Of a stretch of 57,204 bases of DNA, positions 1 through 57,204 are shown in pieces. The notes beneath the pieces are model-generated. The model did no database searches and was not told the DNA's origin. It saw only the letters and a program-made list of their open reading frames with translations. The stretch's first letter is position 1, and the number at the start of each line of letters is the position of its first letter. Location of the stretch: assembly GCA_030613055.1 (NCBI GenBank), contig JAUWMR010000024.1:1-57204 (forward strand). Reading direction: 5' to 3'. The translations under genes were made by a program, and so were the position numbers. The DNA is from Desulfobacteraceae bacterium. GTDB lineage: Bacteria; Desulfobacterota; DSM-4660; Desulfatiglandales; Desulfatiglandaceae.

Positions 1-1
1 T

Positions 2-118
2 TCAATGCATGCACTTGCAGAAAACAGAGGTCAGCCAATGACAAAAATATCCGAAGTGGTCAAACTGAAAACCGGCTACGCGAATTTTGTAGAACTGAAA
101 GCACAGTTACAACCATGA
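2..118 (+). CDS. C-terminal end of an unidentified protein (partial)
   Basis: An open frame runs in from the left edge and stops at TGA 116-118, giving 38 residues that end in FVELKAQLQP. An internal ATG lies at 38. I do not recognise the family. The stop overlaps the ATG of the next frame (ATGA at 115-118), which suggests these two were consecutive genes of an operon whose downstream part has been lost. The bulk of the gene lies outside the window. Confidence 0.4.
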   Translation, partial: SMHALAENRGQPMTKISEVVKLKTGYANFVELKAQLQP

Positions 119-270
119 ACACAGACACAAGAAAACAAATCGAAACAGCACTTCGGGCCTTTTCCGGTTCCGATCGGCGCACCGGCGTCTATGACGCCTT
201 GCGGGATATTCTGAAAAGCAGGGCTTCGCCTGGACAATGCTATCGTTTTCCCCGCCCCGCCTCTCCATAG
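115..270 (+). pseudogene. Short N-terminal gene fragment
   Basis: A 51-codon frame starts at the ATGA overlap with the previous gene. Its first ~30 residues (MNTDTRKQIETALRAFSGSD) have the look of a real protein N-terminus, loosely reminiscent of Eco57I-type restriction-methylase beginnings, which is a weak impression only. After about residue 34 the sequence becomes Pro/Arg-rich and ends, so I read it as the stump of a longer gene truncated by deletion. From 271 to 387 I see no gene. A GC-rich stretch near 249-290 ends in a T-run and might form a weak terminator. Confidence 0.25.
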
Positions 271-387
271 GATGCGCACCTCGGCGGGTTTTTTATGTCG
301 AGCCACTCTGCAACCGCTTTTACCTGATTCACATATATCATCTAAAAGAACTATAAAGTACAAATATTAACATATTAAAAAAATATC

Positions 388-416
388 TTGACAGATATAA
401 AACTAATAAGTACTAT
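388..416 (+). promoter_or_regulatory. Sigma70-like promoter for the XRE-family regulator
   Basis: A perfect -35 box TTGACA (388-393) is followed by a 17-nt spacer and TACTAT (411-416), a four-of-six match to the -10 consensus. Transcription should begin about 422-424, at or next to a GTG codon that opens the regulator frame, so the mRNA would be leaderless. The TTG of the -35 box is in frame with the gene and could be mistaken for its start. Confidence 0.6.
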
Positions 417-423
417 TCAAGAC

Positions 424-1563
424 GTGAAACCAACCCTTGATTTCATCGGAAAAAACATACGATTCCTGCGGCGTCAAAGCAGTTGGACCCTTGCGGAATT
501 AGCCACAAGGGTCGGGATGAGCGAAGGGCCTTTGGGAAGAATAGAGCGGGGGGTCAATGCGCCCTCGGCATCCGTGATATATCGTCTGGCAAAAGTGTTC
601 GGCGTTTCAGTGAACGCGCTTTTTGCAGATGCTGAGCAGGACCTTCACACTATACGTTTTGAAGGAAAGCAGGATCCTTTCCTTGTGACCATCGGAAAAG
701 AAGACGCGATCCTTCCGGGCAGGGTTCAAAGTGCAGCAGGAGATATCATTGAGGCATTTCATGCCTTAGAAGATATCTGCAATGCCCGGAAACGTGCCAG
801 AATACCCCTTCTCATTCCCTTTGATCCGACCGAACAGGGCATGGAGGCCCTCTCGGAAACCGCGCGGCGTATCATGGAAATCCAACACGGCATAGTATTC
901 GACTATTTCGAACTATTTGAAAACCAGGGATTCAGGGTGATTGTCCTTCCCATGCCCAAAGACATAGACAGCTTTTCCTATTATGACCCCCCGAATCAGA
1001 ACGCTTTCTTTTTCCTGAACATCCGCAAGAATCCCGAACGACAGCTTTTCAGCCTTGCATATGAGTTGGGCAGGGTCTTTATCCTTACCTATACAATGCA
1101 ACAAGGCATAGAGTTGTTCGCGTCCCAGGACGAGAAAGGACCTCATGACACGAAAAAACCGTTTACTGCGCGGCGCGGGGCAAATCGTTTTGCCGCTACC
1201 TTTCTCATGCCCAAAAAATCCGTGTGCGACACAATAAACCAGTTAGGTATTCAAAAAAAACACTGGTCCTATGAATTGCTCCTCCGCATCAAACATCGTT
1301 TTGGCATTTCCGCTGAGGCGTTTCTATACCGGTTGGAAGAACTTGAGTTGATTGATCCTGCCTTAGTTGAACCCCTAAAAGAGAAGATCTATGATCATTA
1401 CGATAAAACAACCTTTGGTGAACCCGATTTCTCCAGGCGGCTGTTAACCCCCAACGGCAGGTTGTGGGACTTGGTACTCACGGGGAAAGAAGTGGAAGAG
1501 GGACGTGATGAGGTCATGAAAATTGAAGAAACACTGAAAAAGTGGAAGGTAGTAAAAAAATAA
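424..1563 (+). CDS. XRE-family regulator with ImmA/IrrE-like C-terminal domain
   Basis: The first ~60 residues form a Cro/C1-type helix-turn-helix (KNIRFLRRQSSWTLAELATR then a second helix ending GRIERG). The C-terminal half resembles the ImmA/IrrE (DUF955) domain common in phage and stress regulators, including the ANRFAATFLMP segment. The zinc motif expected as HExxH reads AYELGR near residue 211, so metal-binding and protease activity are probably lost and the domain may only sense or bind. No Shine-Dalgarno precedes either TTG 388 or GTG 424. I chose GTG 424 because TTG 388 lies inside a -35 box. It sits 800 bp before the cas operon on the same strand and could regulate itself, but a link to cas expression is only positional. 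Confidence 0.75.
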   Translation: MKPTLDFIGKNIRFLRRQSSWTLAELATRVGMSEGPLGRIERGVNAPSASVIYRLAKVFGVSVNALFADAEQDLHTIRFEGKQDPFLVTIGKEDAILPGRVQSAAGDIIEAFHALEDICNARKRARIPLLIPFDPTEQGMEALSETARRIMEIQHGIVFDYFELFENQGFRVIVLPMPKDIDSFSYYDPPNQNAFFFLNIRKNPERQLFSLAYELGRVFILTYTMQQGIELFASQDEKGPHDTKKPFTARRGANRFAATFLMPKKSVCDTINQLGIQKKHWSYELLLRIKHRFGISAEAFLYRLEELELIDPALVEPLKEKIYDHYDKTTFGEPDFSRRLLTPNGRLWDLVLTGKEVEEGRDEVMKIEETLKKWKVVKK

Positions 1564-1633
1564 TGAACCACTGAATTCTCAACACTTCTTCCCGCTTGGC
1601 GCAAGACGAGCTGGTTTTTGAAAGGGAAAAAAT

Positions 1634-2089
1634 ATGACAGACGCTAACATAATTGTTCCTGTTGAGCGCGTTGAAAGGACTATACTGATGATACGAGGCC
1701 AAAAGGTGATGATCGACGCTGATCTCGCAAAGCTCTATGGTGTAACCACTAAGCGGCTTAATGAACAAATCAGGCGTAATCGGGATCGTTTTCCAAATGA
1801 TTTCATGTTCCAGCTTACTGCTCGTGAAAAGAATGAGGTGGTCGCAAATTGCGACCACCTTTCTCAGTTAAAGTTTTCCACGGTGTTTCCTCGCGCTCGC
1901 CCTTATAGCAGCGAAGCTGCGTTATATAAAATCGCCAAGCGATTTTATGATGATGAGCAGTTCAAGATTGTCTTTGATGCAATACGCGCACTTATGGTTG
2001 AAACCGAAAAACCCAAAAGGAAGATCGGGTTTGTAGTCAAGGAACCAAAAGGCCGCTATGGCAAACGAACCAGGAAGAAATATTCATGA
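1634..2089 (+). pseudogene. ORF6N-domain protein, apparently internally deleted
   Basis: Residues 1-75 match the N-terminal DNA-binding part of ORF6N/KilA-N-type proteins: RGQKVMIDADLAKLYGV, then RFPNDFMFQLT and NCDHLSQLKFS. Family members then continue with a segment around AFTEHG and VVRAFVxLR. Here that segment is absent and KFS runs into an unrelated stretch (TVFPRARPYSSEAALYKIAK) before the usual tail (FKIVFDAIRALM, then KRKIGFVVKE). The frame stays open to 151 aa, so this is a deletion or replacement of about 60-80 codons rather than a simple frameshift. ORF6N proteins are typical phage or island cargo and probably bind DNA. Whether the shortened product folds is unknown. Confidence 0.6.
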
Positions 2090-2364
2090 CCCCGAAAACA
2101 GCAACCAGAATCCACCCTGCCCACAATTGAAGAGATCGAGGAGGAGCTCGGTAAAACCGGAGGGAGACTTTTGAAATGAAAAACGGTGTTTCTTTCCCCT
2201 CGTTTGACCTTATCTGTCAAAACCGTGTGGTAGAATACTATGAACAGTGGCCTCAATTCTAATGACAATAGACTGTTGTTTTAATAAAAATTAAGCTTTA
2301 GCATGGCTTCAGCGGTTAAACTTGAATCAAACAGATTATTAAGGATATCTCGACTTCCAATGCA
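2090..2364 (+). other. Upstream region of the cas operon
   Basis: No complete gene is seen. One short frame here (tail TIEEIEEELGKTGGRLLK, stop near 2176) looks like the C-terminus of a lost protein, so the ORF6N-cas3 junction is also a deletion scar. The region must hold the cas promoter, but I find only weak candidates, for example TTGACC near 2209 with TAGAAT 21 nt downstream, which is too long a spacer to trust. Confidence 0.3.
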
Positions 2365-5076
2365 ATGGATCTATCAGATAACAATTTAATATATCGTTAC
2401 TGGGGCAAAGCAGAAAAGGCATCCGACAAGGAATTCCCAGACCACCATTTGTTAGTATATCATTGCCTTGATGTTGCAGCGGTGGGGAATGTAATATTAG
2501 ACCGACAACCTGATTTGCTGCAAAAGTTTGAGAATCTATCTGGATTATATAGCAACTCATTTCTGAGATGGAGCACATTCTTGCTTGCCATCCACGATAT
2601 TGGCAAGTTTGCTGATGGTTTTCAGAACCTGAGGCCTGATTTATTTCAGCAACTACAAAAACGCTGTACTCAGATGCCATATAATGAACGCCACGATACC
2701 CTTGGGCATCGTTTTTGTTTAGAGTGCCTAACACCTGTATTTGTTAAAAAAGGAATTCAAGATCATGAGAATAATGGTATTGAGAAAGATTTGCAGGACT
2801 TGTTGGAACCCTGGTTTAGCGCGGTTACAGGTCATCACGGGAGACCGCCGAAGCCGGACATCCTTCCACAACCCATTCAAACTCAATTCCCTGATCAAGT
2901 TTGCAAAGATACGTTGACCTACGTGCAAGATATATTTGCCATGTTTTTGCCGAATGGTCTGCCATTCCAACCGGATGCTTATGACCATTTCTATGAGACG
3001 TTCAACCGGATTTCCTGGCTGATGGCTGGTCTGGCTGTTGCCGCCGACTGGATTGGCTCCAATAAACGATGGTTTCCTTACAATATGAAAGCTATGCCGC
3101 TTGCCGAGTACTGGGAGGATATAGCGATGCCGCAGGCAGTAAAGGCAGTTGCTGAATGTGGCTTGACTGCTCAGGCAATTGCGCCGTCGGCAGGCATGAA
3201 TATACTCTTCCCTGATATTACCATGCCAACACCATTACAACGGCTGGTGGAAGAGATTGAGATTAATAAGGGACCACAGCTTTTCATTATCGAAGAAGTG
3301 ACTGGTGGTGGTAAAACAGAGGCTGCACTCACCCTTGCCCATCGCCTAATGGCTAAAGGAGTGGCTGACGGTCTGTTTATGGCCCTGCCGACAATGGCGA
3401 CAGCCAACGCCATGCACACGCGCATACAGGCCGTTTACCGGAAGTTATTTTCGGATAATAGTGGACCTTCCTTAATACTGGCCCATAGCGCCAGTCAGAT
3501 GACTTTGGATCTGGAGAGGAAGAACCTTGCGGACAAAGGTTACGGTCATGGCCATAGCAGTGCATCTCAAGATTGCAACGCATGGCTTGCTGATAGCCGT
3601 AAGAAAGCCCTGCTGGCTCATGTTGGGGTGGGAACGATTGATCAGGCTTTACTTGCAATTTTGGCTGTCCGGCATCAGTCACTTCGTTTGTTGGGCCTTG
3701 CCCGCAAGTTGCTGCTCGTGGATGAGGTGCATGCATGCGACGCTTACGTACACCGCCTGCTTTGTACACTATTGCAATTTCATGCTGCACATGGAAATAG
3801 CGCCATTTTGCTGTCTGCAACGCTGCCTCAGGCCATGCGTGCTGAATTGATTAGAGCTTTTTCGGAAGGTGCTGGGACAAGAACTTTGGGGATAAAAAAT
3901 AATGCCTATCCATTGTTGACACATTTTTCAACTGAGGATATCCGAGAACTACCTGTAGAGGCGCGCACGTCCATTTCGGGACCTGTAGATATACAACCCC
4001 TTCATTCCGCCAATGAAGTACACCAAAGATTGCGAGAAGCGTTGGAGGCCGGCGGTTGCGCTTGTTGGGTGCGAAATACAGTCTTAGATGCGCTGGAGGC
4101 ATATCGTGAATGGGTGGGAATACTGGGAGATGATAAGGTGATGCTATTTCACGCCCGCTTTGCCCTGTCGGATCGCCTAAAGATCGAAAGGGATGTAATT
4201 CGCTATTTTGGACCGAATAGTAAGGAGGAAGATCGTAGAGGTAGACTCCTTATTGCGACCCAGGTGGTGGAACAATCACTGGATTTGGATTTTGATTTTA
4301 TGGTCAGTGATCTTGCACCTATAGATCTATTGATTCAAAGAGCAGGAAGATTGCACAGGCATGCACGAGGCCAAAGAAATTCGGCCATATTAGGCGTGTA
4401 TATGCCGGAGCCGATGGAAGACGCTGGGAAAGAGTGGTTCAAAGCGATGTTTCCAAAAGCGGCATGGGTGTATAAACATCACGGTCAATTATGGCTTACC
4501 GCCACGTGGTTATGTGAGCGAAAAGAATTTTCCATGCCTGATGATGCCCGCGAAATGATCGAACGGGTTTATGGAGATGAATCGCAGAAAGCAATCCCCA
4601 AGGACTTGATATTAGCAGAGGACCAGACAATGGGGCAAGATATGGCAGATCGAAGCCTCGCAAGCCTCAATAGTTTGAAACTTGACGATGGTTACAGGTG
4701 TACTATGACCAACTGGCAAGATGATGCTTTTGCACCTACCCGTTTAGGCGAACCCACGGTTACTGTACGGCTTGCACGTTTGAATGGCAAACAGCTTGTT
4801 CCCTGGTTCTCTAAAAATACAGGCCATGACTGGGAACTGTCGCAGCTTTCCATCCGTAAATCGCAGATTGCGAGTGAAGATTCAAATTACCTCCAGGAGC
4901 TTGTTGCGGCTGCAAGGGCGGTTATGCCTGATGAAGGACGCTATTGCGTAGTGATTCCAATGAAGGAAGGCGGAGATACATGGAGGGGACAGGCTTTGAA
5001 CAGCCAAGATCAAACAGTAGACGTAATATACAATAGTTTGATGGGTCTGGAAGTTAGCAAAGGAGGAAACACATGA
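2365..5076 (+). CDS. cas3: Cas3 HD nuclease-helicase, type I-E
   Basis: Cas3 is recruited by target-bound Cascade, nicks the displaced strand and degrades DNA 3' to 5' using its helicase. At 903 aa it has the usual single-chain size. The N-terminal HD nuclease shows H33 and the HD pair H77-D78 (AIHDIGKFADG). The superfamily-2 helicase follows: Walker A GGGKT at 314-318, DEVH at 453-456, SATL at 484-487 and the arginine-finger motif QRAGRLHRH at 658-666. All catalytic motifs look intact. The ATG at 2365 gives the expected N-terminus (RYWGKAE), although no good Shine-Dalgarno precedes it. The stop overlaps cas8e by 4 nt (ATGA), so the two are translationally coupled. Confidence 0.96.
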   Translation: MDLSDNNLIYRYWGKAEKASDKEFPDHHLLVYHCLDVAAVGNVILDRQPDLLQKFENLSGLYSNSFLRWSTFLLAIHDIGKFADGFQNLRPDLFQQLQKRCTQMPYNERHDTLGHRFCLECLTPVFVKKGIQDHENNGIEKDLQDLLEPWFSAVTGHHGRPPKPDILPQPIQTQFPDQVCKDTLTYVQDIFAMFLPNGLPFQPDAYDHFYETFNRISWLMAGLAVAADWIGSNKRWFPYNMKAMPLAEYWEDIAMPQAVKAVAECGLTAQAIAPSAGMNILFPDITMPTPLQRLVEEIEINKGPQLFIIEEVTGGGKTEAALTLAHRLMAKGVADGLFMALPTMATANAMHTRIQAVYRKLFSDNSGPSLILAHSASQMTLDLERKNLADKGYGHGHSSASQDCNAWLADSRKKALLAHVGVGTIDQALLAILAVRHQSLRLLGLARKLLLVDEVHACDAYVHRLLCTLLQFHAAHGNSAILLSATLPQAMRAELIRAFSEGAGTRTLGIKNNAYPLLTHFSTEDIRELPVEARTSISGPVDIQPLHSANEVHQRLREALEAGGCACWVRNTVLDALEAYREWVGILGDDKVMLFHARFALSDRLKIERDVIRYFGPNSKEEDRRGRLLIATQVVEQSLDLDFDFMVSDLAPIDLLIQRAGRLHRHARGQRNSAILGVYMPEPMEDAGKEWFKAMFPKAAWVYKHHGQLWLTATWLCERKEFSMPDDAREMIERVYGDESQKAIPKDLILAEDQTMGQDMADRSLASLNSLKLDDGYRCTMTNWQDDAFAPTRLGEPTVTVRLARLNGKQLVPWFSKNTGHDWELSQLSIRKSQIASEDSNYLQELVAAARAVMPDEGRYCVVIPMKEGGDTWRGQALNSQDQTVDVIYNSLMGLEVSKGGNT

Positions 5077-6692
5077 ATCTAATTACAGACGCATGGATTC
5101 CTGTACGCCGTAAAAGCGGCAAAGTAAATCGCATAGCGCCATGGCAAATAACCGAAGGTGAAGGTGAAGATGTCATAACTGTTCTTGCCGCGCCGAGACC
5201 GGATTTCAATGGTGCGCTAATTCAGTTTTTAATCGGCCTTTTGCAGACAACCTTCGCACCAAAAAACCCTCGTGAGTGGCGGAAATGGTTTCAACAGCCA
5301 CCAGGAACCGAGGAACTACGAGAGGCATTTGAACCGATTGTTTATGCCTTTGACCTAGATGGTGAGGGGCCACGATTTATGCAGGAAACTGATTTGAAAA
5401 ACTCAAAAAAAGCAAAGATTCAGCCAATCACCTATTTGCTTATTGATGCTCCCACAGATAACACTATTAAAGACAATATTGACCTATTTGTTAAGAGAAC
5501 AAGCCAAACCAAAACAGATGATGGTGTTATATTTTGTTTACCGTGCGCAGCAGCAGCCCTTTTTACAATGCAGACGTTTGCTCCAAGCGGCGGGGGTGGA
5601 GGTGGTGGAAAATTCACAAGTTTGCGTGGAGGTGGTCCATTGAGCACCATCGTTGTCGAAAACACGCTTTGGAAGACCTTGTGGCTTAATGTGATGGAAA
5701 TGTCCTATTTTTCTTCTAATAAGAATTATCCGATTGAGCATACCTTTCCATGGCTCCAACCAGGAAAATTTATTAGGTCAAAAAAAGGTAGAGCCATAAC
5801 TTCAGAGGAGATGGACCCTTTACACGTCTACTGGGGAATGCCAAGAAGAGTTTTTTTTGATATCAAGTGTGGTGAGATTGAAAAACAGTGTTTTGTCTGT
5901 GGATGTATGACCAACAAATATTCCGGAAACTATAAGGATTTGACAATGGGGATAAGTTATTTCGCGGGTTCGGGTAAAAACAAGAAACCTTCTTGGGTGT
6001 ATCCCTTACATCCTCTTTCCCCCTATTTTATTGATAAAGATGGAACGCCTACGGCAATTCATCCACAGCCTGGAGGGATCGGCTACCGACACTGGCTGGG
6101 ACTGATTCAGTCCGACCAGGGAAACAAAGGAAAACGGCAACCAGCCAGTGTTGTAGAGCATTTCATTCTCGAAAGGCGGAGGGATCTGAGGCTGTGGGCT
6201 TTTGGTTATGATATGGATAATATGAAGGCACGCTGCTGGTATGACAGCACCATGCCCTTAGTATTGGCCGATGACTCGATTCGGAAATCTTATGAGTTCC
6301 ATACAGCTGCATTAGTGAATGGAGCCCAGTATGTTTCCCGGCAAACACGTGCACAGATAAAAAAGACATTTTTCAAGCAAGTGACCGATGTGAAAGGCGA
6401 CCTTTCATTTGTTGAGTCTCGCTTCTGGCAAGAAACGGAGGGGGACTTTTTCGCCTATCTCAGCAAATTGCGCGATGCATTAAACAGAAGTGACGATGTT
6501 GTTCCTATCCTTAAAGAATGGCATAAGCGCCTTGCGAGTATGGCTGAAACCATCTTCAACGATGTTTCCCAGACTGGGGCATTTGATGCGGCAGATCCTA
6601 AGCGCATTGCACTGGCTTGGCGCGATCTGCAAAAAAGCATTTACAGCAAAAAACTACGCGAACAGCTTGGCCTACCAGCAAGAAGTAGGTAG
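5073..6692 (+). CDS. casA: Cas8e/CasA (Cse1), Cascade large subunit
   Basis: CasA recognises the PAM, helps seed the R-loop and recruits Cas3. The 539-aa product begins with the family signature NLITDAWIPV and carries the glycine-rich region (APSGGG...SLRGGGPLSTIV) that precedes the DNA-contacting loops. The glycine run is unusually long: seven consecutive Gly codons at residues 173-179 (nt 5589-5609), built of GGN triplets that could slip in replication. It overlaps cas3 by 4 nt. A Cys pair in CFVCGC and the C-terminal four-helix bundle region are present. I see no internal break. Confidence 0.94.
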   Translation: MNLITDAWIPVRRKSGKVNRIAPWQITEGEGEDVITVLAAPRPDFNGALIQFLIGLLQTTFAPKNPREWRKWFQQPPGTEELREAFEPIVYAFDLDGEGPRFMQETDLKNSKKAKIQPITYLLIDAPTDNTIKDNIDLFVKRTSQTKTDDGVIFCLPCAAAALFTMQTFAPSGGGGGGGKFTSLRGGGPLSTIVVENTLWKTLWLNVMEMSYFSSNKNYPIEHTFPWLQPGKFIRSKKGRAITSEEMDPLHVYWGMPRRVFFDIKCGEIEKQCFVCGCMTNKYSGNYKDLTMGISYFAGSGKNKKPSWVYPLHPLSPYFIDKDGTPTAIHPQPGGIGYRHWLGLIQSDQGNKGKRQPASVVEHFILERRRDLRLWAFGYDMDNMKARCWYDSTMPLVLADDSIRKSYEFHTAALVNGAQYVSRQTRAQIKKTFFKQVTDVKGDLSFVESRFWQETEGDFFAYLSKLRDALNRSDDVVPILKEWHKRLASMAETIFNDVSQTGAFDAADPKRIALAWRDLQKSIYSKKLREQLGLPARSR

Positions 6693-6726
6693 CATCAAGC
6701 ATAACAAAGACAAGAAAGGAGAAAAT

Positions 6727-7242
6727 ATGTCAGAGAAAAAGACTAAGCGACTGTTTCAGACAGGAGATGATTCCGTCGCCATTCTGCGCTCATGGTGGCA
6801 GTGGCTGGAACAGCATAGAGGTGATCGCGCGGTGTTGAGAAGGGCTTCAAGTCCGACCGAGGTAGTTTTTTCCCCAGCCTATCACCATTTGTTGGGCCAA
6901 CTTCAGCAACAGGAGTACAAAGTCAGTCGCGAGGCGCTGGCGGCAGTCGTGGGTTTGGCATCTCATGTAAAGGGGGATGTTGGCACGGACAAGAGCATTG
7001 CTCAGTTGATGGCTGGCTCCAGGCCGAGTGGAAGCGGAGCAAAGGTAAGCGGCCTCCGTTTTCGCCGTCTATTGGCTGTAACGGGGAGAGACGAACTGTA
7101 TCCCTTTTTAATCCGCGTGATTCGACTGCTTGATGGTAAAGTCAACCTATTAAGTCTGGCCAATTCCGCCTATTGGTGGAATGAAATTACCCGAAAGCAG
7201 TGGGCCTATGAATACTATGCAACCGCACCTACAGAACAATAA
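6727..7242 (+). CDS. casB: Cse2/CasB, Cascade small subunit
   Basis: CasB forms the dimer along the belly of Cascade that stabilises the displaced strand. The product is 171 aa, normal for the family, starting at ATG 6727 behind the Shine-Dalgarno AAAGGAG (6716-6722). Recognisable pieces are the N-terminal WWQWLEQHRGDRAVLRRA, the FSPAYHHLL segment and the central GLRFRRLLAV helix, followed by the C-terminal YWWNEITRKQWAYEYY. A longer frame opens upstream within casA, but the RBS and homology put the start at 6727. Basic residues on the conserved helices fit nucleic-acid contact. Confidence 0.92.
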   Translation: MSEKKTKRLFQTGDDSVAILRSWWQWLEQHRGDRAVLRRASSPTEVVFSPAYHHLLGQLQQQEYKVSREALAAVVGLASHVKGDVGTDKSIAQLMAGSRPSGSGAKVSGLRFRRLLAVTGRDELYPFLIRVIRLLDGKVNLLSLANSAYWWNEITRKQWAYEYYATAPTEQ

Positions 7243-7261
7243 AACAAGAAAGGAGAATATC

Positions 7262-8347
7262 ATGAGCACATTTATCCAATTACATCTTTTGACGAGCTAT
7301 CCACCGGCAAATCTAAATCGTGACGATTTGGGAAGGCCCAAAACTGCAATAATGGGTGGAGTACAGCGTTTGCGCATTTCGTCTCAGAGTCTCAAGAGAG
7401 CATGGAGGACATCAGATCTATTTGAGGAGGCATTGGCAGGCCATATTGGGATACGGACCAAAGAAAAAGGGCTTCAAGTTTTTGATCAGCTTAGACAATC
7501 GGGAGTAAATGAAAAACAGTCCAAAGAGTGGGCTATGGCAGTAGCGGGAGAGTTCGGGAAATTGAAGGGAAAAAGCGATAAGAATCCGTTACAGGACTTG
7601 GAAATTGAACAACTTGCACACTTCAGTCCGGATTAAAGCCAGGCCATTGAGGCCCTAATCAGGATCTTGATTAAGGAGAAACGCAAGCCAATAGATAAAG
7701 AATTGCATCTGTTGCGCAAGAAGCATAAGGGGGTGGATATTGCCTTGTTTGGCCGGATGCTAGCATCTAACCCTGAGTTCAATGTCGAAGCCGCTGTTCA
7801 GGTTGCCCATGCCATTACTGTACATAAAGTAGCAGTTGAAGATGATTATTTCACGGCCGTTGATGATTTGAACATGGGCGAAGAAGATATGGGAGCTGGC
7901 CATATAGGCGAGACCGAGTTTGCTGCTGGTCTGTTTTATCTTTATGTCTGCATTAATCGCGATTTGTTGCTCAACAATATTCAAGATGATGAAAAACTTA
8001 CAGTAAAGACCCTCCTAGCGCTGACCGAAGCGGCGGCAACCATCGCTCCCACCGGTAAACAGAATAGTTTTGCATCCCGTGCGTACGCATCATACATTCT
8101 TGCGGAGAAGGGGAGGAAACAACCGCGCACACTTTCCGTGGCATTCCTTAAGCCGGTTACAGGAACGGATATGCTCTCTGATGCAGTTGCTTCTTTGGAA
8201 AGTACACTTAACAACATAGACAAAGTGTACGGATCCACCTCTGAAGGCAAATATCAAGTTAATACAGCGAAAGGAGAAGGCACCTTTAAGGAACTGCTTG
8301 AGTTTGTGGTCTCACCATTATCTCAAAACAACGATAAGGAAGACTAA
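7262..8347 (+). pseudogene. casC: cas7/casC (Cse4) Cascade backbone gene, interrupted by an in-frame stop
   Basis: Cas7 polymerises along the crRNA (six copies in E. coli Cascade) and is indispensable for interference. The gene starts at ATG 7262 behind AAAGGAG with the classic N-terminus FIQLHLLTSYPPANLNRDD and RLRISSQSLKRAWR. Codon 125 is TAA (7634-7636), inside the stretch HFSPD-stop-SQAIEALI. The frame is the same on both sides and homology continues without loss of residues to ELLEFV and the end, so one nucleotide change (for example from CAA, GAA or AAA) explains it. Re-initiation could occur at TTG 7667, but no Shine-Dalgarno precedes it. The rest of the gene has not decayed, so the mutation is recent, is a sequence error, or is tolerated. 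Confidence 0.9.
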
Positions 8348-8349
8348 TC

Positions 8350-9087
8350 ATGAAAGAATATATGATCTTCAGGCTATATGGCCCCATGGCATCATGGGGC
8401 GACATTGCAGTAGGTGAAGTGCGACCAAGCTATACACATCCATCCAAGTCAGCGGTGTTGGGTTTGATTGCCGCAGCATTGGGAATCTCGCGAGACCAGG
8501 AATCATTGCACCGGCGCTTGGCTGACAGCTATGGTTTTGCTGTACGGATCGATAATGTTGGCCAACCATTATCAGATTATCATACGGCCCAAGTTCCACC
8601 TTCGGGGACAGGGCGCAAGAGAACTATTTTTGCCACACGTAGGGATGAGGTTGTAACCTTGCCCAGGGAAAAACTTAAAACCATTATTTCCAAACGTGAT
8701 TATCGTATGGATACCCTGGCTACTGTGGTGCTTTGGGAGCGGGCTTCACCTCCACACTCATTAGAAAAATTGGCTGAAGCTTTACAGCATCCAGGTTATG
8801 TGCTGTACCTTGGCCGTAAGTCCTGTCCGTTGGGTTTGCCTATGGAAGCCCAGGTTGTTGCAGCGGATACTCTCTTGGAGGCTCTGAGAAAGGCCAAGTT
8901 TACAGATTTTGTAGAACTGCGAAATTTGCCTGATACAGGCAGGTCGGCCCTTTACTGGGAAGAAAATGCGAATGCAGGTATACAACCTCAACACACCTTT
9001 GAGCGTCGCGATATACCGCTTTCCCGCCTGAGGTGGCAATTTGATGTGCGACTGGAATATCACGCATCATACCCTGCGGAGGATTAA
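8350..9087 (+). CDS. cas5: Cas5e/CasD, crRNA 5'-handle binding subunit
   Basis: Cas5 holds the 5' repeat-derived handle of the crRNA and caps the Cas7 filament next to CasA. The 245-aa protein begins MKEYMIFRLYGPMASWGD, the RAMP beta-strand and loop of the family, followed by TYTHPSKSAVLGLIAAALG-type helices (here SYTHPSKSAVLGL). It starts 2 nt after the cas7 stop, so its translation probably depends partly on ribosomes that finish cas7; the internal cas7 stop may therefore have polar effects. No break is seen. Confidence 0.93.
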   Translation: MKEYMIFRLYGPMASWGDIAVGEVRPSYTHPSKSAVLGLIAAALGISRDQESLHRRLADSYGFAVRIDNVGQPLSDYHTAQVPPSGTGRKRTIFATRRDEVVTLPREKLKTIISKRDYRMDTLATVVLWERASPPHSLEKLAEALQHPGYVLYLGRKSCPLGLPMEAQVVAADTLLEALRKAKFTDFVELRNLPDTGRSALYWEENANAGIQPQHTFERRDIPLSRLRWQFDVRLEYHASYPAED

Positions 9088-9090
9088 GCC

Positions 9091-9771
9091 ATGTATTTCA
9101 GCCGAATTATTTTAAAGAAAGATGCACAAAATGCTCCAGACTTCTGGAGTGTATTCCGAGACCCTTACTCCTTGCACCAGTCCGTATGGAGACTGTTTGC
9201 AGACCATGGTGACAGGAAGCGGGACTTCATTTACCGATTAGATCAAGAAGGAAAACGACCGCTTATTTACACGGTTTCTGAGCGAAAACCTGATATAAGT
9301 CTGGGGCTGTGGCATATTGAGACCAAAGAGTATGGACCGAAAATCAGGACGGATATGCAACTTGCCTTTATGTTGCGCGTTAACCCTGTGCGAACAAAGA
9401 GGGATGAAAACGGTAAGCAACATCGTCATGATGTGGTTATGGAGGCCAAAACGCGCCTTAAAGAACAAAGCACAGGACAAAATGAGCGTAGCCCTCTGGC
9501 TACGCTGGCGCAAGAGGAGGGGGTCAACTGGCTTTCAGCACGTGTAGAAAAACATGGGTTTGCCATAAATCCCATTCAAATTCGCGCTGATAGTTACCAG
9601 CAGCATCGTTTCTTCAAAAGGAAAGGAAGCAGGTCGATACAGTTCAGCACATTAGATTTTAACGGAATACTTGCGGTGATCGATCCTGAGCTTTTTATTG
9701 AAACCCTCTACAAAGGTATAGGACCGGCAAAGGGTTTTGGTTGCGGGATGATGATGGTAAAGAGGGCCTGA
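9091..9771 (+). CDS. cas6e: Cas6e/CasE, pre-crRNA endoribonuclease
   Basis: Cas6e cuts within each repeat at the base of its hairpin and stays bound to the 3' handle. The 226-aa product has the N-terminal MYFSRIIL strand, H29 in DPYSLHQSVWRLF (the position of the catalytic His in this family), a basic segment RTKRDENGKQHRHDV, and the C-terminal glycine-rich loop GIGPAKGFGCGM typical of Cas6. It starts 3 nt after cas5. The array repeat has a strong GC palindrome that suits Cas6e recognition. Confidence 0.93.
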   Translation: MYFSRIILKKDAQNAPDFWSVFRDPYSLHQSVWRLFADHGDRKRDFIYRLDQEGKRPLIYTVSERKPDISLGLWHIETKEYGPKIRTDMQLAFMLRVNPVRTKRDENGKQHRHDVVMEAKTRLKEQSTGQNERSPLATLAQEEGVNWLSARVEKHGFAINPIQIRADSYQQHRFFKRKGSRSIQFSTLDFNGILAVIDPELFIETLYKGIGPAKGFGCGMMMVKRA

Positions 9772-9793
9772 TTATGCAAATGGAGCTTTAGCC

Positions 9794-10009
9794 ATGTTCG
9801 CTTTTCTACAAGATCTGGATAATGATATCTGTGATGCTCTGTTGGTCCAGCTTCGCAATTTGTGGACCCATACATCCACTGCGATTGAAGGCAATACCCT
9901 GACCCTTGGTGAAACTGCATTTGTCCTTATATCATCTCGCAGTGGGAACCCTCACGGCCCGGAGAATATTTACTATTACCTAACCCGGGTAAACCGGAAA
10001 AGTGCCTAA
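9794..10009 (+). pseudogene. Fic-family protein, N-terminal fragment
   Basis: Residues 10-46 match the N-terminal region of Fic/DOC AMP-transferase proteins (LRNLWTHTSTAIEGNTLTLG, including the inhibitory-helix-like TAIEGN motif). The catalytic HPFxxGNGR is absent because the frame ends after 71 residues. The terminal codons and the TAA fall inside a degenerate copy of the 9-nt intergenic repeat AAGTGCCTA (see 34002-34060), so the gene appears cut at that repeat. It starts 22 nt after cas6e on the same strand and was probably cargo of the locus. Confidence 0.75.
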
Positions 10010-10206
10010 AGTGAGCTAAAGTTTGCAGTGCCTAAAGTTAAGGTGTCGCTTCGCTCCGTATCCCATATTAAAAAGGAGCCTTGACAACTTAAACAATATT
10101 TTCTGCGCGTTTTGAGCACAAATTTATTTATTCAGACAGTTAGGGCTCTTTAACCGTGAACCGTGAACGTTGAACCGCTTAACCTGGGTATTAAATAACT
10201 GGAGGG
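10010..10206 (+). other. Intergenic scar with short repeats
   Basis: No gene. It contains degenerate GCCTAAAGT units (10001-10041) and a run of the type GTGAACCGTGAACGTTGAACC near 10157-10180. A TTGACA at about 10081 could serve as a -35 box for the downstream Bro-N gene, but I find no matching -10 at normal spacing. Such repeats and the truncated fic gene mark this as a recombination junction inside the cas operon. Confidence 0.4.
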
Positions 10207-11043
10207 ATGATGGAGACAAGCATAGCTGTTTTCAGAGGTAAGGAAATCAGGAAGACGATTCACAACGATGAGTGGTGGTTTTCGGTTGTGGATGTATGCG
10301 CTGTCTTAACAAAGAGCGCTGATCCGGGAGCATACTGGAGAAAATTGAAACAAAGGCTCAAACAAGAAGGAAGTGAAGTCGTGACATTTTGTCACGGGTT
10401 GAAGCTGGTTGCTCCTGATGGGAAGTTCAGAAAAACCGATTGCGCCAACACCGAGGGCATCTTTCGCATTATTCAGTCTATCCCATCCCCGAAGGCCGAG
10501 CCCTTCAAGCGCTGGTTGGCCAAGGTCGGTTATGAACGCGTGCAGGAGATAGAGGACCCCGAGCTGGCAACCAAAAGAACCCGCGCTCTGTATAAGGCGA
10601 AAGGCTATTCGGACGACTGGATTGAGAAGCGAATGCGCGGCATCGCCATCCGGGAAGAGCTTACAGACGAGTGGAAAGAGAGGGAGGTAAGGCGCGAGAA
10701 GGAGTATGCGATACTAACCGCCGAGATAGCAAAAGCAGCCTTTGGTGTTACTCCCGGCGAACACAAAAAGCTTAAACGGCTGATTCGGGAAAATCTCAGG
10801 GACCATATGACGGACCTTGAATTGATTTTTTCCATGCTTGGAGAGGCGTCTACGACTGAGATAACGCGGGTGGATGATGCAAGGGGATTTAAGGAAAGCA
10901 AGCGTGCCGCCCACAAGGGAGGAGAGGTTGCCGGGAAGGCGAGAAAAGACCTGGAACGAAAGACCCGCAAGAAGGTTGTCTCCCCCGAGAACTATCTGGA
11001 CATTCCTCAGAAAAGACGGAAACAGTTGAATGAGAAGGAGTAA
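10207..11043 (+). CDS. Bro-N domain protein (phage antirepressor-like)
   Basis: The N-terminal ~110 residues form a Bro-N domain: FRGKEIRKTIHNDEWWFSVV followed by DVCAVLTKSADPGAYWRKLK and later DCANTEGIFRIIQSIPSPKA with FKRWLAKVGYERVQEI. Bro-N domains bind DNA and are common in prophage antirepressors. The C-terminal half is highly charged and basic, ending in a Lys/Arg-rich tail. Tandem ATGs at 10207 and 10210 follow GGAGGG immediately, so the second gives the better spacing. It sits between cas6e and cas1, 6 nt before the next gene, as part of an inserted co-directional block. A role in CRISPR function is not implied by the sequence. Confidence 0.8.
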   Translation: MMETSIAVFRGKEIRKTIHNDEWWFSVVDVCAVLTKSADPGAYWRKLKQRLKQEGSEVVTFCHGLKLVAPDGKFRKTDCANTEGIFRIIQSIPSPKAEPFKRWLAKVGYERVQEIEDPELATKRTRALYKAKGYSDDWIEKRMRGIAIREELTDEWKEREVRREKEYAILTAEIAKAAFGVTPGEHKKLKRLIRENLRDHMTDLELIFSMLGEASTTEITRVDDARGFKESKRAAHKGGEVAGKARKDLERKTRKKVVSPENYLDIPQKRRKQLNEKE

Positions 11044-11049
11044 GACGCC

Positions 11050-11646
11050 ATGATGGACAATCCGCAAAACAAACGAAGCGCAGAGGGTCACCAACTCATC
11101 CCGCCCCACGGCGGTTATCGTGAATTGCAATCTTATCAGATGTCGGAAATTGTCTATGATGCCACTGTTGTGTTTTGCGACCGGTTCATTTCAAAGCGCT
11201 CCCGCACCCATGACCAGATGGTGCAAGCAGCGCGCAGTGGAAAGCAAAATATTGCCGAAGGCTGCATGGCCTCCGGCACCTCGAAAAAATTTGAACTCAA
11301 GCTCATTGGAGTGGCGCGGGCGAGTCTTGAGGAGCTTCTACTGGATTTTGAGGATTATCTGCGGCAAAAGGGGCTGGCCCTTTGGGGAAAGGATCATGTG
11401 AAGGCTAAGGCAGTTCGAGGCCTTTGCTACAAAAAAAATAGGTCCTATAAGACATATAAGCCCTATATCGAAGATTCTTCTCCTGAGATCGCCGCCAATA
11501 CCGCTGTGTGCGTTATCCACCAGACGAACTATTTGCTTGATCAACAATTGAGAGTTTTAGAAAAGGAGTTCTTGAAAGAGGGCGGTTTCACAGAGAGACT
11601 CTATCGCACCAGGTCTCAAATGCGCAAACGGAGTTGGAATAAATGA
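11050..11646 (+). CDS. Four-helix-bundle protein (S23/IVP-like with suffix domain)
   Basis: The product resembles the four-helix-bundle proteins related to those encoded in 23S rRNA intervening sequences: [20 protein letters not shown], then [20 protein letters not shown] and [20 protein letters not shown]. The 198-aa length fits the version with a C-terminal suffix domain. Such proteins are found with diversity-generating retroelements and in islands; their biochemical role is unclear, and no reverse transcriptase is visible here. It follows the Bro-N gene by 6 nt, and its stop overlaps the ATG of the cas4 remnant (11643-11646), so the inserted genes and the cas4-cas1 part are joined as one operon. 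Confidence 0.8.
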
Positions 11647-11753
11647 ACTACACAGAAGACGACCTACTCCCCATTTCAGGTTTACAGCACCTGCTTTTTT
11701 GCAAACGCCAGTGCTCTTTGACAAATATAGAGCAGTTTGGGCGGAAATCATGA
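11643..11753 (+). pseudogene. cas4: cas4 remnant, N-terminal stump
   Basis: This 36-codon frame begins [20 protein letters not shown] and continues [11 protein letters not shown]. That is the hallmark beginning of Cas4 (ISxLQ, then FCxRQCxLxxIEQ), including the first iron-sulfur Cys region. It ends at TGA 11751-11753. The RecB-like nuclease core and the C-terminal Cys triad, roughly 150 codons, are missing before cas1 at 11809. Cas4 normally trims and orients prespacers; this stump cannot. Type I-E loci usually lack cas4, so its presence just before cas1e is unusual and suggests recombination with another CRISPR type or a lineage-specific I-E variant that had cas4. Confidence 0.72.
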
Positions 11754-11808
11754 GAGAAAGAAAAACCTTAGAAATGGAGAAGCAAGGTCCTGAAGGAGAC
11801 TTACCGTT

Positions 11809-11812
<4 letters not shown>
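11750..11812 (+). other. 20-codon linking frame between cas4 stump and cas1
   Basis: An ATG at 11750 overlaps the cas4 stump stop, and its TGA (11810-11812) overlaps the cas1 ATG. The peptide ([20 protein letters not shown]) resembles nothing I know. Its value may only be to carry ribosomes to cas1. The cas1 Shine-Dalgarno AAGGAG (11793-11798) lies within it. It could equally be a chance frame. Confidence 0.2.
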
Positions 11813-13066
<1,254 letters not shown>

Positions 13067-13126
13067 TAATTCGGTAGAATTTTTCACTTCCAATATCTAA
13101 TGTGAAATTAAGATGTTAGAGGAAGT
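13067..13126 (+). promoter_or_regulatory. CRISPR leader
   Basis: Sixty AT-rich bases separate the cas2 stop from the first repeat. By analogy with I-E systems, this carries the sequence read by Cas1-Cas2 for insertion and possibly an IHF site; the ATCTAATGTGAAATTAAG stretch (13095-13112) is a candidate but not a clear match. No obvious separate -35/-10 pair is seen, so pre-crRNA may be transcribed from cas2 side. Confidence 0.55.
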
Positions 13127-15716
13127 GTGTTCCCCACATGCGTGGGGATGAACCGGTGAAGTTGCCAACCGGCATCTTCCATTTTTGGTGTTCCCCACAT
13201 GCGTGGGGATGAACCGACCATTTGTAAAAACTGACAGACCCGTTATAAGTGTTCCCCACATGCGTGGGGATGAACCGTATTTCAAGAGAACGCGGCGGAC
13301 CCGTCACGAGTGTTCCCCACATGCGTGGGGATGAACCGCTGTTCGGGAGATGTATCCTCATGAAAAACAAGTGTTCCCCACATGCGTGGGGATGAACCGG
13401 TCAAACGAGCCAGACGAATGCGCAGTATACAGTGTTCCCCACATGCGTGGGGATGAACCGATTGGAGCGTACCCCTGAGACCCCTATAAACAGTGTTCCC
13501 CACATGCGTGGGGATGAACCGGTCTACACCATAGATTTCACGGTATACCGCGTGTGTTCCCCACATGCGTGGGGATGAACCGGCAGTTGACTTTCACTTT
13601 ATTACAGATCTACCGTGTTCCCCACATGCGTGGGGATGAACCGGTCAATATTAACACCGTCCTCATTTGTGAATGGTGTTCCCCACATGCGTGGGGATGA
13701 ACCGACAAAACCTTTCGGAATTTCAATGTCTAAATCGTGTTCCCCACATGCGTGGGGATGAACCGATGTATAACGATAGACACCGATGCCAGGAAAAGTG
13801 TTCCCCACATGCGTGGGGATGAACCGATGTAATGACAGACGTGCTCCCTTCTCCCGGTGTGGTCCCCACATGCGTGGGGATGAACCGCGTTGCAAGAGGA
13901 TTAACTTATGTCCGATCTTGTGTTCCCCACATGCGTGGGGATGAACCGCAGAAACGGAGGGTAAAGAGATGAACAATTAAGTGTTCCCCACATGCGTGGG
14001 GATGAACCGTGGTTTAGTGTCATCAACCCTTCTATCTACCCGTGTTCCCCACATGCGTGGGGATGAACCGATGGGAACATAGTTGGATGTTCCCTCAGTA
14101 ATGTGTTCCCCACATGCGTGGGGATGAACCGGAAAAAGGAAGAAACGTGCATCATGGTACCGTGTGTTCCCCACATGCGTGGGGATGAACCGATCTCGTG
14201 TGAGCTGATAGTCGCATTTACCGGTGTTCCCCACATGCGTGGGGATGAACCTTTACACTCGTAACTCGTCACTCGTCACTCTCTGTGTTCCCCACATGCG
14301 TGGGGATGAACCGGAGATGGAGGCTTCTTAAATGAGTAAAAAATGGTGTTCCCCACATGCGTGGGGATGAACCGACAAATAATACCGATACGTTCCTTTG
14401 TATTTTGTGTTCCCCACATGCGTGGGGATGAACCGGAGGCGGAGAGTATGGCCGGGGAACCTGTATTGTGTTCCCCACATGCGTGGGGATGAACCGCCCG
14501 ACGGGATCTTCACAAATCCGAACCTGAGGTGTTCCCCACATGCGTGGGGATGAACCGCATCGCAGGTATTCGAGCACTGTGCCCCGCTTGTGTTCCCCAC
14601 ATGCGTGGGGATGAACCGGGCCGCACCCAGTTGTGCGACGACTGGAAAGAGTGTTCCCCACATGCGTGGGGATGAACCGTCATATCCTCGCACGCCCTTG
14701 GATCTCTCCACGTGTTCCCCACATGCGTGGGGATGAACCGACCTGGAGCGGGTCGCAGTGCGCCCGGTGAAAGTGTTCCCCACATGCGTGGGGATGAACC
14801 GCGAGGCGTTACCAGGTGATTGTGAAATAGGATGTGTTCCCCACATGCGTGGGGATGAACCGATGGATAAACGTTTTTCCTATCCCGATCCTGTGTGTTC
14901 CCCACATGCGTGGGGATGAACCAGGGGAAGGGGTTGACATTTTAGTTTAACTGATGTGTTCCCCACATGCGTGGGGATGAACCGAACCCCTGACTCCGAC
15001 AAGCGGCCCTCATCCAGTGTTCCCCACATGCGTGGGGATGAACCGTTTAGCCGATTGCTTAACAGCTTCCAATTTAAGTGTTCCCCACATGCGTGGGGAT
15101 GAACCGCAGTTAATGAGCAAGGAATCCAAAGAAGAAATGTGTTCCCCACATGCGTGGGGATGAACCGAACCTACGGGAGAAAATAGGCGCTGAGTTATTG
15201 TGTTCCCCACATGCGTGGGGATGAACCGGCGCGACACAGGAACAAAACGACACGTTTAAAGTGTTCCCCCCATGCGTGGGGATGAACCGGTAAGGCTCAC
15301 ACCAGGGGCCGTAAATATATAGTGTTCCCCACATGCGTGGGGATGAACCGGTGGATAACTTGCAGTTTGCTGCGGCCAGATCGTGTTCCCCACATGCGTG
15401 GGGATGAACCGGAGGGAATGACAATGGAAAAAAGAGATGAAAAGTGTTCCCCACATGCGTGGGGATGAACCGGGAGTATACCAATATCTATGACATGCCA
15501 CAAAGTGTTCCCCACATGCGTGGGGATGAACCGAACGATTATAATTTTATCCCAAGTTTAGGTATGTGTTCCCCACATGCGTGGGGATGAACCGATATCG
15601 CCCAAACGAGCTAAGGAAGCTGGTAGGTGTTCCCCACATGCGTGGGGATGAACCGAGGCGTTTTTACAGTTGACCGAATATGCTGGCGTGTTCCCCACAT
15701 GCGTGGGGATGAACCG
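13127..15716 (+). CRISPR. Type I-E CRISPR array: 43 repeats, 42 spacers
   Basis: A 29-nt repeat begins GTGTTCCCCACATGC and ends GTGGGGATGAACCG; it contains the palindrome TCCCCACATGCGTGGGGA that forms the crRNA hairpin. Period is 61 (32-nt spacers), except spacer 18 (14193-14223), which is 31 nt. Repeats start at 13127 + 61n up to repeat 18 (14164), then at 14224 + 61n to repeat 43 (15688). Four repeats differ by one base: repeat 13 (13859, T4 to G), repeat 19 (14224, last base T), repeat 30 (14895, last base A), repeat 36 (15261, A10 to C). The leader is on the cas2 side, so spacer 1 is the newest. The distal repeat is not degenerate. Translated frames across the array ([16 protein letters not shown]) are artefacts. 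Confidence 0.98.
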
Positions 15717-16027
15717 GATAGCTGCTCGCTTGGGGTCGAACCAAGCTATCCTATTAATATTTATACAATATCGCTCCAAAAGTAGGTGTTTTTAAGCCTT
15801 AAAAGGCCATTTTCGGGGGTAAAATTGGCCCCGTAAGGAATCCCTGGTTCACGAAGTTCGTAGCTTTTTTTGCCTCCAGCAATCTTCCGTCCTTTTGCCT
15901 TAACCCAAAGCCTTTTTAATGTCTTTAATAGTTTTAGCTAATTATCGTAGCCCGACCCCATCCCGTTCATCCCGATTTACGTGGATTCCCAAGGTCTCGG
16001 ATTTACCTTGGCACGAGCATTTATTTG
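15717..16027. other. Array-distal intergenic region with two hairpins
   Basis: No gene. Directly after the last repeat, GATAGCTGCTCGCTTGG...CCAAGCTATC (15717-15749) folds as a stem with a 6-bp inner arm and a 5-bp outer arm. It occupies the place of a 43rd spacer. A second stem pairs GGCCATTTT with AAAATTGGCC near 15805-15831. Both could stop transcription leaving the array, or converging from the minus-strand genes, but neither is followed by a strong T-run. Confidence 0.45.
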
Positions 16028-16300
16028 TTACCCTGTTTTTATTTTTAGATCACCTTCGATATAGCGGTGAATAATTCCAGAAATAAGAGTTTGATAAGGA
16101 ATACCCATTTCCATAGCTTTTTTTTGTATGCCAGTAAAATCGTGGTCGTATAAGCGAATGGTGATGCGCTTATCTTTTTTAAAGGTATTATTTGCCGCGG
16201 TCTTGATTGATTCAATTTCCTTCTTTGATGGCGTAGACAGCTTCATATTGTTGTTTTCAAGTGCATTAATAATATATTTCTCTTCTTTGTTATATTTCAT
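16028..16300 (-). CDS. Antitoxin of a BrnT/BrnA-like pair (CopG/BrnA-type)
   Basis: The 90-aa product has a C-terminal ribbon-helix-helix-like segment: KRITIRLYDHDFTGIQKKAM followed by GIPYQTLISGIIHRYIEG, the pattern of CopG/BrnA antitoxins. It would neutralise the toxin encoded 1 nt upstream on the same strand and repress their shared promoter. Toxin-first order is normal for BrnT-BrnA. The N-terminal half is Lys/Asn-rich and AT-rich compared with the neighbouring genes, consistent with horizontal acquisition. Confidence 0.8.
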   Translation of the reverse strand: MKYNKEEKYIINALENNNMKLSTPSKKEIESIKTAANNTFKKDKRITIRLYDHDFTGIQKKAMEMGIPYQTLISGIIHRYIEGDLKIKTG

Positions 16301-16301
16301 T

Positions 16302-16580
16302 TTAGTCCTCCTGTTCGGTTTTATACATTTTTGTTGCTTTTCTGCTTGGGATAATTGTTTTTAAAAACGTATATTCTTTTTCAATAATATGCGGAACGAT
16401 ATAAATATATTCCTCAACAATAATGAAATATAGCTTTTGGCCAGGATAGTTTGTTTGGTCAGGATGATCTGCTATTTTCCAAACGTTGCCCTGAGATAGG
16501 TGAAAGATAATTTGCTCAAAAGATATATTTCGTTCTTTTTTTAGCCATTCATTTTTTTCGGGATTCCATTCATATTTCAT
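16302..16580 (-). CDS. BrnT/DUF497-like toxin
   Basis: The 92-aa product begins MKYEWNPEKNEWLKKERNIS and continues FEQIIFHLSQGNVW, the beta-hairpin and helix arrangement of BrnT (RelE-fold ribonuclease) toxins, then YFIIVEEYIYIVPHIIEKEY and a basic end. The antitoxin gene follows 1 nt after the stop. The pair lies about 0.3 kb beyond the distal end of the CRISPR array, a common address for addiction modules that help keep defence islands in place. Confidence 0.78.
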   Translation of the reverse strand: MKYEWNPEKNEWLKKERNISFEQIIFHLSQGNVWKIADHPDQTNYPGQKLYFIIVEEYIYIVPHIIEKEYTFLKTIIPSRKATKMYKTEQED

Positions 16581-16583
16581 AAT

Positions 16584-16817
16584 TCAATTGTACATCTTTT
16601 GTGTGTACATGTCAAGATCGTACTTTTCGGCCAAATCTTCTTCGTCTTTACGGATGTATCGACCGAGGCTGGCATAAATGTAGAGCCGTCCCCTGATATT
16701 GGTAGCACGGCTACGATACTCAATATTCACGTTACCATATTCAGGGTGGTTGTACGGCTCTTTTTCACCACGCATAAAGAGTTCGGCCCACGGTTGTCTG
16801 ATGCTGAGTGCAATCAT
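16584..16817 (-). pseudogene. ASCH-domain protein, truncated
   Basis: The N-terminus MIALSIRQPWAELFMRGEK with IEYRSRATNIRGRLYIYASL is diagnostic of an ASCH/PUA-fold protein (a nucleic-acid-binding domain). A complete ASCH domain needs another 50-80 residues containing the GxVxL-type strands; here the frame ends after DLDMYTQKMYN. The end lies 4 bp from the toxin start codon, so the BrnT-BrnA module probably replaced its 3' end. Its ATG overlaps the stop of the upstream gene by 4 nt. Confidence 0.65.
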
Positions 16818-17122
16818 CGTTTATCTCCGTGCAAGTCTTCAAACATCAATATTTTTTCTAATAATTCGGCCTTTTTTCGTTCAAGGGACGCCAATTGTTT
16901 TTTCAATCTATTTATTTCTTTCGTGACTTGTGCCAATTTATTTTTCAGCTTTTTATTTTTAAGATAGTTATTACCGTATTTTTCGTTAACCAGAGATTCT
17001 ACTTCATTACGTAGCAACCTAAAGTATGGGGAGCGGGACGCCCTTAAATAACTAAATAACTCAATAATTCGACGGTCCCGGGTCGGATCAAGGCAACAGA
17101 TTGAAATGGTTTGAGAAGTCAT
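16814..17122 (-). CDS. Hypothetical protein with C-terminal coiled coil
   Basis: I do not recognise a family. The 102-aa product has an N-terminal segment (CLDPTRDRRIIELFSYLRAS) and then a long amphipathic helix, roughly residues 50-95, with heptad-like Leu/Ile positions (LKNKLAQVTKEINRLKKQLA). It overlaps the ASCH gene by 4 nt and is probably its operon partner. The promoter should lie between here and 17290. Confidence 0.5.
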   Translation of the reverse strand: MTSQTISICCLDPTRDRRIIELFSYLRASRSPYFRLLRNEVESLVNEKYGNNYLKNKKLKNKLAQVTKEINRLKKQLASLERKKAELLEKILMFEDLHGDKR

Positions 17123-17297
17123 GAAAATGGAGCCCCAAATGGGGCACTTAAAACGGCATTTTTAGGCACAAAAATGTTGATTTTATCAGATTGGAACAAA
17201 AGAACGGTAAAAAAGTGTCCATTTGTCCCATTACTGCACTATCATTTAACGCTATTCAACACCGGCGATGGAAGCGGTATGGAAGAGTTATGATGGG

Positions 17298-17340
17298 TTG
17301 ACTTTTATTATTTTTCTTGATAATGGGTTATTAACCCATT
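17298..17340 (+). promoter_or_regulatory. Promoter with perfect palindromic operator before the AbiEi gene
   Basis: TTGACT (17298-17303) is followed after 17 nt by TAATGG (17321-17326). Overlapping the -10 side is a perfect 9-1-9 inverted repeat, AATGGGTTA-T-TAACCCATT (17322-17340), 13 bp before the ATG. AbiEi antitoxins bind inverted repeats and repress their own promoters, so this is a good autoregulatory operator candidate. Confidence 0.55.
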
Positions 17341-17353
17341 TACGAGAAATATC

Positions 17354-18208
17354 ATGAAACAACAAGGACCAGAGTTAGGAAATCTCTCATCAAGGTTCTT
17401 CGCGTATATCCAGTTAAAAAAGAAGGATATCGTCCACACTGGGGAATTATCCCCAATATTAGGTATCACTGGATCGCAGGAGCGCGATCTACTACGTCGC
17501 CTGTCAGGCTCGGGCTGGATCGTCAGACTGAAGCGCGGAGTATATCTCGTCCCTCCTCGTATACCGGCTGGCGGCAAATACAGCCCGGGGGCTGCCCTCA
17601 TTCTTCAGAAGCTAATGGAAGAAGACGACGGTAAATACCAGATCTGCGGGCCAACCGCGTTCAATTTCTACGGCCTAGATGACCAAATTCCGAGTGTCAC
17701 CTATGTTTACAATAACCGCATTTCAGGTAGTCGTGCAATAGGGAGGCTAACATTCCAATTTATAAAAATCGCGGACGAGCGACTTGGAGCCATAAATCCT
17801 CTCCGAACCCGAGAGGGTGCCGAAGTTATCTATTCTTCCAAAGCCAGAACCCTTATGGATGCTGTCTATGACTGGTCCCGCTTTAATAGTTTGCCCCGAG
17901 GATATGACTGGATCAGACAGGAAATCGAAAAAGATTTAAAGATTGCGTCCAAATTAGTCGAGGCTACCGTTCAGTATGGAAATCAGGCCACGGCCCGGCG
18001 AATAGGGTACCTGTTAGATAGTTTCATTCAAACTTTTAGAATTATAAATCGGCTCCAGCGGCAACTCAGCGATTCCAGTGCCCTGATCCCCTGGATTCCA
18101 GGCAGGACCACAAAGGGAACGGTCAACCGCAAGTGGGGGGTCATCGTCAATGTGGAGCGGGACGCTGTTAAGCAAGTAAATAATTCAACACGACCAGCAA
18201 CATTGTGA
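17354..18208 (+). CDS. AbiEi-family antitoxin/transcriptional regulator, orphan
   Basis: The 284-aa product has the N-terminal winged-helix of AbiEi (KDIVHTGELSPILGITGSQE, then LSGSGWIVRLKRGVYLVPPR) and the C-terminal AbiEi domain (YQICGPTAFNFYGLDDQIPS, later SKARTLMDAVYDWSRFNSLP). In type IV AbiE modules this protein opposes the AbiEii nucleotidyltransferase. No AbiEii gene follows; the next gene is a flavodoxin. The last ~11 codons and the stop come from the start of the repeat at 18181, so the native C-terminus has been replaced. It may persist as a stand-alone regulator. Confidence 0.75.
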   Translation: MKQQGPELGNLSSRFFAYIQLKKKDIVHTGELSPILGITGSQERDLLRRLSGSGWIVRLKRGVYLVPPRIPAGGKYSPGAALILQKLMEEDDGKYQICGPTAFNFYGLDDQIPSVTYVYNNRISGSRAIGRLTFQFIKIADERLGAINPLRTREGAEVIYSSKARTLMDAVYDWSRFNSLPRGYDWIRQEIEKDLKIASKLVEATVQYGNQATARRIGYLLDSFIQTFRIINRLQRQLSDSSALIPWIPGRTTKGTVNRKWGVIVNVERDAVKQVNNSTRPATL

Positions 18209-18305
18209 TTGAAGATTGAAGATTGAAGATTGACTATTGACGATTGTTGATTGTTGGAACGAAGTGGAAATCCCGATGTATCGGGGAAGAACAGCAGAAA
18301 AACAG
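18181..18305 (+). repeat. Dispersed intergenic repeat, copy A
   Basis: First of three copies of the same ~125-155-bp unit. It begins AATTCAACACGACCAGCAAC, passes through a variable number of GATTGAAGATT units, then GTTGGAACGAAGTGGAAA, the palindrome CCCGATgtATCGGG and AACAGCAGAAAAACAG. It supplies the 3' end of the AbiEi gene and lies just before the flavodoxin gene. Confidence 0.85.
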
Positions 18306-18360
18306 TAAAACACATGGGAAAATGATCATGGGGAATCAAGGATTATGAAAGGAGAGGATA

Positions 18361-18810
18361 ATGTCAAAAGTTATAGTTATTTATCACAGCCAGCAGTTCG
18401 GGGATACAAAGACTCTTGCGGAAGCGCTTGCAGAAGGCGTTCGAGAGGCTGGAGCGGAAGTCGAGATTATCAGCACAAACGAGCGACGCGTAACACTCGA
18501 TGAATTCCTTGCCGCCGATGGAGTAGCACTCGGGACGCCTGATTATTTCTCTTATATCGCTGGCACGATCAAGACATTTTTCGATGATATTTATCTGTGG
18601 GACAAATCGGGCGAATCTGTTAAAGGAAAACCAGCCGTGCTTTTCTTTTCCCACGGCGGTGGTGGGAGAGGGAGAGAGCCTTTTGAAGTCCTCGCAGGCA
18701 AATTTTTTGAGCAGGTGGGCGATACAGTTGAGAGCAGGAGGCCAACTGGCGACGAGGCGAAAGAACAGTGCCGTACGCTTGGCAAAGAACTTGTGAAAAA
18801 GTTGAAATAA
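18361..18810 (+). CDS. Flavodoxin-like protein
   Basis: A 149-aa flavodoxin fold: VIVIYHSQQFGDTKTLAEAL carries the phosphate-binding loop (HSQQFGDT) for FMN, with GTPDYFSYIAGTIKTFFDDI as the second flavin loop and FFSHGGGGRGREPFE as the third. It is a small electron carrier or a WrbA/NAD(P)H-quinone reductase relative. A Shine-Dalgarno GGAGAGG lies 5-6 nt before the ATG. It stands alone between two copies of the same intergenic repeat. Confidence 0.85.
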   Translation: MSKVIVIYHSQQFGDTKTLAEALAEGVREAGAEVEIISTNERRVTLDEFLAADGVALGTPDYFSYIAGTIKTFFDDIYLWDKSGESVKGKPAVLFFSHGGGGRGREPFEVLAGKFFEQVGDTVESRRPTGDEAKEQCRTLGKELVKKLK

Positions 18811-19231
18811 ATTTAAAAGTGGGGGACGTTGTTGACTATGTTGAATAACTCGCGATATCGGAGAATGAGAACATCCTTAAACAACTCAGCATGACCAGCA
18901 TCAATGGGATTGAAGATTGAATATTGAATATTGTTGATTGTTGGAACGAAGTGGAAATCCCGATGTATCGGGGAAAAACAGCAGAAAAACAGGAAAGAAA
19001 ATGTGAGGATGCAGGAAATAGGATGTATTAGGGATATGTGTTTATCAACTGTTGATATAGAGAAATGATTGAAGAATCAGTAGAAAAATGTTATTGTGAT
19101 TTTCAAAATTTATGAAGCCATATTTGATTTGTCCGGGAATTTTTCACTGAAAGTACCCCATTAATAAATGGGGGCTCAAGGGGGTTTTCCCAAACTTGAA
19201 GTGTTATATGTAAAGAAGGGAGACGGAAAAA
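18811..19231. other. Intergenic region with repeat copy B
   Basis: No gene is seen. Repeat copy B spans about 18878-19016. Near 19153-19172, CCCCATT pairs with AATGGGG as a short hairpin followed by G-rich then T-rich bases, a possible terminator of weak quality. The final 30 bases carry AGAAGGGAGA, the RBS of the antitoxin gene. Confidence 0.5.
18878..19016 (+). repeat. Dispersed intergenic repeat, copy B
   Basis: Begins TAAACAACTCAGCATGACCA, with fewer GATTGAA units than the other copies, then the same GTTGGAACGAAGTGG core, CCCGATgtATCGGG palindrome and an end GGAAAGAAAATGTGAGGAT that is shared with copy C. Confidence 0.85.
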
Positions 19232-19411
19232 ATGGAAACATTAAAGGAAGAAGCCATAAACGTAATCTCCAAAATGCCCGATTCAGCAAGTATTGATGAT
19301 ATCATGTATCGACTCTATGTGGTTGATATGGTCAGGAAGGGCAGGGAAGCTGTTCAGGGTGGAGACACAGTGTCCATTGAAGATTTAAAGAGGGAAATAG
19401 AATCATGGTAA
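19232..19411 (+). CDS. Small antitoxin of a ParE-type pair
   Basis: A 59-codon frame starts at ATG 19232, 10 nt after AAGGGAGA. The product METLKEEAINVISKMPDSAS, then DDIMYRLYVVDMVRKGREAV, has the helical make-up of short RelB/Phd-like antitoxins that precede RelE/ParE toxins. It overlaps the toxin start by 7 nt (19405-19411), a coupling typical of such operons. It is below many gene-caller size cut-offs and easy to miss. Confidence 0.8.
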   Translation: METLKEEAINVISKMPDSASIDDIMYRLYVVDMVRKGREAVQGGDTVSIEDLKREIESW

Positions 19412-19668
19412 ATTGGTCTGGGCCTGCCAAAAAGCACCTAAAGCAGATATACGACTATATTGCTCAAGACTCCAAATATTATGGACAAAATGTTGTCCGG
19501 AATATTGTAGACAGGTCTGAAACTCTTAAAGACTTTCCCAACATAGGCAGGGTTGTGCCTGAGATAGATGATCCCAATGTCAGGGAAATATTCATATATT
19601 CATATAGACTCATCTATGAAGTGAGTCCAGCCAGTGTGGATATTCTCGCAGTCGTCCATGGCAGATAG
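19405..19668 (+). CDS. ParE/RelE-family toxin
   Basis: The 87-aa product has the ParE plan: WSGPAKKHLKQIYDYIAQDS, then ETLKDFPNIGRVVPEIDDPN, then REIFIYSYRLIYEVSPASVD and ILAVVHGR. The family poisons gyrase (ParE) or cuts mRNA on the ribosome (RelE); the KDFPNIGRVVPE motif favours ParE. The start codon overlaps the antitoxin end. Length is normal and no lesion is visible, so the module may be active. Confidence 0.88.
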   Translation: MVNWSGPAKKHLKQIYDYIAQDSKYYGQNVVRNIVDRSETLKDFPNIGRVVPEIDDPNVREIFIYSYRLIYEVSPASVDILAVVHGR

Positions 19669-20114
19669 GATTTTTCTGCTGTTAATTTAGAAATGCTGAA
19701 ACAAGACAGGTAATCGATGATTGAAGTGGACAAGCGGGACAAAACGCTTTTATACGCAAAACGCTGTTAAATAACTAAAGGTTCTTCTCCCAATTAGTTG
19801 GGAGAAAGGGGTCCGGGAGCCGATAAGACTTTTACCAAACCATCAATTCTTTATAGTTTTTGAGCATTTCACTGGAATCCTTGAATCCTTGGCCCCTTGA
19901 ATCCTCTCAGAATCACCAACCATTTGGAGATGATCTTAACTAAACAACTCAACACAGCCAGCAACGTTGTGATTGAATATTGAATATTGAATATTGAAGA
20001 TTGACTATTGACGATTGTTGATTGTTGGAACGAAGTGGAAATCCCGATGTATCGGGGAAAAACAGCAGAAAAACAGGAAAGAAAATGTGAGGATATAAGG
20101 AGGAGGAGGATTAT
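19669..20114. other. Intergenic region with repeat copy C
   Basis: No gene is seen. CTTCTCCCAATTAGTTGGGAGAAG (19784-19807) is a strong hairpin (CTTCTCCCAA paired with TTGGGAGAA), a likely boundary element after the toxin gene. Repeat copy C fills 19941-20097 and runs right up to the strong RBS (GGAGGAGGAGG) of the enoyl-CoA hydratase gene, so any promoter for that gene must lie within the repeat. Confidence 0.5.
19941..20097 (+). repeat. Dispersed intergenic repeat, copy C
   Basis: The longest copy. It begins TAAACAACTCAACACAGCCA and carries four ATTGAATATTGAA-type units. The core then repeats as in copies A and B, with the CCCGATgtATCGGG palindrome at about 20043-20056. The sequence from GTTGATTGTTGGAACG to AAAACAG is nearly identical in all three copies. 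Confidence 0.85.
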
Positions 20115-20912
20115 ATGAAATCAAAGTCATCCAATGATAGTCGAATAACTATGGAGGTTAGGGGCAATGTGTTTTTGATCGGCATTAACCGCCCGGACAA
20201 GCTGAACGCCTTTGATATTGGAATGCTCCACGGGCTTTCGGCCGCATACACAGAACTTGAGAACACTGCTGATCTAAGGTGCGGTGTCCTCTTTGCCTAT
20301 GGTAATGATTTTACGGCAGGTCTTGATCTGGCAAATGTTATGCCGGTGTTCCAGAGGGAAAGGAGTATTGTGCCTGAAGGCGGGATAGATCCCTGGGGCG
20401 TATTTGGCCCAATGGTTTCCAAGCCTGTGGTCTGTGCGGTTCATGGCCGGTGTTTGACCCTGGGAATTGAGCTGATGCTGGCAAGTGATATCCGTATTGC
20501 ATCGCGGGACGCCACATTTGCCCAGATTGAAATCAAACGGGGGATATTCCCTTTTGGCGGTGCTACCATACGCATGCCTTTTGTGGCCGGTTGGGGGAAT
20601 GCCATGAGATATCTGCTTACCGGTGATACATTTGATGCCGAAGAAGCCTTGAGGATCGGAATCGTCCAGGAGGTTGTAGAGCCAGGCCGCCAGTTGGATC
20701 GTGCTATTGAAATCGCGGAAGTAATCGCGGCGCAGGCACCTCTGGGTGTCCGGGCAACGATTGAATCGTCACGCACGGCCATGTCAGCCGGCCCTGACGC
20801 GGCAATAAAAGCCCTGCTACCGAAGATAATGGAGTTAATTAAGACCGGAGATGCCCAAGAGGGCGTTCAATCCTTTATAGAGCGTCGGACTGCGAAATTT
20901 AAAGGCAAGTAA
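20115..20912 (+). CDS. Enoyl-CoA hydratase/isomerase (crotonase) family
   Basis: A 265-aa crotonase-fold protein: LIGINRPDKLNAFDIGMLHG at the start, the oxyanion-hole segment GNDFTAGLDLANV, and GRCLTLGIELMLASDIRIAS for the second oxyanion/active-site helix. The typical catalytic Glu positions of hydratases are replaced in part (E at the MLASDIR region only), so the exact reaction (hydratase, isomerase, other) cannot be fixed. A strong RBS (GGAGGAGG) precedes the ATG. It may serve the same acyl-CoA catabolism as the ligase/dehydrogenase operon at 31-40 kb. Confidence 0.88.
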   Translation: MKSKSSNDSRITMEVRGNVFLIGINRPDKLNAFDIGMLHGLSAAYTELENTADLRCGVLFAYGNDFTAGLDLANVMPVFQRERSIVPEGGIDPWGVFGPMVSKPVVCAVHGRCLTLGIELMLASDIRIASRDATFAQIEIKRGIFPFGGATIRMPFVAGWGNAMRYLLTGDTFDAEEALRIGIVQEVVEPGRQLDRAIEIAEVIAAQAPLGVRATIESSRTAMSAGPDAAIKALLPKIMELIKTGDAQEGVQSFIERRTAKFKGK

Positions 20913-21112
20913 ATTTCAGGGAAGATTGATCTGAGTTCAGGAATTGAAATAAAAGGCAGTTACGAGTGACGAGTAACGAGGGACGATTGAAGAAAGGATT
21001 CCATTCCCGGTAGGTGTAGTTTTATTATCCATGTCCCGATTCTGACGTCGGATACCTTGCACATGAAAACACAATAGGTTATGGTGGCCGAAATTTGCTT
21101 AAGGAGAAAACA

Positions 21113-21838
21113 ATGAAACAGGTTTCAGAAGGCGTCTATTTTATTCCTGGCCAGGATGAGCTTATCCCTGACTCCCATGTGTATGTGATAGGAAAGCCCG
21201 ACTCCGGTGATCTAAGCGTGATTGATGCCGGTTTAATGGGAAAAGGCCAATACAAAATCCAGTCAATATTAAATTTTGGAATTGATCTTAAAGACATTAA
21301 AAGGGTGATTATGACCCACACGCACTTAGATCATATTGGCTGTCTGGAGGAAATCTTAGGAGAGATCCCCCATGCGGAGCTCTGGGTGCATACCAAAGAG
21401 GCCGTCCCCCTTGAGGAGGGTGATGAAAAAATCGTTTACGGTATGGATATGTTCCAGGGCATGTGCCAGGCCCAGTACGGTATTAAGCCGGGCGCTTTCA
21501 AATTCAAGGTGGATAGAAAGCTTGAGGGCGATGAAACCCTTGAAATAGGCGGTATAACCTGGGAGGTCATCCATGTGCCCGGTCATTCAGGGGGAAGCAT
21601 TGCCCTTTATGACCGTGCGGAAAAGATACTCATTCCCGGGGACGTGGTGTATTCCGATTACGCTATTGGACGGTTCGATCTTTTTGGTGCGAGCGGTGCG
21701 CAGCACAGGGAATCCCTTTTTTCGTTGGCAGAACTGGATGTGGATGTCCTGCTGCCGGGCCACAACAGTATTGTGGAGCGCGTCTCACCGGGTTATATTT
21801 TAGAGACGGCCAGGCAATGGGAACCGTATCTGAGTTAA
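21113..21838 (+). CDS. MBL-fold metallo-hydrolase
   Basis: The product is a 241-aa metallo-beta-lactamase-fold hydrolase (glyoxalase II/RNase Z-like superfamily). The signature THTHLDHIG gives the HxHxDH zinc motif; HVPGHSGGS supplies the next His, GDVVYSD the bridging Asp and LLPGHNS the last His, so the binuclear site is complete. I start it at ATG 21113 with AAGGAG 8 nt upstream; an upstream TTG (21095) is less likely. Substrate is unknown. The 200 bp before it contain a TTACGAGTGACGAGTAACGA tract related to CRISPR spacer 19. Confidence 0.88.
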   Translation: MKQVSEGVYFIPGQDELIPDSHVYVIGKPDSGDLSVIDAGLMGKGQYKIQSILNFGIDLKDIKRVIMTHTHLDHIGCLEEILGEIPHAELWVHTKEAVPLEEGDEKIVYGMDMFQGMCQAQYGIKPGAFKFKVDRKLEGDETLEIGGITWEVIHVPGHSGGSIALYDRAEKILIPGDVVYSDYAIGRFDLFGASGAQHRESLFSLAELDVDVLLPGHNSIVERVSPGYILETARQWEPYLS

Positions 21839-21910
21839 TAATAACCTGAACAGTATAACGGATAAGGTATGGTAGCTTTCAATGGGTGAAGGGCTGAATC
21901 ACAGATAAGG

Positions 21911-22033
21911 ACTAAGTGCTGAGGACTGAGGACTAAGCCTGCCCGCCGTCCTGCCCCGATAGCGGGATCTACGCTTTACTCCGACAGGCGGGGGCTAAGC
22001 TTTTTTCTCAGTCCTCAGTCCTGATACCTTCTA
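21911..22033. repeat. Palindromic intergenic element
   Basis: An inverted-repeat element: the left arm GTGCTGAGGACTGAGGACTA is mirrored by the right arm CTCAGTCCTCAGTCCTGA, with CTAAGCctgcccgcc answering ggcggggGCTTAG-type bases inside. The centre holds CCCCGATAGCGGG. It has the form of a nonautonomous mobile palindrome (MITE/REP-like). It sits between the MBL hydrolase and glycerate kinase genes and may also serve as a terminator (run CTTTTTT at 21999-22006). Confidence 0.6.
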
Positions 22034-22136
22034 CCTTCAGTCTAAACACCTTCAGGCTGACTGCGTGAGTAGTCACGGGACGTTAAGTGACGTTTTAGAA
22101 TGGGGGTTGCTGGTTTTTTAGTGTGGCAGGTACGTA

Positions 22137-23489
22137 ATGGATGAAGGGCTTTTAAAACAGATGCGTTTTGAGGCAGAGGAGATATTCAGGTGTTCTCTTG
22201 AGGCCGTGGATCCCTATGAGGCTGTGAAGCGTTTTGTGCGGGTTCAAGGCGACAGGTTGATTTTAGGCACTAAAGACCGGCCACCGGTCGAGCTTGATTT
22301 GACAAAGTTCAGGCGAATCTCCCTTGTGGGTGGCGGAAAGGCCACAGCACCCATGGCCAGGGCCATGGAAGATCTTCTCGGGAACAGGATTCATAAAGGG
22401 GTGATCGTAGTCAAATACGGTTTCACTGAAAAGCTGCTTCTTACGGATATTATCGAGGCAGGACATCCTCTCCCGGACACAAATGGAGTAAAAGGGACAG
22501 AAAAAATCCTCGATTTCCTTAAAGGCGCGGGTGAAGATGATCTGATTTTTTCCCTGATATCCGGGGGCGGCTCAGCCCTGCTTCCGTATCCTGCCGGAAA
22601 AATTACCCTTGAAGAAAAGCAGGAACTCACGCTCAGTTTATTAGAGTGCGGAGCCGGTATTGATGAAATCAATGCGGTAAGGAAACACATCTCGTCATCC
22701 AAGGGAGGACAGATGGCAAGAGCGGCCTATCCTGCCACCATAATAAACCTGATGCTGTCTGATGTGGTGGGAGATAAGATGGACGTTATTGCATCAGGCC
22801 CTTTTGTGCCTGACAGCTCAACATTCAAGGATGTCATGGAGATCCTTGAAAAATATGATTTAAACGATATTCCCCGTGTAATCCGTGAGCACATAAAGGC
22901 TGGTCTCGAAGGACAAATCCCCGAAACTCCAAAGGCCGATGATTCCATATTTGACCGGATCAATAATTTTGTCATAGGGAGTAATATAATTGCCCTGGAA
23001 GCTGCAAGGGAAAAGGCGGAGCAGGTAGGATACAAGGCCCTGATTCTCTCCTCTATGGTGGAAGGTGAAACCAGGGAGGTGGCGCGTGTTCACAGTGCGA
23101 TTGCAAAAGAGATCGCAAGGACGGGTCTGCCCGTTTCTCCGCCTGCCTGTATTATTTCCGGAGGCGAAACCACGGTGACCATTCGCGGCAAGGGTTTTGG
23201 CGGCAGAAATCAGGAATTTTGCCTTGCCGCGGCACTTGATTTAGCCGGGCTTCCATCTCGTGTGGTTGTGCTCAGCGGAGGGACAGACGGAAACGACGGT
23301 CCAACGGACGCGGCCGGGGCAATAGTTGATCCTGATACTGTGAGCCGGGGGGAAGCGCTTGGTATGAAGGCAATTGAATTCCTTGATAATAACGATGCCT
23401 ACCACTACTTCGAAAGGACGAACGACCTTTTGATGACAGGACCTACCAATACGAATGTGATGGATGTCAGACTTGTGTTAGTGCGGTAA
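22137..23489 (+). CDS. Glycerate 2-kinase (GckA/TtuD, MOFRL family)
   Basis: The 450-aa protein has the DUF4147 N-terminal domain (RISLVGGGKATAPMARAMED, GHPLPDTNGV, LISGGGSALLPYP) and the C-terminal MOFRL domain (CIISGGETTVTIRGKGFGGR, LSGGTDGNDGPTDAAGAIVD). It phosphorylates D-glycerate to 2-phosphoglycerate. Family length and motifs are complete. It lies next to a minus-strand cluster for glycosylglycerate synthesis, so it may recycle glycerate released from that osmolyte, which is an inference from position. Confidence 0.92.
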   Translation: MDEGLLKQMRFEAEEIFRCSLEAVDPYEAVKRFVRVQGDRLILGTKDRPPVELDLTKFRRISLVGGGKATAPMARAMEDLLGNRIHKGVIVVKYGFTEKLLLTDIIEAGHPLPDTNGVKGTEKILDFLKGAGEDDLIFSLISGGGSALLPYPAGKITLEEKQELTLSLLECGAGIDEINAVRKHISSSKGGQMARAAYPATIINLMLSDVVGDKMDVIASGPFVPDSSTFKDVMEILEKYDLNDIPRVIREHIKAGLEGQIPETPKADDSIFDRINNFVIGSNIIALEAAREKAEQVGYKALILSSMVEGETREVARVHSAIAKEIARTGLPVSPPACIISGGETTVTIRGKGFGGRNQEFCLAAALDLAGLPSRVVVLSGGTDGNDGPTDAAGAIVDPDTVSRGEALGMKAIEFLDNNDAYHYFERTNDLLMTGPTNTNVMDVRLVLVR

Positions 23490-23528
23490 AACGGTCTGCC
23501 GGTGATACGGGCTGTAATAGAAAGATTT

Positions 23529-23880
23529 AGACAGGATAACCCCGCGTTTCGCGGGGCAGGCATAGATTAACTTGATTTTTTTGAATTCCTGTAAATCCTT
23601 AAGATATCCTGATAGACCGTTCCTTGCTTTATGTGTAATTGCTTGGGTTAAACCCTTCTATTAATCTGGTTTAACTCGCTCTCCCCATTGATCGGAAGTT
23701 ATTTTAAATATTCATTTCATATTTAAGAAAGGCGCAAAGAGATTATATCAAACTCCTTATTCGGGGTTTATCTATAAGGTATATTACCAGGATATTTTAT
23801 TTGATTTACAGGATTATTACAATAAGGGCTTGTTTGTGACATAATAAAAATAGATTCCTGTTTATCCTGTTATCCTGTCT
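23529..23880. repeat. TIR-bounded repeat element, longer copy
   Basis: The ends are AGACAGGATAAC (23529-23540) and its inverse GTTATCCTGTCT (23869-23880). Next to the left end is CCCCGCGTTTCGCGGGG, a perfect hairpin. The last ~70 bp (ACAGGATTATTACAATAAGG through AATAGATTCCTGTTTATC) recur in the copy at 52045-52146. No coding frame is present. It fills most of the 424-bp gap between glycerate kinase and the convergent glycosyltransferase. Confidence 0.7.
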
Positions 23881-23913
23881 AAAAAAGAGATGCCTGAGTA
23901 ATAACGATTATTT

Positions 23914-25176
23914 TTAGTAAATAGCATTGATTTGGGCCCCGTGGCTCAGTCCTGTTTTTTTCCAGCGCTGAATCAGGTATGGCTTGGTCATTTCAAAGGT
24001 CGCGCAATCATCCTCTATGGCCTCTTCGGCCTGTTTGATGGACATGTCTTTGGTTTTTTTCACAAAAGAGAGCGTTCTTCCGAAATACAGGGGAATAAGG
24101 GCCTCCATCATCAGATCCCTGTCCTCGGGGGCATCTCGGTAGGAAACAGCCACATCAAAAAGGATCCTCGCCCAGAGGTCGGTTGGAAAATTAAATACAT
24201 TCTCCTTCATTTCCCTGATTTCTAAAAGCTTCATATGCACGTATTGTGTCAGGACCTGCTTCCAGATGTCACTGTATTGTTCAAAGCCGTCGTGGAATTT
24301 ATCCAGCAAATTTTTTGTATTTACTTCCACTTCGGGGGGCATTTCAGTTTCTCCCAAACCGAAGCCATAAATAGCCGTGGGCCTGCTGTATTTGACCCTG
24401 GTCCAGAACGAATCAAAAGGGCTCATCATTGAAAAAATGGTGCCCACTACCTGCCTGAACATGGGGCCTAAATGGGCGCCGGGGTCCTTGGTTCTGTGGA
24501 TTTTAGGCCGTCCCATAAACGATTGACATACCCTGACCTTCTGGTTAATAGCCAGAGTGGTCATCCAGATATCTATCCCGAAATTGGCCACTGATTCGTC
24601 CCATGACTTGCTATCAAGATAGACGCTTGCAAGCTTTCCGCTGAAACCGAAGTCCCCGCCAATTGGCTGCCTGGTCCTCCTGCCGTATAATGCCCTTGTC
24701 ATGGGGTAAGCGATACCGTTTGTTATTGTACCGTCATATTTATGCCTGACATACAGGGGGGCTACATAGGAAAATCCCTCAAAGAGTGGTTCGCCTAAGT
24801 GCTTTATCCACTCGGGTGTAATACTTTTCAGGTCCGCGTCCACGACCACGACTGCCTTTGCCTTAAGATCAACCACCTTCTGAAAGAGATTCATGAAATT
24901 ATTGCCCTTGCCTTTTATCCCGGGCGGAGTAGAGAGATAGATCTTTGGCGTTATTGTTGGGGTGTCAAGAAAGACCTGTTTTGTGTCATCGGGAGAGTTG
25001 TTGTCACAATTGATAATAACGGCTGATCTATTATTGAAGTATTTAATAAGGCCCTGATCTGCCTGCGATATGGGATAGGCGATAGAATCTGCTTCATTAT
25101 AGGAAGGTATGCAGACCACTATTTCAACCTTTTTGATTTTTGCGGGGTTTACCTCGGTTTCAAAGCTGCCCGACAT
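23914..25176 (-). CDS. Family-2-fold glycosyltransferase (glucosyl-/mannosylglycerate synthase-like)
   Basis: A 420-aa GT-A glycosyltransferase: VEIVVCIPSYNEADSIAYPI is the nucleotide-binding start and D113-A-D115 (VVDADLKS) the metal-binding DxD. The PGIKGKGNNF and YVAPLYVRHKYDGTITNGIA segments, with PIGGDFGFSGKLA and FGIDIWMTT, resemble mannosylglycerate synthase (GT78) and its bacterial relatives. RBS GAGGAGG lies 7 nt before the ATG. It overlaps the phosphatase gene by 17 nt. With the neighbouring phosphatase and gpgS-like genes it likely makes a glycosylated glycerate; which sugar is transferred cannot be read from sequence. Confidence 0.78.
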   Translation of the reverse strand: MSGSFETEVNPAKIKKVEIVVCIPSYNEADSIAYPISQADQGLIKYFNNRSAVIINCDNNSPDDTKQVFLDTPTITPKIYLSTPPGIKGKGNNFMNLFQKVVDLKAKAVVVVDADLKSITPEWIKHLGEPLFEGFSYVAPLYVRHKYDGTITNGIAYPMTRALYGRRTRQPIGGDFGFSGKLASVYLDSKSWDESVANFGIDIWMTTLAINQKVRVCQSFMGRPKIHRTKDPGAHLGPMFRQVVGTIFSMMSPFDSFWTRVKYSRPTAIYGFGLGETEMPPEVEVNTKNLLDKFHDGFEQYSDIWKQVLTQYVHMKLLEIREMKENVFNFPTDLWARILFDVAVSYRDAPEDRDLMMEALIPLYFGRTLSFVKKTKDMSIKQAEEAIEDDCATFEMTKPYLIQRWKKTGLSHGAQINAIY

Positions 25177-26002
25177 TGCCAGCCTCCTCTTTTTCCCTGA
25201 GTATTTCCAGAACGATTGTATTCCAGCCTCCCGGGCCCGGTTTGGGGCTAACCCGGAGCCGGGGAACTTTTACAATAAATGCTGAATAATCCTTTTGTGC
25301 GCCAACAAGGACAGCGTGGTCAGCGCGTTCAAGCATGGGATAGTCGTTCGGGCTGTCACCGAGCGCAACGGTGACCACCTTTTTATGTAAATTTTTATAC
25401 CAGGATACGACGCGCTCCATGGCCTGCCCCTTGTCGTTCATGCCCTGAAGATGAAAGAACCGGCCCCCTTCAGTTACGGTCAATCCCCTGCGTGCCGCCG
25501 CTTCATAGAGCCCTTTTCTGTCAAAAGACCCATTATCCGCAACAATAAAGGGTTCGTCATACTCCCGCATTGAGGCTAATCTCGATGCCTCGTCATCAAG
25601 ACCGGTCAGACGTGATATGTCTTTAATGCTCATATCCGAAAAGCCTTTAATGTCGCAGCCCAATTCATCTCGAATTTCGTTAAGCCCTTTGACCAGTTGT
25701 GGGTATGGCAGGCCAAGGGACCACCTCCACATGCCTTTATCAAAGGTTGCCTCAGGTGGCGGGTCATTAAGGCTTTTGCCCGGAAAAAAAATCCCTCCGC
25801 CGTTTTCAGTGATAAACGGGGAGGAGATAGACAGCCTGCGGCGCAGATGGTCCATTTCCGCCCTGGTTTTGCTGGAAACAAGAATAACAGGGACATGAAG
25901 ATCCCTGCACATATTAAGGGCGGGCATTGCCTCTTCCCATTCATATGTGTCGTGATCAAGCAAGGTGCCGTCTAAGTCAGTAAAAATTATATAATAGTCC
26001 AC
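25160..26002 (-). CDS. mpgP: HAD phosphatase, mannosyl-/glucosyl-3-phosphoglycerate phosphatase type
   Basis: The 280-aa HAD (Cof-type, MPGP) phosphatase starts at GTG 26002 with FTDLDGTLLD (nucleophile D9, acid D11); VSSKTRAEM is motif II and ALGDSPNDYPML motif IV. The NGGGIFFP stretch is typical of the MPGP group. It would dephosphorylate a glycosyl-3-phosphoglycerate to the free osmolyte. It is followed, with a 17-nt overlap, by a second glycosyltransferase and preceded at 359 bp by the gpgS-like gene, in the order synthase, phosphatase, transferase. Confidence 0.82.
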   Translation of the reverse strand: MDYYIIFTDLDGTLLDHDTYEWEEAMPALNMCRDLHVPVILVSSKTRAEMDHLRRRLSISSPFITENGGGIFFPGKSLNDPPPEATFDKGMWRWSLGLPYPQLVKGLNEIRDELGCDIKGFSDMSIKDISRLTGLDDEASRLASMREYDEPFIVADNGSFDRKGLYEAAARRGLTVTEGGRFFHLQGMNDKGQAMERVVSWYKNLHKKVVTVALGDSPNDYPMLERADHAVLVGAQKDYSAFIVKVPRLRVSPKPGPGGWNTIVLEILREKEEAGNVGQL

Positions 26003-26361
26003 CCGTTAAAAAGACCTTTAGACATGATTACAGGATATTCATGATTAAAACCATTAAAACTCATCCTGTTGATCTTCATCTAAATCCCTTGCTTTACGTT
26101 TGATTTCAATTTTCCGTTCACCAAAACCTGTTCCTGACAGAGCCTGATCCTGAAATGATCAGGAGTTCAGGAATCAATAAATAAACCTGTAGCTGAACTA
26201 TTACCGTGTTTTTGTTAAAGGTGGTTTTCTTGACAGTCTTGTAAAAAGTCCAATTTACCGTCACTCCCGCGAAGGCGGGAGTCCAAAATTGCCTAAAATG
26301 ACTGGATTCCCGCCTCCGCGGGAATGACAAAAAAAGACAGATAAAGACTTTTTATTATCTT
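26003..26361. other. Gap inside the glycosylglycerate cluster
   Basis: No gene is seen. Apart from the REP-like element at 26260-26328 there is only AT-rich sequence, with TTGACAGTCTTG at about 26229. The distance suggests the phosphatase and second transferase may have their own promoter, but no convincing minus-strand -35/-10 pair is evident. Confidence 0.4.
26260..26328. repeat. REP-like palindrome (GTCATTCCCGC type)
   Basis: Two inverted 24-26-bp arms, GTCACTCCCGCGAAGGCGGG and CCCGCCTCCGCGGGAATGAC, flank about 18 bp. Each arm is itself a small palindrome. This is the very common bacterial intergenic element that translates as SFPRRRESS/TPAFAGVT. A half-arm (CCCGCCTTCGCGGGACTCGC) also occurs near 56940. 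Confidence 0.85.
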
Positions 26362-27726
26362 TCAGGAAAAACGCCTCTTTTCATCCTCTACAACCTCAAT
26401 CAGATCAAAGAAGATCCGGGGAATCTTATTTAAGACGCGCTCCCACGAAACGGTCTGGGGCGTTTCAAATACGCTTTGTTGAGTCTGGCGCTCAACTTTC
26501 AGGATGGCCCCGGCAAGGCCTTTTTCAAGAAATGGATTGAACTCGGAATGCGAGTTGACAAATCTTAAAAACTTCTCTGTCATCCTGTAAGGAGCGGTGA
26601 GCATCTCACCAGCCTGAAGGATCGAATTACGAAAGGCATCCCTGATCATGTATTCTTCCCCATCCCGGTTGTAATTGAGATTGCTAAAGCTCGCATCATC
26701 CGAGTATTTCTTCACCTGTCCTTCGGCAACAGCCTGGTAGGTGACGGCCAGGTCACGGAAGAATGTGTCCGAAATTTCAAGGCCTTCCTCAATTATCAGG
26801 GCGTTCATCAGGGTGGTGACAATGTCGATCGCCATTCGATAAAGGCCCCTGGTTTGATCTTCAATAGAGGTTCCCTGGTGTTTGTGGTCGAAAGGGCTGG
26901 CGGAGAACATGACCTGCGCGGCAGAAGATGCCTTTCGATAGACCTCAATCAGGGTAAATATCTCAACGCCCCAGTTTGTAGCAAATCTCATCCTTTTCAG
27001 CAGGTCTACATGGAAAGCTACTTCACCTGAGAGCTGGTAATGAAAGCCCAAAAGAAAGTCGATCAGGCGAAGCATTTTTTCTTCATTACTATCGGTAAAT
27101 TTCCTCTTTAGGGATAGTAAAAGAGGGTCAAGAAGAAGCCGTTTTACCCGCCCGAAGATCTTTCTGTCGCTGATTCGCGCATAATATGCCTTTGAAAAGT
27201 CATAATTCAGGACGACTACCGGATAAAAAAGCCGGTCCAGTTGAATCCGTTTGAAAGTGCGTATGTCCGCATCAATCAGACCTATTGATTCGGCGCCAAG
27301 GGCGATGGCGATCCCAAAACCGAGGAACATATTTTTACCCTTGCCTGGCTCGCTGATATTGAATCCTGCCTCGTTTAGCTGGCTGTAGATACTGCTGAAG
27401 CCAGGGCCGTCATTCCACTGGATCAGGTGATTTTTTATCCCGTTAGATTCTATCAGGTCCTTTAAACGAAACGCCTCTTCTTCGGTAGCCCTGTCCAGGC
27501 CAAAAATAATCTTCGAGAGATATGCAACCCCCCTTAATTGGCGTAGAATGTTTTGAAATATTGGAAGGTTAGACGGATCAGTATATTCACTTGCAAGGGT
27601 TGGTATAATCAGGACCGTCTTCTTCCATTTGGAGTGCAGCCTGAGCTGGGATCTGAGGTGCTTCCGGTCCTTGTGGAGTATATGGAAGGTGGTTATCTGG
27701 CCACTGTTTTGTGAGAAGTCGGAGAT
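26362..27726 (-). CDS. gpgS: Glucosyl-3-phosphoglycerate synthase-like glycosyltransferase (GT81), apparent AUC start
   Basis: A GT-A enzyme that should join a nucleotide-activated sugar to 3-phosphoglycerate. Seen: TVLIIPTLASEYTDPSNLPI, IIFGLDRATEEEAFRL, PGKGKNMFLGFGIAIALGAE and DADIRTF (D152-A-D154), the GpgS pattern. The first ATG (27330) would remove the first 132 residues, including the nucleotide-binding strand. The frame is open from TAA 27745-27747, but contains no ATG, GTG or TTG before 27330. The likely start is ATC 27726-27724: GGGAG lies exactly 7 nt upstream, and the following SDFSQNSGQITTFH matches the conserved beginning of the family (M-x-D-F-x-Q-x-G-x-I-x-T). That gives 454 aa. 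Either AUC is used or the base is an error for ATG. Confidence 0.75.
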   Translation of the reverse strand: MSDFSQNSGQITTFHILHKDRKHLRSQLRLHSKWKKTVLIIPTLASEYTDPSNLPIFQNILRQLRGVAYLSKIIFGLDRATEEEAFRLKDLIESNGIKNHLIQWNDGPGFSSIYSQLNEAGFNISEPGKGKNMFLGFGIAIALGAESIGLIDADIRTFKRIQLDRLFYPVVVLNYDFSKAYYARISDRKIFGRVKRLLLDPLLLSLKRKFTDSNEEKMLRLIDFLLGFHYQLSGEVAFHVDLLKRMRFATNWGVEIFTLIEVYRKASSAAQVMFSASPFDHKHQGTSIEDQTRGLYRMAIDIVTTLMNALIIEEGLEISDTFFRDLAVTYQAVAEGQVKKYSDDASFSNLNYNRDGEEYMIRDAFRNSILQAGEMLTAPYRMTEKFLRFVNSHSEFNPFLEKGLAGAILKVERQTQQSVFETPQTVSWERVLNKIPRIFFDLIEVVEDEKRRFS

Positions 27727-27815
27727 GGCTAAACTCCCTTTTGATTACGATATGCCTGGAAAAAGGCGTGTTTATATAAGTGACTACCACATTTTTTATG
27801 GATAATCCAATAATT

Positions 27816-27844
27816 AACTTAACGGAAACCTGGTATTTTGTCAA
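27816..27844 (-). promoter_or_regulatory. Candidate promoter for the glycosylglycerate cluster
   Basis: On the minus strand TTGACA (27844-27839) is followed by a 17-nt spacer and TAAGTT (27821-27816), about 90 nt upstream of the putative start. The -35 is perfect and the -10 weak. On the other strand TATAAT occurs at 27957-27962 and may serve the HD-domain gene. Otherwise the 304 bp between these divergent genes show nothing recognisable. Confidence 0.4.
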
Positions 27845-28030
27845 TGTTCCTTTGCGTGCGGTATGCTTGCCACGAAGCCCTTTTTATCTTGAATGAGAAG
27901 CCAGGACCTGATATTTTTGGGTCAATGCCATGTTAGGAATTTAGGCGTAAGCCTTTTATAATGCTACTGTTAAGTTGGGCAGTTACGTGCAATCAAAAGA
28001 ATTACTTTAATCACCAGTGAGTATTTACAC

Positions 28031-28597
28031 ATGATACCGTCAATTAAAACATGTTATATTATCATGGACAAATACGAGATGCTTGAGAATATTAAGGCCC
28101 ATTCGGTGGTAGTTGCAAAGATTGCCCGTCTGATTGCATCAGGGCTTGAAAAGGCAGGGTTAAATATCTCCGTTCATAAGGCCACAGCCGCTGCACTTTT
28201 GCACGACATCGGCAAGACCCCAAGTTTGAAATACGGAGGCGACCATACCGAGATAGGGAAAATGATCTGTCTTAAGAATCATTTTGAAGAAATTGCCGAT
28301 ATTGTAGCAGAGCATGTAATTATCAAAGGCTACGAATTCGATGGAGATTATTCAGAAAAGGAAATTGTATATTACGCGGATAAACGGGTGAACCATGACA
28401 GGATCGTGAATTTGGACGAGCGGCTTGCTTATATTCTTGAACGATACGGCAAAAGCCAGCAGGGCCTACGGAGCAGGATCAGGGAAAATTTCAAGCTTTG
28501 TATTAAGGTTGAAGGAAAACTTTTCAGCAAACTGGATTTCAGGCCGGAATCATTGTCATATCTGGTGGCAGGTGAAGAGACTGATTTAGATGCTTAA
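28031..28597 (+). CDS. HD/HDIG-domain phosphohydrolase
   Basis: A 188-aa HD-domain protein: HSVVVAKIARLIASGLEKAG with the first His, LLHDIGKTPSL as the HD pair, GDHTEIGKM and VAEHVI for the remaining metal ligands. Its size and layout resemble the short HDIG hydrolases acting on nucleotides or tRNA-related phosphates; a substrate cannot be named. Two in-frame starts are possible, ATG 28031 and ATG 28073 (MDKYEML); neither has a clear RBS. It is 17 nt before the lipoprotein gene, so probably co-transcribed. Confidence 0.8.
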   Translation: MIPSIKTCYIIMDKYEMLENIKAHSVVVAKIARLIASGLEKAGLNISVHKATAAALLHDIGKTPSLKYGGDHTEIGKMICLKNHFEEIADIVAEHVIIKGYEFDGDYSEKEIVYYADKRVNHDRIVNLDERLAYILERYGKSQQGLRSRIRENFKLCIKVEGKLFSKLDFRPESLSYLVAGEETDLDA

Positions 28598-28614
28598 AGT
28601 GTGGAGGTTATCAT

Positions 28615-29265
28615 ATGTATAAAAGGATTATCATATTACTTATATTGTTTGTGGCTTTTTTAGGATGCGAAGGAGAAGGGCTGAATATTAAAATAAAATA
28701 CGACCGGACACAGGGCCTTAAGACAGGTGATCGCGTAGTATTTGAGGATAACAATATCGGCCAGGTGAAGAGTGTGACGTTTGCGCGATCCGGTTATTAT
28801 GTGGTGGATGTGTGGATCAAAAAGGAATTTAGAAATGCCGTTACAGAGCATTCAAGGTTTTATATTATTACTGACCCGGATAATAAGGACGCAAAGGCCA
28901 TTGAAATGACTCTGGTCCGAAAAGGCGGGATCGTTTTAAAGGACGGGGCAATGGTCGATGGTTCAACAAGACCGTCCGTGTTGATTGATAAAATGGTGGG
29001 TGATTTTGAAAAGGGCCTGGAGGGCCTTAAAAAGAAATTTGAGGAATTCTCGGAAGGCCTGACCCGGATTCCGCAAAGCGAGGAGTTCAAAAGGCTTGAA
29101 GAAAAATTGAAGGGGCTGACGGAAGAGATAGAACGTTCTGGAAAGGCGGCCGGAGACAAGATACAGAAAGAGGTTTTACCATTCCTTGAAAAGGAATTAG
29201 AGAAATTGCGAGAAAGGCTCAAGAAGATCAGAAAAAAGGAAGAAGAAAAACCTGTAAAAATCTAA
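28615..29265 (+). CDS. MlaD/MCE-domain lipoprotein
   Basis: The 216-aa product begins with a lipoprotein signal (hydrophobic IIILLILFVAFLGC, Cys about residue 19). An MCE/MlaD-like domain follows: IKYDRTQGLKTGDRVVFEDN then IGQVKSV and VDVWIKKEFRNAV, with residues ARFYI-type strands (here SRFYIITDPD). MCE proteins form rings that carry lipids across the periplasm. The C-terminal 90 residues are a charged coiled coil (LEEKLKGLTEEIERSGKAAG, then EKELEKLRERLKKIRKKEEE). No permease or ATPase of an Mla system is adjacent. Confidence 0.78.
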   Translation: MYKRIIILLILFVAFLGCEGEGLNIKIKYDRTQGLKTGDRVVFEDNNIGQVKSVTFARSGYYVVDVWIKKEFRNAVTEHSRFYIITDPDNKDAKAIEMTLVRKGGIVLKDGAMVDGSTRPSVLIDKMVGDFEKGLEGLKKKFEEFSEGLTRIPQSEEFKRLEEKLKGLTEEIERSGKAAGDKIQKEVLPFLEKELEKLRERLKKIRKKEEEKPVKI

Positions 29266-29275
29266 AGTGAGACCC

Positions 29276-29476
29276 ATGTCTATCCGGATGATTGCAAAGG
29301 ACCTCTATCGCATTAAGCAGGAAGTTGAAAGACTTGAGGAACAGCTAAAAAGCGTATCGCATGAAATGAGCAGTGTTGTGGAAGACCGCTTAAGAAAGGC
29401 AAGGGCCGAACAGACCCGTATGCGGCGAATCCTTGACGGCGCAAAAGAACCCCCTGCTTATAGAAGACCTCTTTGA
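29276..29476 (+). CDS. Small coiled-coil hypothetical protein
   Basis: A 66-aa product, almost wholly helical (DLYRIKQEVERLEEQLKSVS, then EDRLRKARAEQTRMRRILDG), ending in a short Pro-rich tail. ATG 29276 is preferred; a GTG at 29267 is in frame. It begins 10 nt after the MlaD-like gene, whose own tail is a coiled coil, so the two products might interact, which is speculation from layout. Confidence 0.6.
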   Translation: MSIRMIAKDLYRIKQEVERLEEQLKSVSHEMSSVVEDRLRKARAEQTRMRRILDGAKEPPAYRRPL

Positions 29477-29624
29477 CTTCATCTGTTGGAAGTAGGGGGC
29501 ACATATCTGGCCTGCCATTATATTACCCGAACAACAAAACTGATAAGATCGTAAGAAGTGATGTCACTATTTTTATGATTGTGTCTCTATAAAGGCAGGT
29601 ATTCATAACCGGTCACAAAGGAAA

Positions 29625-31403
29625 ATGTATTTGAATAAAAAATCGTTTGTTAAATGCCTTATAGGCCCTGTCCTGTTTTCGTTAATTGTTATCTGGTCTC
29701 AGCCGTCTCGGGCGGCTGTTGTCGGTTCGGATATTATCCATTCCCAGGATATGTATCCTGCCGGTGGTTCATATCCAATCCTATTCCAGGTGAAAATATC
29801 AAAGCCATGGTACATCCATGGCACAAAGACCGGTGAAAGCGGGCTCATACCTACCGTGCTTTCCCTTCACGAATCACAGGGGCTCCGGGTAGAGGATATC
29901 CGATTCCCCGAGCCTGAAAGAAAAAGATTCGAGTACGCAAGGGAACCGGTTGAGGTTTTTTCAGGAAAGATTCCTGTACGCGCCAGATTGATTGTAGGAG
30001 AAAATGCCCCGAAGGGACAGCAGGTGATAACAGGGCTGCTTTCTTTTCAGGCATGTTCAGCCCAGGCCTGCCTGCCGCCGGAAAAGGTAGAAATCCGCCT
30101 TTCCTTATTGATCGCGTCTCAAGGGGCACATGTAGAATATATTAACAGGGCCATGTTTGAAACAATGTATGCAGGGACGGCCTCTTCAGGACCTGTCCGT
30201 GGATGGCAGGCGGGCGCGGGTTTCTGGTTAACTTTATTAGGCATTTTCATTGGAGGACTGGCACTTAATCTTACGCCGTGTATTTACCCGCTCATCCCCA
30301 TCACGGTTTCATATTTCGGGGGGAGGAGCCAGTCGATACGGGGGCGAACTTTTGTTCACGGGCTTTTATATATTTGTGGTCTCGCCTTCACCAACTCCCT
30401 GTTAGGCCTGGCAGCCAGCATGTCCGGGGGGCTTTTAGGCTCGGCCCTACAGAACCCCGCTGTTCTCATTTTTGTGGCAGGAATTATGGTTTCCCTGGCC
30501 TTGAGCTTTTTCGGACTCTGGGAATTGAGGCTCCCGTCAGGACTGAACAGGCTGGTTTCAAAGAACCTTGGCGGATACTCCGGAACCTTTTTTATGGGGT
30601 TAACATTAGGAATTGTTGCCGCGCCCTGTCTCGGGCCTTTTATCTTAGGGCTATTGACCTATGTGGGACAGAAAGGAGATCCCTTATTAGGGTTTATCTA
30701 CTTCTTTGTCCTCAGCATCGGGATGGGACTTCCCCTCGCGATCCTGGCTATGTTTTCAGGCGCACTGGAAAGGCTGCCTGTGTCAGGGGAATGGATGGTA
30801 TGGATCAGAAAGGTTTTCGGTTGGGTCCTTGTGGGCATGGCAGGATATATGTTGCAGCCTTTGATCCCTCCTCAAATGGGAAAATTGGCGCTTTTTGCAA
30901 TTATACTTGCCGCAGCAGGGTTACACCTGGGATGGCTCGACAGGAGCAGCAGTGATTTTCGCGTGTTTCCGTACATCAAAAAGGGGCTGGGTATTATTCT
31001 GATGACAGGAGCCATTTTCGTAATTGTGGCAGGTTATCAAAGCGCACCCGGAGTCAGGTGGATTCCCTATGATCCGGCCATTGTGGCTAAGGCTGCCATG
31101 GAAAACAGGCCGCTAATTCTCGAGTTCTATGCGGACTGGTGCGGGCCGTGCAGGGCATTAAAGGAAAGAGTGTTTAAACATCCTGATATTGTAAAACTGA
31201 GCCGGTCTTTTGTCACTGTCGTGGTTGATCTGACAAGACAGCATCCTCAACAGGAGGAGTTGCGAAGACAATATCAAATCAGAGGCGTCCCCACGATTCT
31301 GTTTATTAACAATCAAGGAAAAGAAGAGAGAATCTTACGAATTGAATCATATGTGGGACCGGATGAGGTAATAAAGAAGATGAAGCGCCTCATTGCTCAA
31401 TGA
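29625..31403 (+). CDS. dsbD: Thiol:disulfide interchange protein DsbD
   Basis: DsbD passes electrons from cytoplasmic thioredoxin to periplasmic partners. Order in the 592 aa: signal peptide (VLFSLIVIWSQPSRA), N-terminal alpha domain with the Cys pair ACSAQACLPP (~143-148), eight-helix membrane domain with LNLTPCIYPLIPITV and VAAPCLGPFI holding the two reactive Cys, and a C-terminal thioredoxin domain with YADWCGPCRALK. All six cysteines expected are present and the length is typical. In sulfate-reducing bacteria it often supports cytochrome c maturation; no ccm gene is in this window. Confidence 0.93.
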   Translation: MYLNKKSFVKCLIGPVLFSLIVIWSQPSRAAVVGSDIIHSQDMYPAGGSYPILFQVKISKPWYIHGTKTGESGLIPTVLSLHESQGLRVEDIRFPEPERKRFEYAREPVEVFSGKIPVRARLIVGENAPKGQQVITGLLSFQACSAQACLPPEKVEIRLSLLIASQGAHVEYINRAMFETMYAGTASSGPVRGWQAGAGFWLTLLGIFIGGLALNLTPCIYPLIPITVSYFGGRSQSIRGRTFVHGLLYICGLAFTNSLLGLAASMSGGLLGSALQNPAVLIFVAGIMVSLALSFFGLWELRLPSGLNRLVSKNLGGYSGTFFMGLTLGIVAAPCLGPFILGLLTYVGQKGDPLLGFIYFFVLSIGMGLPLAILAMFSGALERLPVSGEWMVWIRKVFGWVLVGMAGYMLQPLIPPQMGKLALFAIILAAAGLHLGWLDRSSSDFRVFPYIKKGLGIILMTGAIFVIVAGYQSAPGVRWIPYDPAIVAKAAMENRPLILEFYADWCGPCRALKERVFKHPDIVKLSRSFVTVVVDLTRQHPQQEELRRQYQIRGVPTILFINNQGKEERILRIESYVGPDEVIKKMKRLIAQ

Positions 31404-31422
31404 GAGGAGGGCTGGTTCCTTT

Positions 31423-33087
31423 TTATGTCTCTGCCCTTCTTTTTTCCTCGCTACGGATTTCACGCCTTAATAGCTTTCCTACCTTGGACTTGGGAAGCAT
31501 ATCCCTGAATTCTATATACTGGGGTATTTTATAGGAGACCAGTTTTTCCCTGCACCACTTGATCAGGTCATAACCGGTTATCCCCCTGACATCCTCTTTT
31601 AACACAACAAATGCCTTTATCCTCTCCCCCACCTTGGGATCAGGGAGGCCCACAACACACGAGCCGATAACGGCGGGGTGTTCCTGGAGTACGGATTCTA
31701 TCTCGGAAGAGGAAACCCTGTATCCTTTATGCTTGATAGTATCCACGGTCCGGTCAATAAAATAGATGTGTCCTGCCTCGTCCATGGACACGATGTCCGC
31801 TGTTTTGTAATACAAAAGGCCGTCTATTTCCACAAATGCCTCTGCCGTTTCCTCAGGCTTGTTCCAGTATTGTCTTACCATCCTTTTCGAGTGGACGAGG
31901 AGTTCGCCTGGTTTGTTTACCGGAACAGGTTCAAGAGTCTCGGGATCAACGATCTTGACCTTCTTGCTGACAACAATCTTGCCGATGCTTTTAAGCGGAT
32001 TTTCTTCGCAGGTCGGGCACATGGATACGCCCCCGCATGTCTCGGTCGCTCCATAGCCCTGATAAATGGGTTTGTCAAATTTTTTCCGCCAGCGCTGATT
32101 GATCTCTACAGGCAGTACATCCCCGCCATTAAAGCAGTACTCAAGAGAACTCAGTTTGTAAAAATCGATCCTGTCATGTTCAAGGATCATCCGGTAGAGG
32201 GTGGGTACCCCGATCAGCGTCTTGGCCTTGAAGCGTTGTACAGCATCAAAAATGGCGTCCAGATTGACCCTGGGCATCAGAACAATTGATCCTCCCACCA
32301 GAAGGACACTCAATGCCGTGGTCTGACCTAATATATGGAAGAGCGGAGAAGAACCGATCACAACATTTTTGGTTGAAGGAAAAAGGGATTCACTTACGGT
32401 GATCTGCTCAAGGGCTGATTCCAGATACAGGCCGTGGGAAATAGGAACCCCTTTTGGAAATTTTGTTGTACCGCCGGTATAGAGGATCTCCGCCGTATCC
32501 GTCTCTTTCTTCTTTAGAACGGCAAGCTTAGAACGGTGTGCTTCAGCCTTTACCATTTTCCTGAAAGAAAGGGTGTCGGCCTCTTTTGAGACCTTGCCCT
32601 TCGGCACCTTGTCAAATGCCCAGCCAAACACCCTCTTCCACCATGGCAGGATATCCGTGAGCCTGGTCACAATGATCTTACTAAGGCCGGTTTTCGCGAA
32701 TGCCTGTCTCACATATCCATAATTCGTATCAGCACAGACGATAAACTTTGCTTCGCTGTCATTGGCAATATATTCAAGATCATAGGCAGTATAGATTGGG
32801 GTAATGGGGACAGCCTCGGCCCCTGCCCTTTGTATCCCAAGCCAGGCAATAACCCACTGGACACTATTGGGGATATACATAACAATCCGATCCCCTTCCT
32901 TAATCCCCTCGGCTATTAATGAAGATGCAAAGTTCTCGGCAAGTTTTACGATTCTGTTATAGCTGAAGTGGGTGCCTAAATAGACAATGGCGGTATTGTC
33001 GCCAAATTTGGCGGCCGCCGTAGCAAAGGCATTAAAGATGTTGTCAAAAGGGATTTCCTGGCTCATTTTTTTTATGTCTTTTGTCAT
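31423..33087 (-). CDS. Acyl-CoA ligase (AMP-binding, FadD-like)
   Basis: The enzyme activates a carboxylic acid to its CoA thioester via an acyl-adenylate. Motifs in 554 aa: LYTGGTTKFPKGVPIS (P-loop), YQGYGATETCGG, YYKTADIVSMDEAGHIYFID and the C-terminal YKIPQYIEFRDMLPKSKVGK with the catalytic Lys. It is the last gene of the acd-livKHMGF operon, 94 bp after livF. An unusual Cys pair, CPTCEEN, follows the GATE motif. Whether the substrate is a fatty, branched-chain or aromatic acid cannot be decided. Confidence 0.9.
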   Translation of the reverse strand: MTKDIKKMSQEIPFDNIFNAFATAAAKFGDNTAIVYLGTHFSYNRIVKLAENFASSLIAEGIKEGDRIVMYIPNSVQWVIAWLGIQRAGAEAVPITPIYTAYDLEYIANDSEAKFIVCADTNYGYVRQAFAKTGLSKIIVTRLTDILPWWKRVFGWAFDKVPKGKVSKEADTLSFRKMVKAEAHRSKLAVLKKKETDTAEILYTGGTTKFPKGVPISHGLYLESALEQITVSESLFPSTKNVVIGSSPLFHILGQTTALSVLLVGGSIVLMPRVNLDAIFDAVQRFKAKTLIGVPTLYRMILEHDRIDFYKLSSLEYCFNGGDVLPVEINQRWRKKFDKPIYQGYGATETCGGVSMCPTCEENPLKSIGKIVVSKKVKIVDPETLEPVPVNKPGELLVHSKRMVRQYWNKPEETAEAFVEIDGLLYYKTADIVSMDEAGHIYFIDRTVDTIKHKGYRVSSSEIESVLQEHPAVIGSCVVGLPDPKVGERIKAFVVLKEDVRGITGYDLIKWCREKLVSYKIPQYIEFRDMLPKSKVGKLLRREIRSEEKRRAET

Positions 33088-33121
33088 CAGGTTTATGGAA
33101 TTTTGCTCCGAATGATCTAAG

Positions 33122-33180
33122 GCTCAAGGCGCAAGGAGTGAGATGTCCTAAACCCTGTGCCTTACGCCTTGCGCCTCTTG
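33122..33180. repeat. Inverted repeat between livF and the ligase gene
   Basis: The arm CTCAAGGCGCAAGG (33123-33136) is answered by CCTTGCGCCTCTTG (33167-33180) around a ~30-nt loop. A hairpin of this kind could lower transcription into the ligase gene or protect the upstream mRNA. No T-run follows on the minus strand. Confidence 0.45.
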
Positions 33181-33181
33181 C

Positions 33182-33928
33182 TTATACCCCGAAATAGGCA
33201 GCCTTTATCTCAGGATTATCCATCAGGTCCTGGCCTGTGCCGGTCAATGTCAACATCCCGTTTTCAAGGACGTAGCCGTAATCTATTATGGGCAGGACAG
33301 GCCGGGCAAATTGTTCGCTCAAAAGGACTGTAATGCCTGATTCATTCCTGAGGCTTTTAATGCAATCCACAAACAGGTTTTGCATCATTGGGCTGAGTCC
33401 CAGAAGCGGTTCATCAAGCAATAGAAGTTTTGGTCCGGCCACCAGTGCCATAGCAATGGCTAACATCTGCTGTTCACCCCCGCTCAAAAAACCGGCCTTT
33501 CTGGACTTTAAATCAACCAGCGCCGGGAAGAGATCAAATACCTGCAGGATCATTTCCCGTACCTGGGATTTTTTCCTCAAATAGCCTGCGATCTTGAGGT
33601 TTTCGTATACACTGCTTTCAGGAAAAACAGGGTGTCTCTCGCGACACAGCACGATTCCCTTTTTGACCCTTTCATTGGGCCGGGTTTCGGATATATCTTC
33701 TCCTCTGAAAAGAACCTCCCCATAGACTGTTATACGTTCCCCGCCTTTGCGTTTTTCTTTAATCCGCATGTCAATGATAAGGCCGGACAGGGTGTTCATC
33801 AGCGTTGTTTTACCGGCGCTGTTTGAACCGATGACACCGACAATCTGTCCTTCCTTGACCTCCATGCTGAAATCATTTAAGGCCAGGGCATTTTCGAAAA
33901 AGACCATTAAATTATTTACGGAAAGCAT
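33182..33928 (-). CDS. livF: Branched-chain amino acid-type ABC transporter ATPase LivF
   Basis: A 248-aa ATPase with Walker A GSNSAGKTTLMN, the LivF-type CRERHPVFPESSVYENL segment, signature FLSGGEQQMLA, Walker B LLLLDEPLLGLSP and a final GYVLENG switch region. It works with LivG under the LivHM permease. It lies 285 bp after livG; this gap holds the 9-nt tandem repeat at 34002-34060. Confidence 0.92.
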   Translation of the reverse strand: MLSVNNLMVFFENALALNDFSMEVKEGQIVGVIGSNSAGKTTLMNTLSGLIIDMRIKEKRKGGERITVYGEVLFRGEDISETRPNERVKKGIVLCRERHPVFPESSVYENLKIAGYLRKKSQVREMILQVFDLFPALVDLKSRKAGFLSGGEQQMLAIAMALVAGPKLLLLDEPLLGLSPMMQNLFVDCIKSLRNESGITVLLSEQFARPVLPIIDYGYVLENGMLTLTGTGQDLMDNPEIKAAYFGV

Positions 33929-34001
33929 ACATCACCATTTCCAAATTCATCTTTAAGTTATGATTAAGTGCTGGTATCGAGTCTTGAATGATAAACACAC
34001 G

Positions 34002-34060
34002 AAGTGCCTAAAGTGCCTAAAGTGTCTAAAATGCCTAAAGTGCCTAAAGTGCCTAAAGTA
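34002..34060. repeat. 9-nt tandem repeat (AAGTGCCTA)6
   Basis: Six near-perfect units of AAGTGCCTA run in tandem, with single changes in units 3 and 4. Degenerate units of the same type lie at 10001-10041, where they truncate the fic gene. It sits between livG and livF, in a 285-bp gap with no gene. Confidence 0.85.
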
Positions 34061-34213
34061 TAATTGCTCAATTTCCAAGTTTTAAGTGTTTTTCATTGGA
34101 CATTGGTTATTGATAATTGGACATTGGATATTTTTGTACTCTTTCTCTTCGTGTTCTTCGTGTCCTTCATAGTAAAAATTATTCCCCGAAATATTGAGCT
34201 GTTACCTTAATCC

Positions 34214-34972
34214 CTAATCGGTTTCACTCCCTAAGTAGGCCTTTTTAACGGATTCGCTCTCCATGACCTCCTCACCCGGTCCATCTGCGATCTTCTCTCC
34301 GTAATTAAGGACCAAAATCCTGTCAGCAATGCGGAACAGCTCCTTAAGGCGATGCTCTATCATAATAATGGTTATTCCCTGGAACCTGAGTTTTTCAATA
34401 ATGGGCACGATACTCGCAACTTCTGCCAGGCTCAGTCCTGAAAAGAGTTCATCCAAGATGATCAGGTCGGGTCTCAAGGCCATGGCCTTGGCTAATTCAA
34501 GTCTTTTCAGGTAGCCCTGTGGAAGCGAACCGGCTACCTTATAAGCGACGTGGGAATCCCTTTCAAATCCCACCTCTTCTAACAGGTCAAGCGCTACCGC
34601 ATCCCTGTCCCCGTATTTGCCACCGGCCAACTTTTTTACCCTTGGGGAATAGAGTGGAACGATCATGTTTTTATAGGCCGGGAGTTGATAAAAGGGCCTT
34701 ACCATCTGAAAGGTACGGGCTATGCCCATACTCACGATTTTGTATGGGGCCCATCCCGTTATGTCTTTATTGTTGTATTCAACCTTTCCCGAAGTAGGCT
34801 TTACAAACCCGGTTACGAGGTTTACAAGGGTTGTTTTGCCCGAGCCATTGGGCCCGATAATACCCAGGAGTTCGCCCTCTTTCAGCTCAAAGCTGACATT
34901 TGAAACCGCTATGACGCCGCCAAATGACTTTGTAAGACCCGAGACTTTTAGCAGGGGGATTGGCTGATTCAT
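34214..34972 (-). CDS. livG: Branched-chain amino acid-type ABC transporter ATPase LivG
   Basis: The 252-aa protein shows Walker A GPNGSGKTTLVN, the LivG-type GIARTFQMVRPF, the signature region KVAGSLPQGYLKRLELAKAM (SLPQG in place of the usual LSGGQ/LSYGQ), Walker B LIILDELFSGLS and H-loop MIEHRL. Two oddities: the signature lacks the classical LSGGQ, and Walker B is followed by ELFSG rather than EPxAG. I start at ATG 34972, which overlaps the livM stop by 4 nt (ATGA). Confidence 0.9.
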   Translation of the reverse strand: MNQPIPLLKVSGLTKSFGGVIAVSNVSFELKEGELLGIIGPNGSGKTTLVNLVTGFVKPTSGKVEYNNKDITGWAPYKIVSMGIARTFQMVRPFYQLPAYKNMIVPLYSPRVKKLAGGKYGDRDAVALDLLEEVGFERDSHVAYKVAGSLPQGYLKRLELAKAMALRPDLIILDELFSGLSLAEVASIVPIIEKLRFQGITIIMIEHRLKELFRIADRILVLNYGEKIADGPGEEVMESESVKKAYLGSETD

Positions 34973-35970
34973 TCCAGTTCTACCCATCTTTCAAGTTGAT
35001 GATACTTTCTTTGGACATAGGGAAAAATGCCTTCCGGCAACCCGACAATAAAAACAACTAAAAAAAGTCCGTAAAAAACAATCCTGAGCGCGCCTAAGGC
35101 ACGGAGTATTTCTGATAACGGCACTAAGATAAAGGCCCCCAACATGGGTCCCGCGAATGTCCCCATTCCTCCCACAACAGCCGCTGCTACCGGCAGAAGG
35201 GCGTAATCAAGGGCAAAGCCGGGCATGCCTGCAAACATATCTATATGAGTTCCGAATGCTCCTGCAAAAGAGCCGACCGAGGCCCCTATAAATAAAACCT
35301 GTGTCTTGTACAGGTAAATATTAAGTCCTGCACTCATTACGGAACGATCGTTATCATTTATTCCTTTTAATACAAGGCCATAGTCTGAAGCCATGAGCCG
35401 TCTGAACCCGAACAACGTTGCAAGAAGGGCTAACTGAATTACATACAGGGCAATTAATTGATTGGGAAAAGGAGTAAGACCCGGGAGACCCTCTGTGCCG
35501 CCTAATATTCGGGTAGCCTCCACAAGCCTCGAGAGCATAAGGGGTAGCACCAGCATAACCATGGCAAAATAGATGCCCCGCAGTCTCAGAACGGGGAGGA
35601 GCAATACAGTGCATAAAACCCCGCCCATAACCGTGGCAACCGGTATGGTAAACAACGGAGACCAGCCACAGTAATGGTTCAGCGCACCCGCGATATATGA
35701 ACCGATTCCATAAAACAGGGATTGGCCTAATGAAACAAGCCCAGCTGAAATAAGCAGGTCCCAGCTAATTGCAAGAAGTGCATAGATACTCGTAGAAATG
35801 AAGACCTCCTGCCAATAGGGGCTCAGAAAAGGGGCAATCCCCAAAAGGCCCACCACGGGAATGGCCCTCGGCATGAGTAGATAAATCATTTCGCGGTAGG
35901 AAGACAGGGCAAAGATATCTTCGGAGCGTACCTTTATTCCCCTATCAATTCTTTCTTTGCGCTTTTTCAT
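34969..35970 (-). CDS. livM: Branched-chain amino acid-type ABC permease LivM
   Basis: A hydrophobic ~333-aa permease with the LivM hallmarks SAGLVSLGQSLFYGIGSYIA, GIYFAMVMLVLPLMLSRLVE, GTEGLPGLTPFP and the EAA-like loop VGGMGTFAGPMLGAFILVPL. About eight to nine membrane segments are visible. The ATG at 35970 is chosen; a GTG at 35988 is in frame and possible. It overlaps livG by 4 nt and lies ~130 bp after livH. Confidence 0.9.
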   Translation of the reverse strand: MKKRKERIDRGIKVRSEDIFALSSYREMIYLLMPRAIPVVGLLGIAPFLSPYWQEVFISTSIYALLAISWDLLISAGLVSLGQSLFYGIGSYIAGALNHYCGWSPLFTIPVATVMGGVLCTVLLLPVLRLRGIYFAMVMLVLPLMLSRLVEATRILGGTEGLPGLTPFPNQLIALYVIQLALLATLFGFRRLMASDYGLVLKGINDNDRSVMSAGLNIYLYKTQVLFIGASVGSFAGAFGTHIDMFAGMPGFALDYALLPVAAAVVGGMGTFAGPMLGAFILVPLSEILRALGALRIVFYGLFLVVFIVGLPEGIFPYVQRKYHQLERWVELE

Positions 35971-36117
35971 AGAATTATACTGGGACACAGATGAACGCAG
36001 ATTTACGCAGTAAATATTTTTTGCAAATCTATTATTGGAGCCTTAAAAAACGTCAGTTCGTTTTATTCTTAAATCCTGACAATCTGCGTTTATCTGCGTC
36101 CAAAAAATGGAAGCTCC

Positions 36118-36990
36118 TTAGATTCTTTCTTCTAACTCCTTTTGACGGCTGAAGAGACCTGACGGTTTGATAGTCAGGACGACTGCAATGGCTATCAGGC
36201 TTACAAGCATCATCCAGTGGGGCTCCAGGTAATTGGCCGTAAAGGTCTGCGCATATCCGATCAAAACGCTTGCAACCAAAATCCCGACCGTGCTGCCCAA
36301 TCCCCCCACAATACATACGGCCAGGGCATTGATAAGCACCTCATATCCCCCTTCAACGGCGATTGTGCCTAATGGCAGTATGACAATTGCGGCAATCGCC
36401 GCAAGGGCAGCGCCAAACGCCATGGAAAGCGCGCCGATACGGTCGGAATCAATACCAAATGTGAGGGCTGTTCTCTCATCCTGGGCAATGGCGCGGAATG
36501 CCAGACCGATCTTGCTGTGACGGGTGAAAAAATAGAGAAACAGGGTCAGGGCCACGGCTATGAGGGCGATAAACAGTCTCTGGTAATCCACATAGACCTC
36601 TCCGAAGCCTATGCTGCCGTCAAAAAAGACCGGCAGGGTATACTTAAAACCGACAAAATCAAAATACCGGAACAGCTCCATAATGGCGATGCCCAATCCG
36701 AATGTGGCCATGACTTCTGACAGGGCCAGTCCTTTGACCCTCAGAATTACTATGTAATAAATCAGAAGGCCGATTAAGGCGGCGCACAGGATGGAAATGA
36801 ATACTGAAAGAAGATAAGGAAGACCAATTGAGTTCATGGTTATCCAGGTCAGAAATCCTGAAAAGATATAGATAGCCCCGTATGCAAAGTTGGCTACCCC
36901 GCTGATGCCGAATGTTAAATTAAACCCCAAGGCAAGAAGTGCCAGGATGCAGCTATTTATGAAACCGTAAATAAGGGTTCCGAGAAGCAT
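36118..36990 (-). CDS. livH: Branched-chain amino acid-type ABC permease LivH
   Basis: The 290-aa permease has the LivH pattern: GTLIYGFINSCILALLALGF, then GVANFAYGAIYIFSGFLTWI, FGLGIAIMELFRYF, and the cytoplasmic coupling loop VGGLGSTVGILVASVLIGYA. Seven to eight hydrophobic segments. It pairs with LivM to form the translocation pore and follows livK by ~160 bp, a gap containing a GC-rich hairpin (37095-37120) and a short GATTGAAGATTG tract. Confidence 0.9.
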   Translation of the reverse strand: MLLGTLIYGFINSCILALLALGFNLTFGISGVANFAYGAIYIFSGFLTWITMNSIGLPYLLSVFISILCAALIGLLIYYIVILRVKGLALSEVMATFGLGIAIMELFRYFDFVGFKYTLPVFFDGSIGFGEVYVDYQRLFIALIAVALTLFLYFFTRHSKIGLAFRAIAQDERTALTFGIDSDRIGALSMAFGAALAAIAAIVILPLGTIAVEGGYEVLINALAVCIVGGLGSTVGILVASVLIGYAQTFTANYLEPHWMMLVSLIAIAVVLTIKPSGLFSRQKELEERI

Positions 36991-37153
36991 GAGAAAGCCC
37001 TACTGGTGATTGATGGATTGAAGATTGTCGATTGAAGAGTTCCCCAATCCCTGAATTCCCAAATTTGATAATTCGTAAGCGTTCACAGGTCCAGACCTGC
37101 CCGCCGGATGGCAGGCAGGTTTTAGTTGAACCCGTGAATGGTTACTATATTTA

Positions 37154-38563
37154 TTATTTTGCTGACTTTAGGCCTTCGGGAAGCTGTATCTTCCCCTCAG
37201 CAACCGATTCAGGGTAAACGATGACCCTTTCGCCGGGTGCACGCCACTGAATCATACATCCCATGGCCATTTCATTGGGGTCTTCACCGTAGATAACCTG
37301 ATGGCCGTCATTGAACCGGATCCGACCCATGGCGCCCATCCGATCTGTCTTTTCCAGTTCGGCCACGACCATATCACCGTCTATGGACCCTGCTCTTTCA
37401 ATGGCCTCTTTTAAAATATACACCATCTCATATGCAGGGGCCGGAGAATGTCCGGCTTCAAGGGGTTTTCCGTATTTTTCCTGGTATTTGTTGTAGAACT
37501 CTACGGATTTGGGCACCTTGGGACACGGGACATTGCCGATCTCAAAGATACAGTTCAGGGCTCCATCAATTTTTTGGTCAAAAGAATTCCACGCTGCAGG
37601 ACCTGCCAGAGGTGAAATAAAGCCCGCAACCAAAGCGGGGACCTTCATGGATTTCCATTGTTTGACCAGGATACCGCTCTGGGGCATGTCAAAGATAGGC
37701 AGGATAACCTGGGCACCCGTGGCCTTGGCCTTCATCAGGCCAGAAGAAAAATCAGAAGCCCCGGTGGGATAGGCCTGCCGGCCTGTCACTTCCCAGCCCA
37801 TCTTATCAAACACGAGCTTGATCATAAGATCACCGGTCTTTCTGGCCCAGGCCACGTCCTGGTTCATTATGAACACCTTATTAAACCCGAATTGCTTGTT
37901 CAGATAAGCCATGGTTCCACCAAGGTACTTGACCAGGTAAACCGCATTCAGGCAGACCCTGAAGGTATACTTATACTTATCATATTCGGTCTTTACCTTT
38001 TTCTCCATGGCCGGTGACATGGCTGTACCAAGAATCATAGGGACCTTGTGCTGGCTCACCACGTCCATACAGGCAATAGCGCATTCGGATCTGAAAGAGC
38101 CGAACACAATGAAATTTGCTTTATCCTCTAAGATAAGTTTTTTGTGGGCCTTGATTACCTCGGCCACAGGGACGCCCGGTTCAGCCCCCCTGGAATCAAT
38201 GGCAATAACCTTAAAGGGTCGTTTAACCCCGGCAACATCAACGCCGCCGCTGTTATTAATTTCTTCAACAGCCATATTCACGCAGGCAAGGCCCTCTTTT
38301 CCTTCGAGAAATCCGAGAGAGGTGGGTACCCCTAAAATAATCGGCTCGCCGACTTTTTTCTTAAGCGCGGCAAGTTGTTCCTTCAATTCAGCATTTTCTT
38401 TCAGGAGTTCAGCATTTTTTTTGCTCAATTCCTCGACCTTTTTGGCCAGCTCCGCGTCTTTTTCGGGTTTGGCGCACGAAGATAGAAAAACCCCGGCAAA
38501 GACAAATGCCATAAGGATGACACCTACCTTAAAAAATGACTTTCCATAATATTTTCGCATCAC
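37154..38563 (-). CDS. livK: LivK-type substrate-binding lipoprotein with coiled-coil stalk
   Basis: The 469-aa product starts with a lipoprotein signal (lipobox LSSC, Cys30). Residues ~35-72 form a regular heptad coiled coil (DAELAKKVEELSKKNAELLK and on to LKKKVG). The ANF/LivJ-type periplasmic binding domain follows (ILGVPTSLGFLEGKEGLACV, VNMAVEEINNSGGV, AIDSRGAEPGVPV). The ligand is not predictable, but the operon contains acyl-CoA dehydrogenase and ligase, so an organic acid is likely. The stalk is not usual in LivK proteins and may oligomerise or lift the domain away from the membrane. Confidence 0.9.
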   Translation of the reverse strand: MMRKYYGKSFFKVGVILMAFVFAGVFLSSCAKPEKDAELAKKVEELSKKNAELLKENAELKEQLAALKKKVGEPIILGVPTSLGFLEGKEGLACVNMAVEEINNSGGVDVAGVKRPFKVIAIDSRGAEPGVPVAEVIKAHKKLILEDKANFIVFGSFRSECAIACMDVVSQHKVPMILGTAMSPAMEKKVKTEYDKYKYTFRVCLNAVYLVKYLGGTMAYLNKQFGFNKVFIMNQDVAWARKTGDLMIKLVFDKMGWEVTGRQAYPTGASDFSSGLMKAKATGAQVILPIFDMPQSGILVKQWKSMKVPALVAGFISPLAGPAAWNSFDQKIDGALNCIFEIGNVPCPKVPKSVEFYNKYQEKYGKPLEAGHSPAPAYEMVYILKEAIERAGSIDGDMVVAELEKTDRMGAMGRIRFNDGHQVIYGEDPNEMAMGCMIQWRAPGERVIVYPESVAEGKIQLPEGLKSAK

Positions 38564-38610
38564 ATTCCCCTCCTTTCCTGATAAAGGTTTTGGTTATGGT
38601 TACATAGCTT

Positions 38611-39759
38611 TTAATACCTGCCCAAAACAGAACGCGCAATGATTATTTTTTCTATTTCTTTTGTGCCCTCATAGATTTCAAGGACCTTTGCCGCCCTGTA
38701 AAAACGTTCAACGTCATGGTCGTTCATATACCCGTACCCCCCGTGGAGCTGGAGGGCCTCATCAACGACCTCAACAGCCGTCCTGGCCGCCGACCACTTT
38801 GCCATGGCAATGGTCCCTGTGTCAGGGTTGCCGTGATCGATCATCCAGCATGCCTTATGTGTAAGTGTGCGGGCAAGTTCCACCCGGGTGGCCATCTCTG
38901 CGATCTTGAACTGGGTGGCCTGAAAAGAGGCGATCTTCTGGCCGAACTGCTCCCGGGTTTTGACATGTTTGATGGCAAGGTCCAGTGCCCCCTGTGCCAG
39001 TCCTACGCCGTGGGCTGCCACATAGGCACGGGATCTATCAAAAAACTGCATCAACTGGAAAAAGCCCTGACCTCTTTTGCCTATCAGGTTATTTTCCGGA
39101 ACCTTTATGTCAGAAAAGAAGACATTGGCCGTGTCAGAGGCCCTCAGTCCCATCTTTCCCTCGATCTTATCCGCATCATAACCTTCCCTGTCTGTCTCAA
39201 CGACTAAGATACTGTGTCTGCCGGATCTGGATGTCTCTTCGTGTTCCGTTACACAGAACACAAGTAAAAAATCAGCAAGGCTCCCGTTTCCGATCATGAC
39301 CTTGTTGCCGTTTACGACATATTCATTGTCGTTAAAAATTGCTGAAGTAGAGGTGGATAATGTGTCGCTGCCGGCATCCGGCTCTGTAATGGCAAACCCC
39401 ATGATCGCGCGTCCCTGAGCCAGGGGAGGCAGATATTTCTTTTTTTGTTCTTCCGTGCCAAACAGGAGAAATTCCTCGGCCCCGAACGAGACCGAGCAGA
39501 GTTCCTGGCCGATGCCGGGGTCTACCTTCCAGAATTCCTCAAGGATCAGGGCATGCTCCAAAAAACCTAACCCGGCGCCGCCGTATTCCTCGTCAATAAA
39601 TACCCCGATAAAGCCGAGATCCCCGGCCTTTTCTAATAAGGAGCGTGGAAATACTTCATTGATGTCACAGTCCCTTGCAATATCCCTGAATTCGCCTTCA
39701 GCGAATTCATGGGCTGCTTTCTTGATATCTTTTTGCTCTTTGGAAAGCTCAAAATCCAT
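38611..39759 (-). CDS. Acyl-CoA dehydrogenase
   Basis: A 382-aa FAD enzyme: MDFELSKEQKDIKKAAHEFA start, GFAITEPDAGSDTLSTSTSA (flavin and substrate loop), RTREQFGQKIASFQATQFKI-type segment (here KTREQFGQKIASFQATQFKI), LHGGYGYMNDHDVERFYRAA and YEGTKEIEKIIIAR at the end. The catalytic-base Glu in YEGT is present as in short/medium-chain members. I choose ATG 39759; a TTG at 39822 would add a poor N-terminal extension. It is the first gene of the operon that continues into livK. Confidence 0.92.
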   Translation of the reverse strand: MDFELSKEQKDIKKAAHEFAEGEFRDIARDCDINEVFPRSLLEKAGDLGFIGVFIDEEYGGAGLGFLEHALILEEFWKVDPGIGQELCSVSFGAEEFLLFGTEEQKKKYLPPLAQGRAIMGFAITEPDAGSDTLSTSTSAIFNDNEYVVNGNKVMIGNGSLADFLLVFCVTEHEETSRSGRHSILVVETDREGYDADKIEGKMGLRASDTANVFFSDIKVPENNLIGKRGQGFFQLMQFFDRSRAYVAAHGVGLAQGALDLAIKHVKTREQFGQKIASFQATQFKIAEMATRVELARTLTHKACWMIDHGNPDTGTIAMAKWSAARTAVEVVDEALQLHGGYGYMNDHDVERFYRAAKVLEIYEGTKEIEKIIIARSVLGRY

Positions 39760-39941
39760 TCCCGGGTTACAAAAGCCTCCTTCAAGATGTGAAAGAATAG
39801 AATAAAGACGCTTGAGTGTCAAGGAAACAGGGCCGCTTGACTTGGAACAGTCTCTCCGGTAGTGTTAACAAAGTATCCATACCCGAATGACGTGGATTTC
39901 TAAGTTCAATTATAAAACAAATAAGTGGGCAGGGTAAAAAC

Positions 39942-40673
39942 ATGGAAGAAAAGATAGCATCGCTCAGGGATGTCTTGAAGGAGGCCGATCGGGTTGCGGC
40001 GTTAACCGGGGCCGGTATTTCAGCGGAAAGCGGTGTGCCCACCTTCAGGGGGGACGAAGGGCTCTGGCGAAACTACCGTGCCACGGATCTGGCCACACCA
40101 CAGGCATTTGCCAGGGACCCCGAATTAGTATGGGAATTCTACAACTGGCGGCGCGAACTCATCAGCAAGGTCACCTATAATCCTGCCCACAGGGCATTAG
40201 TTGAGCTTGAGCGAATTGTTCCTGGTTTTACACTTATCACCCAGAACGTGGATGGCCTTCATCTCTTAGCAGGAAGCCGGAACCTGATTGAGATTCATGG
40301 TAATCTCTGGAAAGTCCGCTGTACAAAGTGTCGCGAGATTACACTGGATCGTTCACCGGACATGGGAACGTCACCAGAATGCAAATTATGCGGGGGCCTG
40401 TTGCGGCCGCACGTGGTCTGGTTCGGAGAGTCTCTCGATCCGGATATCCTGCAACAGGCAATTGCCACCTCAAAGGCCTGCCAGGTTATGTTAGTCATAG
40501 GGACATCAAGCGTGGTCCAGCCCGCTGCATCCTTAGCCTTGGAAGCAAAGTCAGGCGGCGCGGTCGTAGCTGAAATAAATCTTGAAAGCACACCGCATTC
40601 CCCATTTATGGACTTTACCCTCCATGGGAAGGCCGGGGAAATTGTTCCAAAACTTGTGGAGAACTGGGCGTGA
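39942..40673 (+). CDS. cobB: Sirtuin-type NAD-dependent protein deacylase (CobB)
   Basis: The 243-aa sirtuin has GAGISAESGVPTFRG (NAD binding), TQNVDGLH, the catalytic His in IHGNLWKVRC, four zinc cysteines (CTKC and CKLC), RPHVVWFGE and IGTSSVVQPAA. It removes acetyl or other acyl groups from lysines. It is transcribed away from the acyl-CoA dehydrogenase operon and overlaps the next gene by 4 nt. Association with acyl-CoA metabolism fits its known role in regulating acyl-CoA synthetases. Confidence 0.93.
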   Translation: MEEKIASLRDVLKEADRVAALTGAGISAESGVPTFRGDEGLWRNYRATDLATPQAFARDPELVWEFYNWRRELISKVTYNPAHRALVELERIVPGFTLITQNVDGLHLLAGSRNLIEIHGNLWKVRCTKCREITLDRSPDMGTSPECKLCGGLLRPHVVWFGESLDPDILQQAIATSKACQVMLVIGTSSVVQPAASLALEAKSGGAVVAEINLESTPHSPFMDFTLHGKAGEIVPKLVENWA

Positions 40674-41476
40674 ATCTCCCCGGCGTTATCTCACTTACAA
40701 CCGATTTTGGCCTGACAGATCCTTATGTTGCTTCCATGAAGGGGGTCATTCTATCTATTAATCCTGCGGCAAAGATCATAGACATCAGCCACCACATTGA
40801 AGCCGGCTCCATAGCCCAGGCAGCGATCATCATCAGGGAGGCATACCCGTTTTTTCCGGAAGGGACTATCCATGTTGCAGTTGTTGACCCTGGCGTGGGA
40901 GGGAAGAGGCGACCGATCCTGGTCAAGATAAAAAAACATGTTTTTGTAGGGCCCGATAATGGCCTATTCTGGCCCATCATTGAAACACACGCCCACGTGG
41001 ATATTTTCCAGCTCACAGAAAGCAGGTACTTTCTTGACAATATCAGCCATACCTTTCATGGCCGGGACATCTTTGCGCCTGTTGCAGCTCATCTGTCCTG
41101 TGGTGTGGCCCCCCGGAAGATGGGACCGATGATAAGTGATCCGGTGAAACTTGAGTATCCAGGGCCAAAGCTGACAGGGGATGTCCTTTCCGGTCAGGTG
41201 ATACGTGTGGATCAATTCGGGAACTTGCTCACCAATATCCGGCGCGAAGACCTGGCACGATTCTCAGGAACAGGGAAGCCGATCATAAGGCTTGGAAAGC
41301 TGATCATTGAAGGGGTGCGAAAGACCTATGGTGAAGTGAGTGCAGGTGAACCTCTGGCCCTAATCGGCAGTTCCGGTTACCTTGAGATCGCGGTAAATCA
41401 AGGCAGGGCCAGTGATGTTTCAGGGCTTAATAGGGAGGATATTGTCGGGATGGAAATCCATGTGAATCGTGTTTGA
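40670..41476 (+). CDS. SAM hydroxide adenosyltransferase (DUF62)
   Basis: The 268-aa product starts LPGVISLTTDFGLTDPYVAS with MKGVILSINPAAKIIDISHH, the DUF62 signature. The catalytic Asp (DFG), Arg/His region (HTFHGRDIFAPVAAHL) and the GNLLTNI loop are present. The family hydrolyses S-adenosylmethionine to adenosine and methionine and is related to fluorinase. It overlaps cobB by 4 nt (start GTG 40670). Confidence 0.92.
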   Translation: MNLPGVISLTTDFGLTDPYVASMKGVILSINPAAKIIDISHHIEAGSIAQAAIIIREAYPFFPEGTIHVAVVDPGVGGKRRPILVKIKKHVFVGPDNGLFWPIIETHAHVDIFQLTESRYFLDNISHTFHGRDIFAPVAAHLSCGVAPRKMGPMISDPVKLEYPGPKLTGDVLSGQVIRVDQFGNLLTNIRREDLARFSGTGKPIIRLGKLIIEGVRKTYGEVSAGEPLALIGSSGYLEIAVNQGRASDVSGLNREDIVGMEIHVNRV

Positions 41477-41480
41477 TAAA

Positions 41481-41807
41481 TTAATGAATCTGTGGTTTTG
41501 CAGACAATGATTTAAGGTATTCCTTCCACTCAACCGGCAGCAGGTATTTTTTTTTGTTATTACAATCCTTGCATGCAGGAACGATATTTCCTTTTTTGCT
41601 TTTCCCTCCCCGGGCGAGGGGAACCACATGGTCCATGGTCAGGTGCTCACGCCCAACCTCACGATCGCAATAATAGCAGACCCCCTTCTGAATTTTGTTC
41701 AACCACCATTGCGTTCGTCTCAGGCGCCGGGCTTTTTCTTTTTCCCGCCTTATCTTCTCTTCGCTGACAATTTCGGATATAAATATCATTTTTCCGGTGG
41801 TTTGCAA
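41481..41807 (-). CDS. HNH endonuclease-domain protein
   Basis: A 108-aa single-domain HNH protein: the basic N-terminus (EEKIRREKEKARRLRRTQWW) leads to CYYCDREVG, TMDHVVPLARGGKSKKGNIV and PACKDCNNKKK. The Cys pairs and the DH...N...N pattern form the zinc-beta-alpha-metal nuclease site. It overlaps the end of the PilZ gene by 22 nt and is likely co-transcribed with it. Function is unclear; such small HNH proteins are common in this lineage. Confidence 0.85.
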   Translation of the reverse strand: MQTTGKMIFISEIVSEEKIRREKEKARRLRRTQWWLNKIQKGVCYYCDREVGREHLTMDHVVPLARGGKSKKGNIVPACKDCNNKKKYLLPVEWKEYLKSLSAKPQIH

Positions 41808-42505
41808 TTCTCGATAATATCGCCTGATTCAATACCAAGGATATACAGCCCTTTGTGTTCCCCAGTTTCTATTTTCGATTTATGCTTTACTGTTGCATCC
41901 ACCTTGATCATGGTCCACGATGCGAAAAACGTGACGTCATTTATCCTGTCCCCTGTCTTTAAAATACGGAGCACCTCAATGTCCTTTTCGGTGACCAGCA
42001 GGCCAAGGCCGTGCCTCGAGCAATCAATGACATCTAATTCATATGACCGTTCTATTCCGGTTGCCATTTTCAGATCGAACTGTACATAAATAAAATCCGG
42101 TATACTCGGGATAATCCGGCTTTCCTTTCGCAGGTCATCAAATTCTAAAGTTTCAGGGAATCCTACTACCATACCGAAATGGGGATAATCGCTGCTTGTC
42201 CCCCAGTACCGCGTCTTGAACCGTAAGAGCACATCGCCTAAAACGGAATCGACAACAATATCCGGCGAAGATTTAATAAGGTTGTTTCCTTTAGCCGGCG
42301 ATAGCTTTTCCATGATCAGCAGAGCCCTTTTTGCAGGAGTGTTAGATTCGGCTGGCTGAACTGATGTAGAAGCCATTTTTATTAATCTCGATGTGAAAGG
42401 GTCCTTTTGACCTTTGATTTGAACCCTGAGCTCTGCCTTTTTTGAAATCAATAATTCGATGATCTTTACAATCTGCGGCCTGTTTTTATTTGCGGTCATA
42501 GCCAT
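41786..42505 (-). CDS. PilZ-domain c-di-GMP-binding protein
   Basis: In 239 aa the N-terminal ~130 residues form a YcgR-N-like domain and the C-terminal part a PilZ domain with the RxxxR motif (LRKESRII) and DxSxxG (VIDCSRHGLGL), so cyclic-di-GMP binding is likely retained. It probably modulates motility or surface components. The 298 bp between this gene and tadA (divergent) contain GC-rich and AT-rich stretches but no gene and no convincing promoter pair. Confidence 0.82.
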   Translation of the reverse strand: MAMTANKNRPQIVKIIELLISKKAELRVQIKGQKDPFTSRLIKMASTSVQPAESNTPAKRALLIMEKLSPAKGNNLIKSSPDIVVDSVLGDVLLRFKTRYWGTSSDYPHFGMVVGFPETLEFDDLRKESRIIPSIPDFIYVQFDLKMATGIERSYELDVIDCSRHGLGLLVTEKDIEVLRILKTGDRINDVTFFASWTMIKVDATVKHKSKIETGEHKGLYILGIESGDIIENCKPPEK

Positions 42506-42803
42506 TTAAATCCCGTTTGCCAATCATTTGATTCAGCCCCGCCATGGCGGGACGGCACCCTCGACTTTTGCAACGTTAGGGTAAACGTTAGGGTAAGAAA
42601 TCTACGGCAAAAGTACCAGGTTTTTTAAAAAAACCACCAAGATCGTTCGTTATCAAAATACAATATCATATAATTATATAAGGATTTGATTTTATCGACA
42701 AGTATTTTTTAATTAATTCTGAACCCTGAACCTCTAAACCCGTGTCTACTACAAAACTATCAGGTTGACGGGAAAATGAAGAATATGTAAATATAAATAG
42801 GTA

Positions 42804-43274
42804 ATGGATGTTGAGCTTTATCATTTGATGAAAGAGGCGATCAAAGAAGCAAGAAATGCCTTTTCCATGGGAGAAGTCCCTGTAGGCGCGGTGCTTGTGG
42901 GGTCAGACGGCAGGATTGTTGCGAGGGCTCACAACAGGCCGATATCTCTAAATGACCCCACGGCCCACGCTGAAATCCTGGTAATGAAAGAGGCAGGCCG
43001 GTTTTACCGGAACTACCGGCTAAACGACACTATTCTCGTGGTTACAGTGGAGCCTTGCCTCATGTGCATGGGGGCCGCTATAAACGCAAGGGTAACCAGG
43101 TTGGTGTTTGGTACACATGATCCAAAGGCGGGCGCTGCAGGGTCCCTGTATGATTTTTCATCGGACAAGCGCCTTAATCACAGGATAGAAGTGACATCCG
43201 GGGTCATGGAAGAGGAATGCAGGTCCTTGATGCAGGATTTTTTCCATGATCGACGTAAAAGCCAGGGTAATTGA
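42804..43274 (+). CDS. tadA: tRNA adenosine(34) deaminase TadA
   Basis: TadA converts A34 of tRNA-Arg(ACG) to inosine. The 156-aa product has the GEVPVGAVLV start, HAEILVMKEAG (zinc His and proton-shuttle Glu), PCLMCMGAAI (zinc Cys pair) and FGTHDPKAGAAGSLYDF. It lies directly before two serine tRNAs and dnaX, an arrangement found in many proteobacteria. It probably starts at ATG 42804, without a strong RBS. Confidence 0.95.
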   Translation: MDVELYHLMKEAIKEARNAFSMGEVPVGAVLVGSDGRIVARAHNRPISLNDPTAHAEILVMKEAGRFYRNYRLNDTILVVTVEPCLMCMGAAINARVTRLVFGTHDPKAGAAGSLYDFSSDKRLNHRIEVTSGVMEEECRSLMQDFFHDRRKSQGN

Positions 43275-43292
43275 GTAATATTTTTTTGTCGC

Positions 43293-43388
43293 GGAGAGGT
43301 ACCGAAGTGGTCGTAACGGGGTCGACTCGAAATCGATTTGTCCCGTGAATAGCGGGGCACGTGGGTTCGAATCCCACCCTCTCCGCCA
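43293..43388 (+). tRNA. tRNA-Ser (anticodon CGA)
   Basis: The acceptor arm GGAGAGG (43293-43299) pairs with CCTCTCC (43378-43384), followed by G and an encoded CCA (43386-43388). The anticodon loop CTCGAAA gives CGA; the long variable arm (GTCCCGTGAATAGCGGGGC) is typical of serine tRNAs. The T-arm GTGGGTTCGAATCCCAC is intact. It reads UCG codons. Confidence 0.96.
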
Positions 43389-43517
43389 GGAAATTTGGCA
43401 CTGCCAAATTTCACTGTTGGCAGGTAGCTAATGGGTCTTGGCAAGAAAGTTTTTGTCAAATATAATGCCATGTGCTAATAGCCGTAAGCCAAATGTATCT
43501 TGATTTATCAGGATCGC

Positions 43518-43611
43518 GGAGAGATGTCCGAGCTGGCCGAAGGAGCGCGACTGGAAATCGCGTGTACTACCTAAAGTGGTACCGAGGGTTCGAATCCCTC
43601 TCTCTCCGCCA
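43518..43611 (+). tRNA. tRNA-Ser (anticodon GGA)
   Basis: GGAGAGA (43518-43524) pairs with TCTCTCC (43601-43607), then G and CCA (43609-43611). The anticodon loop CTGGAAA gives GGA, reading UCC/UCU. A long variable arm (TGTACTACCTAAAGTGGTACC) and a T-arm GAGGGTTCGAATCCCTC are present. It lies 129 nt after the first serine tRNA and 41 nt before dnaX. Confidence 0.96.
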
Positions 43612-43652
43612 TTTAATTATGAAAACACTCAAATTCCTAAACATTTAAAGTT

Positions 43653-45314
43653 ATGCCATATGAAGTCTTAGCCAGGAAATGGCGTCCCCAGGTATTTCAG
43701 GACGTCATTGGACAGGAACACATTACACAGACACTGATTAATGCCATCAAGACAGGCAGGTTGACGCACGCTTATCTTTTCGGCGGGCCCAGAGGTGTTG
43801 GCAAGACTTCGGTTGCCAGGATCCTTGCCAAGGCCATCAACTGCGAGGAGGGGGAGCCAGGCATTCCGTGTAATAAATGCCAGTCCTGCACAGAAATCAC
43901 GGAAGGATCGTCTGTTGACGTCCAGGAAATCGACGGGGCGTCCAACCGGCGAATTGAGGAGATCAGGGAACTTAGAGAAAATATAAAATATATGCCTTCA
44001 TCGAGCAAGTATCGAATTTATATTATTGATGAAGTGCACATGCTAACTAAAGAGGCATTCAATGCCCTGCTCAAGACCCTTGAAGAGCCTCCTGCCCATG
44101 CAAAATTTATTTTTGCAACAACCGAATCACATAAAGTGCCTGTAACAATCCTTTCCCGATGCCAGAGATTTGACTTTAAAAGAATTCCCCCCATCCAGAT
44201 CGTCGAGCATTTAGAGAACATTGCAAAAAAAGAAAGCATTGAAATAGGCAGGCCTTCGCTGGCCCTGATTGCGAGACAGGCCGACGGAAGCATGAGAGAC
44301 GCTGAAAGCCTGCTGGATCAGGTCATCTCCTTTACCGGGACAAAGGTTGAAGGTGACCATGTCGTCGAGATCTTAGGGGTTATTGACAGGCAAGTTATTT
44401 TTGATGCGACTCGCGCTATTATTGAAGGCGCTGCCAGAGACTGCCTGGAGATTTTTGACCGGATTTACAATTACGGCTATGACATCAAAGAATTTTATCG
44501 TGCTCTTATGGACCAGTTCAGAAACTTGCTTGTCAGTCTTATTGCCCCACAAGACTATTTACTTGACATGAGCGAAAGTGATAAGGAGGAGATAAAACGG
44601 CAGGCCGATATTGTGGGATCAGAAAAACTTCAAATAATTCTCAACTTTTTAATTAAACGGGAGGAGGAACTGAAATTTTCTTCTCATCCCCGTCTGGTCA
44701 TGGAAACAACTATGATCAAGTTATGCAATCTTGGCGATTATCTCTCCTTTGACCAACTGCTTAAAAAGATAGACTCAATAGAACAGAGATTGACATTTGC
44801 CCCTGTAGTCAATGAAACACAGGATGGAGGCCATCTTTCAGAGCCTCCAGCCCGGTGGGATCGGGAAAGTAGTGAAAAAACCGAAATGGAAGAAGGCGGA
44901 TCAGCCAAAAGAGAGCAAACCTGGGAGGGCTTTCTGAAATTCCTGTCATCCAAAAATAAGGCCATGGGCAATGTTCTCAAGGATTGGAAAGTTAAAAGAT
45001 TAGACAAAGATGTTCTGGAAATAGTTAGGAGTATGCAGTCATTTTCTTCAACATATTTTAACGATCGTGAAGAATACGACCGGTTAATCAATTACTGCCG
45101 GTCATTTTTTGGCCGGGATATTCAGGTGAAGATTGTCGCAAATAACCGGACCCCTGCCCCGCAAATGGAGTCGCCAGAGCATCAGGATCTTCCCCCTCCT
45201 GTTCAAGATATTATGGACATGTTTAGGGGAGAGGTAAAAGAGGCATCTAACGCCAAAAAGGCAGGGGGAAATAATTTAAATAGACCGGTGAAAAAAGAGG
45301 AGGTAGAGCAATGA
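43653..45314 (+). CDS. dnaX: DNA polymerase III subunit gamma/tau
   Basis: The clamp-loader ATPase of 553 aa: EVLARKWRPQVFQDVIGQEH, Walker A GGPRGVGKTSVA, zinc cysteines (CEEGEPGIPCNKCQSC), Walker B DEVHML, sensor I SRCQRF, then domain III and a tau-like C-terminal region. I see no obvious slippage heptamer. It overlaps ybaB by 4 nt (45311-45314) in the conserved dnaX-ybaB-recR order. Confidence 0.96.
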   Translation: MPYEVLARKWRPQVFQDVIGQEHITQTLINAIKTGRLTHAYLFGGPRGVGKTSVARILAKAINCEEGEPGIPCNKCQSCTEITEGSSVDVQEIDGASNRRIEEIRELRENIKYMPSSSKYRIYIIDEVHMLTKEAFNALLKTLEEPPAHAKFIFATTESHKVPVTILSRCQRFDFKRIPPIQIVEHLENIAKKESIEIGRPSLALIARQADGSMRDAESLLDQVISFTGTKVEGDHVVEILGVIDRQVIFDATRAIIEGAARDCLEIFDRIYNYGYDIKEFYRALMDQFRNLLVSLIAPQDYLLDMSESDKEEIKRQADIVGSEKLQIILNFLIKREEELKFSSHPRLVMETTMIKLCNLGDYLSFDQLLKKIDSIEQRLTFAPVVNETQDGGHLSEPPARWDRESSEKTEMEEGGSAKREQTWEGFLKFLSSKNKAMGNVLKDWKVKRLDKDVLEIVRSMQSFSSTYFNDREEYDRLINYCRSFFGRDIQVKIVANNRTPAPQMESPEHQDLPPPVQDIMDMFRGEVKEASNAKKAGGNNLNRPVKKEEVEQ

Positions 45315-45640
45315 AAGGGATGCCCAATATGGGCCAAATAATGAAACAGGCCCAGCAATTTCAATCCAGGATGGCCAAGCTGCAGGAGGAGTTGAGTGAA
45401 CAGACGGTTGAGGCATCCGCAGGTGGAGGTATGGTTACTGTGGTCGCTAATGGGAGGCAGGAACTCCTTTCAATTCATATCGAACAGGAAGTGATAGACC
45501 CGGATGATGCGGAAATGCTGCAAGACCTTATCATGGCAGCAGTTAATGACGCATTGTCCAGGGCAAAAAATATGATGAACGAAGAAATGGAAAAATTGAC
45601 GAAAGGGCTCAATATTCCAGGAATGCCGGGGCTTTTATAA
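45311..45640 (+). CDS. ybaB: YbaB/EbfC nucleoid-associated protein
   Basis: The 109-aa protein MKGMPNMGQIMKQAQQFQSR continues with MAKLQEELSEQTVEASAGGG, which is the YbaB/EbfC signature. It dimerises and binds DNA, and in some bacteria acts with RecR and DnaX. The first codon overlaps the dnaX stop. It is 165 bp before recR, and that gap contains a repeat tract (ATTGACGATTGAAGATTG) and a perfect hairpin. Confidence 0.95.
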   Translation: MKGMPNMGQIMKQAQQFQSRMAKLQEELSEQTVEASAGGGMVTVVANGRQELLSIHIEQEVIDPDDAEMLQDLIMAAVNDALSRAKNMMNEEMEKLTKGLNIPGMPGLL

Positions 45641-45764
45641 GCACAGTGAAATATTGATTATCCCGATTTTAATCTTAGTTTTACACTATTTGTTTTTTGG
45701 CCGTGAATTGACGATTTTCGATTGACGATTGAAGATTGATTGGAACTTAGCTTGCTTCTCTCAT

Positions 45765-45783
45765 CCCCGCTCTGTGAGCGGGG
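45765..45783. other. Hairpin before recR
   Basis: CCCCGCTC-TGT-GAGCGGGG forms a perfect 8-bp stem with a 3-nt loop, 22 nt upstream of the recR start. No T-run follows, so it is not a classical terminator. It could block or slow ribosome or polymerase entry to recR, or be part of the repeat just upstream (45710-45745). Confidence 0.45.
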
Positions 45784-45805
45784 AGAATAATGGAATGATG
45801 GAATA

Positions 45806-46417
45806 ATGGGAATTTATCCACGTTCTCTTGAAAGATTAATCAAGGAGTTTTCCAGACTCCCTGGTATAGGGCAGAAATCAGCCACCCGCGTGGCGCTTTA
45901 TGTTTTGAGAAGCAACAGGGAATTAGCTGAAGGCTTAGCCGGGAGCCTGATAGAGGTCAAAGAAAAAATAAGGTTCTGTTCCATCTGTTTTACTCTAACC
46001 GATGATGATCCCTGCTCTATCTGCTGCAATGAAAATCGTTCCAATGGGACTATCTGTGTCGTCGAGGGGCCGGGGGAACAGCTTGCCTTAGAAGAGTCCG
46101 GGTCTTTTAAGGGCAGGTATCATGTCCTTCACGGTGTGCTTTCTCCTTTAGATGGAATTGGACCTGAGGACCTGAAAATAGGCGAGCTTCTTAACAGGCT
46201 TGACGGGGAGGGCATCAGGGAGGTAATACTCGCTACAAATCCAACCACCGAAGGAGAAGCTACTGCTTCTTTTTTGGTCAAACTCCTGTCAGAGAAAAAA
46301 AAGGGACTTAAAATAACAAGAATCGCTTTAGGTGTACCCATGGGGGGGGATCTGAAATACATGGACCGGATGACCCTTGAACACGCCTTAAGCAGCCGTA
46401 CGCCAGTCACTCCATGA
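45806..46417 (+). CDS. recR: Recombination mediator RecR
   Basis: The 203-aa protein has the HhH-containing N-terminus (RLIKEFSRLPGIGQKSATRV), a Cys4 zinc finger (CSICF...CSIC) and the Toprim domain (ICVVEGPGEQLALEESG, then EVILATNPTTEGEATA) ending in the Walker-B-like GVPMGGDLKYMDRMTLEHAL. It loads RecA with RecFO at gaps. The stop overlaps the next gene's start by 4 nt. Confidence 0.96.
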   Translation: MGIYPRSLERLIKEFSRLPGIGQKSATRVALYVLRSNRELAEGLAGSLIEVKEKIRFCSICFTLTDDDPCSICCNENRSNGTICVVEGPGEQLALEESGSFKGRYHVLHGVLSPLDGIGPEDLKIGELLNRLDGEGIREVILATNPTTEGEATASFLVKLLSEKKKGLKITRIALGVPMGGDLKYMDRMTLEHALSSRTPVTP

Positions 46418-47805
46418 TCTCCAAGATAATCCTTAAAGAAATAGCGTGCATTACAGGCCAGGAGCACCTGATTACTGCCAGGGATGCTCTTAAAGAGTAC
46501 GCCTCCGATGCCACCAGGCTGGAATCAATGCCGGATGCCGTTGTTTTTCCAGGTAATGCCGAGCATGTATCCCGTATTCTTCGGCTTGCGACAGAAAAAG
46601 GTTTTCCCGTCATTCCCAGGGGGGCGGGAAGCGGCATGAGTGGAGGCGCGGTGCCAGTAAGGGGCGGTCTTGTCATGGCCATGAATCGCTTCAATCGTAT
46701 CCTAACCGTTGATCAGGACAATCTCATATGCCGTGTTGAGCCGGGCGTAATTACGGGACATATTCAGGAGGCCGTTGAAAAGCTTGGCCTTTTCTATCCG
46801 CCCGATCCTGCAAGTTTAAATATCTCCACCATCGGTGGCAATGTTGCCGAATGCGCGGGGGGGCTAAGGGCCGTTAAGTACGGTGTGACCAGAGACTATG
46901 TCCTGGGGCTGACAGTCGTGCTTCCCACGGGCGAAATCCTGAAAACCGGGGTTGAAACTATGAAAGGTGTGGCAGGGTATGACCTGACGCGTCTGATAAT
47001 AGGGTCTGAAGGCACGCTCGCGGTCATTACTGCCATCACGCTTCGCTTGATCCCTAAACCAGCAGAAAATAAAACCGTGATCGCCTTTTTCCCGGATGTA
47101 TCGAGCGCTGTCCGTGCTGTCTCCGAAATCATCAGAAACAGGATTATCCCCACCGTAGCGGAATTCATGGACAGGCTGTGTCTTGATTGTGTCAAAGAAA
47201 AGATGAAATTTTCTATTCCCCGTAGTGCCGGAGCCATGCTGTTAATCGAGGTAGACGGCGATGAAGATTTTATTGAGCAGAATGCCTTAAGGATCCGGCA
47301 GGTGTGTGAGCTGTGCAGTGCCCTGAAGTTTATAGCGGCCAGGGATAAAAAAGAAGCGAACAGATTATGGGAGGCCAGAAGAGAGGTTTCTCCTTCACTT
47401 TACGGCCTGCGGCCGCATAAGATAAGTGAGGATATTGTCATCCCAAGAAGCAAAATGGCTGACCTGGTCGCCTTTTTGGACAAGTTGGGCCGGAGATACA
47501 ATCTTCCAATTGCCGCATTCGGACATGCAGGCGACGGGAACATACATGTCAATATTATGCATAACAGAAGCCATCCCGGTGAACTGGAAAACGCACAGGC
47601 CGTGGTAAAAGATTTATTTGAAAAGGTCCTTCAGATGGGAGGCACTATTTCCGGAGAACATGGGATAGGTATCACCAAAGCGCCATATCTTGAAATGGAA
47701 ATCCCGAGGGCAGGACTCGAACTCATGAGCAGAATTAAAAACGTGTTTGACCCCCGTGGGATTTTAAATCCTGGCAAGATTTTTAGCAGTAGTTCACCGG
47801 TTTAA
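46414..47805 (+). CDS. glcD: FAD-linked oxidase, GlcD/D-lactate dehydrogenase type
   Basis: A 463-aa flavoprotein of the FAD-binding-4 type: VFPGNAEHVSRILRLATEKG, then VIPRGAGSGMSGGAVPVRGG for the FAD site and GHAGDGNIHVNIM, GTISGEHGIGITKA toward the C-terminus with metal-binding His. It oxidises a 2-hydroxyacid such as glycolate or D-lactate. In this lineage such genes often work with an iron-sulfur GlcF subunit, but none follows here; the gene is coupled to recR by overlap. Confidence 0.9.
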   Translation: MISKIILKEIACITGQEHLITARDALKEYASDATRLESMPDAVVFPGNAEHVSRILRLATEKGFPVIPRGAGSGMSGGAVPVRGGLVMAMNRFNRILTVDQDNLICRVEPGVITGHIQEAVEKLGLFYPPDPASLNISTIGGNVAECAGGLRAVKYGVTRDYVLGLTVVLPTGEILKTGVETMKGVAGYDLTRLIIGSEGTLAVITAITLRLIPKPAENKTVIAFFPDVSSAVRAVSEIIRNRIIPTVAEFMDRLCLDCVKEKMKFSIPRSAGAMLLIEVDGDEDFIEQNALRIRQVCELCSALKFIAARDKKEANRLWEARREVSPSLYGLRPHKISEDIVIPRSKMADLVAFLDKLGRRYNLPIAAFGHAGDGNIHVNIMHNRSHPGELENAQAVVKDLFEKVLQMGGTISGEHGIGITKAPYLEMEIPRAGLELMSRIKNVFDPRGILNPGKIFSSSSPV

Positions 47806-47824
47806 TCGCCAACCTTCTGTAACT

Positions 47825-47995
47825 TCAGAGATAGTCAAATAGTTGAGTGGTTAAGAGGTTGAGTTGGAAAAATATTGTTTAATTTCAATAAGTTAGACAT
47901 ATCAACGTGGTAAATGTCTCCCGCCACGGCGGTACTAAAAACAAATATTCCCGTGAATTTAACCACTTAACTACTCAACTATTCGACCACTTAAC
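47825..47995. repeat. TIR-bearing MITE-like element, copy 1
   Basis: The left end AGTTGAGTGGTTAAGAGG is the near-inverse of the right end TTAACCACTTAACTACTCAA. The ~170-bp unit has no gene. A second copy begins at 57062 with the same left end (TAGTCAAATAGTTGAGTGGT) and the same inner right end (GCCCGTGAATTTAACCACTT). The element lies just before uppP. Confidence 0.8.
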
Positions 47996-48032
47996 GAGGT
48001 CTGAACTTCCTGATTTCAGGAGATGTGCCTGA

Positions 48033-48812
48033 ATGAATACAATCGAGACAATTTTCTTGGGAATAATCCAGGGACTGACCGAGTTTTTACCGGTCAGCAG
48101 TTCCGGTCATCTGGTGCTTTTCCAGAACCTGTTAGGGTTCAGGGAACCCGAGCTTCTGTTGGACACTTCATTGCATTTAGGGACTCTTCTTGCTGTTTGT
48201 CTCTATTTCCGTTCCGACATATGGAAAATGGTAACGGATGCCTTGGGGTTTGATTTTAAAAAGAGACATAACACCATTGTCTGGTGGGTTCTGATCGGAT
48301 CTATTCCCACAGGTCTTATTGGTCTAATTTTTAAAACTCCTCTTGAAAATCTTTTTGGATCCGTATCCGTGGTGGGTGTTATGCTTGTGATAACAGGCTT
48401 TATTGTCGCGGTGACAAGACTGTTACCTGAAGGTTATGAAACCCGGACACAGATTGGCACCGTGGTAGCCTTAGCGGTTGGTACGGCTCAGGGTCTGGCC
48501 ATTATACCGGGAATTTCACGATCCGGAGCTACTATCGTATGCGGCCTAATGTTCGGTATGCAAAGAGAATTGGCAGGCCGTTTTTCATTTCTGCTTTCCA
48601 TCCCAGCAATTATCGGAGCGCTTTTAGTCCAGTTGAACTTCGAAGATCTGTCAAGGATAGGTGTCGTGCCAATGGTTTCAGGCTTTCTGTCATCAACTCT
48701 TGTGGGACTTCTTGCCCTGAAGCTTCTTATGGGGATGGTCAGAAAAGGCCAGCTTTACTATTTTGCGCCCTACTTATGGGCTGTAGGGCTTATGATCGTA
48801 TTCTTTGTTTGA
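48033..48812 (+). CDS. uppP: Undecaprenyl-diphosphatase UppP (BacA)
   Basis: UppP regenerates undecaprenyl phosphate for cell-wall synthesis. The 259-aa membrane protein has IIQGLTEFLPVSSSGHLVLF, with the catalytic Glu (TEFLPVSSSGH), and the second motif IPGISRSGATIVCGL. Seven to eight hydrophobic segments are visible. AGGAG lies 10 nt before the ATG. It is followed after 2 nt by a DUF368 transporter, a functional pairing. Confidence 0.95.
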   Translation: MNTIETIFLGIIQGLTEFLPVSSSGHLVLFQNLLGFREPELLLDTSLHLGTLLAVCLYFRSDIWKMVTDALGFDFKKRHNTIVWWVLIGSIPTGLIGLIFKTPLENLFGSVSVVGVMLVITGFIVAVTRLLPEGYETRTQIGTVVALAVGTAQGLAIIPGISRSGATIVCGLMFGMQRELAGRFSFLLSIPAIIGALLVQLNFEDLSRIGVVPMVSGFLSSTLVGLLALKLLMGMVRKGQLYYFAPYLWAVGLMIVFFV

Positions 48813-48814
48813 AA

Positions 48815-49777
48815 ATGAATTTTGGACTGGTGATTACAGAAATGAAAAATAATAGATCCGAACAAATCATATCCAGGTCTTTTATCGATTATTTGGTCTT
48901 AGCCGTTAAAGGCTTTTGTATGGGTGCCTCCGACGTTGTACCGGGCGTGTCCGGCGGAACCATGGCCTTTATTCTCGGTATATATGAAGAATTGATCGAT
49001 GCCATAAAGTCCTTTAACCTGAAGAGCGCAAAACACCTTTTGACCCTGAAAATCCGGAAGTTTTTAGAAGACATCTCCTGGCAGTTTCTCTTAGCTTTAG
49101 GTGTGGGTATCCTAACGGCAATATTTAGCCTTGCCAGGGTCCTTAGCTGGCTCCTCCAGAACAGGCCCGTTTTGATCTGGTCATTCTTCATGGGATTGAT
49201 TCTTGCTTCTGTGGTGACCGTCAGCAGGCGTGTTGACAAATGGCAGGCTGGCACATGGATCTGCCTGTTGGGAGGGACCATGGGAAGCTATTTTTTAGTA
49301 GGCCTCGTCCCTGTTGCCACCCCTGAAGCCCCCTGGTTTCTTTTCGTTTGCGGCGTCGTTGCCATCTGCGCCATGATTCTCCCCGGAATATCCGGCGCCT
49401 TCATCCTGGTGCTTTTAGGGAAATACCAATATGTCCTTGAAGCGGTCAACAACAGGGATATTTTTGTTTTGGCCCTCGTCGCTGCAGGCGCCTGTACAGG
49501 GATTGTGTTATTTTCCCGCCTCTTAGGGTGGTTGTTAAAAGAATACCACGATCTTATGGTTGCCCTGCTCACGGGACTGATGATTGGTTCATTAAGGAAA
49601 GTATGGCCATGGAAGGAAACCGTGGAAAGCATAGTGGATATCCACGGGAAGGTCATCTCCCTTGTCCAGTCAAATGTCCTGCCCGGACAATGGAGTGGGG
49701 AAATCACGAGCGCCCTCTTGCTGATGGCAGCAGGCCTTTTCGCAGTGCTTCTTTTGGACTGTATGGGCAAAAGGTGA
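48815..49777 (+). CDS. DUF368 / PopT-like polyprenyl-phosphate transporter
   Basis: The product (320 aa from ATG 48815; ATG 48842 is an alternative) starts hydrophobic after VLAVKGFCMGASDVVPGVSG, the DUF368 hallmark repeated as GISGAFILVLLGKY. About nine membrane segments. DUF368 proteins (PopT) were shown in other bacteria to return undecaprenyl phosphate across the membrane, and uppP makes that lipid, so the adjacent pair likely forms a C55-P recycling unit. It is convergent with lptD (17 nt between stops). Confidence 0.88.
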   Translation: MNFGLVITEMKNNRSEQIISRSFIDYLVLAVKGFCMGASDVVPGVSGGTMAFILGIYEELIDAIKSFNLKSAKHLLTLKIRKFLEDISWQFLLALGVGILTAIFSLARVLSWLLQNRPVLIWSFFMGLILASVVTVSRRVDKWQAGTWICLLGGTMGSYFLVGLVPVATPEAPWFLFVCGVVAICAMILPGISGAFILVLLGKYQYVLEAVNNRDIFVLALVAAGACTGIVLFSRLLGWLLKEYHDLMVALLTGLMIGSLRKVWPWKETVESIVDIHGKVISLVQSNVLPGQWSGEITSALLLMAAGLFAVLLLDCMGKR

Positions 49778-49794
49778 AAGCCGGCTCATAACTC

Positions 49795-52005
49795 TTACCA
49801 GGCTTTGATGTCTGCAAAGTTTATCAGACGGAAGATTACCACCATGGTCGTCTCCTCATCTGACCTTGTGGCTATCACCCTCAGACCCCAGCACTGGCTG
49901 TCGTATCCCGCCCAGTAGCTGTTTGAGATGCTGTGATCGAGTTCAAGATCCCTGTTAAGTGACCCGCCCACAGAAAAACCACCGATTAGATTCAGTGTGC
50001 CAGAGGCAACAAGGCTCTTTTGCCCGCCTTTATCGAACTTATAAGAGGCTTTAACGCGGTCTCTTCTGCCGCCTCCCCTTCCCCAGGATAGTTCAAGTGA
50101 GGCGTCAGCAGTGGTTATATCTGAATCATAATGATCCCATTCGGCCTCGCCGTATATGTCAACAGCATCAAATGGCCTTACAATCAATAGACCTTGCAGG
50201 GGCGTCCAGGGTTGTCTTTCAATACCGGGGTTCAACTCGCGCCTGAACTCGTGGAAATCATATCCCTGTGTAAAGGATAGAAGGCCAAATTGACGGTATG
50301 TTATGTCCCCCTTTCCATTTTCCAGCCGGGCATCAAAATAATTCTCAAGGGAAAAGGCGACTAAGTTCGCGTCTTCTTCATGCTCGATCGGCTCAAACCA
50401 CGGACTGTATTCCTCTTCATGCAGGTGATTCCGGTATCTATAGCTGAAGACAGGGGATATCTTGTGCTTCAGTTTTTTTACTGTCTGCCCGTTATAGCCA
50501 TAGACCCGTTCAATGCTCGTTGACAATCTGCCTCCTGCCTCATAGGCGTTTCTTTCCTGGAAATCATCGTGCTCCGGGTTGTCTTCAAGCCATTGAGCGC
50601 TATGGGTATAGCGGATTGACGGTTCGAATTCCAGATAAGGGCCCAGCCAGAAGGGAAATCTCAGTTCAGGATCTATAGAAGCCCTGTGTCCCCTCTGTCC
50701 CGCCTCTCGCCAGACATAATCGTAGTCCGTTTCAAAATTCAAAAACATGGGGAAACTCGTGATTTTGTGAGGCAGGAATAAGTAGTCGAATCCACCCACC
50801 GGCTGGGGGGTCGGGTCATTATCAGGATCTTCAGGCCTTTGATGGTAGCTTCCCAGTCCCTGCATGCTGTATCCTTCTCCATTATGACTTAGCCTGATTG
50901 CAGACCTCCTTGTAGGAGAGTGTCTTTCCTCAAGAGAACGACCCATTTCCTTGCTCAAATCCGGTCTTGCCTGGTACCCGTAAAGGGGCGTCTCGAGATC
51001 TGGAAAGTAATCCTGATCACTAACGTAGTCTATGTCAAGGCTTACAGAAAGTCCCGTAGACAGTTTTTGATTTGCCCGACTTCTGAGCCAGTAACGGATT
51101 TTGTTGTCACGGGGAAAGCGACTTAATGAAAGATCATCCAGATCGCTCATGTCTTTTTCTGATTTCTTATCTGAAAGGATATCAAACAGGAAAACACCCT
51201 TTGAGTTTTCGCTGGCAATATAGCGGAACTCCGCCCCTTGCATGTATCCTCGTTTTTCAATATAGCGTTGATAAAATGTAGCATCGGTCTGATCCGATAA
51301 GGCTAAGAAAAGAGGAAGTTCAACATCTATACCATTGCGTGTTGAATAGCCCAATCTCGGCGGCAGCAGACCGCTCTGCCGTTTGGTCTTGGCCGGAAAA
51401 ATCATATAAGGAAAGTAAAATAATGGGACCCCGCGAATCCAGAAGGCGGCATGTTTCACGGTTCCGTAGCCTTCAATGGTTACCTTGACTTCAGAACCGG
51501 TAATGCTCCAGGCAGGGTTAACGCCATCACAGGTGGTCATCCGGCATCGCTTGACGATGTAAGAGTCCTTTGATATCTTCTCCATGACGTCGCCGCTGAT
51601 ATAATAATTGTTTTTACTTAAAAACACACGGGCGTTTTCTATTCTTCCTGTCTGGTTTTTGAGATTGAAAACACCCTGGTCCCCTGTAAAGATGTCACCG
51701 GCAGACTCAAACCGCACATTTCCTGATACCCCGGCCATGCCTGTCCGTGTGTCATAGGTGGCCCTTTGAGAGTAAAGCATCTGGTCGCCTTTTGAAATGA
51801 CAACGTCCCCTTCCGCGATATAAAGCCCTTCCTTTTCGTTATAGAACAGGCTTTTGGCAGTAATCTCCCACGGGGCCTTGTCGTCCTCGAGGAAACGCTC
51901 CTTTGAATACCGTTCGCCGGCAAAGGATTCCTGCGCATTGAAGCCGGATAATAAGAGACCGGCTATAATGATTGAAATAAATATGAGCGAAATTCGGATG
52001 CGGAT
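49795..52005 (-). CDS. lptD: LPS-assembly outer-membrane protein LptD, apparent AUC start
   Basis: LptD inserts LPS into the outer leaflet. The C-terminal ~600 residues are a barrel-type sequence with the OstA/LptD order (GNVRFESAGDIFTGDQGVFN, VPLFYFPYMIFPAK, RQSGLLPPRLGYSTRNGIDV). The first ATG (51780) would cut off the signal peptide and part of the OstA domain, yet the same frame continues upstream: IRIRISLIFISIIIAGLLLS is a clear signal peptide and APWEITAKSLFYNEKEGLYI the OstA start. In-frame TAA (52011-52009) limits the start; the only suitable codon is ATC (52005-52003), with AAGGAG ending 7 nt before it. That gives 736 aa. Confidence 0.85.
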   Translation of the reverse strand: MRIRISLIFISIIIAGLLLSGFNAQESFAGERYSKERFLEDDKAPWEITAKSLFYNEKEGLYIAEGDVVISKGDQMLYSQRATYDTRTGMAGVSGNVRFESAGDIFTGDQGVFNLKNQTGRIENARVFLSKNNYYISGDVMEKISKDSYIVKRCRMTTCDGVNPAWSITGSEVKVTIEGYGTVKHAAFWIRGVPLFYFPYMIFPAKTKRQSGLLPPRLGYSTRNGIDVELPLFLALSDQTDATFYQRYIEKRGYMQGAEFRYIASENSKGVFLFDILSDKKSEKDMSDLDDLSLSRFPRDNKIRYWLRSRANQKLSTGLSVSLDIDYVSDQDYFPDLETPLYGYQARPDLSKEMGRSLEERHSPTRRSAIRLSHNGEGYSMQGLGSYHQRPEDPDNDPTPQPVGGFDYLFLPHKITSFPMFLNFETDYDYVWREAGQRGHRASIDPELRFPFWLGPYLEFEPSIRYTHSAQWLEDNPEHDDFQERNAYEAGGRLSTSIERVYGYNGQTVKKLKHKISPVFSYRYRNHLHEEEYSPWFEPIEHEEDANLVAFSLENYFDARLENGKGDITYRQFGLLSFTQGYDFHEFRRELNPGIERQPWTPLQGLLIVRPFDAVDIYGEAEWDHYDSDITTADASLELSWGRGGGRRDRVKASYKFDKGGQKSLVASGTLNLIGGFSVGGSLNRDLELDHSISNSYWAGYDSQCWGLRVIATRSDEETTMVVIFRLINFADIKAW

Positions 52006-52044
52006 GGCTTATCTCCTTTTACTGTAACTACACAGGTATTTATT

Positions 52045-52146
52045 AGACAGGATAACAGGATTATTACAATAAAGCCTGGTTTGTGACTTATAAATAGATT
52101 CCTGTTTATCTTTGCCTGCCCCGCGGAACGCGGGGTTATCCTGTCT
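52045..52146. repeat. TIR-bounded repeat element, shorter copy
   Basis: AGACAGGATAAC (52045-52056) and GTTATCCTGTCT (52135-52146) are perfect inverted ends of a 102-bp element. The interior holds ACAGGATTATTACAATAAAG through AATAGATTCCTGTTTATC, as in the copy at 23529-23880, plus the hairpin CCCCGCGGAACGCGGGG near its right end. It lies between folC and lptD and starts 39 bp upstream of the lptD start. Confidence 0.8.
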
Positions 52147-52180
52147 AAAAAAAGAGATACCTGAATAGTAACCAAAATCC

Positions 52181-53479
52181 TCAATATGTGTTATCCGGTC
52201 TATAGGTTTCCGGGTCAAAATAGGTCATAGCCTCCCCTACGGTAAAAAGTGAGCCGCAGACTACAATCAAATCTTCAGGGTCGGCCATTTCCCTGGCTTT
52301 ATTTAGGGCACCGTTCAGGAACGGTTCGACTCGCCCCGGTTTCCCTAAAGGGGCTGCCGCAGCCATCAGGGTTTCAGGGTTTGCCGCCCGCGAATAAACG
52401 GGCCTGGTGTAAATGGCATAATCAGAGAGCGGCACAATTCCCTTGAGCATCCGGGCTATTTTTTTGTCTTCCATGATACCAATCACCAGTATCAAACGCC
52501 TGTATTTGAACCCGGTCTTTATGGCGTTTGCCAGTGCCCTGACGGCCGCTGGATTGTGTGACCCGTCAAGGAGAATAGTGGGGTTTACCGAAAAAATCTG
52601 CATTCTACCATCCCAGATAGTCTTTTTCAATCCCTTACGCATATGTGCAGGCGAAATATCAAACCCCTTCTCCTCAAGCCTTTCTGCCACGGCTAACGCC
52701 AGCGCCCCATTGCGGACCTGGTAACTGCCCTTAATGCCTGGATCAAGCCCGTAAAGCCGTTGTTTTAAACCATAGTAATTAAACACCGGTCCTGTAGTCT
52801 TGTAGCGCACATCCTTTCCAACCCTCCATAAGGGAGAGACTTTTTCTTTACACAGAGATTCAAAGAGATTGACTACAGGAGGCTGTGTGGCGCCGGTTAT
52901 CATATCTATTCCCTCTTTTATGATCCCTGCTTTTTCTGCGGCAATATCCAGAAGCCGGGATCCAAGGAAGAACTCATGCTCCATGCTTATGTTCGTAATC
53001 ACGCAAACCATGGGTGTAATAACATTTGTGGCGTCTAAGCGTCCCCCCATGCCCACTTCAATGATAGCGATATCGGTCTTTTCCCGTGCAAAATAGGCCA
53101 GGGCCATAGCCGTAGTTGTCTCAAAAAAAGTTGGTGGTTCCCCCGGAGCGAACACACCTCGCAATTCCTCAATTAAACCCGCCGCCTTTTCCCGCGTAAT
53201 TTCCTTATCATTGATCTTAAAGCGCTCGGTGAATCTGACCAGATGAGGAGATGAATATAATCCCACCTTAAGACCCGCCTGTTTCAAAATGGATGCCACA
53301 AAGGCGGCTACCGAACCCTTACCATTTGTCCCCGCAATGTGGATATAGTTTTGGCCTATATGAGGGTTTCCAAAGGCCCTCAACAGATTAGTTGTTTTTG
53401 ACAGCCCGAACTTGATCCCGTATTTTTGCAGGCTGTATAGATATTCAATTCCTTCCTGGTAAGGTGTCATTTTTTTCAT
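52181..53479 (-). CDS. folC: Folylpolyglutamate/dihydrofolate synthase FolC
   Basis: A Mur-ligase-type enzyme that adds glutamate to folates. Seen: YIHIAGTNGKGSVAAFVASI (P-loop), YSSPHLVRFTERF, GGRLDATN with the ATP/Mg site, LDGSHNPAAVRAL and the final VVCGSLFTVGEAM. From ATG 53479 the protein has 432 aa; an upstream ATG at 53551 would add an unlikely extension. No clear RBS is seen. The gene is on the same strand as lptD and 35 bp from the repeat element. Confidence 0.94.
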   Translation of the reverse strand: MKKMTPYQEGIEYLYSLQKYGIKFGLSKTTNLLRAFGNPHIGQNYIHIAGTNGKGSVAAFVASILKQAGLKVGLYSSPHLVRFTERFKINDKEITREKAAGLIEELRGVFAPGEPPTFFETTTAMALAYFAREKTDIAIIEVGMGGRLDATNVITPMVCVITNISMEHEFFLGSRLLDIAAEKAGIIKEGIDMITGATQPPVVNLFESLCKEKVSPLWRVGKDVRYKTTGPVFNYYGLKQRLYGLDPGIKGSYQVRNGALALAVAERLEEKGFDISPAHMRKGLKKTIWDGRMQIFSVNPTILLDGSHNPAAVRALANAIKTGFKYRRLILVIGIMEDKKIARMLKGIVPLSDYAIYTRPVYSRAANPETLMAAAAPLGKPGRVEPFLNGALNKAREMADPEDLIVVCGSLFTVGEAMTYFDPETYRPDNTY

Positions 53480-53820
53480 AGAGCAAATTCGGTCTTTCAA
53501 TGCAAATCCAGCGCCTGGACATATTTCTTCCTGGTCCAGCAGTATCTGCAAACCTTTATACTACCAGAATTATTAAGGTTTTGTCAATTTAAAAGATAAA
53601 AAGGTTTTTTTTAGGATTAAGTTGCCTGCCCTCTACATAAAAAAATCCAGTTGAAAGATAAATAATATAGATTGTGAACCGTTGATCGCTATTGTGTCCA
53701 TTGTTTAACTGCAAAAAGTAGCATGTTTTCTGTTGACATTTAGTTCTTTAATTAAATACAAGAAATTCGATGATTTTTTAAGGGTTTAGCCTTGCGTTAC
53801 TCTATAATGTCAGGTTATAA
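53480..53820. other. Gene-free AT-rich region
   Basis: I see no gene. TTGACA (53733-53738), then 18 nt, then TACAAG might be a plus-strand promoter for the remnant and membrane protein downstream; the -10 is weak. The minus-strand folC promoter should be here too, but I cannot point to it. Confidence 0.35.
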
Positions 53821-54018
53821 GAATGCTTCAATATCTATTTGACGCGGCCAGTCTCACATGGAAAAATAAAGGCAATTGGGAAGGTGGTTCATGCGTCAGA
53901 CAATATCTACATGGCCGAGTCGCTTTTGTTTGACTCAGAGGGACGGGAAATCGCCCGTGGAAGCGGCAGTTTTACAAAAAGCAAAATCAAACTGTCTTCC
54001 AAAACAGGATACAAATGA
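53821..54018 (+). pseudogene. PaaI-type hotdog thioesterase, C-terminal half
   Basis: The frame after TAA 53818-53820 reads FNIYLTRPVSHGKIKAIGKV, then VHASDNIYMAESLLFDSEGR and EIARGSGSFTKSKI, a recognisable C-terminal half of a PaaI-family thioesterase. There is no start codon, and the N-terminal half with the active-site region (HGG...) is absent upstream. The stop overlaps the ATG of the next gene (54015-54018), as in a normal operon, so the 3' half has remained joined to its partner. Frames seen in the other phases here are shadows. Confidence 0.7.
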
Positions 54019-55022
54019 AATTATTCAAATCCATCAGGGTAAAGAGGGTGTCGAAAACCACGCTTCAGCATACCAGCCTGTCAAAGGAGACATCTTCCGG
54101 GCCAGTTATAAAAATTATGCGGAAAATCAAATATCCAGCCCTGACGGTCATCCTTTTAGTCCTGATATTTCTGGCAGGCCAGGGCCGTTTAGACCGGTAC
54201 ATAGAGATGTGCGGAATGCACAGGGTTACAACTGCAAATGAGAAATATCTCCAGGAATCCTTTGACAAGGCACTTGATGGTTTTCTGGTCCTTTCGGGCA
54301 TTAAGATGGGCCTGGCTGTAGTCGAGGGGAGTGAAGTGGGTATTGGATTTAACTTGGAGATAGGTGATGTGGTTCAGGCGGCATACGACTACGTTGACGT
54401 GGCCTGGCATACCGTTCTTGCGGGAGCGGTTGTCCTTTTAATGACACGCTATTTGCTCAATGCCGCAACTCTGATCGACCATTGGTGCCTGGCTGCAACC
54501 ATTCTTGTTATTGTCGTGCTGTTAATACTGAAATGGTTTTTACCGAATTTCAGACGGTGTATTCTACTTAGCAAAGGGCTTGGAATTTTTATGACCGTGT
54601 TGACGGTTACCCTGTACCTTGTACTCCCGCTTTCTATTACAGGGGCAACCTTCTTATCAGAAAAAATCACTGCACCATCAATACAGGAGGCTCAAGAGGG
54701 GCTTGAAAAGGTGCATAAAGAACTGTTCGCAGGCGACAAAGCAAAACATTCTGATTTGTTTAAGAAAGTAAAGCGATTAAAGCAGAGAATTGATTTTATC
54801 GCTGGATACTTGAAGGATAAAACCAGGGAACTGACAGTATGGATTATAAAACTGATTGCAGGCTATGTGTTTGATTGTATTGTTTTCCCATTAGGACTTT
54901 TTTTGTTGCTATTCTGGCTTACAAAGGCCACAGCCAAATACCTGTTTGATGTCAAGCAGAGACAGACCCTGCGGGATGATCTTGAAGAGATCTTTAAGAA
55001 ATACAGGAGCTTTCATTATTAA
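54015..55022 (+). CDS. Membrane protein of unknown function
   Basis: I do not recognise the family. The 335-aa protein has a signal anchor (~38-55), a soluble stretch (RVTTANEKYLQESFDKALDG), then membrane segments near 130-150, 160-180 and 190-215, a charged helical stretch (QEAQEGLEKVHKELFAGDKA), and a final hydrophobic pair (~280-310). It overlaps the thioesterase remnant's stop. A strong terminator follows. No nucleotide- or metal-binding motif is visible. Confidence 0.7.
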   Translation: MKLFKSIRVKRVSKTTLQHTSLSKETSSGPVIKIMRKIKYPALTVILLVLIFLAGQGRLDRYIEMCGMHRVTTANEKYLQESFDKALDGFLVLSGIKMGLAVVEGSEVGIGFNLEIGDVVQAAYDYVDVAWHTVLAGAVVLLMTRYLLNAATLIDHWCLAATILVIVVLLILKWFLPNFRRCILLSKGLGIFMTVLTVTLYLVLPLSITGATFLSEKITAPSIQEAQEGLEKVHKELFAGDKAKHSDLFKKVKRLKQRIDFIAGYLKDKTRELTVWIIKLIAGYVFDCIVFPLGLFLLLFWLTKATAKYLFDVKQRQTLRDDLEEIFKKYRSFHY

Positions 55023-55029
55023 GCAGGAC

Positions 55030-55078
55030 CCCAATCGAGTCAAAAATCGATTGGGTGTTAATCGTTATTCGTTATTTT
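55030..55078 (+). terminator. Rho-independent terminator
   Basis: CCCAATCGA (55030-55038) pairs perfectly with TCGATTGGG (55047-55055) around an 8-nt loop; T-rich sequence with TTATTTTTTATTTTT follows by 55085. It ends the membrane-protein transcript. The rest of the gap to 55301 has no gene. Confidence 0.65.
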
Positions 55079-55301
55079 TTATTTTTCCATTGAAAACCTG
55101 GTCCTCCCCCGCGTAACTGGATCTTCGATGGGCCAGGTCAGAGCTAAATGGCTCTGCCTTGGAGTTTTGTGTCTAAAAATACAAATTCCAAGCACCAAAA
55201 TACAAATAAATCTCAAACTCTAATATTCAATGACCAAAACCGGATTGAAACTCCAACAAAGCAAATCCCTTCTTCCGGCTATTTCACAAAAGGTCTGTTC
55301 C

Positions 55302-56492
55302 TCAGACATCATTTATCTCTCTGATTGGCGACATCAGAACGATAAAGAACCCGACCATCCCAAGGATTCCGCAAACCCAGAAGAGTGCCCCCAGGCTGGT
55401 TTGATGTGAGAACCAGCCCGAAACGACCGCACCCGTAATAAAACCCGTATCATAAACGGCTGTAAAAAGAGACATTACTGCCGGCTTTTCATTTTTGCTC
55501 CCGTGGGCCGCAGCAAGGGCATTATGGGCCGGAAAAAGAAGACCCATGCCGACGCCGTACAAAAGCGCGGAAACAGGGAAGAGTGAGGAGTTGATCAGTC
55601 CCGGGATCAACAGGATACCGAGAGAGAAAAGGGGATAAGAAAACCTTAAAAAACGCACCTTGCCATAGCGGTCAATAAGTCTTCCCATGATAAGGAGGAC
55701 AGGGATGGCCGCAGAGTATGATGTGAGAAAGAAGGGACCGGCGGATATTCCTTTTCCGGTTGCAAGCAGAGCTAAAAAATTGGGCACTGTTGACTGGCAG
55801 TGGGCGAAGATAATCGTGGAAATCAAGAGAAAGACAAACGAACGGTTTTTGAGAAGCGGGAGGTATCTGGCAGTGGTATTTTTATCTTCCGGTCTATGGG
55901 GTGCCAGGGGTGGAATAGCCGTAAAGGCGGCAAACCATGCCAGGACAATTGATACGGACGCTGCTGTATAGAGGGCATGAAAACCCCACTTATGGATAAG
56001 AAATTCTCCGGCTGGAGGGGCCAGGGCCACAGCGGCCATAAGGCATGCACCTAAAACCCCGAAAGCCTCTCCCCGTTTACCGGGGTGAAATGCCCTGGCC
56101 ATAAGGGAAAAACCGCCGGAGATAAAGGCAGAAAAACCGATTCCATGAATTACCCTGACTAACAGCATACCAGGCCCGAAGGCCGTTACAAGATTATAGC
56201 CCAAAGAAGCGATTAAACACACGGCCATACCAAGAGATATAATCCTGTATTCTCCGTTAAGGGCGACTAATTTGCCAAAAAACGGCCTGGATATGACCGC
56301 GGCAACGGAAAAAAGGCCCATCACAATTCCTATTATATGATGACCATCTACCATGGTATCGAGGGCAAGGGGATACAGGTATAGGAAGGAGATGTTTGCA
56401 AATACAAACAAAAAAGAGAGGTTCAGAAAGACAAAAGATCGATCCCAAAGCGTCTTGTGTGGATTTTTTTTATTTTTGCCTGAAAATTCCAT
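55302..56492 (-). CDS. Major facilitator superfamily transporter
   Basis: The 396-aa product has twelve hydrophobic segments in two halves and the MFS motif A-like GKLVALNGEYR after TM2 and GRLIDRYGKVRFLRF after TM8. It resembles sugar/drug efflux-type MFS proteins; the substrate cannot be told. The start is ATG 56492. The next gene on the same strand, the zinc-ribbon protein, lies 35 bp upstream. Confidence 0.9.
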   Translation of the reverse strand: MEFSGKNKKNPHKTLWDRSFVFLNLSFLFVFANISFLYLYPLALDTMVDGHHIIGIVMGLFSVAAVISRPFFGKLVALNGEYRIISLGMAVCLIASLGYNLVTAFGPGMLLVRVIHGIGFSAFISGGFSLMARAFHPGKRGEAFGVLGACLMAAVALAPPAGEFLIHKWGFHALYTAASVSIVLAWFAAFTAIPPLAPHRPEDKNTTARYLPLLKNRSFVFLLISTIIFAHCQSTVPNFLALLATGKGISAGPFFLTSYSAAIPVLLIMGRLIDRYGKVRFLRFSYPLFSLGILLIPGLINSSLFPVSALLYGVGMGLLFPAHNALAAAHGSKNEKPAVMSLFTAVYDTGFITGAVVSGWFSHQTSLGALFWVCGILGMVGFFIVLMSPIREINDV

Positions 56493-56527
56493 TCATTCGA
56501 TCGGTATATAAACGTGAAGTAATTTTT

Positions 56528-56842
56528 TTACTGGGCTTTACCGCAAAAAGGGCAAAAACGGTAGGCTGAATCAATGGGCTTTCCGCAATAGGTGCAGATA
56601 TGCCCGGGACCCTGCCGGGATTCAGACCGACCTCCCACTATTTCACGGGCCGGACTCCCGCACCTCTGGCACTCTAAAAAAGGGAGACCCTTTTTGACCC
56701 GGAAAATGGGAATAAAGAAGACAGAAAAGTAGTGGTCAACCCTCTTAAGCCGCGCCTGGTTGAGGCCACAGGATGGGCACATCCTGGGCTGGTCATCTAA
56801 TTTCACTGTTTTTGGCTGTATTCCTGCTATAATGAAAAACAT
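56528..56842 (-). CDS. Zinc-ribbon protein
   Basis: A 104-aa protein begins MFFIIAGIQPKTVKLDDQPR and has CPSCG, CQRCG, CTYCGK and CPFCGK, i.e. two pairs of CxxC knuckles forming two zinc ribbons. I choose ATG 56842 because MFFIIAGIQPKT is the typical beginning of this family; a TTG at 56881 would add 13 residues. The first half has a short hydrophobic stretch (FSVFFIPIFRVKKG). It may bind nucleic acid or act as a chaperone, but its role is unknown. Confidence 0.75.
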   Translation of the reverse strand: MFFIIAGIQPKTVKLDDQPRMCPSCGLNQARLKRVDHYFSVFFIPIFRVKKGLPFLECQRCGSPAREIVGGRSESRQGPGHICTYCGKPIDSAYRFCPFCGKAQ

Positions 56843-57061
56843 GATCTTAGACACTTTATATGTGAAAAAGATACTGATCAAGAAGTAATTGCCTGCATCC
56901 TGATTTCGGGCAGTTACATCCTATGAGATTGCTTTATCCCGCCTTCGCGGGACTCGCAATGACTACTGCATGAGGGTTTTTTTACAAATCCATCAATTTT
57001 GCATGTAACAACTTTTTCATCTTAAAAAATTGTGATACATTTATGGTCTAAGTATACGAAT
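56843..57061. other. Gap before the right-edge repeat
   Basis: No gene is seen. A half REP-like palindrome (CCCGCCTTCGCGGGACTCGC) occurs near 56940. Confidence 0.5.
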
Positions 57062-57204
57062 TTCAGATATAGTCAAATAGTTGAGTGGTTAAGTGGTTGA
57101 GTTGGAAAATATTTGTTATAATTTCAGTAAGTTATAAATATCAAAATGATAAATGTCCAATTATTCTGCAAAAAGCAAATATGCCCGTGAATTTAACCAC
57201 TTAA
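57062..57204. repeat. TIR-bearing MITE-like element, copy 2 (cut by window edge)
   Basis: Starts TTCAGATATAGTCAAATAGT and matches copy 1 (47825-47995) with a diverged middle. The right end GTGAATTTAACCACTTAA stops at the window border, so the full element probably extends about 30 bp further. Confidence 0.8.

Follow-up and report, generated by a model that had tools for sequence, protein, structure and literature searches.

A type I-E CRISPR-Cas locus from a Desulfobacteraceae bacterium carries a premature stop codon in cas7e, and the newest spacer of its array matches the bacterium's own chromosome next to an AAG protospacer-adjacent motif (PAM). In the reading we prefer, whose probability we put slightly under one half (about 0.47), a recent nonsense mutation in cas7e has turned off the interference arm and left the adaptation genes and the array intact, the self-targeting spacer having been acquired first and the mutation being the escape from it. 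Cascade activity is likely to be absent; we infer this, as we infer the order of events.

The interrupted cas7e gene

The window analyzed here is the whole stretch of 57,204 nucleotides, which constitutes an entire contig (C29) of the genome. The cas7e (casC) gene lies on the plus strand at 7262..8347. It starts with ATG at 7262 and contains 361 codon positions ahead of the terminal stop, the internal stop included. The initial annotation had reported a TAA at 7634-7636, corresponding to codon 125, and this codon is present in the given sequence (7634..7636, plus strand). It splits the gene into two open reading frames, the frame being open after codon 125 up to the TAA at 8345-8347. When the stop was read through, an NCBIfam profile search matched the product to TIGR01869 (Cas7/Cse4/CasC) over model positions 1-325 of 325 with 342 bits, and the closest solved chain, PDB 9uer_E, aligned over residues 1-349. 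A functional Cascade calls for an uninterrupted cas7e reading frame, which the window locus lacks, and no second copy of cas7e was found in the genome (4.26 Mb, 97 contigs, 95.6% complete).

Alignment to relatives, which had been proposed as a check, showed Glu at the position of codon 125 in 28 of 31 Cas7e proteins that are intact. Measured against the same 31 proteins, the interrupted gene keeps 31 of 32 near-invariant columns, 16 of the 32 being positioned after the stop. Sequence identity is also alike before and after the stop: 65% and 59% with the Cas7e of G039, a relative described below, 59% and 59% with that of Serratia, and 56% and 54% with that of a Desulfovibrio MAG. These results rule out long-term decay of cas7e and uphold the earlier view that the gene has suffered no other loss. 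Because there is no decay on either side of the stop, either the loss is recent or the TAA is an error. The stop could be an assembly or sequencing error, or the allele of a minority strain, in which case Cas7 would be intact and the self-target would be held off by other means, for instance an anti-CRISPR or silencing. Both the TAA and the self-match come from the consensus of a draft genome of 97 contigs with a contamination estimate of 3.98%, a single base change would suffice, and cas7e has no other lesion. We nevertheless hold this explanation to be unlikely, given the evidence from the self-targeting spacer and from related loci presented below.

Functional Cas7 might also still be made, through readthrough of the TAA or through re-initiation that yields a split protein. 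Re-initiation near TTG 7667 had been put forward, and this TTG does exist in frame with cas7e, followed by an unbroken frame in which the conserved residues downstream of the stop are kept. However, the spacing from AGGA to the TTG is too short by eye, leaving no well-spaced ribosome-binding site. Nonsense suppression by a tRNA, another suggestion of the initial annotation, found no support: ARAGORN, applied to all 46 tRNA loci, gave no anticodon UUA, CUA or UCA. A change of genetic code is ruled out, because TAA ends 19 of the 38 clear genes in the window and is the commonest ordinary stop there. The relative G039 carries a cas7e stop of its own with no nearby restart, and production of functional Cas7 would leave the self-target unexplained. 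We therefore regard readthrough or re-initiation as very improbable.

The rest of the locus has the gene content of type I-E. All eight cas genes match their families near full length, cas7 only with the stop read through. Upstream of cas7e on the plus strand are cas3 (2365..5076), cas8e/cse1 (5073..6692; TIGR02547 profile positions 1-502 of 504) and cse2/casB (6727..7242; TIGR02548 positions 1-166 of 167). The cas3 product, a 903-aa HD nuclease and helicase, covers positions 5-872 of 878 of the PRK09694 profile with 515 bits, which is below that profile's cut-off of 569, and it scores above the cut-offs of TIGR01587 and TIGR01596. Downstream on the same strand are cas5e (8350..9087; TIGR01868 positions 2-225 of 230), cas6e (9091..9771; TIGR01907 positions 1-207 of 208), cas1e (11809..12732; TIGR03638 positions 2-268 of 269) and cas2e (12710..13066; TIGR01873 positions 1-87 of 87). 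Thus, cas1, cas2, cas3, cas5, cas6e and cas8e, which had been described as intact, are full length against NCBIfam models. An AT-rich leader of 60 bp (13067..13126, plus strand) runs from cas2e to the first repeat, its orientation being inferred from the E. coli-like polarity of the repeats. The array itself (13127..15716, plus strand) adjoins cas1-cas2 and, in agreement with the 43 repeats first counted, contains 43 repeats of 29 bp and 42 spacers, with a spacer length of 32 bp.

Several other features of the region were observed. The cas8e gene encodes a run of seven glycines from mixed GGN codons, and the homologs in G039 and another relative, G026, do not have a run of that length. The slot between cas6e and cas1 (10207-11646) holds a Bro-N gene (PADLOC PDC-S13) and a gene for a four-helix-bundle protein. 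In relatives, the same slot contains a DUF1016/PDDEXK nuclease (G039; PDC-S02; L044 8181-9221) or a Fic protein (G026; L046 3934-4527), or is empty (G012), and in Pelobacter carbinolicus it is occupied by a putative toxin-antitoxin pair (PMC2923632). Comparison of window positions 1483-13126 with the G026 locus (L046) showed that the end of an ORF6N gene, the start of cas3, the 3' end of cas6e and cas1-cas2 are closely alike, and that the effector genes between them are far more diverged. Judged from this sequence comparison, the window locus looks like a mosaic, as though the effector cassette had been swapped relative to G026. The ORF6N gene (1634-2089) appears internally deleted compared with the G026 copy. 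The CRISPR locus is flanked by an AbiEi-like gene and by HTH plus M78-peptidase (RmrA-like) coding sequence (17354-18208 and 388-1563).

A newest spacer that matches the chromosome

We searched the array against its own genome and found that spacer 1 (13156..13187, plus strand) matches the minus strand of contig C73 at 23384-23417. The match covers 31 of 32 spacer bases, and 33 of 34 bases when the bordering bases are included (E 3.6e-8). This self-targeting spacer is new evidence that the initial annotation overlooked. Spacer 1 adjoins the 60-bp gap after cas2 and, together with the repeat polarity, this position identifies it as the newest spacer. Its sole mismatch is at position 31, at the PAM-distal end, and the seed is fully matched. 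The bases ahead of the protospacer, CCACAAAG, give the PAM AAG, which is a consensus interfering I-E PAM in E. coli (PMC6568314); the PAM rule applied here is that of E. coli and may not be the rule of this system. Repeats 1 and 2, which flank the spacer, are perfect. In register, the protospacer flank has just one base in common with the repeat, its customary final G, so there is no extended pairing into the repeat. Spacer 1 therefore combines a near-perfect match that includes the seed, an AAG PAM by the E. coli rule and intact repeats, as expected of a lethal self-target.

The protospacer lies inside a 1360-aa open reading frame of C73 for which no Pfam match was found. Its neighborhood, by eye on the open reading frames, reads as housekeeping (recG, purM, selA and tatA) and not as prophage. 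The tetranucleotide composition of C73 correlates with that of the window's chromosomal part at r 0.97, compared with 0.41-0.85 for other genomes, and on this shared composition contamination was rejected as the source of the self-match. The first 29 bases of spacer 1 had no exact match in a viral contig collection. A phage origin for the array spacers was also considered, and no convincing match was obtained; the similarity to two phage records is broken up into many pieces, with identities averaging 75-81%. Spacer 19 (14253-14284), which is similar to an (ACTCGTC)n repeat scattered through the genome, was rejected as a second self-target because it has at least six mismatches, two or three of them within the first three positions.

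A cell that carries spacer 1 should not survive with a working Cascade, so that each of the two findings, lesion and self-target, accounts for the other. The usual reasons for tolerating a self-spacer that were checked, a fault in the PAM, the seed or the repeats, do not apply here. The self-spacer is therefore evidence for loss of interference that is independent of the cas7e sequence, which argues against an error at codon 125. The initial annotation had raised a state of "memory without interference", and this is the best reading now that the newest spacer is seen to target the chromosome next to an AAG PAM, with a single mismatch at the PAM-distal end. In the sequence of events that we favor, spacer 1 would have arisen when Cas1-Cas2 captured a chromosomal fragment of the cell itself that has a functional AAG PAM, and targeting of the chromosome by Cascade-Cas3 would then have been lethal. 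A cell lacking full-length Cas7 could have lived on as the ancestor of the lineage. Translation of Cas7 would end after residue 124, and the crRNA-holding Cas7 filament presumably could not form. Mutation of a cas gene is a documented escape from self-targeting, and a broken cas gene is among the remaining reasons listed for tolerating self-spacers (PMC6990116). Counting against escape through cas7e, type I-E escapes at the bench have been reported mainly as loss of the (plasmid-borne) spacer (PMC6990116), and G039 shows that cas7e can be lost with no visible self-target.

Alternatively, the stop may have come first through neutral loss of interference, with Cas1-Cas2 continuing to add spacers that were not purged, so that the cell could tolerate the self-spacer. 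Spacer acquisition, also from the chromosome, needs no more than Cas1 and Cas2 (PMC6990116), the self-spacer is the newest in the array, and the loss of cas7e in G039, where no self-spacer was seen, also fits. But a long period of unpurged acquisition should have added more self-spacers, and only one is present; moreover, the undecayed state of cas7e before and after the stop makes the loss recent in either case. We consider this order of events somewhat unlikely, although one genome does not fix whether the spacer preceded the stop (escape) or followed it (tolerance).

To obtain a rough base rate for self-matches, we searched the newest two spacers of 36 arrays against the 35 genomes that carry them, in which cas7e is intact. 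None of these spacers had a near-perfect self-match flanked by AAG. The only self-matches outside arrays were one in G164, with four mismatches, and two in G059, both exact but bordered by GCG and CCA where the PAM would be. The G059 spacers concerned, the newest two of an array in which they also occur as duplicates, hit that genome's own chromosome without an AAG, and G059 has an intact cas7e (L125 3942-4220; L151 1957; L152 1959). An early survey found self-targeting in 0.4% of spacers and 18% of CRISPR-bearing genomes, and a later figure is about 7% of genomes (PMC6990116). Given these published rates and a control that spans two spacers per array, the link between the cas7e stop and the self-spacer is suggestive and not statistically proven.

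Interruption of cas7e in related genomes

Cas7e is present in 47 genomes of a phylum sample of 395, and the window gene is the only near full-length match with a stop inside it. In the window's bacterial family, 8 of 46 genomes have a Cas7e match. A single unbroken full-length cas7 open reading frame was found in 45 of the 47 I-E loci, the exceptions being the window and G039. Stretch-edge truncations aside, these two cas7 genes are the only broken ones among cse2, cas7, cas5, cas6, cas1 and cas2 in the 47 loci; most of the 40 control stretches fetched were chosen by their cas7 matches, which biases this comparison against seeing broken cas7. Other seemingly partial cas7e genes in the phylum were discounted: contig ends truncate those of G191 and G270, and that of G423 lies in one long open frame.

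G039 belongs to the same family as the window genome but to another genus, and its Cas7e is 61% identical. Its gene has a TAA of its own at codon 263, giving an open reading frame of 262 aa (L044 11309-12097, minus strand), and its cas genes other than cas7e are open. The short array of G039 had no self-match in its own genome, so self-targeting was rejected as the cause and the cas7e loss in G039 is unexplained. Two interruptions of cas7 in one family, with cse2, cas5, cas6, cas1 and cas2 unbroken in 47 loci, are a pattern that random error would not favor. On a draft consensus, the assembly-error alternative of the initial annotation keeps some probability, which the self-targeting spacer lowers. 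It is also conceivable, though we think it quite improbable, that cas7e is a recurrent weak point in this family, with interference lost twice independently by single nonsense changes at different codons of cas7e alone and the adaptation genes and array kept; such a state could be a reversible off-state that is still recording.

Comparison with known systems

Inactivation of cas genes in connection with autoimmunity is already known, and the window locus is a clean natural case of it. CRISPR loci caught between the gain of a lethal self-spacer and the loss of the locus are rarely so clean, with one stop, one licensed newest self-target and the rest intact. The locus therefore offers a concrete test of whether autoimmunity drives interference loss in wild bacteria, and it is a warning that a full cas gene content by homology is compatible with a dead locus.

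The window locus resembles type I-E Cascade systems in its gene order (cas3-cas8e-cse2-cas7-cas5-cas6e-cas1-cas2-array), 29-bp repeats and 32-bp spacers, and differs from them in the cas7e stop at codon 125 and the two extra genes between cas6e and cas1. Natural self-targeting together with damaged cas genes has been described (PMC6990116), including a type I-E system of Ligilactobacillus salivarius with a split cas3 (PMC11288051). As in the window, a chromosomal self-target is paired with a lesion in an interference gene, but the window lesion is in cas7e and its self-spacer is leader-proximal with an AAG PAM. Pelobacter carbinolicus has a similar set of cas genes, and its spacer 1 is a type I-E self-spacer against a chromosomal gene, hisS, with a CTT/AAG PAM as in the window; the self-protospacer is followed by CTT, and the spacer inhibited growth of a related host (PMC2923632). 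In P. carbinolicus, however, the self-spacer occupies the trailer end, the position of the oldest spacer, and a homolog is listed for every Cascade gene, whereas the window locus has an interrupted cas7e and a self-spacer in the newest position.
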